In this document: positions 1 through 37,514 of the stretch, piece after piece | Layout of the letters: each line of letters opens with the position of its first letter | Numbering within the stretch: position 1 is the first letter of the stretch | From: Cyanobacteria bacterium bin.51 | GTDB taxonomy: Bacteria; Cyanobacteriota; Cyanobacteriia; PCC-6307; Cyanobiaceae | NCBI GenBank assembly: GCA_013203655.1 | Contig: JABMPN010000079.1 | Location: 1-37,514 of the forward strand | Length of the DNA: 37,514 nucleotides | Reading direction: 5' to 3' | Position numbers and translations under genes: made by a program | The notes under the pieces: generated by a model | Database searches by the model: none | The model's input: the letters and a program-made list of their open reading frames with translations, nothing else | What the model was told of the DNA's origin: nothing

Positions 1-2
1 AC

Positions 3-56
3 GATTCAGTCGTTGGATCACTGAATCAACCTGGCTGACCCCTCACACAGTCAGCC
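3..56 (+). other. Two tandem hairpins with a CCTCACACA loop; probable 3' UTR or small RNA
   Basis: Two perfect inverted repeats lie side by side. GATTCAGT (3-10) pairs with ACTGAATC (20-27) over a 9-base loop, and GGCTGAC (33-39) pairs with GTCAGCC (50-56) over a 10-base loop holding CCTCACACA (41-49). An intrinsic terminator follows at 73-100. The arrangement suits the 3' UTR of a gene ending just left of the window, or a short RNA of about 100 nt. The loop differs by one base from the Yfr1 core ACUCCUCACAC, so I do not call it Yfr1. Which of these it is cannot be decided without the sequence to the left. Confidence 0.4.
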
Positions 57-72
57 ATTTCTCCTTGCTTCT

Positions 73-100
73 GCCGCGGCTTCTGTCGCGGCTTTTTTTT
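73..100 (+). terminator. Rho-independent terminator of an upstream transcript
   Basis: GCCGCG (73-78) pairs with CGCGGC (87-92) over an 8-base loop and is followed at once by eight T (93-100). It ends a transcript entering from the left, before the porin gene. Confidence 0.85.
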
Positions 101-123
101 GCTTTTGACTATCTCTTTGTGTA

Positions 124-153
124 GGCAACCCTTGTGTGGGCAACCCTTGTGCC
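124..153. repeat. 15-bp tandem duplication upstream of the porin gene
   Basis: GGCAACCCTTGTG occurs at 124-136 and again at 139-151, a 15-bp period with only the last two bases of the unit differing. It sits in the 101-329 gap between the upstream terminator and the porin. A TTGACA (178-183) in the same gap resembles a -35 box but has no good -10 at the usual spacing, so no porin promoter is called. Confidence 0.7.
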
Positions 154-316
154 GTTGCCTTCTTGGTGGAGCCGGATTTGACAGTGCTGAAGCGACAAGG
201 CCTGCTGGCTCGTCCGTGTATCGCTGAATACATGGAGTTGTGATTGAATGCGACAAATTTTTTTGGCGTATTCGATACAGTTACGCCAAGCTTCCCAACG
301 GACGCTCCCTCAATTG

Positions 317-325
317 GTGTGAGGA
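317..325 (+). promoter_or_regulatory. Porin ribosome-binding site complementary to the Yfr1 core motif
   Basis: GTGTGAGGA (317-325) contains the purine-rich Shine-Dalgarno sequence of the porin, ending 4 bases before the ATG at 330. Its reverse complement, TCCTCACAC, is nine of the eleven bases of the conserved unpaired core of the cyanobacterial small RNA Yfr1. Pairing here would cover the ribosome-binding site. Yfr1 is known to act on porin (som) mRNAs in Prochlorococcus; action at this site is inferred. The same nine bases also occur in the porin 3' UTR (2046-2054). Confidence 0.55.
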
Positions 326-329
326 TCCA

Positions 330-2021
330 ATGAAACTGTTCCAGAAATTCCTGCTGGCGCCGGCTGCCCTTGGGCTACTCAGCCCGCTGGCCGCGTCTGC
401 TTCTGATTTGAATGTTGATGGCATCAATCTTGAGGCCATCAACGCCTATGCCAGCTCTGGTTCCGCGAAGAGCCGGAATCAAGTCACCAGCATCACCCAG
501 TTCTCTGATGTTCAACCAACGGAATGGGCCTATCAGGCTCTCTCCAATCTGGTTGAGCGTTACGGCTGCGTGGCTGGCTATCCCGATGGCACCTTCCGCG
601 GTAAGAGGCCGCTGAGCCGCTGGGAAGCCGCTGCCCTGCTCAACGCCTGCCTCGATCGGATCACCGAAGTGACCGATGAATTGCGCCGCTTGATGAAGGA
701 GTTCGAGGTTGAACTTTCCGTGCTCAAGGGCCGGGTCGATGGCCTTGAGGCCAAAGTAGGCGAACTCGAAGCCAGCCAGTTCTCTACCACCACCGTGCTC
801 AAAGGTGAAGCCAACTTCGTACTTGGCGCTCTGAATGCAGGTGGTAATCGCCCGGGTCTTGGTGTGTTCGGGGACGGTTCCGGAAATGCTGCAGAGAAGT
901 ACAACCAGCAGTTCGGTGCCACTACGTTCAGCTATGACGTTCGCCTTAATCTTGAGACGAGTTTCACGGGCAAAGACCTGCTGTTCACCCGCCTTCGCTC
1001 CGGCAACTTCGAAAATGCCTTTGCTGGAGATGGTGTCAACCTGACGGCACTGGATAAAGCAAGCAGCGGCTTCAGCGGGAATAATAGTGTCGGCATCGAC
1101 AGGCTTTATTATCGTTTCCCCGTTGGCAACCAATTCACTTTTGTGGTTGGTCCTCGGGCCAGGAATACCGAATCCTTGGCTGTCAGGCCTTCGGTTTATA
1201 AAAGCGATATTCTCGACTATTTCTCCGTCTACGGAACACCTGGCGTCTACAACAAAGCCACAGGAGCGCTCGTTGCTGCCATCTGGAAGCAGGATGTCGA
1301 GAGAGGCCAGGGTCGCTTCAGCTTTGCGGCCAACTATGTCGCCCAGCAGGGCAATGTTGGTCAGGTCTTTGATGGCGATCCCAATTCCTGCTCAAGCAGT
1401 GAAGGCGGTATCGGCACCGATTGTGCCCGCGGCAGTTTTACGGCCCAGTTGAATTACACGGCCCCCCAGTGGAACATTTCGCTGGCTTACCGCTACGGGC
1501 AACAGGCCACGAACTTCCGGCGCGGCACCAACTTCGTTGCTTCCGACAGCTGGTTCCTGGCCAACGGTGAATCCAACAGCTTTGCGGTCAATGCCTACTG
1601 GCAGCCTAAGAAGGCTGGGTTCATTCCTTCGATCAGCGTCGGCTGGGGCCTGAATTCCCTCTCAGGGAATGCAACGACTCGCTCCGGCGATGAGTTCGAA
1701 ACTCCCTATGTCACTCAGTCACAGAGTTGGTTCGCCGGTCTGCAGTGGAAGGATGTCTTCGCCAAGGGCAATGCTGCCGGTATGGCCGTCGGTCAGGCCA
1801 CCTATGCCACCCAGTTGTCTTCAGGCTCCATTGATGGACTGAACACCACGCCCGACGACGGCAACTTCGTCTGGGAGTGGTGGTACAAGTTCCAGGTCAC
1901 CGACAACATCTCAGTCACCCCGGCGATCTTCTACCTCAGTCGTCCGCTGGGACAATCCACCGGCTCTGACAACAGCTTCGATGTCTTCGGTGGGCTGATT
2001 CAAACTACGTTCAAATTCTGA
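330..2021 (+). CDS. SLH-domain outer-membrane porin (SomA/SomB type, 'iron uptake porin' family)
   Basis: A 563-residue outer-membrane channel of the cyanobacterial Som/OprB-like family. It begins with a signal peptide (residues 1-24, cleavage near ASASA/SDL). An S-layer-homology domain follows (about 48-110, with FSDVQPTEWAYQAL and GYPDGTFRGKRPLSRWEAA), which in this family anchors the protein to the cell wall. Next come a charged coiled coil (about 111-150) and a beta-barrel ending in phenylalanine (GGLIQTTFKF), as expected for barrel assembly. The frame is open from 240, but the ATG at 330 gives the signal peptide and has GAGGA just upstream. Two cysteines, in DPNSC and TDCARG, could form a loop disulfide. 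The gene is flanked by terminators and so is probably monocistronic. Transport specificity cannot be read from the sequence. Confidence 0.93.
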   Translation: MKLFQKFLLAPAALGLLSPLAASASDLNVDGINLEAINAYASSGSAKSRNQVTSITQFSDVQPTEWAYQALSNLVERYGCVAGYPDGTFRGKRPLSRWEAAALLNACLDRITEVTDELRRLMKEFEVELSVLKGRVDGLEAKVGELEASQFSTTTVLKGEANFVLGALNAGGNRPGLGVFGDGSGNAAEKYNQQFGATTFSYDVRLNLETSFTGKDLLFTRLRSGNFENAFAGDGVNLTALDKASSGFSGNNSVGIDRLYYRFPVGNQFTFVVGPRARNTESLAVRPSVYKSDILDYFSVYGTPGVYNKATGALVAAIWKQDVERGQGRFSFAANYVAQQGNVGQVFDGDPNSCSSSEGGIGTDCARGSFTAQLNYTAPQWNISLAYRYGQQATNFRRGTNFVASDSWFLANGESNSFAVNAYWQPKKAGFIPSISVGWGLNSLSGNATTRSGDEFETPYVTQSQSWFAGLQWKDVFAKGNAAGMAVGQATYATQLSSGSIDGLNTTPDDGNFVWEWWYKFQVTDNISVTPAIFYLSRPLGQSTGSDNSFDVFGGLIQTTFKF

Positions 2022-2026
2022 TCTGT

Positions 2027-2063
2027 CCCTGAACGGCTCAGGGCTTCCTCACACAACCTCTTT
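2027..2063 (+). other. Porin 3' UTR: hairpin plus single-stranded CCTCACACA segment
   Basis: Right after the porin stop codon, CCCTGA (2027-2032) pairs with TCAGGG (2038-2043). An unpaired pyrimidine-rich segment with TCCTCACACA (2046-2055) follows, then the terminator hairpin. Hairpin, CCUCACAC segment, terminator is the same order of elements as in the small RNA Yfr1. The nine bases TCCTCACAC (2046-2054) are perfectly complementary to the porin's own ribosome-binding region (317-325). It may be a 3'-UTR-derived regulator or a long-range cis contact; both are inference. Confidence 0.45.
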
Positions 2064-2088
2064 GCCCCCCGGAAACGGGGGGCTTTTT
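2064..2088 (+). terminator. Rho-independent terminator of the porin gene
   Basis: A perfect 8-bp stem, GCCCCCCG (2064-2071) with CGGGGGGC (2076-2083), is closed by a GAAA tetraloop and followed by five T (2084-2088). It is a very strong terminator 43 bp past the porin stop. Confidence 0.93.
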
Positions 2089-2146
2089 GTTGGCAGCCGC
2101 AGACCTGGGGCCGAGGTGGAGATGATGGGGGAGACGAACGCATTCG

Positions 2147-2812
2147 ATGGCATTGCCGCTCCCCACCGAGTTGTATGCCGTGCTCGGCGTGCCCCCCTCA
2201 GCCAGCGCCGCTGAGCTCAAGGCGGCCTATCGGGCCCTGGTGAAGCGGCACCACCCGGATGTGGGCGGTGATGACACCAGGATCCTCGCCCTCAATGCCG
2301 CCTGGGCGGTGCTGGGGGATCGGGAAAAGCGTCGCCGCTACGACGCCGAGAGCGGCAGGGGCGCTGGCCAGGGGGCGGCTGTGGTGCGGCCTGCTCGCGC
2401 CAGGGCCCGGCGTGACAGCGAGATCAGCGCCTGGCTGCGGCAGGTGTATGGGCCGATCGATCGTCTGCTGGCTCAAGTGATCAATCCATTCCCAGCCCAG
2501 ATTCGCGCCCTGTCGGCCGATCCCTACGACGACGACCTGATGGCGACGTTCTGCGATTTTCTCGAGACCAGCAAGCAGAAACTCGAGAAGGTGGTGGCGC
2601 TCTATCGCTCCATGGCCTGCCCCGGTGTTGCCGCTGATGTCGGACTCAGCCTTTATCACTGTTTCAGCCAAGTGCAGGATGCCCTGGCTGAATTTGAGCG
2701 CTACACGCTCGGCTATGTGGACAATTACCTACACGACGGCAGAGAAATGCTGCGGGAAGCCAGGCAGCTGCGCAGTCAGCTACTGCAGGATCGCAAGCAC
2801 CTGGAGGGGTGA
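2147..2812 (+). CDS. J-domain (DnaJ-like) co-chaperone
   Basis: A 221-residue protein with an N-terminal J domain (about 7-68) carrying the essential HPD tripeptide at residues 36-38, between YRALVKRHHPD and the later DREKRRRYD helix. J domains recruit Hsp70 (DnaK) and stimulate its ATPase. There is no G/F-rich, zinc-finger or substrate-binding region, so this is a type III J-protein and not DnaJ itself. The remaining 150 residues are helical and resemble nothing I recognise; they probably give client or location specificity. The ATG at 2147 starts the domain correctly. The gene converges with ndhO with a 19-bp gap. Confidence 0.85.
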   Translation: MALPLPTELYAVLGVPPSASAAELKAAYRALVKRHHPDVGGDDTRILALNAAWAVLGDREKRRRYDAESGRGAGQGAAVVRPARARARRDSEISAWLRQVYGPIDRLLAQVINPFPAQIRALSADPYDDDLMATFCDFLETSKQKLEKVVALYRSMACPGVAADVGLSLYHCFSQVQDALAEFERYTLGYVDNYLHDGREMLREARQLRSQLLQDRKHLEG

Positions 2813-2831
2813 GAAAGGGTGAAGCCGCCGC

Positions 2832-3059
2832 TCAGAATGACTCCAGCTGGTCGATGCGCAACCAGACATCGGGGATCGGCAGACTCCAGTGCAGCTGGGC
2901 GTAGTCACCCTTGAGGGCGAGCACTTCACCGGGGCCTTCGAACAGATAGGCCGGTGGGCTGGGATCGCTGGCGGATGCCTCCAGGCTGCCCGCATAGGCA
3001 CTCGCACTGACCTTCACCAGAGCGCCCTTCTTGAAAGCTGGTGCCGGTGTTTGGGCCAT
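2832..3059 (-). CDS. ndhO: NAD(P)H-quinone oxidoreductase subunit O
   Basis: A 75-residue subunit of the cyanobacterial NDH-1 complex in the thylakoid membrane. NDH-1 passes electrons from ferredoxin to plastoquinone in respiration, cyclic electron flow and CO2 uptake. NdhO is specific to oxygenic phototrophs and sits on the hydrophilic arm. Recognised from the family's full-length pattern: KKGALVKV near the start, SLEASASDPSPPAYLFEGPGE in the middle and PDVWLRIDQLE at the end. The length is normal. It is transcribed divergently from the antiporter, 56 bp away, so that short gap must carry both promoters. Confidence 0.93.
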   Translation of the reverse strand: MAQTPAPAFKKGALVKVSASAYAGSLEASASDPSPPAYLFEGPGEVLALKGDYAQLHWSLPIPDVWLRIDQLESF

Positions 3060-3115
3060 CTCAAAGACTTTGCATCTTCATCAGGCTAGAACCCCCTCGA
3101 CTCCGCTGCCTACCT

Positions 3116-4369
3116 GTGACCACGAACCTGGCCGCCATGCTGGCGGTGTTCGGTGCCCTTCTGCTGGTCGCCGTTCTGCTCGACACCTTCGCTTTCAAGG
3201 TACGCGTGCCCGGGATCCTGCTGGTGCTGGCGCTGGGCCTGCTCACCGACAACAACCTGGAGGCCATCCCCGGTGGCGCCCAGGCACTGCTCAGCCTGGC
3301 CAGGGCCGAAGAGGTGGCCCAGGTGGCCCTGGTGCTGGTGCTGTTCTTCGGTGGGCTCACCACCAACTGGGCCAGGATCCTCAGCATCGTCAGGCCGGCC
3401 ACCCGCCTGGCCACCGCCGGCTCCCTGATCACGGCTCTGCTGGTGATGGTGGTGGTGCTGGGCTTTCAGAGCCTGCCGGGCAGCCTGCTTCCCACCAGCC
3501 TGCCCCTGGCCCTGTTCGTGGGGGCCATGGTCTGCAGCACCGATGCGTCGGCCGTGATGGCGATGCTGCGGCCGCTCTCAGGCCACCTGCCGCCCCGCTT
3601 GCTGGCCCTGATCGAGATGGAATCGGCTGTGAATGATCCAGTGGCCGTGGTGTTTGCGGGTCTGGCCCTGGCCATGGCCAGCGCGGGCGGAGCGGCCACG
3701 GCCCCATCGGGGCTGGTGATCGACGTGGTGCGTCAGTTCCTGCTCGGTGGCCTGTTGGGTTTCTTGGGCGGCAGCCTGGCCCAGCAGTTGCTGTCCAAGC
3801 ATCGGCGGCGGGTCAGCCCTTCGGTGCTGGCGGTGATGAGCCTGGCCGAGTTGATGCTGGTGGTGGGGGGCACCCAGTTGTTGGGGGGCAGTGGCTTGCT
3901 GGCGGCGTTCATCGTCGGGCTGGTGCTGGGAAACAGCCCGACGTGCGATCAGCCCGCCATGGAGGAGGCCCAGGCCGGCTTCGCCAAGATGGCCGAGCTG
4001 ATGCTGTTTCTCTGCATGGGCCTGGTGGTGGATCCCCAGGAGGTGGTCCGGGCGTTGCCCTGGTCGTTGGCTCTGTTCCTGGTGATGCTGCTGGCGCGGA
4101 GCTTGATGGTGCAGGGGATGTTGCTGGGTTCGCCCTTTGGCCAGGCGGAGAAGACCTTTGTGGGCCTGGCCGGCCTGCGCGGGGCGGTGCCGATCGCCAT
4201 GGCGATTCAGGCCGCCGCCAGCGATGTTCCCTGGGGGCGCCTGATGCCGCCCCTGGCCCTCGGGGTGGTGCTGATGGGTCTGCTCTTCCAGGGCTTTGCC
4301 CTGGTGCCCCTGGCCCGTCGCCTCGGCCTGACCACAACCTCAGCGGTTCTCCACGACCCCTACTCCTAG
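3116..4369 (+). CDS. CPA1-family cation:proton antiporter (NhaP-like)
   Basis: A 417-residue inner-membrane protein with about 12 hydrophobic segments. It exchanges Na+ or K+ for H+ in pH and salt homeostasis. Family marks are STDASAVMAML (about 141-151) and the ion-binding Asn-Asp in ESAVNDPVAVVF (ND at 173-174), typical of CPA1 exchangers, plus GLRGAVPIAMA near the C-terminus. There is no long C-terminal regulatory domain such as TrkA-C. The frame is open from 3041, but that would overlap ndhO. The GTG at 3116 (or ATG at 3137) places the first membrane helix at the N-terminus. Cation preference cannot be told from sequence alone. Confidence 0.85.
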   Translation: MTTNLAAMLAVFGALLLVAVLLDTFAFKVRVPGILLVLALGLLTDNNLEAIPGGAQALLSLARAEEVAQVALVLVLFFGGLTTNWARILSIVRPATRLATAGSLITALLVMVVVLGFQSLPGSLLPTSLPLALFVGAMVCSTDASAVMAMLRPLSGHLPPRLLALIEMESAVNDPVAVVFAGLALAMASAGGAATAPSGLVIDVVRQFLLGGLLGFLGGSLAQQLLSKHRRRVSPSVLAVMSLAELMLVVGGTQLLGGSGLLAAFIVGLVLGNSPTCDQPAMEEAQAGFAKMAELMLFLCMGLVVDPQEVVRALPWSLALFLVMLLARSLMVQGMLLGSPFGQAEKTFVGLAGLRGAVPIAMAIQAAASDVPWGRLMPPLALGVVLMGLLFQGFALVPLARRLGLTTTSAVLHDPYS

Positions 4370-4402
4370 CCTGGGTTGCCACCAGAGATCGGAACCATCG
4401 GC

Positions 4403-5338
4403 ATGCGGCTGCTTCTCCTGGGATGCACGGGCTTCGTTGGACGGGAGTTGGTCCCCTGGCTGCTGGAGCGCGGCCATGGCTGCACCGTGGTGAGCCGAGG
4501 CGCAAACAGCCTGGCTGGCCTGGATCATCAGCGGCTGCATCGGCTTCAGGCCGATCCCTCCCAGGCGGCCAGCTGGCAGCAAGCGCCGCTGGCTGAGGCC
4601 ATCGCTGGCGCCGAAGGGGTGGTCAACCTGGCCGGTGAACCGATCGCCGAAAAGCGCTGGACCCCTGAGCACTGCCGCCTGCTGTTGGACAGCCGCCTGC
4701 AGACCACCCGCCTGCTGGTAAAGGCGATGGCCCGGCAGCAGCAGAAACCTGCGGTGCTCGTGAACGGCTCAGCGGTGGGTGTCTATGGCTCCAGCCCGGA
4801 GCAGCGCTTCGCTGAGACCAGCCCGGCAGCAGACGATTTCTTGGGTCGGCTCTGCAGCCAGTGGGAGGCGGCGGCGGCAGAAGCGGCGGCCTTCTCCCGG
4901 GTGGTGACCCTGCGCATCGGCATCGTGCTGGGGGCAGACGGCGGCGCCCTTGGCAAGATGCTGCCGGTGTTCCAGGCCGGTTTCGGTGGCCCGATAGGCT
5001 CCGGGCGGCAATGGATGAGCTGGATCCAGCGCAGTGACCTCTGCCTGCTGATCGCCTCAGCGCTCGAGGATTCCGCTTTTGGCGGGGTCTATAACGCCGT
5101 GGCGCCCAACCCGGTCTCGATGAAAGAGTTCGCTGCCGCCCTCGGCAAGGCGCTGGGGCGGCCCAGCTTCCTGCCGGTGCCCGCCCCGGTGCTGCAGCTC
5201 ATGCTCGGAGACGGCGCCCAGGTGGTTCTGGAGGGTCAGTACGTGCTGGCTGAGCGCCTGCAGCATCAGGGCTTCAACTTCCGTTATCCAGATCTTGCCG
5301 GCGCCCTCGCCGCTGCCACCAGCCCAGCACCCCGCTGA
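4403..5338 (+). CDS. TIGR01777 family SDR epimerase (YfcH/SDR39U1-like)
   Basis: A 311-residue extended short-chain dehydrogenase/reductase. The Rossmann dinucleotide loop GCTGFVG is at residues 7-13. VVNLAGEPIAEKRW, the SAVGVYGS strand and the C-terminal DUF1731-like tail (FLPVPAPVLQLMLGD) mark the TIGR01777 family. It should bind NAD(P)H; the natural substrate of this family is unknown. In related cyanobacteria and plants such proteins are linked to cell-division placement, which I only note as a family association. The ATG at 4403 is chosen over an in-frame TTG at 4376 because it begins directly with the Rossmann strand. The last 65 bp overlap the convergent small membrane protein gene. 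Confidence 0.87.
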   Translation: MRLLLLGCTGFVGRELVPWLLERGHGCTVVSRGANSLAGLDHQRLHRLQADPSQAASWQQAPLAEAIAGAEGVVNLAGEPIAEKRWTPEHCRLLLDSRLQTTRLLVKAMARQQQKPAVLVNGSAVGVYGSSPEQRFAETSPAADDFLGRLCSQWEAAAAEAAAFSRVVTLRIGIVLGADGGALGKMLPVFQAGFGGPIGSGRQWMSWIQRSDLCLLIASALEDSAFGGVYNAVAPNPVSMKEFAAALGKALGRPSFLPVPAPVLQLMLGDGAQVVLEGQYVLAERLQHQGFNFRYPDLAGALAAATSPAPR

Positions 5339-5558
5339 GGACGGCCGCGGCCATCAGCAAGCCGATCGCCGGGGTGAACAGCGGTTCCCAGAGCTTCTGA
5401 AACAGGATCAGCGGCCCCTCCAGCTTCTGGCCATGCAGGCCCACGGCCACGGCAAACCAGAGGGCCCCGCCAATCACCACGAACACGTTCAGCACCAGCA
5501 GGCCGTCGATCCAGCCCTTCAATCGCTCCAGCCAGGGGAGGGAAGACGCTTCAGCCAT
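5274..5558 (-). CDS. Small two-helix membrane protein, unknown function
   Basis: A 94-residue protein with two clear hydrophobic segments (about 20-42, LLVLNVFVVIGGALWFAVAV, and 64-83, ending in GVLGWW), and a basic tail (QRRGRRQ). I recognise it only as a small membrane protein of cyanobacterial type. The ATG at 5558 overlaps the end of the LpxB-related gene by 8 bp, which suggests translational coupling. An upstream in-frame start (5627) would lie inside that gene. The 3' end overlaps the convergent epimerase gene by 65 bp. The frame avoids stops and the composition is membrane-like, so I believe it is real despite the double overlap. Confidence 0.68.
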   Translation of the reverse strand: MAEASSLPWLERLKGWIDGLLVLNVFVVIGGALWFAVAVGLHGQKLEGPLILFQKLWEPLFTPAIGLLMAAAVLSGVLGWWQRRGRRQDLDNGS

Positions 5559-6732
5559 CCAGCACCGCCAGGATCTCTTCAACCATTCTCGCTGAGCCGC
5601 CTGGACCACCGATCCGCTCCAGACCATTGATTCGGCAGCGTTCGGCCAGCTCCGGGCCCTCGGCCAGGGCCTGGAGCTGGCTGGAGAGCAGCTCGGCGCA
5701 GCCCATCAGGCTCTGCTCCGAGCCCGGCTCGCCCTCCGTGCAGGCCAGCGAACTCCCCAGCAGCCGCCGCTGGGCCTCGGCGAAGGCAGGGGTGAACTGG
5801 GGGCCGCAGCCGGCCAGTTGCACCACCGGTTTGCCCAGCCCCACGGCCTGCTCGGCGGCGGTGCCGGTCATCGAGAGCAGCAGGTCGGAGCGCTGCAGCA
5901 CCGTCGGGAATTGCCCCCAGCGGAGTTGGAGCTCCAGGCTGCCGCGCCGCAGGATCTGTCCATCCAGCCGCCACCCCTGCCTGGCGGCCAGCTCCGCAAC
6001 CTGCCCGGCCTGGAAATCCTTGACCAACGCCGCCGTCAGGCCGAGCCGTTCCGGTTGCTGAAGGAGCGGCGGCAGGCGGATGAGCACCGCCAGCATCAAC
6101 GCCAGATTGCGCTGGGCCTCCGGCAGGCGGCTGCCGGGCAGGAGGCCCAGATGCTGCCGCGACGGTGTGGGGGCGCTTGAGCCAGCCAGGGCGGGATCAA
6201 GGAAGGGATTGCCGAGGAACTGCACGCTGCGGCCCAGCTGGGCGCTGAGATCGTCGGCGCTGAGGGCGTCGCGGCTGAACACCCGCCGGAAGCGCCGGCT
6301 TCTCAGGCAGACGCCGCATGGCCAGGGCAGCCGCAGCCGACCCTCGTAGTGGCTGGAGTAGGCCACCAGATAGGTGACAACAGACCTGCGGCTGCACCAG
6401 GCAAACAGCACCGGCAGCACATCACCGATCACCACCACCAGGTCCACCGAGCGGCTTCGCCGCAGGAACAGCCCCAACTTCTGCAACAGGTAGGTGGCCT
6501 GGCCCTGGAACACTTCCGTCAGCCTGCCTCCCAGGCTGGTGTAACCCAGCCCGCCGGTGCTGAACTCCCGGGTGCGACCGATCACGCTCAGGCCTGCCTG
6601 CCGATAGGCGGCGCCGTGCCCCACCAGCGGCAGTGCGGCTACTTCAACTCCGTGGGCCTGAAGCCGCTGGCCGAGCAGGCTGCCGCTGAGATCCTCGCCA
6701 TGGCCATTGCTGAGCAACAGAACGCGCGTCAT
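5551..6732 (-). CDS. Lipid-A-disaccharide synthase-related protein (TIGR03492 family)
   Basis: A 393-residue protein with the two-Rossmann-fold look of GT-B glycosyltransferases, related to LpxB and MurG. It opens with MTRVLLLSNGHGEDLSG and carries VVVIGDVLPVLFAW, then FLGNPFLDP, LLPGSRLPEA and a nucleotide-sugar-type MTGTAAEQAVGLGKPVVQL segment. Related proteins occur across cyanobacteria and plants and are annotated TIGR03492. True LpxB makes the lipid A disaccharide, but the substrate here is unproven and picocyanobacterial lipid A is unusual. It lies 27 bp after the TPR gene on the same strand and overlaps the next small membrane protein gene by 8 bp, so the three probably form an operon. 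Confidence 0.82.
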   Translation of the reverse strand: MTRVLLLSNGHGEDLSGSLLGQRLQAHGVEVAALPLVGHGAAYRQAGLSVIGRTREFSTGGLGYTSLGGRLTEVFQGQATYLLQKLGLFLRRSRSVDLVVVIGDVLPVLFAWCSRRSVVTYLVAYSSHYEGRLRLPWPCGVCLRSRRFRRVFSRDALSADDLSAQLGRSVQFLGNPFLDPALAGSSAPTPSRQHLGLLPGSRLPEAQRNLALMLAVLIRLPPLLQQPERLGLTAALVKDFQAGQVAELAARQGWRLDGQILRRGSLELQLRWGQFPTVLQRSDLLLSMTGTAAEQAVGLGKPVVQLAGCGPQFTPAFAEAQRRLLGSSLACTEGEPGSEQSLMGCAELLSSQLQALAEGPELAERCRINGLERIGGPGGSARMVEEILAVLDG

Positions 6733-6759
6733 GGCGTTGGGCCTCCCGCCGTCACCGGC

Positions 6760-7188
6760 TCAGCCCTGCAACCAGTCCCTCACCTTCTCAAGCGAGCGCC
6801 AACCGGGCTTGCGGCGCAGCCCATCGGCGATCGACCCCTGCAGGTCGCGGGACAGTTCGGGCGCCATCGCCGTGACCCGCAACACCAGATCGATGTGCTC
6901 GCGCACTCCCTTCGCGCCCGTGTCGAGCATGGCCAGACAGAGATTGATCCTGGCTTGGGGGTCCTGGGGGTTGAGCTTCACCGCTGTGCGAGCGGAGCGC
7001 AGGCCCAGCTCGGGCTGATCGTCCAGCAGCTGCAACCAGGACAGGCAAGTCCAGGCGGCCGAGAGGCGCGGCGCTTGGGCCGTGATGGCGAGGAAATCAT
7101 CGATCACCTCGGCGGCCGGGGCACCGCCCTGATAACGGCCCATCGCCTGATCAAACAGGGATTCCGTGGTGTCCGTGGGGGCCGACAT
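6760..7188 (-). CDS. Short TPR-repeat protein
   Basis: A 142-residue soluble protein made of tetratricopeptide-like helices. Three helix pairs are visible (about 15-50, 52-85 and 88-125), with the typical SAAWTCLSWLQLLDDQPELGLRSA pattern and LNPQDPQARINLCLAML. TPR proteins are scaffolds; no partner is evident. No signal peptide or membrane segment is seen. It sits 74 bp after iscA and 27 bp before the LpxB-related gene on the same strand. The start is the only early ATG and gives a sensible N-terminus. Confidence 0.78.
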   Translation of the reverse strand: MSAPTDTTESLFDQAMGRYQGGAPAAEVIDDFLAITAQAPRLSAAWTCLSWLQLLDDQPELGLRSARTAVKLNPQDPQARINLCLAMLDTGAKGVREHIDLVLRVTAMAPELSRDLQGSIADGLRRKPGWRSLEKVRDWLQG

Positions 7189-7262
7189 CGGCTAACACTC
7201 TGGCGGGTCAGGCGATCAGATTCCCACGCCGCAGGACCGCAGGACGCTGCCGGCCGTCAGGC

Positions 7263-7664
7263 TCAGACGGCGAAGGAGCTGCCGCAGCCGCAGGTTTGGC
7301 TGGCATTGGGATTGGTGAAGTTGAAACCGCCGCCGATCAGGGCCGAGCTGAAATCAAGCTGCATCCCGTAGATGTACAGCAGGCTTTTGGGGTCGCAGAC
7401 CACCCGAAAGCTGGCCGCCCCGGACGGTTCGTAGACGTAGACCTCATCGCCTGGAAGGATCGAATCGGCTTCAACGAAATCCATCGTGTAGCTCATGCCG
7501 CTGCAGCCGCCGGAGCGCACGCCCACCCGCAGCAGTTTCTGATCGCCCAGCTGCTGGGTGAGGCCGGCCAGCTGCTTCATGGCCGGATCCGTGATCAGGA
7601 TGCCTTTGCCGTCCTTGCCGGTATGGGCCGTGGCTGCCGGTGGGTTGGAGATCGCGCTGGTCAT
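7263..7664 (-). CDS. HesB/IscA/SufA-family iron-sulfur cluster assembly protein
   Basis: A 133-residue A-type carrier that holds and delivers Fe-S clusters or iron to apoproteins. The three ligand cysteines are at 54 (RSGGCSGMSY), 125 and 127 (QTCGCGSSF), exactly as in IscA/SufA. The core runs from ILITDPAMKQL (about 22) to the C-terminus. The first 20 residues are an Ala/Pro/Gly-rich extension. An extra cysteine lies at 90. The frame is open from 7799, but the ATG at 7664 gives the family N-terminus and leaves 121 bp of shared control region with divergent crtQ. Whether it acts in the SUF or another pathway cannot be told here. Confidence 0.9.
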   Translation of the reverse strand: MTSAISNPPAATAHTGKDGKGILITDPAMKQLAGLTQQLGDQKLLRVGVRSGGCSGMSYTMDFVEADSILPGDEVYVYEPSGAASFRVVCDPKSLLYIYGMQLDFSSALIGGGFNFTNPNASQTCGCGSSFAV

Positions 7665-7701
7665 CGGTGCCGCCTCAGAGAATCTGATCGTTCTTGAATG
7701 C

Positions 7702-7762
7702 ACTCTATGGACGGGTGGCGAATTTCGGGCAACCGCAGCCTGGCTGGCCGGCTCCATAGAGT
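7702..7762. promoter_or_regulatory. 10-bp inverted repeat in the iscA-crtQ divergent control region
   Basis: ACTCTATGGA (7702-7711) and its exact reverse complement TCCATAGAGT (7753-7762) are 41 bp apart within the 121-bp space between two divergent genes. The spacing is about four helical turns. It could be a paired operator or a looping site; no known regulator motif is recognised. No clear -10/-35 pair could be assigned. Confidence 0.4.
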
Positions 7763-7785
7763 CTTGATCTCCTGGAGCAGGCAAG

Positions 7786-9264
7786 GTGCGAGTCGCCATC
7801 GTGGGTGCGGGTCTGGCTGGTCTGTCGGCCGCCGTGGATCTGTGTGAGGCCGGCCACCAGGTGGATCTCTACGAATCCCGTCCGTTCGTCGGCGGCAAGG
7901 TGGGCAGCTGGGAGGACGCAGACGGCAACCACATCGAGATGGGGTTGCACGTGTTCTTTTTCAATTACGCCAACCTGTTTGCCCTGATGCGCAAGGTGGG
8001 GGCATTCGAGAACCTGCTTCCCAAAGACCACACCCACCTGTTCGTCAACAAAGGTGGCGACCTGCGGGAGCTGGATTTTCGCTTTCTGATCGGCGCGCCG
8101 TTCAACGGCCTCAAGGCTTTTTTCACCACGCCCCAGCTCGACTGGATCGACAAGCTGCGCAATGCCCTGGCCCTCGGCACCAGCCCGATCGTGCGCGGAC
8201 TGGTCGACTACGACGGCGCCATGAGGGTGATCCGCGAGCTGGATCGGATCAGTTTCAAGGAATGGTTCCTCGGCCACGGCGGCAGCGAGCGCAGCCTCAA
8301 GCGGCTCTGGGATCCGATTTCCTATGCCCTGGGCTTCATCGATTGTGGCGCCATGTCGGCTCGCTGCATGCTGACCATCTTCCTGATGTTCGCGTCCAAG
8401 ACCGAGGCCTCCAAGCTCAACTTGCTCAAGGGTTCGCCCCACCGCTGGCTGCACCGCCCCATCCTTGATTACATCGAAGCCCGCGGTGCCCGCCTGCATC
8501 TGCGCCATCGCGTCAAGGAGGTGCATTACCGCCAGGACGGCGCCGACGCCCCCGAGGTGAGTGCCCTCACCCTGGGCACCCCGGACGGGGAGAGTGTGAT
8601 TGAGGCCGATGCCTACCTGGCGGCCTGCGATGTGCCGGGAATCCAGCGCCTCCTGCCCCAGGCCTGGCGGCGCTACCCCCAGTTCGAGCACATCTACAAA
8701 CTCGATACGGTGCCGGTTGCCACGGTGCAGCTCCGCTACGACGGCTGGGTGACTGAGCTCGGTGCGTCGGCCGAGCAGGAGCGGGCCCGCCGTGACCTGG
8801 GAACCCCCACCGGCCTGAACAATCTTCTGTACACCGCTGACGCCGATTTCAGCTGTTTCGCCGACCTCGCCCTGGCCAGCCCCGCCGATTACCGCCGTGA
8901 GGGCGAGGGATCCCTGCTGCAGTGCGTGCTCACGCCGGGGGATCCCTGGATCTCCCGCAAAAATGCAGAGATCGTCGCCGCTGTCGATGCCCAAGTGCGG
9001 GAGCTGTTTCCCTCGGCGAAGAATCTCACCTTGACCTGGAGCAACGTGATGAAACTGGCCCAGTCTCTCTACCGTGAGGCTCCTGGCATGGAGCCCTATC
9101 GTCCGCAGCAGCGCACACCGGTTCGAAATTTCTTCCTGGCCGGCAGTTACACACGCCAGGATTACATCGATTCGATGGAAGGGGCCACGATGAGCGGTCG
9201 CCTGGCTGCTGCGGTGATTCTTGACCAGCCGGCGCGGCTGGCCAGCAGCGCCGTGGTGGCCTGA
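7786..9264 (+). CDS. crtQ: Zeta-carotene desaturase (plant-type)
   Basis: A 492-residue FAD enzyme that desaturates 9,9'-di-cis-zeta-carotene through neurosporene to prolycopene, feeding beta-carotene and zeaxanthin synthesis at the thylakoid membrane. The FAD-binding fold starts at residue 2 ([18 protein letters not shown]), followed by [12 protein letters not shown] and the [20 protein letters not shown] stretch diagnostic of CrtQ/ZDS. The C-terminal FAD contact is [19 protein letters not shown]. It starts at a GTG with GGAG about 9 bases upstream. It is followed 5 bp later by an SRPBCC gene. The closest alternative, phytoene desaturase CrtP, differs in the HVFFFNYAN segment. Confidence 0.95.
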
Positions 9265-9269
9265 AGACC

Positions 9270-9716
9270 ATGGGTCGTTGGTTGGAGCACAGCGTCACCA
9301 CCGAGATCCGGGCTTCGGCTGAGCGGGTCTGGGAGGTCTGGAGTGATCTTGAGGCGATGCCGCGCTGGATGCGCTGGATTGAATCGGTCAAAACCCTGGA
9401 GGATCCCGATCTCACCGACTGGACCCTCTCGGCCCAGGGGTTTCGCTTCCACTGGAAAGCGAGGATCAGCCAGCGGGTGGAAGCCCAGCAGCTGCACTGG
9501 GAATCGGTGGGGGGACTGCCCACCAAGGGGGCGGTGCGCTTTTATCCCCAGACCCCTTCGCTGACCACGGTTCGGCTCACGGTCAGCTACGAGTTGCCCG
9601 GGGTGCTTGCCCCCTTGATGGAACCAGCCATCCTGGGGGGAATCGTTACCAGGGAGCTCCAGGCCAATCTGGACCGCTTCAGGGATCTTGTCGAAGCTGA
9701 TCTTCCGAGCCGTTGA
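9270..9716 (+). CDS. SRPBCC (START/cyclase-like) family protein
   Basis: A 148-residue single-domain protein with the helix-grip fold used to hold lipids, polyketides or pigments. Seen are the opening EIRASAERVWEVWSDLEAMPRWMRW, the central strand series with FRFHWKARISQRVE, and the long C-terminal helix ELQANLDRFRDLVE. It begins 5 bp after crtQ on the same strand, so it is very likely co-transcribed. A role in handling carotenoid intermediates or membrane lipids is a reasonable guess from position only; no catalytic residues are evident. Its end overlaps the next gene by 29 bp. Confidence 0.83.
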   Translation: MGRWLEHSVTTEIRASAERVWEVWSDLEAMPRWMRWIESVKTLEDPDLTDWTLSAQGFRFHWKARISQRVEAQQLHWESVGGLPTKGAVRFYPQTPSLTTVRLTVSYELPGVLAPLMEPAILGGIVTRELQANLDRFRDLVEADLPSR

Positions 9717-10350
9717 GAGCGAAAGCAGCTGGGCCAGACCGCTGCTGCTGCCAGGACTCCTGGCCCTGATCGCCTGCGGCGGTCCGCCACCTCCATCGCC
9801 ACCGCTTGCCGAGGTCCGGGCGCCTGCCCCTGCCGCCGCGCCGCTGGCGCCCACGTCTGCGGCGCAGCTCGAGCGCTCCGCCACAACGATCGCCAAGTCC
9901 TTCACCCCACTCTTCACCCCACTGCCCACGGCCCAGCAGGTGCTGGCCGGCAATGCCGAGCGTCGCAGCGATCCCTTCGCTCCCCTTCCCGACTCCAGGG
10001 GACCCCGGCCCATGGCATCCTCTGGCTCCGCGCCCGTCGCCAGCTCCGCCAAGCCCACGCCCCCAGCCCAGGCCCCGCCCTCCTCGAAGGACTCCACGAA
10101 GCACTCCCCGGTGGCCCTGCCACCAGGATTTCAGTTCAACGGCGTCATCACTGTCGCTGGGGTTTCGCAGGCTCTGGTGGCCTTCGGCAACGAGAGCGGC
10201 AGCGTTTCAATCGGCGATCAAGGTGGCAGTCAGACGCCCATGCTTCCCCCCGGCTGGAGCGTCGCTTCGATCGATGCCGGCAGTGGCAGCCTCCAGCTTC
10301 GTTCGGGCAAGCAGCTGGTCACCGCCTGGCTCAGTCCGGCGCTGCCCTGA
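9688..10350 (+). CDS. Proline-rich putative lipoprotein
   Basis: A 220-residue protein with an N-terminal hydrophobic stretch and lipobox (LALIAC, Cys 30), so probably an exported lipoprotein. A long Pro/Ala/Ser-rich linker (about 31-130) follows, then a compact beta-rich C-terminal domain (about 131-220, FQFNGVITVAGVSQALVAFG to LRSGKQLVTAWL). That domain, preceded by RRSDPFAPL, recalls PilP/GspC-type periplasmic domains of pilus and secretion systems, but the likeness is by eye only. No ATG is available; the TTG at 9688 has AGGG just upstream and overlaps the SRPBCC gene by 29 bp. Its 3' end overlaps hemD on the other strand by 20 bp. Confidence 0.65.
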   Translation: MSKLIFRAVESESSWARPLLLPGLLALIACGGPPPPSPPLAEVRAPAPAAAPLAPTSAAQLERSATTIAKSFTPLFTPLPTAQQVLAGNAERRSDPFAPLPDSRGPRPMASSGSAPVASSAKPTPPAQAPPSSKDSTKHSPVALPPGFQFNGVITVAGVSQALVAFGNESGSVSIGDQGGSQTPMLPPGWSVASIDAGSGSLQLRSGKQLVTAWLSPALP

Positions 10351-11161
10351 GCAGCGGTCGCCCTGCCAGGCTGGCGATGCAGGCCTGAACCAGACCGCTG
10401 AGGTCGTAAGGATCGGCCTCGCCATCCACCCGGCCGAGCAGCTCCCTGCAGGTGCGGCTGGTCTGGGGGCCGATCGAGATCAAGGCCACCGGCGCCAGCT
10501 GCCGCTGCCAGTCGTCACCGAAGCTGCGCTGCAGCAGCCGGCAGGTATGCACCACCGTCTTGCCGCTGCTGAAGGTGAGCGCATCGATGCGGCCCTGCTC
10601 AAGGGCAAGGGCGGTGGCGACGGGCATGCGGGCCGGGCAGCGCGATTCATAGGCGGCCACTTCAACGACCCGGGCACCGGCCTCGGCAAAGGCTTCGCCC
10701 AGCAGGGTGCGCCCGCCGCTCTGGACCCGCGGCAGCAGCAGCCGCAGGCCCCAGCCAGAAACGGGAAAGTGCTCGATCAGGCTGTCGGCCACGAATGCCG
10801 GCGGCACGAAGTCAGCCGGTGCCCGCAGCGCTTCAAGGCGTGCAGCGGTTTTTCGGCCCACCGCTGCGATCTTCACCGTGCCGGGTCGGCGGGAGAGGTT
10901 GGTGCCGATCCGCTCCAGCCGCTGCTCCACGGCGTCGACGCCATTGCTGCTCGAGAAGATCAGCCAGTGGAAGTCGGCGAGTTCGCCCAGGGCATCGTCA
11001 AGCGGGCCCCATTCGTCCGGTGGGCCGATCACCAGGGCCGGCAGGTCGAGCACCCGGGCCCCGGCCCGCTCGAACCGTTGCCGGGCTTCGGCGAGCTGGC
11101 TCTCGGCCCTGGTCACCACGATGGTGCGGTCCTGAAGGGGTGGCAACAATGCTGAGCCCAT
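10331..11161 (-). CDS. hemD: Uroporphyrinogen-III synthase
   Basis: A 276-residue cytosolic enzyme that closes hydroxymethylbilane with inversion of ring D to give uroporphyrinogen III, the last common precursor of chlorophyll, heme, phycobilins, siroheme and cobalamin. The HemD family is weakly conserved. It is recognised here by TIVVTRAESQLAEARQRFE at the start, HWLIFSSSNGVDAVEQRL, the VAAYESRCP linker, DALTFSSGKTVVHTC and LISIGPQTSRTCRELLG. Length is normal, slightly long at both ends. It starts 4 bp after the glycosyltransferase-TPR gene on the same strand, so the two are co-transcribed. The stop lies inside the convergent lipoprotein gene. Confidence 0.9.
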   Translation of the reverse strand: MGSALLPPLQDRTIVVTRAESQLAEARQRFERAGARVLDLPALVIGPPDEWGPLDDALGELADFHWLIFSSSNGVDAVEQRLERIGTNLSRRPGTVKIAAVGRKTAARLEALRAPADFVPPAFVADSLIEHFPVSGWGLRLLLPRVQSGGRTLLGEAFAEAGARVVEVAAYESRCPARMPVATALALEQGRIDALTFSSGKTVVHTCRLLQRSFGDDWQRQLAPVALISIGPQTSRTCRELLGRVDGEADPYDLSGLVQACIASLAGRPLLRAAPD

Positions 11162-11165
11162 GCGC

Positions 11166-12359
11166 TCAGACCTCCAGTTTCATGGTGGCTCCGGCCTGCT
11201 GCCGCAGCCGGCTGGCTTCCTGATGCCGGCCCTGGAGGCTCAGCAGCCGGATCGCCTGGCGAAAGCTGGCCCGTGCCGCATCGATGTTGCCGCCGAGAAG
11301 CTGAGCCACGGCAAGGTTCTGGTGGGTTTCGGCGTGGTCGGGGTCGCACTCCAGGGCGGTGGCGTAGGCCTCCAGCGCACCGGCGATCGCGCCCTGCCTG
11401 CGGCGGATCAGCCCCAGGTTGAGCCAGCCAGTCACCAGCTCCGGCGCGCTGTGGGCGGCCTGTTCAGCCAGCAGCAGGGCGGCCTCGCTCTCGCCCTGGC
11501 GCAGCAGCAGGGCGCTGAGGTTCAGCTGCGCCCCGAAGCTCAGCCGCGGATCCAGTGGCAGGGCCAGGGCCTGGCGGTAGAGGCTGATGGCCAGCTCGGG
11601 AGCGGCCGGAGCTTCGGCCATTGCCAGGTGCAGCAGCAGTTCGTAGCGCTCAGGGTGGGCCTGCTCGGGGCAGTGGGCCAGCCCGTCACGCAGCACCAGC
11701 TGGGCCCGATCCAGTCGACCTTCGCTGATCTCCAGCCCACCCAACTTGGCGCTGGCGTAGGGATCGCCGGGGTGCTCGCGCAACTCCTGCTCCATGGCAC
11801 GGCGCAGGCGGCTGGCCTTGTTGCCGGCGGCCAGCCGTTCCGGCTTGTAGCCGTCATGGCAGAGGGCCGGCTGGGGGCAATTGGCAATCCGCCAATGGGG
11901 CTCTTTGGCGCGCAAGGCCAGCACGCTGTCGTCCACCATCGCGTGGTACGGGCGGCTCCAGCGGATTTCCGGATGGCGCCGGAACAGCCGGCTCACCCTG
12001 GAATAGGGCGACTGCTTGGCGCCACGCTCGAAGCGCAACAGGTTGATCAGCAGCAGGTCAGGCTGGGCCATCAGCTGCCGCAGCGGCTCCCAGGCCTCTG
12101 GCAGCAATTGCTCATCGGCATCGAGCACCAGCACCCAATCGCCGCTGACCCAGCCCAGGGCCAAATTGCGCGCCGGGGCAAAGTCACCGGGCCAGGGGAT
12201 CGCATGCACCGTGGCGCCGTGTTGCCTGGCGATGGCAGCGGTGGCATCGCGGGAGCCGGTGTCGACCACCACCTGTTCATCGACGAAGCCCTGCACCGAC
12301 GCCAGGCAGGCGGCGAGACGCTCTGCCTCATCGCGCACGATCATCGAGAGGCTGAGCAT
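11166..12359 (-). CDS. Family 2 glycosyltransferase fused to TPR repeats
   Basis: A 397-residue protein in two parts. Residues 1 to about 220 form a GT-A glycosyltransferase fold (MLSLSMIVRDEAERL, VVVDTGSRDAT, the metal-binding DAD at 80-82 in LVLDADEQ, and RLFRRHPEIRW). Residues from about 225 to 390 are tetratricopeptide repeats (for example PELVTGWLNLGLIRRRQGAIAGALEAYATALECDPDHAETHQNLAVAQL). This GT2-TPR layout is common in cyanobacteria, and the target, protein or glycan, is unknown. The open frame extends to 12491, but the ATG at 12359 starts exactly at the GT2 strand. It is followed 4 bp later by hemD, an unexpected operon partner. Confidence 0.83.
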   Translation of the reverse strand: MLSLSMIVRDEAERLAACLASVQGFVDEQVVVDTGSRDATAAIARQHGATVHAIPWPGDFAPARNLALGWVSGDWVLVLDADEQLLPEAWEPLRQLMAQPDLLLINLLRFERGAKQSPYSRVSRLFRRHPEIRWSRPYHAMVDDSVLALRAKEPHWRIANCPQPALCHDGYKPERLAAGNKASRLRRAMEQELREHPGDPYASAKLGGLEISEGRLDRAQLVLRDGLAHCPEQAHPERYELLLHLAMAEAPAAPELAISLYRQALALPLDPRLSFGAQLNLSALLLRQGESEAALLLAEQAAHSAPELVTGWLNLGLIRRRQGAIAGALEAYATALECDPDHAETHQNLAVAQLLGGNIDAARASFRQAIRLLSLQGRHQEASRLRQQAGATMKLEV

Positions 12360-12698
12360 CGAAAGGGCAGCGCCTGGGGGGAGCCTAAGGGGCCTCCCTG
12401 CCGCTTCTGATGGCTCGCCCATGGGTCGCCCATGGCCATAGCCAGCCAAATCCGCTTGGGGCTCCTGGCGGTAACTCTCCTGTCGGTCCACCCCCTGGCG
12501 GCCAAAAGCTCATGATTCCGGCTCAGCGATCTCCCAGGGGCCAAGCTCAGCGCCTCTTGCCTGACATCCCGCTCTGCCCCCCTGGCTCTGACCCTGACAG
12601 CAGCCCTGGCCTTAATGCGCTATGCAGGGCACTTGCCACGGTTTCTCCGCCGCGCCGATCCATGCAGACCTGCCGATCCACCCCGTTGCTGAGTTCCG
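12360..12698. other. 339-bp gap without a convincing gene
   Basis: This space lies between two divergent genes and must hold promoters for both. I see a short direct repeat, TCGCCCATGG, near 12414-12435. I also see a 27-codon frame (12432-12515, MAIASQIRLGLLAVTLLSV and on) that reads like a signal peptide but stops at once. No hairpin terminator, tRNA or known small photosynthetic subunit was found on either strand. Confidence 0.5.
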
Positions 12699-13409
12699 AT
12701 GACCACCGTTGATGCCTTCTGGCTGCTCCATCCCTTCCTGGCTGTGGTGTTGGTGTACCCACTCCTGGGGGTGGTGCTGCGGCTTGCCCAGCAGACCCGT
12801 AACCGCCGCCTGAATGAGGTCAAGCATCCGCCCACGGTGGGTCGGGACCATGCCGATCTGGGCAAGTGGCTGGCCGGTGGAGTGGTGGGGATCGTGCTGA
12901 TCGCCCTGGTGGTGGTGATCGCCACCAACAACACGCTTCAGGAGTTCACGGGAGGGGCGCCACGACTGGCGTTGCTGCTGCTGGCGCTGATCGGCACAAC
13001 GCTGGCCTTCGTGGCGCTCTGGAAGGCGCGAAAGCCGATCTACCGCGCCGCCTTTGCCTTTGTGTGCTGGGCAGGGGTGATCGCCCTCGGGCTGCAGCCC
13101 GAGGTGTTTCGTCTCGGCGACAATCCGTTTGAGCCGGCCTTCTGGCAATCGCACTTCTGGGGCGGCGCCGGCCTGACCGGCCTGATGCTGTTCTCGGTGG
13201 CCAGCCGTCCGGAAATCCACAAGCACCTGCACTGGCGGCGCTGGCACATCGCCATGAACTGCCTGGCAGCGGTGATTTTCATGGCCCAGGGCTGGACCGG
13301 ACCGCGCGATCTGCTCGAGATTCCGCTCAGCTGGCAGAAGCCCACGATCTACAGCTGTGACTTTGAGGCCCGCACCTGTCCCGCGCCTGCCCCGGCCCCT
13401 GCCCCTTAG
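12699..13409 (+). CDS. DUF4079 family membrane protein
   Basis: A 236-residue integral membrane protein of a family found in cyanobacteria and plastid-bearing organisms, function unknown. Hydrophobic segments lie near residues 8-28, 57-77, 88-107, 115-130, 152-168 and 188-203. The conserved histidine-rich segment SRPEIHKHLHWRRWHIAMNC (about 168-187) sits before the last helix. Such histidines could bind heme or metal, but this is not shown. The protein ends in a (Pro-Ala)n tail of ten residues after a cysteine. The gene ends 8 bp from the convergent GH3 gene. Confidence 0.75.
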   Translation: MTTVDAFWLLHPFLAVVLVYPLLGVVLRLAQQTRNRRLNEVKHPPTVGRDHADLGKWLAGGVVGIVLIALVVVIATNNTLQEFTGGAPRLALLLLALIGTTLAFVALWKARKPIYRAAFAFVCWAGVIALGLQPEVFRLGDNPFEPAFWQSHFWGGAGLTGLMLFSVASRPEIHKHLHWRRWHIAMNCLAAVIFMAQGWTGPRDLLEIPLSWQKPTIYSCDFEARTCPAPAPAPAP

Positions 13410-13417
13410 CGGGCCCC

Positions 13418-15067
13418 CTAGTCGGTGAAACCCCCTTCGATGCCGCCTGCGGCCAGCCCGAGGCGATCAAGCAGCACGGCCTGGGCGAGGGGCATCTGCC
13501 CCGGGCTGTAGGCCGCCGGCAGATCGGCTGGCAGCAACGGCTGCAACGCATGCCAGAGATAGGGGCTGCCGTAGACGGCCAGCCCCGCCAGGCGCCCGGC
13601 GGCCAGCAGCTGGGTCACCACCGCAGGCCAGGGTTCCTCCCCGCCCGCACTCCCCCGGAAGGGATTCCCGCGCACGAACAGCTGCAGCAGCACCGGGCCG
13701 GCCGGTAGCCGCTCCAGGGCCAGGGGCGCGCTGGCGTTGTGGCTCCAGGGGCTAGGGCTGCGTCCATCCATCAGGCAGGCGGCGTAGCCCAACCCTGCCG
13801 GGCGCTGCAGGGCCGGTGCCATCAGCGGCAGGAAGGCATTGGCCACGGTGCTGTCCAGCCGGATCAGGTTCAGGCCGGGCCCCGCCGGCAGTTGGGCCTC
13901 GCCCTGAGCCTGCAGGCTCAGGGTCACCAGTTCCCTGGCCAGGGTCCGTTCTGCATTCGACTCGAGCCCTTCGAGATCGCCTAGGGACAGCGCGGCGCCC
14001 GGGTCCTGGGCTGGCAACGACGAGGAGGCGAGTGCGAACTCGCGCCGCTCCAGGCTCTGCTCGAGCCGGGCCATGGGGATCCGGCCGCTCTGCAGGGCCT
14101 CCAGCAGGGCCGTGATCGCGGCATCGGCGTCGGCGGGCATCAACAGCAGGTCGGAGCCGGCGGCAAAGGCCAGTACCGCCGCTTCGCCAGCGCCCCACTG
14201 ACCGGTGATCGCCTCCATCACCAGGGCATCGGTCACCACAAGTCCAGCGAAGCCGAGGTCCTGGCGCAGCAGCTGATCGAGCACCGATGCTGAAAGGGTG
14301 GCCGGCCGCTGGGGATCCAGTGCCGGCAGTTGCAGGTGGGCGGTCATCACGCTGGCGACCCCGGCCGCGATCGCCTGGCGGAAGGGGGGCAGCTCCACCG
14401 CATCGAGCCGCTCGCGGTCGTGGGTGAGTACGGGCAGCTCCAGGTGCGAATCGCTGCTGGTGTCGCCGTGGCCGGGGAAGTGCTTGGCACAGGCCAGCAC
14501 CCCCTCGGCCTGGGTGCCCAGGAGAAAGGCGGTCGCCAGCTCCCCGACGCTGCCTGGATCTTCCCCCCAGGCCCGCACGTTGATCACCGGGTTGGCCGGG
14601 TTGTTGTTGACATCACAGACCGGCGCCAGCACCCAGTTCAGACCCAGCAGGCGAGCCTGGCGGCCGGTGCAGCGCCCGTAGGCGGTCGCCAGACGGACAG
14701 CCCTGGCCGGATCGCTGCGGTGAAGCAGGCCGAGGGCCAGCGGGGGCACCAGCCAGCTGGCCCCCTCAAAGCGTTGGCCCACCCCTTCTTCGACATCGGC
14801 GCAGAGCAGCAGGGGATGGTCCGCCCAGGCCCGGAGCTGGCCTGTGCGCAAGCGCAGCTCGGCGGCACTGCCACCGAGCAGGATCACGCCACCCACGCCC
14901 AGGCGTAACAGCCGCTGCAGCTCGGCATTGGCCAGCTCCCAGCGTGGATAGCGGCGCTGGCCATCGTTGAGATGGCCGCTGCCACGCACCACGACCAGGC
15001 GCGCCACCTGCTCCTTCAGGCTCAAGCGGCGCCAGTCAGGCTGAGCTGTCATCACTGGTTGGCTCAT
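13418..15067 (-). CDS. Glycoside hydrolase family 3 protein (NagZ-like beta-N-acetylhexosaminidase)
   Basis: A 549-residue hydrolase. The N-terminal GH3 barrel (to about residue 340) holds the substrate-binding KHFPGHGD motif (Lys195-His196), the NagZ-type catalytic Asp-His pair in DTSSDSH (Asp206, His208) and the nucleophile aspartate in LVVTDALVM (Asp280). These features point to removal of N-acetylglucosamine from peptidoglycan fragments in cell-wall recycling. A C-terminal domain of about 200 residues makes it longer than E. coli NagZ and nearer the two-domain Bacillus type. It is the third gene of DUF751-rbfA-GH3 and overlaps rbfA. Starts at 15082, 15067 and 15052 are all possible; 15067 is a compromise. 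Confidence 0.87.
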
Positions 15068-15467
15068 CAACGCCTGCTTCATCGCTGCCAGCTGGAATTT
15101 CTCCGCGCTCCAGCCGTTGCCGCCCGAGTTGGTTGAGCAGGCCCAGCACCGTGGTGCCTTTTTCGATGCCGCGATCGAGCTGAAAGATCACCTCAGGGGT
15201 GCGCCGCAGCTTGAGCCTCCGGCCCAGTTCTCCTTTGACAAAAGGCGTGGCCGATTTCAGCCCGGCCAGGGCTTCCTGGCGGTCGTCTTCGCTGCCGAAG
15301 ATGCTCACAAAAATTTTGCAGTGCTGCAGGTCGCCGGCCACCTCCACGGTGGTGACGCTGACCATGCCCAGGGCAATGCGTTCGTCCTTGAGCCCATGGA
15401 CGAGTAGTTCACTCACCTCTCGCCGGATCAGCGCCGCGACCCGCTCCACCCGTCGGCCCTGTGCCAT
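15036..15467 (-). CDS. rbfA: Ribosome-binding factor A
   Basis: A 143-residue KH-type RNA-binding protein that matures the 5' end of 16S rRNA and the 30S subunit, important in the cold. It is recognised from [22 protein letters not shown] at the start, [23 protein letters not shown] in the core and [18 protein letters not shown] near the end. A 25-residue acidic tail ([16 protein letters not shown]) extends past the fold. The frame is open upstream to 15830, but the ATG at 15467 is the family start. It begins 2 bp after DUF751 and overlaps the GH3 gene, so the three form an operon. Confidence 0.93.
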
Positions 15468-15469
15468 GC

Positions 15470-15676
15470 CTAAGCCAGTGGTGAAGGATTCACCATCGCA
15501 CGCAGCACCAGGGTGAGGCTGAGCATGCCGCTGACCAGGGCGCCGATCAGGGCGACGGCGGTGACCGGATTGCTGCGCCGCTTGGCCAGCGGTTCGAATA
15601 CCGAGTTGAACACCCCCAGGCTGAAGGCCACCAGATAACGCGGATAGCGCGTCACGTTCAGGAAAAAGTCCTTCAT
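15470..15676 (-). CDS. DUF751 (Ycf33-like) small membrane protein
   Basis: A 68-residue protein found in cyanobacteria and in some plastid genomes as Ycf33. It carries the family opening [20 protein letters not shown] and the middle [16 protein letters not shown]. Two hydrophobic segments (about 12-30 and 38-60) flank a short charged loop (PLAKRRSNP). Function is unknown. It is the first gene of the DUF751-rbfA-GH3 run, ending 2 bp before rbfA. The start at 15676 lies 85 bp from the TTG chosen for the divergent GST. Confidence 0.85.
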
Positions 15677-15761
15677 GGCAGGCGGTATGGCGCGGCAGTC
15701 CCAGCGCGAGGCGTGGCGGAATCACAGCTACTCTGCCGCCACGGGGTCCGAGGCGACGAAG

Positions 15762-16499
15762 TTGGAGCTTTTTCAGTTCAGGCATTCTTCCTTCTGCGAG
15801 AAGGTTCGGCTGGTCCTTGCAGCCAGACAACTCGACTACACCGTGATCGAGGTCACCCCTGGCCTCGGTCAGCTCGACCTGTTCCGGCTCTCTGGTCAGC
15901 GCCAGGTTCCCGTGCTCCGCGACGGAGCGGAGGTGATCGCCGATTCATCCGCCATTGCCGACTATCTGGAGCGCAAAGGCGAGGGTGTGTCGCTGCTCCC
16001 CAACGATCCGCTCGAACGGGCTCGCGTCCTCCTGCTCGAGGATTGGGCCGATACGGCCCTGGCCGCCGGGGTTCGCCTGGCCCTGCTCCAGGCCGCCAGC
16101 CACGACGGCCTGCTGCGCAGCGCCTTGCTGCCCGAAGCGACACCGGGTCCACTGCGTTCCCTGGTTGGGGCCTTGCCAGGGGAACTGCTCACCGGTCTTG
16201 GTGAGCTGATCGGCCGTGACGGACGTCAGCAGTTGCAGGCCAGCCTGGAGCAGCTGGCGGTCCTGGCCGCTGGCCGCTCCTTTCTGGTCGGCGATCAGCT
16301 GTCCCTGGCTGACCTGGCCGTCGCCGCCCAGCTTTCCCTGCTCAAGTTCCCCGCCAGCGCCGGTGCACCCCTGGCCGGCCAGGGCGTGCCTGGCTTTGCA
16401 GACCATCCCCTGCTGGTTTCCCTTTTCGACTGGCGGGACCGGCTCTATCTGAGCCTTGGTCGCGGTGGGGTTGGCTTTCCAGATCAGGGCCCAGACTGA
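15762..16499 (+). CDS. Glutathione S-transferase family protein
   Basis: A 245-residue soluble protein with an N-terminal thioredoxin-like domain (about 1-78: [19 protein letters not shown], the cis-proline segment [10 protein letters not shown], and [10 protein letters not shown] binding the glutathione gamma-glutamyl group). An all-helical C-terminal domain follows (about 90-235, with [21 protein letters not shown]). Cys12 may be the catalytic residue, as in omega- or beta-class GSTs. The TTG at 15762 has GAGGCG about 8 bases upstream and gives the exact fold start; an ATG at 15675 would add 29 unlikely residues and overlap DUF751. The substrate is unknown. CRR7 follows 16 bp later. Confidence 0.85.
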
Positions 16500-16515
16500 A
16501 GCGAAATCCTGTGCC

Positions 16516-16779
16516 ATGTCCGATCCCCTGCTGCGCGAACTTGATCACTACGTGGTTCTCGAGCCCCAGGTCGGCGAGCGCACCCTGACGGCACCCGAGA
16601 CCCTCGATTGGCTGATCGAGCAGCTGGCGGCGCTGCCGGAGCCACCCAGCGATCTGGCTGCCCTTCCCGATCACCGGGCCCGGGCCGAACGGTTGCTCGA
16701 CACCGCCTGCGAACTGGAGCTGGAGCCCGGCGTTGCCGTGCAGTGGTTTGCCGTGCGTCTGGAGCCACCCCGCCGTTAG
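16516..16779 (+). CDS. CRR7-like protein (chlororespiratory reduction 7)
   Basis: An 87-residue soluble protein matching the CRR7 family: MSDPLLRELDHYVVLEP at the start, LTAPETLDWLIEQL in the middle, and the signature LLDTACELELEPGVAVQWFAVRLE at the end. In plants CRR7 is needed to build or stabilise the chloroplast NDH complex. Cyanobacterial relatives are assumed to help NDH-1, but this is inference. It follows the GST gene by 16 bp on the same strand. The stop codons of this gene and of convergent aroK overlap by 4 bp (16776-16779). It is the second NDH-related gene of the window, with ndhO. Confidence 0.83.
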   Translation: MSDPLLRELDHYVVLEPQVGERTLTAPETLDWLIEQLAALPEPPSDLAALPDHRARAERLLDTACELELEPGVAVQWFAVRLEPPRR

Positions 16780-17375
16780 CGCTCTTTGAGCACGCCAGAC
16801 AACGCCTCCAGCACCTGTTGGGCCACCGCCTCTGCCGGCCGGCCATCCTGCTGGATGCGCAGATCCGCCTGGGCATAGAGCGGCCGTCGCTGCGTCAGCA
16901 GCTCCGCCAGGGTCCTGGCGGGATCGGCGCTGCCCTGCAGCAAGGGGCGCGGGGTCGGATCGGCGTTCAGCCTCTCGAGCACCAGGGATGGGGGTGCATC
17001 CAGCCAGACCACCACCCCCTGTTGCAGGTGTCCCCAGTTCTCCGGTCGCAACACCACGCCGCCGCCGGTGGCCACCACCAGCGAATGCCAGGCCGAAATC
17101 CGCCCGAGCACGGAGGACTCCAGCGCACGGAACCCCGCTTCGCCATCGGTTCTGAACACCTCGGGGATCGGTCGCCCCGCGGCCTGCTCCAGAACCTGGT
17201 CGGCGTCGACGAAGCGATAGCCGAGAGCGTCGGCCAGGGGCCGGCCGACGGCGCTCTTGCCGGCGCCCATCATGCCGACCAGGTAGAGGTTGATGCCGCC
17301 GAGACGCTCGCTCAGGGTCTGCGGGGAAGGCTTCGGCAAAGGCTGTGGCAAAGGGGTGGAATCGGAAGCAGACAA
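16776..17375 (-). CDS. aroK: Shikimate kinase
   Basis: A 199-residue cytosolic kinase that phosphorylates shikimate at the 3-hydroxyl with ATP, the fifth step to chorismate and aromatic amino acids. Residues, counted from the chosen start: Walker A GMMGAGKSAVG (Lys40), the shikimate-binding DAD (57-59), FRALE (Arg83) and ATGGGVV (Gly104-106). The lid arginine is in PTPRPLL. There is no ATG at the right place. TTG codons at 17375 and 17468 are possible; the first gives a more usual length after a proline-rich leader, while the second would add 31 residues. It is transcribed away from the PTPS gene, 107 bp apart. Confidence 0.88.
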   Translation of the reverse strand: MSASDSTPLPQPLPKPSPQTLSERLGGINLYLVGMMGAGKSAVGRPLADALGYRFVDADQVLEQAAGRPIPEVFRTDGEAGFRALESSVLGRISAWHSLVVATGGGVVLRPENWGHLQQGVVVWLDAPPSLVLERLNADPTPRPLLQGSADPARTLAELLTQRRPLYAQADLRIQQDGRPAEAVAQQVLEALSGVLKER

Positions 17376-17482
17376 GGGCGGGGAGCGGCCTGATCGGGAC
17401 TGGCGTGGCGCTGGGGGGTGGATGGCCCGACCAGCTTCTGGCCGATCACGCTCCCTAGGATGCCCCAACTGCGGGAGGATCG

Positions 17483-18442
17483 ATGATGACCACTACGTTG
17501 ACCCCGCCACCACTGTGCGAGCCTCCCCGGCCGGCATTGGCCGGTTCCCATGGCCAGGGGCGCCCCTGCGTGATCACCCGCCGGGCCACGTTCAGCTCCA
17601 GCCATCTTTATCGGCTGCCGGAACTCAGCGATGCGGAGAACGAGGCCAGATTCGGCCGTTGCAGCCTGGCCCCCGGCCATGGCCACAACTATGAACTGAT
17701 CGTGTCGATGGCTGGCGGCCTCGACCAGGACGGCATGGTCCTGAACCTCTCGGATGTGAAGCACGCCATCCGGCGTGAGGTGACTGAGCCCCTCGACTTC
17801 CGCTTCCTCAACGATTGCTGGCCCGAGTTCGATCTCAGCCGTCCCGAGGGCCGACTGCCCACCAGCGAAGCCCTGCTCCAGGCGATCTGGCAGCGCCTGG
17901 CGCCGCACCTGCCCCTGATCGGTCTGCGCCTCTACGAACAACCCACCCTCTGGGCCGACCTGCTCGACAACACCATGGAAGCCTTCCTCACGATTCGCAC
18001 CCACTTCGCTGCCGCCCACCGGCTGGCCCGCCCCGAGCTCTCCCAGGCCGAGAACGAGCAGATCTACGGCAAGTGCGCCCGCCCCCATGGCCATGGCCAC
18101 AATTACCTGCTCGATGTCACGGTTCGCGGCACGATCGATCCGCGCACCGGCATGGTCTGTGATCTGGCCGTGCTGCAGCAGCTGGTGAATGATCTGGTGG
18201 TGGAGCCCTTTGATCACACCTTCCTCAACAAGGATGTGGCCCATTTCGCCGCCTGCGTGCCCACCGCCGAAAACATCGCCCTGCACATCGCCGACCTGCT
18301 GACAGCACCGATTGCCGCCGCGGGCGCCAGCTTGCACAAGGTGCGCCTGCAGGAGAGCCCCAACAATGCCGCTGAGGTCTTTGCCGAAGTGCCGCTTCTG
18401 GAGATGCGGCCGGCGTCCCTGGAGGCCCTCGCCACCGTTTGA
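17483..18442 (+). CDS. Tandem 6-pyruvoyl-tetrahydropterin synthase / QueD-like protein (two fused domains)
   Basis: A 319-residue protein with two successive PTPS/QueD folds. Each acts, in single-domain relatives, on dihydroneopterin triphosphate, making 6-pyruvoyl- or 6-carboxy-tetrahydropterin (pterin cofactors or queuosine). Domain 1 (about 30-160) keeps the zinc histidines His41, His66, His68 and Cys60, but has LDFRFLN where the catalytic Asp-His stands, so His is replaced by Phe106. Domain 2 (about 170-310) is complete: His179, Cys198, His204, His206, Asp244-His245 in FDHTFLN, and Glu291. The start has a strong GGGAGG 5 bases upstream. It is followed 13 bp later by a RibD-like reductase, which suggests one GTP-derived pathway. 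Confidence 0.87.
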   Translation: MMTTTLTPPPLCEPPRPALAGSHGQGRPCVITRRATFSSSHLYRLPELSDAENEARFGRCSLAPGHGHNYELIVSMAGGLDQDGMVLNLSDVKHAIRREVTEPLDFRFLNDCWPEFDLSRPEGRLPTSEALLQAIWQRLAPHLPLIGLRLYEQPTLWADLLDNTMEAFLTIRTHFAAAHRLARPELSQAENEQIYGKCARPHGHGHNYLLDVTVRGTIDPRTGMVCDLAVLQQLVNDLVVEPFDHTFLNKDVAHFAACVPTAENIALHIADLLTAPIAAAGASLHKVRLQESPNNAAEVFAEVPLLEMRPASLEALATV

Positions 18443-18455
18443 GCTTGAGCCCACG

Positions 18456-19121
18456 TTGAGCCCACGGCCCTGGCTGCGCTTGGTGCTGGCGGTCAGCCTC
18501 GATGGCCGACTGGCCCCGCCGAGCGGTGGCGCTGCCCAGCTCGGGGGCCGAGGTGATCGCCAGGTGTTGGAAGAGGCCCTGGCCTGGGCGGATGGCTGCC
18601 TGATTGGTGCCTCCACCCTTAGGCAGCACGGCAGCACCTGCCTGATCCATCGGCCCGAGCTGCTTGAAGGCCGGCTGCACAACGGCCGATCGCCCCAACC
18701 GATCGCTGTGGTGGTCAGCCGTTGCGGCCAGTTTGACCCCTTCCTGCCCTTTTTCGATCAGCCGCTGGAGCGCTGGTTGCTGCAAGCAGGGCCGCCGCCC
18801 GCATCGGCCGCTCATGACGGCTTCTCCCGCCTGCTGCGGCTTGAAGCCTGGCGAGAAAGCTTAGAAGCGCTGAAACAGCTGGGCATCGAGCGGCTGGTGC
18901 TGCTCGGTGGCGCCCAGCTGGCTGCCGCCCTGCTGGCTGAGCAGTTGGTGGATGAGCTCCAGCTCACCGTCTGCCCCGTTCTGCTGGGTGGTACCCACGG
19001 CTGGCTGCCCTGGGCCGCGGTGATCCCCCCGCAAGACTGGGACCTTCTCGAGCACCGCCCGCTCGGAGAAGGAGAACTCCTGCTGCGGTACGGCCGGGTT
19101 CGGCATCAAGACCGGCAGTGA
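18456..19121 (+). CDS. Stand-alone RibD C-terminal-type reductase
   Basis: A 221-residue dihydrofolate-reductase-like protein of the RibD_C family. Bifunctional RibD reduces the ribosyl-amino-pyrimidine of riboflavin synthesis with NADPH, but here there is no deaminase domain. The core is clear: WLRLVLAVSLDGRLAPP at the start, ADGCLIGASTLRQHG, then ERLVLLGGAQLAAALL and VDELQLTVCPVLLGG. The substrate-binding D-P-x-L after the GAST turn, usual in RibD, is absent. The substrate may therefore differ, perhaps a pterin, given the PTPS gene 13 bp upstream. No ATG exists; the TTG at 18456 directly precedes the fold. Confidence 0.8.
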   Translation: MSPRPWLRLVLAVSLDGRLAPPSGGAAQLGGRGDRQVLEEALAWADGCLIGASTLRQHGSTCLIHRPELLEGRLHNGRSPQPIAVVVSRCGQFDPFLPFFDQPLERWLLQAGPPPASAAHDGFSRLLRLEAWRESLEALKQLGIERLVLLGGAQLAAALLAEQLVDELQLTVCPVLLGGTHGWLPWAAVIPPQDWDLLEHRPLGEGELLLRYGRVRHQDRQ

Positions 19122-19139
19122 AGATGGAGGAAGCCATCT
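19122..19139 (+). terminator. Weak hairpin after the RibD-like gene
   Basis: AGATGG (19122-19127) pairs with CCATCT (19134-19139) over a 6-base loop directly after the stop codon, without a T-run. It may act as a weak terminator or mRNA 3'-end stabiliser between two convergent genes. Confidence 0.3.
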
Positions 19140-19161
19140 ACCGATCGGCCTGATTGACCCG

Positions 19162-19605
19162 CTAGCCCGACGGGACCCGGAAGCGCTTTTGCAGCTCCTG
19201 CAGTGGCACATCCTTGAGGGTGTCGCTGGGAAGTCCGAGCAGTCGGGCGGCGCAGCGTTTGATCACCACTTCGCTGTCATCGCCCAACCGGCCGGCCAGC
19301 ATCTCGGTGATCACCCCGAGGCTGCGTCCGCTGGATTCGGCTTCCTTGATCAGGCATTGGCTGGCCTTGCCGGCCACCTGGCGGCAGGGCCCCTTGAGGC
19401 TCTCTTCAAGGGCGGCCTGGCCGCCGGCTGCCGCGTTCAAACAGATCTCGCTCAGCCGTCGCTCCAGCTGGGGACGCATCAACTGCAGAACGGGACCCAA
19501 CAAGCCGGCCCGCGCTGGCGCAGCCCTGGGCACAACGGTGGTCAGCACAGCGGCAGCCAGGGCGCCCAGCAGTGTTGGGTGGATCGCGACAGGGCGCTCG
19601 GTCAT
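19162..19605 (-). CDS. Secreted helical protein of unknown function
   Basis: A 147-residue protein with an N-terminal signal sequence (hydrophobic LLGALAAAVLTTVV, cleavage near ARA/GLL at about 33). The mature part looks all-helical, with four spaced cysteines (in EICLNA, GPCRQV, SQCLIK and KRCAAR) that could form two disulfides in the periplasm. I do not recognise the family. Conserved-looking stretches are SLGVITEMLAGRLGDDSEVVIKRCAARLLG and VPLQELQKRF. The ATG at 19605 is preferred to 19614. It is divergent from the PF04339 gene, with 56 bp between starts. Confidence 0.7.
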   Translation of the reverse strand: MTERPVAIHPTLLGALAAAVLTTVVPRAAPARAGLLGPVLQLMRPQLERRLSEICLNAAAGGQAALEESLKGPCRQVAGKASQCLIKEAESSGRSLGVITEMLAGRLGDDSEVVIKRCAARLLGLPSDTLKDVPLQELQKRFRVPSG

Positions 19606-19661
19606 TGGCCTCATCCGGTTAGTTTTGCGCAGCCGCCCCTCGGCCGGATCCCCCTTGCACC

Positions 19662-20840
19662 ATGGCTGAGCTGCTGGCCCGCTGGCATCGGGCGATGGAG
19701 GAGATTCCTGAAGCGCAATGGCAGGCGCTGACAGCCCCGGCCGGCTTGCCGTTCTACAGCTGGCGCTGGCTGCAGGGGCTTGAAACCTCCGGCAGTGTGG
19801 CTCCGCGCCAGGGTTGGCAACCGTGCCATCTCAGCCTCTGGCGCGACAGCGACCTCATTGCCGTGGCGCCGCTCTATCTCAAGGGCCACAGCTACGGCGA
19901 GTTCGTCTTCGATCAATCGTTTGCCCAACTGGCCGGGCAGCTGGGCCTGCGCTACTACCCGAAACTGTTGGGGATGAGCCCGGTCAGTCCGGTGCAGGGC
20001 TACCGCTTCCATTTTGCTGCTGGTGAAGACGCTGCCGCGCTGACGGCGCTGATGCTGGAGCTGATCGACGACTTCTGCCGTGAGCATCACATCCTCAGTT
20101 GCAACTTTCTCTATGTGGACCCCGCCTGGCAAGGCCTGGCGGAAGCGGCGGGCTGTGCCACCTGGCTCAACCAGCAGAGCCTCTGGAGCAATGGGGGCTT
20201 CAGCGGCTTCGACGACTATCTCGCCAGCTTCAATGCCAACCAGCGCCGCAACATCCGGCGTGAGCGCCGCTCGATCGGCGCTGCAGGTCTGACCGTCACA
20301 CCGCTGGCGGGGGACGACCTGCCGGCCTCGATGGTGCGGCACATGCACAGCTTCTATTCCCGGCATTGCCAGCGTTGGGGGGCCTGGGGCAGTCAGTACC
20401 TCACCGAGGCCTTCTTTACTTTCGCCGCTGAAGAACTTCGCAAGAATCTGGTGCTGTTCAGCGCCCACCGCGGTGACCCCTTCGATCCGGTGGCGATGTC
20501 GCTCTGCGTCTACAGCCAGGACACCCTCTGGGGGCGCTACTGGGGCAGTCGAGAAGAGATCGAGAATCTCCATTTCGAGGTTTGTTATTACGCCCCGATT
20601 GACTGGGCGATCCAGCAGGGTCTGCGCCATTTCGATCCAGGTGCGGGCGGAAGCCACAAGCGCCGGCGAGGCTTTCTTGCCCAGCCCAGGGCCAGCCTGC
20701 ACCGCTGGAGCGACCCCCGGTTTGATGGTCTGCTGCGGGGCTGGTTGCCGGCCGCCAATGCCCAGTTGCTTGAGGAGATCGAGGCTGACAATGCCGAGCT
20801 GCCCTTCAGCCGCCGCGACCTGCCCCTCGAGGCGACCTAG
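19662..20840 (+). CDS. PF04339 / GNAT-type acyltransferase-like protein (FemAB-like fold)
   Basis: A 392-residue protein of the 'peptidoglycan biosynthesis/recognition' family (PF04339, formerly DUF482), built from two GNAT-like halves. Recognised motifs are LPFYSWRWLQGLETSGSV, VAPLYLKGHSYGEFVFD, YYPKLLGMSPVSPVQGYR, SFNANQRRNIRRERR, SAHRGDPFDPVAMSL and the C-terminal HFDPGAGGSHKRRRGF. The family likely moves aminoacyl or acyl groups, but the reaction is unproven. There is no signal peptide. It is followed after 52 bp by DUF4346 on the same strand. Confidence 0.83.
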   Translation: MAELLARWHRAMEEIPEAQWQALTAPAGLPFYSWRWLQGLETSGSVAPRQGWQPCHLSLWRDSDLIAVAPLYLKGHSYGEFVFDQSFAQLAGQLGLRYYPKLLGMSPVSPVQGYRFHFAAGEDAAALTALMLELIDDFCREHHILSCNFLYVDPAWQGLAEAAGCATWLNQQSLWSNGGFSGFDDYLASFNANQRRNIRRERRSIGAAGLTVTPLAGDDLPASMVRHMHSFYSRHCQRWGAWGSQYLTEAFFTFAAEELRKNLVLFSAHRGDPFDPVAMSLCVYSQDTLWGRYWGSREEIENLHFEVCYYAPIDWAIQQGLRHFDPGAGGSHKRRRGFLAQPRASLHRWSDPRFDGLLRGWLPAANAQLLEEIEADNAELPFSRRDLPLEAT

Positions 20841-20892
20841 GTTGTCGCCAGGGAACAGGCGGTCTCTTCCCGACAGGAGTTGGAACGCATCC

Positions 20893-21294
20893 ATGAAGCA
20901 GGTCAAGCCCGAGCCGATCACCCTGGAATCGCCGCAAGCTCTCGATGGGCAACTCTCCCAGCGCAGCATCACCCTGGACCCAGCCGGCTACCTGTTGATC
21001 AAGCTGGATCCGGCGGCCGGTGAACTGATTGCCGAGCACTACGGCAATGGCATCAACGCCCAGGGGCTGGCCACCGATCCGAACTCCGGCGAGGTGCTGA
21101 GCTGTCGCGGCGGCGAGGTGCGCCTGCCGCAGCAGGTCTATCGCGGCCGTACGGCCAAGGAGCTGGGCATTCTGCTGAGCGAACAGCCCGAGCCCCTGCC
21201 GATCAGCCGCCTGGATCATGCCCTCTATCTGGGCAGAGAGTTGCAGAAAGCCGAGCGCTGCCTGCTGGACGGCCAGCCCTACATCCAGGATTGA
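20893..21294 (+). CDS. DUF4346 family protein
   Basis: A 133-residue soluble protein typical of cyanobacteria, unknown function. The family pattern is visible: RSITLDPAGYLLIKLDPAAGELIAEHYGNGIN, ATDPNSGEVLSCRGGE, YRGRTAKELGILLSE, ISRLDHALYLGRELQKAE and the end GQPYIQD. The repeated GELIAEHY and TAKEL elements are also seen in proteins that carry a DUF4346 domain next to dihydropteroate-synthase-like domains, which hints at pterin or C1 chemistry; that is only a family association. The ATG at 20893 follows AGGAG at a rather long distance. The gene ends 6 bp from the convergent radical SAM gene. Confidence 0.82.
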   Translation: MKQVKPEPITLESPQALDGQLSQRSITLDPAGYLLIKLDPAAGELIAEHYGNGINAQGLATDPNSGEVLSCRGGEVRLPQQVYRGRTAKELGILLSEQPEPLPISRLDHALYLGRELQKAERCLLDGQPYIQD

Positions 21295-21300
21295 GGCTGC

Positions 21301-22905
21301 TCAGACCGGTTGCAGTTCCTTGACGTCTGCGGTGGTCGGCGGGAGCTCGGGAGGCAGGGTCTTGAGCTGACCCTCAATCTCCATGGTGACCACACTGCGG
21401 TATTCCATGAAGTGCTCGTTGTGGGCCAGCACCACGAGGAATTGCTCGAGCTGGGAGGGATTCTTGCGGGCAATGCCGAACATGTAGCGCCAGAAGCGAC
21501 CGCGGGTGTCGCGCTTGATTCCCTGCCGCCAGACGACGATGGCCAGGGCCCTCACATCGGTCCAGCTGGGACGTTTGGCTTTGGCATCGGCGGGCTTGAG
21601 ATACTTCTGCCAGCGCGGCTCGCCCACCTTCAGGTAGTAGTGATAAACCCGGTCCATGTAGGCGTTGGGTTCATAGAGGGCGCAGAAGGCGTCGACATAC
21701 TCGGTGGCGATCTCCCTGATCGGCCGAGTCGGCACGAAGTTGAGCAGGTTGGTCTGGTTGACGCCCTTGGCCGAGGATTTGTCCTGCACCAGCCGGCCCT
21801 CTTTTTCGAGGCGATGCCAGAGGCCGGTGTTCGGCAGTGCCTGCAGCATCCCCATCATGGCCGCAGGAATGCCGGTGCGGCTGACGAATTCAACGATCCG
21901 CTGGCCGGCTCCCGTCTTCTCGCCATCAAAGCCGATGATGAATCCAGCCATCACCCGGATTCCATAGGAGGTGATCCGGTCCACCGATTCCTCCAGCGAA
22001 CTGCGCATGTTCTGCAGCTTCTTGGCCGTTTCCAGGCTGCCTTCATCGGGGGTTTCGATGCCCAGGAAAACGCTGTCGAAGCGGCTTTCCGCCATCATCA
22101 ACATCATGTCCTCGTCCGAGGCCAGATCAACCGAAGCCTCGGTGGCGAAGCTGAAGGGGTAACCGTGCTCGATCTGCCATTCCTTGATCGCAGGCAACAA
22201 CAACTTGGCGTTGCGTTTGTTGCCGATGAAGTTGTCGTCAACCAGGAAGATGGAACGGCGCCAGCCCAGATCGTAGAGATATTGAAGTTCGCCCACCAGC
22301 TGCTCTGGTGTCTTCGTGCGCGGTTTCCGGCCGTAGAGAACGATGATGTCGCAGAATTCGCATTGGAAGGGGCAACCCCTGGAGAACTGCACTGACATCG
22401 AGTCATAGGCCTCGAGCTCAAGGAGATCGAACCGGGGAATCGGCGTGCCGGTGACATCGGGCTTTTCGCCCTCGGAGGAAAAGCGACCCTTGGTTTCTCC
22501 CCGCTCGATCGCTTCGATGAACAGCGGCAGGGTGATTTCCCCCTCGTCAAGGATCTTGAAATCGGCAAGATCCAACTCGGGAGCATCAGGGGTGGAACTG
22601 GCGAACGGCCCGCCCACGGCCACCGGTAGGCCCCGTTGCTTGGCCTTGGCCATCTGGACGGCCATGTCGGCCTTCTGCACGATCATTCCGGAAATGATCA
22701 CCAGCTCAGCCCAGTTCCACTCGGCTTCGCTGACCTCCCTGACGTTGCGATCGGCCAGCTTGAACTCCCAGTGCTGGGGCAGCAGGGCCGCCACGGTGAC
22801 CATGCCGAGGGGCGGCAGCAGCACCTTGCGATTGACGAGCTCGAGGATCTTCTCGTAGCTCCAGAACGTCTTCGGGAATTCCGGGTAGATGAGCAGGGTG
22901 CGCAT
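21301..22905 (-). CDS. B12-binding-domain radical SAM protein with DUF4070 C-terminus
   Basis: A 534-residue enzyme. The N-terminal B12-binding-like Rossmann domain (1 to about 140: TLLIYPEFPKTFWSYEKILEL, LIYP strand, VAVGGPFASS) lacks the classical DxHxxG cobalamin motif. The radical SAM barrel carries CPFQCEFC (Cys178, 182, 185) for the 4Fe-4S cluster that cleaves S-adenosylmethionine, followed by FLVDDNFIGNKRNA and FLGIETPDEGSLE. The C-terminal part (about 390-534) matches DUF4070. Relatives occur widely in cyanobacteria; the substrate is unknown. The ATG at 22905 is preferred to a GTG at 22929 because it starts with the usual MRTLLIYP. Confidence 0.87.
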   Translation of the reverse strand: MRTLLIYPEFPKTFWSYEKILELVNRKVLLPPLGMVTVAALLPQHWEFKLADRNVREVSEAEWNWAELVIISGMIVQKADMAVQMAKAKQRGLPVAVGGPFASSTPDAPELDLADFKILDEGEITLPLFIEAIERGETKGRFSSEGEKPDVTGTPIPRFDLLELEAYDSMSVQFSRGCPFQCEFCDIIVLYGRKPRTKTPEQLVGELQYLYDLGWRRSIFLVDDNFIGNKRNAKLLLPAIKEWQIEHGYPFSFATEASVDLASDEDMMLMMAESRFDSVFLGIETPDEGSLETAKKLQNMRSSLEESVDRITSYGIRVMAGFIIGFDGEKTGAGQRIVEFVSRTGIPAAMMGMLQALPNTGLWHRLEKEGRLVQDKSSAKGVNQTNLLNFVPTRPIREIATEYVDAFCALYEPNAYMDRVYHYYLKVGEPRWQKYLKPADAKAKRPSWTDVRALAIVVWRQGIKRDTRGRFWRYMFGIARKNPSQLEQFLVVLAHNEHFMEYRSVVTMEIEGQLKTLPPELPPTTADVKELQPV

Positions 22906-22996
22906 GCCGTTCCGGGGAGTGATGACCACGGGGACCCACCCTTCCCCAGGTGCGGTCGTATCCCGTGCTGATTGATAGAAACCTTAGGCGCTCACC

Positions 22997-23024
22997 TTGG
23001 AATCAGAGCTTCTTCTGCTCTAAT
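22997..23024 (+). promoter_or_regulatory. Candidate promoter of petL
   Basis: TTGGAA (22997-23002) and TCTAAT (23019-23024) are 16 bp apart, a plausible -35/-10 pair. The start of transcription would be about 20 bp before the petL ATG. The rest of the 145-bp gap between the radical SAM gene and petL shows nothing else. Confidence 0.35.
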
Positions 23025-23050
23025 GACAGGGTTGTGTGTCTTTGGCGACC

Positions 23051-23143
23051 ATGGGCGTGGTGCTCTATCTCGGTCTTGTCGGAGCTGGGCTGGTCACGGC
23101 CTTCCTTCTCTCCACCCTGCTCAGGGGCATCAAGCTGATCTGA
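23051..23143 (+). CDS. petL: Cytochrome b6f complex subunit PetL
   Basis: A 30-residue single-helix membrane protein, MGVVLYLGLV to RGIKLI. One transmembrane segment (about 4-24) is followed by a short positive tail. The length, the small-residue-rich helix and the ending Arg-x-Ile-Lys-Leu-Ile match PetL, a peripheral helix of the thylakoid cytochrome b6f complex that carries electrons from plastoquinol to plastocyanin or cytochrome c6. It is very short and easily missed. A candidate promoter lies 27 bp upstream. The last 14 bp overlap the convergent MFS gene. Another small photosynthetic subunit is the main alternative. Confidence 0.78.
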   Translation: MGVVLYLGLVGAGLVTAFLLSTLLRGIKLI

Positions 23144-24371
23144 TCCCAGCCACCGGCTCTGGCGCCAGCAGCAGGGTGCGGGGTCGGTTGATCAGTTCCC
23201 AGAGGGCCAGCACTAGGCCGATGCTGCCCATCAAAGCGAAGGTGGATGGCAGGCCGATGCGCAGGCTCAACGCTGCGGCGGCCAGTCCGCTCAGCCCACC
23301 GCCTCCGAGGAAGGCGATCTGACCCAGGCCTGCCATGCGACCGCGCAGAACCTGGGGTGCGGCGACCTGGGTGATCAGGTTGCTGCCGGCCAGCAGGCCG
23401 GCCGTTCCCAGGCCGATCAGGAAGGTCATCATCAGCTTGAAGCCGCTGGACGCCGGCAGCGCCATGCCCAGCTGGGCCAGGCTGGTGACCAGGGTGCAGC
23501 CGCCCAGCAGCAGCGAGGGCCGGCGGCTGAGCCAGAGGCTGTGACGTTGCAGCAGCAGGCCGCCGCCGATGCTGCCGGCCGCCAGCACGCTGGTGAACAG
23601 GCCGAGGGCCTGGGGGCTGGGTCCGAGCACCTGGCTGGCGATCAATGGCGCCAGCCCGGGGTGGAAGAACACCGCCAGGCAGGCTATGCCGGTGAAGACG
23701 AGCACATGGCGAAGCGGAGCGCCGCACTCACGCCAGGCCGTGCCCAGGGAGGCCGAGCGGCCACCGGCGCTGCGTTGTTCGGCTTCGCGATGGGGCGAGA
23801 GCAGCCAGACCACCGTGGCGATCGGCAGGAGATAGCTGGCGGCATCGATGCTCAGGGCCGCCGTCGGTCCGCTCAGGGCCAGCAGGATTCCGCCGATTGG
23901 CGGTCCCACCAGCTTGCCCACGTTGAACACCACCGAGAAGCTGGTGAGATAGGGCGCCAGCTGCCTGGGTTCATCGACCAGCAAGGCGCAGTATTTGTTG
24001 CGGGCGGTCAGTTCAAACGAGCTGGAGGTGCCCACCACCAGGGTGCTGAGCAACAGCAGAACCACCTGGGCCCAGCCGCTGAGCAGGGGGATGGCGATCG
24101 CTCCGAGCGAGGCGCCCGCCACCAGACCCCACTGGGAGCGGATCAGCATCCGTTCGCAGCCCAGCCGGTCGGTGAGCACGCCGGCGGGTCCGCTGACCAG
24201 CAGGCTGGGCAGCGCCAGGGCCGCGAAGTGGAGGGCCAGCACCAGCGGGTTGGCCGTCTCGCTCATCAGGATCCAGCCCTTGGCCGTCAGCCCCGCGAAC
24301 GAGCTGGCGGTGCTGCAACCCGAGGCGATCAGAAAGGTGGTGCGCTGGTTCCTGAGGATCCAGTCCCTCAA
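23130..24371 (-). CDS. MFS transporter (EntS/MFS_3-like)
   Basis: A 413-residue inner-membrane protein with about 12 hydrophobic segments. It resembles the exporter branch of the major facilitator superfamily related to EntS (MFS_3). Seen are the loop-2/3 motif [17 protein letters not shown] (about 63-79), [30 protein letters not shown] in the second half and a long central cytoplasmic loop ([13 protein letters not shown]). The substrate is unknown; related proteins export siderophores or drugs. It begins with TTG at 24371 in a TTGA overlap with the rimO stop, with AGAGGA about 6 bases upstream, so it is translationally coupled to rimO. Its end overlaps petL by 14 bp. Confidence 0.83.
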
Positions 24372-25744
24372 CCGTGTCCTCTGAGATTGGCCACCATGGC
24401 TTTGCTGCCCACCAGCACCGCTTCGAGGTCGTAGTGGTCGGAGGCGGTGATGCGCGCCGGCACCAGGGCGCCGGGGCTGGCGCAGAGGCCGCCTTCGCCC
24501 ACCTGGACCCGCACTTCTCCATCCACCTCGGGAGCGAAGCGGGCGCAGCGTCCGAGCATCTCGCCACTGGCTGGGTTCTCCTGCTCGATCAGCACATCAA
24601 CGATGCGGCCCACCCAGCTGGCGTTGCGCGCCGCGGCGATCGGTTGCTGAAGCTCCATCAAGCGGTTGCGCCGCTCGATCGCCACCGAGGCCGGAACCTG
24701 ATCGGGCAGATCAGCGGCGGCGGTTCCCTCTTCCGAGGAGAAGGTGAACACGCCGACATGGTCGAACTGCTGGTCGGCCACGAAGGCCAGCAGGTGCTCG
24801 AACTGTTCCTCGGTTTCGCCTGGGAAGCCGACGATGAAAGTGGTGCGCAGCACCGCCTCGGGCAGCTGGGCGCGGATGCGATCGAGCAGGGCCCCGTTGA
24901 CGTTGGCCTGCCAGGGTCGGTTCATCGCCTTGAGCACCGTGGGATGGCTGTGCTGCAAGGGCAGATCGAGGTAGGGCAGCACATTGGGCACCTCCCGGTA
25001 GGCGTTCAGCACATCGGGCGTGAGGCCGGTGGGATAGGCGTAATGCACCCGGATCCAGGGGATCTCCACCTCGCCGAGGGCACGCAGCAGGTCGGCCAGG
25101 CGGGGCTTGCCGTAGATGTCGAGGCCGTAATTGGTGGTGATCTGGCTGATCAGGATCAGCTCCTTGACGCCCTGGGCCGCCAGCTGGTGGGCTTCCGCCA
25201 CGATCGACTCGATCGGCCGTGAGCGCTGGTCGCCACGCAGCTTCGGAATGATGCAGAAGGCGCAGCGGTAGTCGCAGCCCTCCGCCACCTTCAGGTAGGC
25301 GACGGCTTCGGTGGTGGTGCGGTAGCGGGGCAGGTGTTCGTCGGCCACGAAGGTGGGCTCGGCACTCACCCGGTTGACCCGTTCGCCCGCCTCCACCCGC
25401 TCCAGCACCTCAACGATGTGCTGGTAGTCGCCGGTGCCCACGATTGCTTTGGCCTCCGGCAACGATTCCAGCAATTCCTCCTGGAAATGCTGGGCGAGGC
25501 AGCCGGCGATGATCAGTTCCTTGCCCTGTTCCGCCAGCTCGACCAGGGTGCGCACCGACTCCTCCCGGGCCTCCTGGATGAAACTGCAGGTGTTCACCAC
25601 CACCAGGGCCGCGTCGTTCTCGTCGGCGCTGATGCCGTAGCCCGCCGAGGCCAGCAAGCCGAGCATGTGCTCGGTGTCGACCCGATTTTTCTCGCAACCC
25701 AGGTGCGCAAAGGCCACAGTGGGCTTGCTTGCGGTTTTGCTCAT
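24368..25744 (-). CDS. rimO: Ribosomal protein uS12 (aspartate-89) methylthiotransferase RimO
   Basis: A 458-residue radical SAM enzyme that adds a methylthio group to Asp89 of ribosomal protein S12. The N-terminal UPF0004 domain has three cluster cysteines (17, 53 and 82: HLGCEKN, NTCSF, AGCLAQ). The radical SAM domain has CDYRCAFC (157, 161, 164), followed by [12 protein letters not shown], which distinguishes RimO from the tRNA enzyme Mia[17 protein letters not shown] and a C-terminal TRAM domain (about 385-455) complete it. The start at 25744 is 35 bp from the divergent btpA start. It overlaps the MFS gene by 4 bp. Confidence 0.95.
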
Positions 25745-25779
25745 CGAACGATCGAGCCCAGGGCCGGAATAGACACCCT

Positions 25780-26679
25780 ATGAGATCTATGCCCCCAGCC
25801 CCTGATGCCGCCGCCTGCCGCTGGCAGGGCCTGTTTCCCCTGCGCTGCCCGTTGATCGGCGTGGTGCATCTCCAGCCGTTGCCCGGGTCGCCAGGCTGGT
25901 GCGGCGATTTCGGGGCGGTGCTGGCGGCCGCCCTCGCCGATGCCAGCGCCTATGTCGAGGGAGGCGCCGATGGCCTGATCGTCGAGAACTTCGGTGATGT
26001 GCCCTTCTGGCGGGGAGCGGTGCCGGCGGAAACCGTGGCCGCCATGACCCGGATCGCCACCAGCGTGGCGGCGGCCACGCCCCTGCCCCTGGGCATCAAC
26101 GTATTGCGCAACGACCCCCTCTCGGCGCTGGCGATCGCCCAGGTGAGCGGGGCCCGTTTCCTGCGGGTGAATGTGCTCAGCGGAGCCTGCGTGACCGACC
26201 AGGGCGTGATCGAGGGTCAGGCCGCTGAGCTGTTGCGCCGCAGGCGCTTGCTGGCCGCCGAACCGATCCTGATTCTCGCCGATGTGCTCGTCAAGCACGG
26301 CGCTCCACTGGCGCCGCTGGGCATGGCCGAAGCTGTGGCCGATGTGCTGCAGCGTGGCGGGGCTGATGGGGTGATCGTCTCCGGTGTGGGCACGGGGCAG
26401 CCCACCGCCCGCCGTGATCTCGAGCGGGCGACGGCGGCGGCGAGGGGAGCACCCGTGCTGATCGGCAGCGGCGCTTCACCGGATCGGATCGCCGCGCTTG
26501 TTCCCCACTGTGACGGGGTGATCGCCGGCACGGAGATGAAACAGGACGGGCTGATCGAGAGACCCGTGGATCCGGTCAGGGTGGCGGAGCTCCAGAGCGC
26601 TCTCGACCAGGCGATCCGCAACCAATCCAGTGGTAAACGGGTCCTGCCACAATTCCAACATTCGGTTCCTTTTCTTTGA
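25780..26679 (+). CDS. btpA: BtpA family protein (photosystem I biogenesis)
   Basis: A 299-residue TIM-barrel-like protein. In Synechocystis, BtpA is a thylakoid-associated factor needed to accumulate photosystem I reaction-centre proteins, especially at low temperature. Family marks are LIGVVHLQPLPGSPGW (about 24-39), YVEGGADGLIVENFGDVPF, LGINVLRNDPLSALAIA, FLRVNVLSGACVTDQG and the phosphate-loop-like GADGVIVSGVGTGQPT. Related proteins outside phototrophs suggest an ancestral enzyme role, unknown here. The ATG at 25780 is preferred to upstream frames inside the rimO promoter. Its TGA overlaps the TTG start of the VKOR gene (TTGA), so the two are co-translated. Confidence 0.9.
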   Translation: MRSMPPAPDAAACRWQGLFPLRCPLIGVVHLQPLPGSPGWCGDFGAVLAAALADASAYVEGGADGLIVENFGDVPFWRGAVPAETVAAMTRIATSVAAATPLPLGINVLRNDPLSALAIAQVSGARFLRVNVLSGACVTDQGVIEGQAAELLRRRRLLAAEPILILADVLVKHGAPLAPLGMAEAVADVLQRGGADGVIVSGVGTGQPTARRDLERATAAARGAPVLIGSGASPDRIAALVPHCDGVIAGTEMKQDGLIERPVDPVRVAELQSALDQAIRNQSSGKRVLPQFQHSVPFL

Positions 26680-27602
26680 CCAACACCCGACTCACCAGCC
26701 GGCTTGGCAGCCGCCGCCGCAACGAACCGGGCCGGCGCTGGATCCGCGTCCTGATGGCGGTTCTGGCCACGATCGGTGCGATCGACACCGGCGCGATCAC
26801 CCTCAAGCGCTGGGGCCTGATCGGCTCGCTCACCTGCCCGGGTGGTGCCGAGGGCTGCGACAAGGTGCTCAACAGCGTCTGGGGAAGTGTGCTCGGCCAG
26901 CCGCTCTCCCTGTTCGGCTTTCTGGCCTACACCAGCGTCCTGGTGCTGGCCTTGCTGCCGCTGGTCTGGAAGGGTGAGCAACGGGCCAATCTCTCGGCGC
27001 TGAGCTGGTGGGGCCTGTTTCTGGCCAGCGGTGGCATGGCGGTCTTCAGTCTGCTGTTGATGGGACTTCTGGTCTTCAAGATCCAGGCCTTCTGCTTTTT
27101 CTGCGTGCTCTCGGCGGTTCTGAGTGTGGCGCTGTTCGTTCTCAGCCTGATCGGCGGGGACTGGCCCGACCGTGGCCAGCTCATCTTCCGCGCCGTGATT
27201 CTGGCCTTGGTGGTGGGTCTCGTCGGGCTGGGCTGGGCCGCCTCCGTCGATCGGCCGGCGGCCCTGTCAACCCGTGGCACCCCCCCCGAGGTGATGAGTG
27301 CCAGCACCCCGGCGACTGTTGCTCTAGCTGAGCATCTCAAGGCCACAGGCGCTGTGATGTACTCGGCTTACTGGTGCCCCCACTGCCACGATCAGAAAGA
27401 GATGTTCGGCAAGGAGGCCTACAAGGATCTGACCATCATTGAGTGCGCTGCCGACGGGGTGAACAGCCAGAAAGCGCTGTGTGATCAGAAGAACATTCAG
27501 GGCTTCCCCAGCTGGGAGATCAACGGCCGCCTGGATTCAGGCGTCAAGCCGCTGGCCAGACTGGCTGAGCTGAGCGGCTTCAAGCCCGCGGATCCCTCCT
27601 AG
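26676..27602 (+). CDS. Vitamin K epoxide reductase-thioredoxin fusion (disulfide-bond formation)
   Basis: A 308-residue membrane protein. The VKOR part (about 22-190, four to five transmembrane helices) has the loop cysteines Cys54 and Cys61 and the quinone-side CFFC (140-143). The C-terminal thioredoxin-like domain (about 210-308) has CPHC (234-237) plus Cys257 and Cys269. This eight-cysteine set matches the Synechococcus VKOR whose crystal structure is known. It oxidises cysteines of exported or lumenal proteins and passes electrons to quinone, replacing DsbA/DsbB. The TTG start at 26676 forms a 4-bp TTGA overlap with btpA. The 3' end overlaps nadB by 23 bp. Confidence 0.92.
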   Translation: MTNTRLTSRLGSRRRNEPGRRWIRVLMAVLATIGAIDTGAITLKRWGLIGSLTCPGGAEGCDKVLNSVWGSVLGQPLSLFGFLAYTSVLVLALLPLVWKGEQRANLSALSWWGLFLASGGMAVFSLLLMGLLVFKIQAFCFFCVLSAVLSVALFVLSLIGGDWPDRGQLIFRAVILALVVGLVGLGWAASVDRPAALSTRGTPPEVMSASTPATVALAEHLKATGAVMYSAYWCPHCHDQKEMFGKEAYKDLTIIECAADGVNSQKALCDQKNIQGFPSWEINGRLDSGVKPLARLAELSGFKPADPS

Positions 27603-29298
27603 GGCTACTGGTCCGGCCCAGGGCTGCGGTCTGAATCGCAGCGTCTTTTTGCTGAACCGTGTGGCGCTGCCAGAAGGGCTGGTTGCTGGCAGCATCGGTG
27701 CGGAAGTGCCCACCACGACTTTCCTGCCGGAACTCGGCGGCTTCAACCAGCAGGATCGCCAGCGTCAGCATCTGCCGCAGGTCCTGGAGGGGCTCGAGCC
27801 GGCGGCGCTGGGCTAAGCTGAGGGCCAGACGCTGGCCGGGTTTGAGGTGTTCCAGCTCGCGCAGCAGAGGCTCATGCTCCAGTTCGAGCTTCTCGAGCCG
27901 CAGGTCCGCGAGGGCCTGGCGCAGCTCGCTGCCACAACGTTCGACCCCGGCCACCCGCCAGCAGCGCCGCCGCAATGCCGCGATCTGGCCGGCGATGGCG
28001 GCGCCATCCCCATCCCTGGAGCCATGGGTCTGGGCCTCGTTGCAGGGTTCCGCTGCCGGCTCGTCCATGGCTGAGACAGCATCGGTTGGCCCGTCAGGGT
28101 CTGCCAGGGTCAACCCGCCCAGCTGGCGCGCAAACACCAGGCATTCCATCAGCGAATTGCTGGCCAGGCGATTGGCGCCGTGCACCCCGGTGCAGGCCAC
28201 CTCTCCGACGGCATAGAGCCCCGGCAGGCTGGTGGCCGCCGTGAGATCGGTGCTGACGCCGCCCATCCAGTAATGCGCCGCCGGAGCAATCGGAATCGGC
28301 GTGGTGGTCGGCTCAAGGCCGAGCTCCCGGCAGCGCCCCAGGATGGTGGGGAACTGCCGTTCCAGTCGCGCGTCGCCGATCGGCCGCAGATCGAGCCAGA
28401 GCTGGTCCACCCTTTGCTCCTGCATGGTCCGCACCAGGGCGCGGCTGACCTGATCGCGAGGGGCCAGATCCCCCCCCGGCAGCTGGGCCACGGGGCTCTG
28501 GCCGCTTTGGTCCAACAGCCGTGCGCCCTCGCCCCGAACCGCTTCGGAGATCAGGAAGTGGGGAGCGCCCTTGAGCATCAAGGCGGTCGGGTGGAACTGA
28601 ACGAATTCGAGATCGCGCACCTGGGCGCCGGCTTGCCAGGCCATCGCCACCCCATCGCCGGTGGCCTGGGCCGGGTTGGTGGTTTTCTCGAACAGGTGGC
28701 CGCCGCCGCCGCTGGCGAGAACCACGGCCCGGGCCCTGAGCCAGCGCACCTGCTGGCCATCGAGAACCTGCAGACCCTGGCAGCGGCCCCGCTCCACCCA
28801 GAGTTTCAGGGCCAGCAGGCCCTGGCGCTGCTCCAACAGGGGGCGCCGCCCGGCCTCCCGCTCCAGGGCGTCCACCAGGGCTCCGCCGGTGCGGTCCTGG
28901 GCATGCAGCACCCGGCGGTGGCTGTGGGCCGCTTCCAAGGTGGTGCTCAGACCTCCGTTGCTGCGATCGAACGCCATGCCGAGCTGGAGCAGCCGCTCGA
29001 CACAGGCCGGAGCCTGACGAACGAGCAGTTCAACGGCCTGGGGATCGCAGAGACCGGCACCGGCCTTGAGCGTGTCTTGGCGGTGGCTCGTGAAACTGTC
29101 TTCCGGTCTTGTCACCGCAGCGATGCCCCCCTGGGCCCAGCGGCTGGCCGAGAGCGGTGCTCTGTCCTTGCTGATCAACAGCACCCGTAAGCCAACGGGA
29201 AGTTCCAGGCAGGTCATCAGCCCGGCGGCGCCGCCACCGACGACCACCACATCCCAATGGCTGGCCAGGAGCGGTTGAGATCGAGCGTCCGCAGCCAT
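27580..29298 (-). CDS. nadB: L-aspartate oxidase
   Basis: A 572-residue FAD enzyme that oxidises L-aspartate to iminoaspartate, the first step of de novo NAD synthesis (with NadA). The FAD fold is at the start (WDVVVVGGGAAGLMTCLEL, about 15-33), then SRWAQGGIAAV, VLASGGGGHLFEKTTNP, EFVQFHPTALML and the C-terminal FAD contact GEVACTGVHGANRLASNSLMECLVF. The family's SRGGHFRTD is present near the end. A low-complexity, acidic linker (about 405-440) separates the flavin domain from the helical C-terminal domain. The ATG at 29298 is the family start. It is convergent with and overlaps the VKOR gene. Confidence 0.94.
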   Translation of the reverse strand: MAADARSQPLLASHWDVVVVGGGAAGLMTCLELPVGLRVLLISKDRAPLSASRWAQGGIAAVTRPEDSFTSHRQDTLKAGAGLCDPQAVELLVRQAPACVERLLQLGMAFDRSNGGLSTTLEAAHSHRRVLHAQDRTGGALVDALEREAGRRPLLEQRQGLLALKLWVERGRCQGLQVLDGQQVRWLRARAVVLASGGGGHLFEKTTNPAQATGDGVAMAWQAGAQVRDLEFVQFHPTALMLKGAPHFLISEAVRGEGARLLDQSGQSPVAQLPGGDLAPRDQVSRALVRTMQEQRVDQLWLDLRPIGDARLERQFPTILGRCRELGLEPTTTPIPIAPAAHYWMGGVSTDLTAATSLPGLYAVGEVACTGVHGANRLASNSLMECLVFARQLGGLTLADPDGPTDAVSAMDEPAAEPCNEAQTHGSRDGDGAAIAGQIAALRRRCWRVAGVERCGSELRQALADLRLEKLELEHEPLLRELEHLKPGQRLALSLAQRRRLEPLQDLRQMLTLAILLVEAAEFRQESRGGHFRTDAASNQPFWQRHTVQQKDAAIQTAALGRTSSPRRDPRA

Positions 29299-29324
29299 GG
29301 AGCCTGAAGAGGAACCAGCCCGGA

Positions 29325-29349
29325 TGCGGCCCGGTCAAAGCGGGCCGCA
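29325..29349 (-). terminator. GC-rich hairpin downstream of psbU
   Basis: A perfect 9-bp stem, TGCGGCCCG (29325-29333) with CGGGCCGCA (29341-29349), encloses a 7-base loop. It lies in the 77-bp space between psbU and nadB. Read on the minus strand it follows the psbU stop by 26 bp but has no strong T-run, so termination is likely but may be incomplete. Confidence 0.5.
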
Positions 29350-29375
29350 CTCAGGCGGGAGCTGGAGCTTAGGGC

Positions 29376-29753
29376 TCAGCGGTAGACGCCGTTATTGATG
29401 CGATCAAAGCCTTCGTTGAGAGCGATTGAAGACGGCGTGATGATGAAATTATCGCGATACTTTTCGAACAGTTCCTTCTGGCGCTCGGTCAGATCAAGGC
29501 TGAGCACGTCATCGATCGATTCGTACGGCCCACTGATCACGATCTTGCCGGCCAGGGTTGGATACATGCCGGGAAATTGCTGGAAGCTTCGCACTGAGGA
29601 ATTGTTGAGATCCACCTTCCCCTGGGCGGAGGCAATCTTGTCGTCCGCCAGATTTCGGCGCTCCGCAGCCTGAGCGGCGGAGGGAAGGAACAGGGAAAGG
29701 AGCAGGCCGGCCAGAAGCACGCCGCTCATCAGCCAGGCAACCAGCCGTTTCAT
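29376..29753 (-). CDS. psbU: Photosystem II extrinsic protein PsbU (12 kDa)
   Basis: A 125-residue precursor of the lumenal PSII subunit that stabilises the oxygen-evolving manganese cluster together with PsbO and PsbV. A signal peptide (1-29, LMSGVLLAGLLLSLFLPSAAQA/A) is followed by the mature helix-hairpin-helix fold: KVDLNNSSVRSFQQFPGMYPTLAGKIV, then PYESIDDVLSL and LTERQKELFEKY. It starts at the ATG at 29753 with a strong AAGGAG upstream; the frame extends further but without reason. The 148 bp upstream hold its promoter, where I see no clear -35/-10. Presence of PsbU argues against Prochlorococcus, most of which lack it. Confidence 0.96.
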   Translation of the reverse strand: MKRLVAWLMSGVLLAGLLLSLFLPSAAQAAERRNLADDKIASAQGKVDLNNSSVRSFQQFPGMYPTLAGKIVISGPYESIDDVLSLDLTERQKELFEKYRDNFIITPSSIALNEGFDRINNGVYR

Positions 29754-29901
29754 CAAAAATCTCCTTGCGTGGATCCCCAGGCGGGACCAAAGCAACGCTA
29801 CAACCAGGTTGCCGCCATTCACTGACAGCCGGTCCCAGTTTTCGCAGTTCTTCAACCCAGGCTTGCCATCACCGCCGCTTCAATGGCCTGGGCTGACCCG
29901 A

Positions 29902-30642
29902 TCAGATCAGCCCACTGAACTGGGGGCCGAGCAAGGCCGCCATCAGGAACAGGGCATCGACGGCCAGGGTCATGACCAGGGCCGCGGCAGCGACCCGGCC
30001 GGCGCGGCCTTCCGCTGCCAGCCTGCGGCCCAGGGCCACGATCCCGGCGGCGAAGCCCGCCACCACGAGCAAGGCGAAGGGATGGAACACCTGGCGGGCG
30101 GCTTCCGCCAGCAACAGGGGCGCATCGGCGAGCGAGGCGTTGAGGACCAGGGGCCAGAACGGCATCACCCCGGTGAGGGCCATGGCCGCATCGGTGCAGG
30201 CCGTGCCCAGCAGGGAAGCCAGATAAAAGCTGGCGGCCAGGTGCCAGCGCCCCCTCAGGCCGGCTAAGGCCAGGGGAAGGGCAAAGGCTTCGATCGGCAG
30301 ATGCAGGAGCGGATGCAGCCGGAACCAGCCCCAGAACAGGCAGCCCCCCAGCCAGCTGCCCGAAAAGCCCACCAACAGAAGGCCGATCTGGCGCCAGGAT
30401 CCGTGACCATGCTGCTCAAGCCGGAGTGCCACGCCGAGCAGGCAGGCGGTGAAAACCGCCGCACTGAAGGGCTGAAGCCGCACCCAGGGCGCCTGCAGGA
30501 ACACCGGCACCACGATCAGCGCAGCGGCAACAGCAGCCAGATGCCAGGAGACCGTGCGCTCCACGGCGAGCGGCAGGGACAGCCGAATCGTCAGGCTGTC
30601 TTCGGTCTTGGGGAAGGCGACTGGAACCCCGCGCACCACCAT
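29902..30642 (-). CDS. DUF3120 family membrane protein
   Basis: A 246-residue integral membrane protein of a cyanobacterial family of unknown function. Six or seven hydrophobic segments are visible. The family's best-kept region is VPVFLQAPWVRLQPF (about 44-58), GFSGSWLGGCLFWGWFRLHPLLHLPIEAFALPLAL (about 106-140) and SFYLASLLGTACTDAAMAL. The frame is open to 30798, but the ATG at 30642 keeps the start close to the first helix; an upstream start cannot be excluded. It is divergent from uppP with 142 bp between starts. Confidence 0.8.
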   Translation of the reverse strand: MVVRGVPVAFPKTEDSLTIRLSLPLAVERTVSWHLAAVAAALIVVPVFLQAPWVRLQPFSAAVFTACLLGVALRLEQHGHGSWRQIGLLLVGFSGSWLGGCLFWGWFRLHPLLHLPIEAFALPLALAGLRGRWHLAASFYLASLLGTACTDAAMALTGVMPFWPLVLNASLADAPLLLAEAARQVFHPFALLVVAGFAAGIVALGRRLAAEGRAGRVAAAALVMTLAVDALFLMAALLGPQFSGLI

Positions 30643-30784
30643 GTATGAAGAAAGGTAATCAACCTTAAGGGACCGCTCCCTGCCATCGGGGAAGGGCCCG
30701 CGCTGGATGCCCGCGCTGAACGGCCTGTTCTGGATGCCTTGGGTCGGGGCCATAGGGTCAGGTCGCTTTGGATTTCTAATCCCG

Positions 30785-31657
30785 ATGCCTGCCGCCATCT
30801 CCCCGCCACCGCTGGGACTTCTTGAGGCGTGCTGGCATGCCCTGGTGCTGGGAGTGGTTCAGGGGCTCACGGAGTTTCTGCCGATCAGCAGCACGGCCCA
30901 TCTCAAAGTGGTGCCGGTGCTGCTGGGCTGGGGTGATCCCGGTGTGGCCGTCACGGCGGTCATCCAGTTGGGCAGCATCGGCGCGGTGATCATTTATTTC
31001 CGCCGTGATCTGGCTGCCGTCATCCACGGCATCAGCCAGGCCTGGCAGCGGGGCAATTGGACGGATCCCTCGGCTCGGCTCGGCCAGGCGATGCTGATCG
31101 GCACCCTGCCGATCCTGGTGGCCGGGCTGGCGATCAAGGGCTTCTGGCCGGGCTACGAGACCTCCGCCCTGCGCGGGATCACCTCGATCGCCGTCGTTTC
31201 GATCGTGATGGCTCTGCTGCTTGCCCTGGCCGAAACCGTTGGGCGCCGGCGTCGGGACCTGCCCCAGGTGAGGCCCATCGACGGGGCCCTGGTGGGCATG
31301 GCCCAGGCCCTGGCGCTGATCCCCGGCGTCTCCCGTTCGGGCAGCACGCTCACGGCGTCCCTGTTCGATGGCTGGCAGCGTGCCGCCGCCGCCCGTTTCT
31401 CGTTCCTGCTTGGCATCCCGGCCATCAGCCTGGCCGGGCTGGTGGAGCTCAGGACGGCTTTTGCCGCTGATGCGGTTCTCGGTCCGATTCCCATGTTGGT
31501 GGGGATCACGGCGGCGGCGGTGGTGTCCTGGCTGGCGATCGCCTGGTTGCTGCGCTTCCTCCAGACCCACAGCACCTGGCTGTTCGTCGGCTACAGGCTG
31601 GCTTTCGGCGTTGTTCTGCTGATCTGGGTGGCCAAGAGCGGCACTCCGCCAAACTGA
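30785..31657 (+). CDS. uppP: Undecaprenyl-diphosphatase UppP (BacA family)
   Basis: A 290-residue inner-membrane phosphatase that removes one phosphate from undecaprenyl diphosphate, recycling the lipid carrier for peptidoglycan and other surface glycans; overproduction gives bacitracin resistance. The family motifs are GVVQGLTEFLPISSTAHL (about 18-35) and ALIPGVSRSGSTLTASL (about 177-193), both parts of the active site. Eight hydrophobic segments are seen. The ATG at 30785 is chosen over in-frame starts further upstream. It leads a plus-strand run; the radical SAM gene follows 23 bp later. Confidence 0.93.
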   Translation: MPAAISPPPLGLLEACWHALVLGVVQGLTEFLPISSTAHLKVVPVLLGWGDPGVAVTAVIQLGSIGAVIIYFRRDLAAVIHGISQAWQRGNWTDPSARLGQAMLIGTLPILVAGLAIKGFWPGYETSALRGITSIAVVSIVMALLLALAETVGRRRRDLPQVRPIDGALVGMAQALALIPGVSRSGSTLTASLFDGWQRAAAARFSFLLGIPAISLAGLVELRTAFAADAVLGPIPMLVGITAAAVVSWLAIAWLLRFLQTHSTWLFVGYRLAFGVVLLIWVAKSGTPPN

Positions 31658-31680
31658 AGGCCCCCTGAGCCATCGATCCC

Positions 31681-33069
31681 GTGTGGAATGAGCCTTCCGC
31701 CGGTATCCAGCTGGCCTCCGCGGAACCGGGCCGTTTGCCCCAACCGGCGGTGGTGGCCAGCGTCGAGCCTGGATCGATCGGCGAAGAGCTCGGTTTTCAA
31801 CCCGGCGACCGGCTGCTGAGCATCAACGGCGTGCGGCCGAGGGATCTGATCGATCTGCAGGTTCTCGTCGGCGAGGAAGAGCTGGTGCTCGAGGTGGAGG
31901 ATCCCAGCGGCAGCAGCCATCGGCTGGAGATTGAAAAGGAGGCCGATGACAGCCTCGGCCTGGGCTTCACCGAAGCGCTTTTCGACGGCCTGCGCCAATG
32001 CAACAACCATTGCGCCTTCTGCTTCATCGACCAGCAACCGCCGGGCAAGCGCCGCAGTCTGTATGTCAAGGACGACGACTACCGGCTCAGCTTTCTCTAC
32101 GGCTCCTATCTCACGCTCACCAATCTCAATGCTGCCGACTGGCAGCGCATCGAAGAACAGCGGCTCTCCCCGTTGTTTGTTTCCGTGCACGCCACCGACC
32201 CGGCGTTGCGCAGCCGCCTGCTGGTCAATCCCCGGGCCGGCCTGCTGCTCGACCAGTTGCGCTGGTTTGCCGAACGGCGCCTGCAGATCCATGCCCAGGT
32301 GGTGGTCTGCCCGGGCCTGAACGACGGTGAGGCGTTGCTGCGCAGCCTCACGGATCTGGCCGGCTTTGCAGACGAGCCCTGGCCGGCGGTGCTCTCGGCG
32401 GCGGTGGTGCCGGTGGGCCTGACCCGCTTCCGCCCTGACCAGGATTCTTTGCTGCCCGTCGACCGTGCCTGTGCCCGTGCCGTCATCGAGCTGGTGGAGC
32501 CCTTCCAGCAGGAGTGCCTGGGGCGGCTGGGCAGCCGTTTCGCCTGGCTCTCCGATGAGTGGTATCTGATTGCGGGCCTGCCCCTGCCGCCGCGCTCCGC
32601 CTATGAGGATCTGCCCCAGCAGGAGAACGGCGTCGGCACCATCCGGGCCTTCCTCGATGCCCTCGATCGGGCCACCCGCCGCCTCCCTGAGCGCCTGGCC
32701 GCTCCGCGGCGGGTCAGCTGGGTGGTGGGGCAACTGGTGGCTGGCGCCCTCAAGCCCGTGGTGGAGCGGCTCAACGCCGTTGATGGCCTGGAGCTGATCC
32801 TGCATGGCTTACCCAGCCCGTACTGGGGGCAGGACCAGGTGGTGACAGGCCTGCTGACGGGCTCGGATCTGTTGCTGGGGCTGGCGGACAGGGACCTGGG
32901 CGATCAGCTGCTGCTTCCCTCGGTGCTGTTGCGTCAAGGGGAGCCCGTCTTCCTTGACGACATGAGCCTCGAGCAGTTCGCTGCCCAGTGCCCGGTGCCG
33001 ATTGAGCTGGTGGCTGGGGCAGATGATTTCGTGGCCGCTTGTGTCGGCAGCGAAGGGCTTGTTCCTTAA
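31681..33069 (+). CDS. TIGR03279 family radical SAM protein (PDZ + DUF512)
   Basis: A 462-residue putative Fe-S oxidoreductase conserved in cyanobacteria. Residues about 22-85 form a PDZ-like domain (VVASVEPGSIGEELGFQPGDRLLSINGV). A radical SAM-like cysteine cluster follows, CNNHCAFC (107, 111, 114), then VKDDDYRLSFLYGSYLTLTNL, VSVHATDPALR and the DUF512 region (about 290-450). The function is unknown. It starts with GTG at 31681 and no earlier codon fits. TolC begins 29 bp after its stop. Confidence 0.87.
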   Translation: MWNEPSAGIQLASAEPGRLPQPAVVASVEPGSIGEELGFQPGDRLLSINGVRPRDLIDLQVLVGEEELVLEVEDPSGSSHRLEIEKEADDSLGLGFTEALFDGLRQCNNHCAFCFIDQQPPGKRRSLYVKDDDYRLSFLYGSYLTLTNLNAADWQRIEEQRLSPLFVSVHATDPALRSRLLVNPRAGLLLDQLRWFAERRLQIHAQVVVCPGLNDGEALLRSLTDLAGFADEPWPAVLSAAVVPVGLTRFRPDQDSLLPVDRACARAVIELVEPFQQECLGRLGSRFAWLSDEWYLIAGLPLPPRSAYEDLPQQENGVGTIRAFLDALDRATRRLPERLAAPRRVSWVVGQLVAGALKPVVERLNAVDGLELILHGLPSPYWGQDQVVTGLLTGSDLLLGLADRDLGDQLLLPSVLLRQGEPVFLDDMSLEQFAAQCPVPIELVAGADDFVAACVGSEGLVP

Positions 33070-33098
33070 GCTCTGTCGGAACAACTGTTTTGTTTGGC

Positions 33099-34835
33099 GT
33101 GCGGCCATCGATCCTTGCAATCACGGCACTGGCAGGGATGGCCTTGGTCCCTGCCGTTGCACGGCCGGGCTGGAGCCAGGAGGCCGAGGCCCCAGCCCAG
33201 GATCCGCTTGAGCAGGAGGCTGTCGCCCCTCAATCCACGGGTATCCCCCTGGCCCCGGAGGTGGTTGGCGAGCGCCCCCTCTCGGATCCCTCCGTGCTGG
33301 CACCGGCGGCGACTGAACTCAGCCCCGCCCTGCAACCCCTGGCCGCTCCCCCCTCGCTGGCTTTGCCGATCACGCCCAATCAGGTGCGGATTCAGGAACT
33401 GAGACCCCTGGGGCTGAACGATGTCGAAACCCTGGCTGAGGTCAACAACCCCAACCTCAAAGCTGTCGCCTCCCAGGTGGATCAGGCGAAATCAAACCTG
33501 AGGGCCCAGATCTCGCTCTGGTACCCCAACATCAACCTCAGCACCAGCAACAGCTTTCCGGCGCTCAACAACAGCTATCGCTTTCAAAGTGATCTGGTTC
33601 GCAGTGGCACCGACGGCATTCCTGGCATTGTTCCTGCCGACCCCGGCAACGATGGTGTCAGCCGCGGTTTGCGCTTCGGCGCCCAGATGAACATCGGCAT
33701 CAACTGGGATCTGATCAATCCCCAGAGGGTGCCCCAGATCGCCAGGGCCCGCGATCAATTCGAACAGGCCCAGAATCAGTATCTGATTGCCCTGCGTGAT
33801 CTCAGGCTGCAGGTGGCCCAGTCGTACTTCGATCTGCAACTCTCAGATGAGAACGTGCGCATCGGCCAGGAATCGGTCCGGGCGTCTCTGGTCAGCCTGC
33901 GCGATGCCAGGGCCCGCTTCCAGGCGGGTGTCTCCACCAAGCTGGAGGTGTTGCAGGCCGAAACCCAGCTCGCCCGCGACCAGCAATTGCTGACAACGGC
34001 CTTGGCTGACCAGTCCGTCGCCCGTCGCACCCTGGCCTCGTTCCTGGACCTGCCCCAGAACGTCACGCCGACGGCCAAGGAGCCGGCCCGGGTGCTGGCC
34101 TCCTGGTTGCCTTCGCTGCAGGAAAGCATCGTGGCGGCTTACGCCTTCCGTGAAGAACTCGACCAGATCATTCTGGATATCTCGATCTCCAACAGCGGCG
34201 CCAATGTTTCGCTCGGAGCCACTCAGCCCTTCTTGAGCATCGTCAACAACTTCGGCTGGAGTCGGTTCAATGGACAGCAGAACGTGCCTTCGGGCCAGAC
34301 CGTTGACTCAAGCGTCTACAGCTACAGCTTCGATAATGCGATCGGCCTGAATTTCAGTTGGTCGCTGTTTGATGGTGGCCGCGCAGCCGCCGAATTTCGC
34401 CAGCAGAAGCAGGCTGCCGATGAAAGCCGTTTTCGTTTCGCCAGTCGGCGGGACTCGATCCGCCAGGAGGTGGAAACCAGTTTCTATGAGCTGCTCAAAA
34501 ACAATCGTGACATTGCCACCACATCGCGGGAAGTGATTTCCTCCCGCGAGGCGCTGAGGCTGGCGCGCCTGCGTTTCCAGGCTGGTGTCACCACCCAGCG
34601 CGAGGTGGTGGATAGCCAGCGCGATCTCACCAATGCTGAGGTTCGCTACGCCCGCTCGGTCACCGACTACAACAGGCGGCTGGCCGAGTTGCGGCGCCGC
34701 ACCGGCCTCGACCAGCTCGCCCTTTGCAAGCCACCGGTTCTGCCGTCCGTCAAGCCCCAGGCCGACCCCACCACCCAGATCCCGATCGAACCCCTGCCGT
34801 TGCAATCGGCTTGCCAGGCGGATTCGATCCTGTGA
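33099..34835 (+). CDS. TolC family outer-membrane efflux protein
   Basis: A 578-residue outer-membrane channel that pairs with inner-membrane pumps or type I exporters; in cyanobacteria TolC serves drug efflux and S-layer or toxin export. A signal peptide (about 1-21, LAITALAGMALVPAVA) is followed by a disordered Pro/Glu-rich region (to about 115). The two OEP repeats (about 120-320 and 345-540) carry typical helices: NLRAQISLWYPNINLS, ARFQAGVSTKLEVLQAETQLARDQQLL and, in the second repeat, RFQAGVTTQREVVDSQRDLTNAEVRY. No ATG fits; the GTG at 33099 gives the signal peptide. No pump gene is adjacent. Confidence 0.88.
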   Translation: MRPSILAITALAGMALVPAVARPGWSQEAEAPAQDPLEQEAVAPQSTGIPLAPEVVGERPLSDPSVLAPAATELSPALQPLAAPPSLALPITPNQVRIQELRPLGLNDVETLAEVNNPNLKAVASQVDQAKSNLRAQISLWYPNINLSTSNSFPALNNSYRFQSDLVRSGTDGIPGIVPADPGNDGVSRGLRFGAQMNIGINWDLINPQRVPQIARARDQFEQAQNQYLIALRDLRLQVAQSYFDLQLSDENVRIGQESVRASLVSLRDARARFQAGVSTKLEVLQAETQLARDQQLLTTALADQSVARRTLASFLDLPQNVTPTAKEPARVLASWLPSLQESIVAAYAFREELDQIILDISISNSGANVSLGATQPFLSIVNNFGWSRFNGQQNVPSGQTVDSSVYSYSFDNAIGLNFSWSLFDGGRAAAEFRQQKQAADESRFRFASRRDSIRQEVETSFYELLKNNRDIATTSREVISSREALRLARLRFQAGVTTQREVVDSQRDLTNAEVRYARSVTDYNRRLAELRRRTGLDQLALCKPPVLPSVKPQADPTTQIPIEPLPLQSACQADSIL

Positions 34836-34890
34836 TTCGTGCTCCGCTTTGGCCCTTGATAAGGTCACTGCGGCGTTTGCCTCCGCCCCG

Positions 34891-36291
34891 ATGAATCCCG
34901 CGGATGCTTCCGGCCCCGGGCTCTCGATCCCCAGCACCTTGAGGCTGGGGCTGTTTCAGGCTTGCCTTGGCTTTCTGGCCGTGGTGTTCGCCGGCTTGCT
35001 GAATCGCGTCATGCTCAGCGAGCTGGGCTTTCCCGGTCTGCTGGTGGGTGGTGCTTTGGCCTTCGAGCAGTTCGTGGCCCCCTCCAGGTTCCTGTTCGGA
35101 CAAATCTCCGATCGCCATGCGTTTGCGGGCCGCCACCGCACCCCCTACATCTGGTTGGGAGCGGCCTGTTTCTGCGGCCTGGCCATGCTGGTGGTGCCGC
35201 TCACCTTCCGCCTGGCCGGGGCTTTCGAGGCCCAGGATTCCCAGGCGGTCCTGATCGGCATTGTGCTGCTCTGCGCCCTGTTCGCCTGCTACGGCCTGGC
35301 TGTGTCGATGGCCAGCACGGCCTATCTGGCCCTGGTGATTGATCGCACCAACGAGCAGCAACGCTCCAGGGCCGTCGGCATCATCTGGTGCATGCTCACC
35401 GTCGGCATCGTCACCGGGGCCATTGCGATCGCACTCAGCCTGCGCAGCCTGGATGGCGTCAGCGATCCGGCCGTGCTTGAAGCCGTGCTGTCCCCCTTCC
35501 TGGTCCGCTCGGCTCTGGTGGTGTTCGCCGTCACCCTGCTGGCCACCTGGGGCCTGGAGCCCCCCAGCGGTTCCAGCGGCCTCAGCCGCAGCGCCGAGCG
35601 GGAAGACGCCGTCACCATGGGCCGGGCCTGGGGCCTGATCACCTCCAGCCGTCAGGTGGCTGTCTTCTTTCTGTTTGTCACCCTGTTCACCCTGGCGCTG
35701 TTCCTTCAGGATCCGGTGCTGGAAAGCTATGGAGCGGAGGTTTTTGGCATGCCGATTGCCGCCACGGCCGGTCTCAATGCGCTCTGGGGTTCCGGGACCC
35801 TTGTCGGTCTGCTGCTGGCGGGATGGTGGATCGTTCCGCGCCTGGGCCCCCTGGCCACGGCCCGGCTGGGCTGCCAGCTGATCGCCGGCTCGATGCTGCT
35901 GCTGTTGCTGGCCGGCCTCACCGCCCAGGTGACGGTGCTCAAGTCGGTGATGCTGGTCTTCGGCCTGGCCTCCGGGATCGGAACCAACAGCACGCTTTGC
36001 CTGATGCTCGATCTCACCCTGCCGGAGGCGGCGGGAACCTTCATCGGCGTCTGGGGATTGGCCCAGGCCTTCTCGCGGGCCATGGCCAAATTGCTGGGGG
36101 GCGGCCTGCTGGATCTGGGCCGCTCGCTCAGTCCTTCCCAGGGGGCCTTCCTCCCCTTTGCCCTCGTGCTCAGCCTTGAGGCCCTGATGGCCATCGGGGC
36201 GCTGCTGGTGCTCGCCAGGCTGAACCTGCGTCGCTTCAAGCAGGACACCGGCCGCAGCCTGTCGCAAGTCCTCTCGCTCGAGCTCGGATGA
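34891..36291 (+). CDS. BCD family (PucC-like) chlorophyll transporter
   Basis: A 466-residue membrane protein with about 12 hydrophobic segments of the bacteriochlorophyll delivery (BCD/PucC) branch of the MFS. In phototrophs the family is linked to assembly of chlorophyll-protein complexes. Recognised parts are [28 protein letters not shown] (about 18-45), the family's FEQFVAPSRFLFGQISDRH (about 58-76), YIWLGAACFCGLAM, LALVIDRTNEQQRSRAVGIIWCML and GIGTNSTLCLMLDLTLPEAAGTFIGVWGLAQAFSRA. The ATG at 34891 is the first good start after tolC (55 bp gap). Its TGA overlaps the next gene's ATG (ATGA), so the two are coupled. Confidence 0.9.
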   Translation: MNPADASGPGLSIPSTLRLGLFQACLGFLAVVFAGLLNRVMLSELGFPGLLVGGALAFEQFVAPSRFLFGQISDRHAFAGRHRTPYIWLGAACFCGLAMLVVPLTFRLAGAFEAQDSQAVLIGIVLLCALFACYGLAVSMASTAYLALVIDRTNEQQRSRAVGIIWCMLTVGIVTGAIAIALSLRSLDGVSDPAVLEAVLSPFLVRSALVVFAVTLLATWGLEPPSGSSGLSRSAEREDAVTMGRAWGLITSSRQVAVFFLFVTLFTLALFLQDPVLESYGAEVFGMPIAATAGLNALWGSGTLVGLLLAGWWIVPRLGPLATARLGCQLIAGSMLLLLLAGLTAQVTVLKSVMLVFGLASGIGTNSTLCLMLDLTLPEAAGTFIGVWGLAQAFSRAMAKLLGGGLLDLGRSLSPSQGAFLPFALVLSLEALMAIGALLVLARLNLRRFKQDTGRSLSQVLSLELG

Positions 36292-37097
36292 CCGCCTCCA
36301 CCGCTGCTTCCCTGCGCCCGGAGGCGTTGCCCATCCATTCCCTGATCGATCAGGTGGCCGTCCGTCAGCGCCTTGACTTCGGGCATTCCACACCGGAAGC
36401 CAAAGCCGATGGCAGCTTGATCACGGCCTGTGACCGCTGGAGTGACGACACTCTCGTGCGCGGCCTGGGCCAGCTCTATCCCGGCGAAGGGGTGCTCAGT
36501 GAGGAAGGCGACAAGCGCATTCCCAGCTCGGCGGCTTACTGGGTCGTCGATCCCCTCGACGGCACCACCAACTTTGCGGCGGGGATCCCCTACTGGGCGA
36601 TTTCCCTGGCGCGTTTTGAGGGGGGCGTGCCGGTGCTGGCGGTCCTGGATGTGCCGCCACTCAGGCAACGGATCGTGGCGATGCGGGGCCAGGGGGCCTG
36701 GCGAAACGGCAAACGGCTGTTGCCGCCGTCATCTGATGGCCGCTCGATCGGTTGCGCTTCGCTCTGCAGCCGTTCAATCGGCGTGCTCCAGAAGCTGCCG
36801 GAGCGCCGCTTTCCCGGCAAGATTCGCCTGCTCGGGGTGGCCAGCCTCAATCTGGTCAGCGTGGCCATGGGGCAGACGGTGGCGGCCCTGGAAGCCACCC
36901 CGAAGATCTGGGACCTGGCGGCTGCCTGGCTGGTGCTCTCCGAACTGGGCTGCCCTTTGCGTTGGTTGCAGAACAGTCCGGATGACCTTGAGCCCGGCGC
37001 TGACCTCGCCAGCAGCGATTTTCCCGTGCTGGCGGCCAAGGATCCGGCCACCCTGGAGGTTTTCATGCCCTGGGGCGAGGCGCTGCTGAGCCATTGA
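36288..37097 (+). CDS. Inositol monophosphatase-family phosphatase
   Basis: A 269-residue Mg-dependent, Li-sensitive-type phosphatase. Motifs: SEEGD (71-75, metal-binding glutamates), DPLDGTTNF (88-96, the two metal aspartates and the threonine) and WDLAA (208-212). The family includes inositol-1-phosphatase, histidinol-phosphatase and CysQ; these motifs do not separate them, and the substrate stays open. The length is usual. It overlaps the BCD gene by 4 bp and is the last gene of the five-gene run from uppP. A hairpin follows the stop codon directly. Confidence 0.87.
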   Translation: MTASTAASLRPEALPIHSLIDQVAVRQRLDFGHSTPEAKADGSLITACDRWSDDTLVRGLGQLYPGEGVLSEEGDKRIPSSAAYWVVDPLDGTTNFAAGIPYWAISLARFEGGVPVLAVLDVPPLRQRIVAMRGQGAWRNGKRLLPPSSDGRSIGCASLCSRSIGVLQKLPERRFPGKIRLLGVASLNLVSVAMGQTVAALEATPKIWDLAAAWLVLSELGCPLRWLQNSPDDLEPGADLASSDFPVLAAKDPATLEVFMPWGEALLSH

Positions 37098-37118
37098 GCC
37101 GCAAGGTTGGTTGCGGCT
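37097..37118 (+). terminator. Hairpin at the end of the uppP-to-phosphatase run
   Basis: AGCCGCAA (37097-37104) pairs perfectly with TTGCGGCT (37111-37118) over a 6-base loop, starting on the last base of the stop codon. No T-run follows, so it may terminate or only protect the mRNA end. Confidence 0.5.
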
Positions 37119-37139
37119 GAGGACGGGTCGGTGTCTTCT

Positions 37140-37149
37140 GTGCTACATT
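37140..37149 (+). promoter_or_regulatory. Candidate extended -10 promoter element
   Basis: TGTGCTACAT (37139-37148) with the hexamer TACATT (37144-37149) fits an extended -10 box (TGnTAnnnT). No convincing -35 is seen about 17 bp upstream. It would drive the purine-rich leader that fills the rest of the window. Confidence 0.4.
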
Positions 37150-37156
37150 TTTGGAC

Positions 37157-37514
37157 TGCGCAGGAGCCGCGAGGCGAGTGTTGCAGGACCGAGCAGTGGA
37201 GGAGGCGGAAGCCAACGATGCTGTAGGTTTCAAAAGCGGTTGAGAGACCGTCGAGTCGTGAGCCTGAGAGGGTGGAGCGACGCACCTGGACAAAAGAAAA
37301 GTTTAGGAACCGACGCTTTTGCTGCGTTGAGGCCTGGATCTGCGTGAGTGCGAGTGAACGGAGCGAGAGCGATGTGAGTTTGCATTTTGCAGATTGGGTT
37401 TATTAACGAACGAGCAGCAAAGGTGTGAGGTCCCGTCAAAAAGAAACAAGCAGCTTGTTTGTTGGGATGTTGCGAGTAATGCTTTCACGGGCGTTGCTGG
37501 TGATGAAAAGTTCC
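37157..37514 (+). other. Gene-poor, G-rich leader running off the window; possible rRNA or long mRNA leader
   Basis: No open frame here looks like a complete protein. The plus strand is strongly G-rich: by my count 91 G against 46 C in 37141-37380, unlike the coding DNA to its left. Such skew is typical of structured stable RNA and rRNA operon leaders. A small hairpin (37311-37316 with 37324-37329) and a palindrome (37444-37460) are present. No motif of RNase P RNA, tmRNA or 6S RNA was recognised. The last 48 bases form an open frame that might begin a protein. Confidence 0.35.
37444..37460. repeat. Perfect 8-bp inverted repeat around one base
   Basis: AAACAAGC (37444-37451) and GCTTGTTT (37453-37460) are exact reverse complements separated by a single A. 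As DNA it resembles a dimeric protein-binding site; as RNA it would form a short hairpin. Confidence 0.6.

Follow-up and report, generated by a model that had tools for sequence, protein, structure and literature searches.

The window analysed here, 37,514 nucleotides long, opens contig C58 in a draft genome of 2.08 Mb that is 81% complete. A gene on its forward strand (330–2021) encodes a Som-family porin of 563 amino acids with SLH and OprB domains (Pfam PF00395, E 1.1e-8, and PF04966, E 1.8e-18). The list of open reading frames places its start at the GTG at 240; the ATG at 330 is the conserved start and yields a signal peptide. The nearest named relative among the genomes compared was Synechococcus sp. 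SynAce01, with a porin identity of 88–89%. On the same strand, 4 nt 5' of the ATG, GTGTGAGGA (317–325) lies over the Shine-Dalgarno sequence as a Yfr1-type target, and 24 nt past the stop codon (TGA, 2019–2021) the 3' UTR carries TCCTCACAC (2046–2054), which comprises nine of the eleven bases of the Yfr1 core and is the exact 9-bp complement of the first site, so that both halves of a possible pairing lie on one porin gene. In the predicted fold, a 6-bp hairpin (CCCTGA/TCAGGG, 2027–2043) precedes the unpaired core, and the intrinsic terminator of the porin transcript follows at 2064–2088 (stem 2064–2083). The earlier note had pointed out the target, the same nine bases in the gene's own 3' UTR, the hairpin and the terminator, and its coordinates were correct throughout. 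The element sits between the porin gene and a gene for a DnaJ-domain protein (2147–2812), immediately 3' of the porin terminator. In the porin leader a local CCTCA/TGAGG hairpin (308–324) could close the Shine-Dalgarno sequence, and many porin leaders of the clade have a similar CCTC 5' of the target site. Elsewhere in the window, a noncoding GTGTGAGG within AAAGGTGTGAGGTCCC (37423–37430, near the contig end) is possibly the Yfr1-type 5' site of a gene past that end.

A third copy of the motif, absent from the earlier note, was present upstream of the porin. The eight bases CCTCACAC at 41–48, the last eight of the core, lie in the 10-nt loop of a forward-strand stem-loop (32–57; TGGCTGAC-CCCTCACACA-GTCAGCCA) with a perfect 8-bp stem, a Yfr10-like layout. 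An intrinsic terminator follows at 73–100 (forward strand; stem 73–92, 8 bp, then 8 T), and the fold of 20–105 had a z of −4.45 against shuffles. A short tandem repeat (GGCAACCCTTGTGT and onward, 121–151) separates this terminator from the porin leader. SynAce01 has two porins in tandem, of which the second is the orthologue of the window gene; the same hairpin follows the first, in its 3' UTR (locus L090). Because of this synteny and the shared gene-1 hairpin, positions 1–100 most probably represent the 3' UTR of a tandem porin situated upstream, beyond the contig end. The beginning of the missing gene may be C91:1–198, which holds the initial portion of a porin preceded by a leader of the gene-1 type. 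The relevance to paralogous porins that had been suggested for the element is borne out in that both tandem genes carry it. A further CCTCACAC was noted in a small noncoding hairpin (TCGAA...TTCGA) near a contig start (L182 165–172, corresponding to G000:C144:165–172); no recognised porin adjoins it, and it is a possible additional Yfr10-like element.

Almost all cyanobacteria have Yfr1, and its abundance is constantly high. The 5' site is an already known kind of Yfr1 target and was near-universal in the cyanobacterial porins examined: GTGTGAGG occurred at the ribosome-binding site (RBS) of nearly all picocyanobacterial porins with this leader, and the site was found in 30 of an additional set of 40 porins, most of which belong to other cyanobacterial families. 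The window gene follows the pattern of a Som porin mRNA targeted by Yfr1, with the core complement (317–325) at its RBS and an OprB domain in its product. In E. coli, Yfr1 represses the leader of the MED4 porin PMM1121 by a factor of 4.7, and this repression is cancelled by Yfr2 (PMC6778093). Neither the RBS site nor the 3' motif was present in the porin paralogues L048, L049, L051, L053–L055, L057, L062, L067, L068, L070, L082, L084, L087 and L089, which apparently lie outside Yfr1 control.

The distribution of the 3' motif was determined in approximately 75 porin loci gathered by protein similarity alone. CCTCACA was found within 100 nt past the stop codon in 58 of 94 distinct clade porins with the 5' site vs. 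2 of 24 without it (Fisher p 1.7e-6, with genes treated as independent) and in 1 of 13 more distant porins. Since the other 36 of the 94 porins with the 5' site had no 3' motif, the motif is not essential. Among all 7-mers of those porin 3' UTRs CCTCACA ranked first, ahead of the terminator words, and the reversed words of the motif occurred once. The density of CCTCACAC was 2.90/kb in porin 3' UTRs (42 matches in 14.5 kb) vs. 0.0106/kb in the remainder of the same loci (11 matches in approximately 1.04 Mb, both strands, after removal of the RBS complements), an enrichment of about 275-fold. In the 2.08-Mb assembly only 23 occurrences were counted, three of them within this 2-kb porin locus, one each at the RBS of another porin fragment, in Yfr1 and at the Yfr2 5' end, and the rest mainly in coding sequence. 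In SynAce01 (G002), six inverted pairs of CCTCACAC spaced 42 bp apart (e.g., C1:119152 and 119194) probably belong to a repeated IS-like element.

Among the orthologues of the window gene, CCTCACAC stood 5' of the terminator in 13 of 15 and CCTCGCAC in the other two, where pairing with GUGUGAGG is still possible through G-U pairs; the full 11-nt ACTCCTCACAC was present in the porin 3' UTRs of several relatives (e.g., locus L167). On its own, the window with its two exact 9-mers (0.27 expected) is only suggestive, because 2 of 100 shuffles also gave two copies. This is the one result in favour of chance or a by-product of terminator composition, an origin refuted by the 7-mer rank, the stem-loop shuffles described below and the approximately 275-fold enrichment; with the motif also retained through the turnover of stems and flanks, its probability is negligible. 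The earlier note had made its proposal depend on conservation of the 3' motif in the porins of relatives, and it is this conservation, in 13 of 15 orthologues and 58 of 94 porins, that led us to take the observation as real. The element was frequent among Synechococcus/Cyanobium-type genomes from fresh and coastal waters and was also found in some other members of the family (loci L095, L302, L313, L315). It was absent from most Prochlorococcus-like and non-picocyanobacterial porins; in the additional set of 40 porins, drawn largely from other families, CCTCACA past the stop codon was rare (2 of 40). This distribution suggests that the 3' element is specific to certain lineages and was added to an old link between Yfr1 and porins.

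Two layouts were distinguished: the motif is either unpaired shortly before the terminator, as in Yfr1, or placed in a hairpin loop, as in Yfr10. The loop layout occurred in 22 of 70 motif-bearing 3' UTRs, with loops of 10–16 nt and perfect stems of 8–14 bp. Since the counted stems had been picked for pairing, shuffling of the flanks was the proper control, and each stem had p below 0.01 in it. In the other motif-bearing 3' UTRs, the stretch from stop codon to terminator was mostly unstructured around the motif, resembling the 3' half of Yfr1. Over the motif-bearing 3' UTRs, the motif had a mean predicted unpaired probability of 0.82. Stem pairs were counted from the loop outward, as loop lengths differ and MAFFT did not register the stems. 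Across 14 representative stems, each of the eight pair positions showed 3–5 pair types and no mismatches; like the association counts, this covariation count treats related genes as independent. The loop motif stays while the stem sequence turns over between lineages. A short, exposed and conserved motif with stems free to vary would also suit a protein-binding or RNA-stability element acting by means other than base-pairing, a role once proposed for the Yfr1 core itself (PMC2190773). We consider this very improbable here, as the motif is the exact complement of both the RBS site of the same genes and the Yfr2 5' end.

The likeness to Yfr1 (RF01116) itself was partial. As in Yfr1, the core (CUCCUCACAC/CCUCACAC) is unpaired and followed by a G+C-rich terminator, and the possible partners, porin RBS and Yfr2, are the same. 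The order of hairpin, core and terminator in the window also agrees with that of Yfr1, as the earlier note had observed. Of this arrangement, the order of motif and terminator and their short spacing were kept across orthologues, whereas the first hairpin was not: it was strong only in the window genome and SynAce01, and other orthologues had stems of 5–6 bp or none. The window element also differs from Yfr1 in being encoded in a porin 3' UTR, the Yfr1 locus being guaB-yfr1-trxA, and in its incomplete version of the invariant ACUCCUCACAC, since 2046–2054 is without the first two core bases. No match to RF01116 was obtained in the scan of the window, nor in positions 1–2200 even at E 10. With nine of eleven core bases, no Rfam match and a separate Yfr1 at C83:8221–8277, the window 3' UTR was rejected as a true Yfr1; what stands of the proposed likeness is a conserved element built on the Yfr1 core.

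Additional RNAs with the Yfr1 core are known as Yfr10, Yfr12 and Yfr18 in Prochlorococcus and as Syr5 and Yfr104. In Yfr10 the core lies in a loop on top of a stem (PMC6778093), and the same arrangement was present at 32–57 and in the 22 of 70 porin 3' UTRs. The MED4 members of this group, in contrast, are intergenic RNAs beside Yfr2-family genes (Yfr10 adjoins one in high-light Prochlorococcus), while the window element is a predicted porin 3' UTR and Yfr2 lies here on contig C102. The Yfr10 layout of the gene-1 hairpins, with the motif in the loop, would fit a free-standing sRNA gene of that type, with its own promoter, just 3' of each porin. Because the motif mostly starts 10–60 nt after the stop codon, such a promoter would fall inside the coding sequence, and a single terminator is shared; in addition, no sigma-70-like promoter for the 3' element was seen in positions 1–2200, which is weak evidence. 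A separate gene is therefore decidedly unlikely, and a released RNA, given that no promoter was seen upstream, would probably need processing.

A true Yfr1 lies elsewhere in the genome (C83:8221–8277), and a member of the Rfam family Cyano-1, which we take to be Yfr2, was located at C102:14403–14473, with the 5' end ATTTGTGTGAGGGG. Yfr2 is an RNA known to sequester Yfr1; it had not been considered in the earlier note. Pairing totals including opening and duplex energies (RNAup-like) for the porin leader were −9.4 kcal/mol with its own 3' motif, −8.4 kcal/mol with the upstream hairpin and −12.7 kcal/mol with Yfr1, and those for Yfr2 were −12.1, −13.7 and −12.1 kcal/mol, respectively. By these computed energies, the 3' element pairs better with Yfr2 than with the porin RBS, and the loop of the upstream hairpin matches Yfr2 perfectly over 11 bases. 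When leader and window 3' UTR were co-folded as whole molecules, the result did not exceed that of shuffles, of which 37 in 200 did as well, since a local hairpin partly closes the RBS. In Yfr2 of the source genus (L120 1501–1571, i.e., G000:C102:14403–14473), GTGTGAGGGG replaces the usual GTGTGAGGAG, and the matching change is seen in the gene-1 porin hairpins of the genus, which read CCCTCACAC or CCCCTCACAC.

Comparison of Yfr2 5' ends across approximately 50 genomes showed that the last base of the 3' motif partly tracks the state of Yfr2. With Yfr2 of the GTGTGAGG form, position 8 was C (CCTCACAC) in 32 of 33 3' motifs; where Yfr2 no longer has this form, in Cyanobium-type genomes and a small number of others, C was the last base of 9 of 33 motifs and CCTCACAA was usual (p 2.5e-9, relatedness ignored). 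The porin RBS was constant, GTGTGAGG, whichever Yfr2 form was present. Porin paralogues far apart on the tree had the same A form in Cyanobium-type genomes, which indicates a shared trans partner or conversion of 3' ends. As pairing of CCTCACAA is not restored with every Cyanobium Yfr2 variant, a relaxed constraint after the loss of GT from Yfr2 could also account for the A form. This GT of the conserved Yfr2 5' GTGTGAGG was lost in L205–L209 and in the Cyanobium-type genomes of L032–L047, and the genomes of that lineage that were checked (L169–L174) retained the full Yfr1 core. The Yfr2 change may represent only a few events, clustered on the tree.

One reading of these data is that the 3' element is solely a decoy for Yfr2, with no action of its own on the RBS. 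It would account for the 11-base match of the upstream hairpin, which pairs better with Yfr2 than with the porin leader, and for a motif position that varies with Yfr2 while the RBS stays unchanged; Yfr2 pairings within the same genome also exceeded swapped ones (permutation p 0.04). The same was true of the RBS, however (p 0.005), so that the swaps make no clean choice between the partners. The motif is moreover nearly restricted to porins with the RBS target, and the Yfr2 changes on which the argument leans are few and clustered. We regard an exclusive decoy as unlikely, and both the porin RBS and Yfr2 are plausible partners of the 3' element.

The presence of complementary sites on one transcript, co-occurring gene by gene, would equally suit pairing in cis, in which the 3' motif would form a 5'–3' loop with the RBS of the same mRNA and hide it or exclude Yfr1. 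The two sites are 1.7 kb apart, with coding RNA and translating ribosomes between them, and many copies lie in closed hairpin loops, which suit kissing contacts in trans; the variation linked to Yfr2 would also be left unexplained. Pairing in cis is accordingly quite unlikely.

The 3' motif is conserved and exposed, linked to porins with the 5' site and complementary to its possible pairing partners. We favour the interpretation, to which we assign a probability of roughly one half, that porin 3' ends carry a conserved, exposed mimic of the Yfr1 core that would act by base-pairing and provide negative feedback through the RBS, through Yfr2 or through both. The porin mRNA, intact or as the 3' piece that RNase E leaves and the terminator protects, would behave like additional Yfr1. 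By base-pairing with GUGUGAGG at the RBS, its 3' motif would prevent translation of its own mRNA and of those of sister porins; by binding the Yfr2 5' end, it would also increase free Yfr1 and thereby repress porins. Through both branches, the level of porin mRNA would feed back negatively on porin synthesis across paralogues. We infer here transcription to the terminator, release or processing of a fragment, action in trans, and the direction and size of the effect. More tentatively, and in our view rather doubtfully, porin mRNAs could combine a 5' Yfr1 target with a 3' Yfr1 mimic and so set the balance of free Yfr1 and Yfr2, with consequences for other Yfr1 targets too.

Autoregulators derived from 3' UTRs have a precedent in OppZ and CarZ of Vibrio (PMC9438474). 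As in those of Vibrio cholerae, the 3' UTR element is complementary to the translation start of its own transcript, here over exactly 9 bp. Unlike OppZ, which is Hfq-dependent and released by RNase E within an operon, the element belongs to a single porin gene and its release is putative; unlike either, it reproduces the core of a global sRNA that already exists. ApcZ of Synechocystis is likewise a cyanobacterial regulatory RNA from an mRNA 3' end, with another gene and another target, and it is made from its own promoter. SroC, a 3'-end sponge, provides a model for the capture of Yfr2, although SroC activates its parental mRNA by capturing GcvB, and the expected outcome of capturing Yfr2 is repression of the parental mRNA.

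While the 5' target is known, no description of the 3' element was found in the literature searched, and prior notice is possible. The portions consulted of the papers on Yfr1, Yfr10 and Yfr2 (PMC2190773, PMC2518516, PMC6778093, PMC6974561, PMC4734099, PMC5069720, PMC7368042) and the literature covered on cyanobacterial 3'-end sRNAs contained no mention of porin 3' UTRs. Dozens of genomes share the pattern, which may mean that porin mRNA feeds back on its own production. It offers an example of a motif kept in a loop while the stems are replaced, and the conserved Yfr1 core at the 3' ends of Yfr1's own porin targets is a candidate answer to how the effect of Yfr1 on porins is tuned. If the proposed interpretation is true, this would be a cyanobacterial autoregulatory 3'-UTR element whose sequence reproduces the seed of an already existing global sRNA; if porin mRNAs also set free Yfr1 and Yfr2, these abundant transcripts would control other Yfr1 targets, in the cell wall and carbon metabolism, besides themselves.
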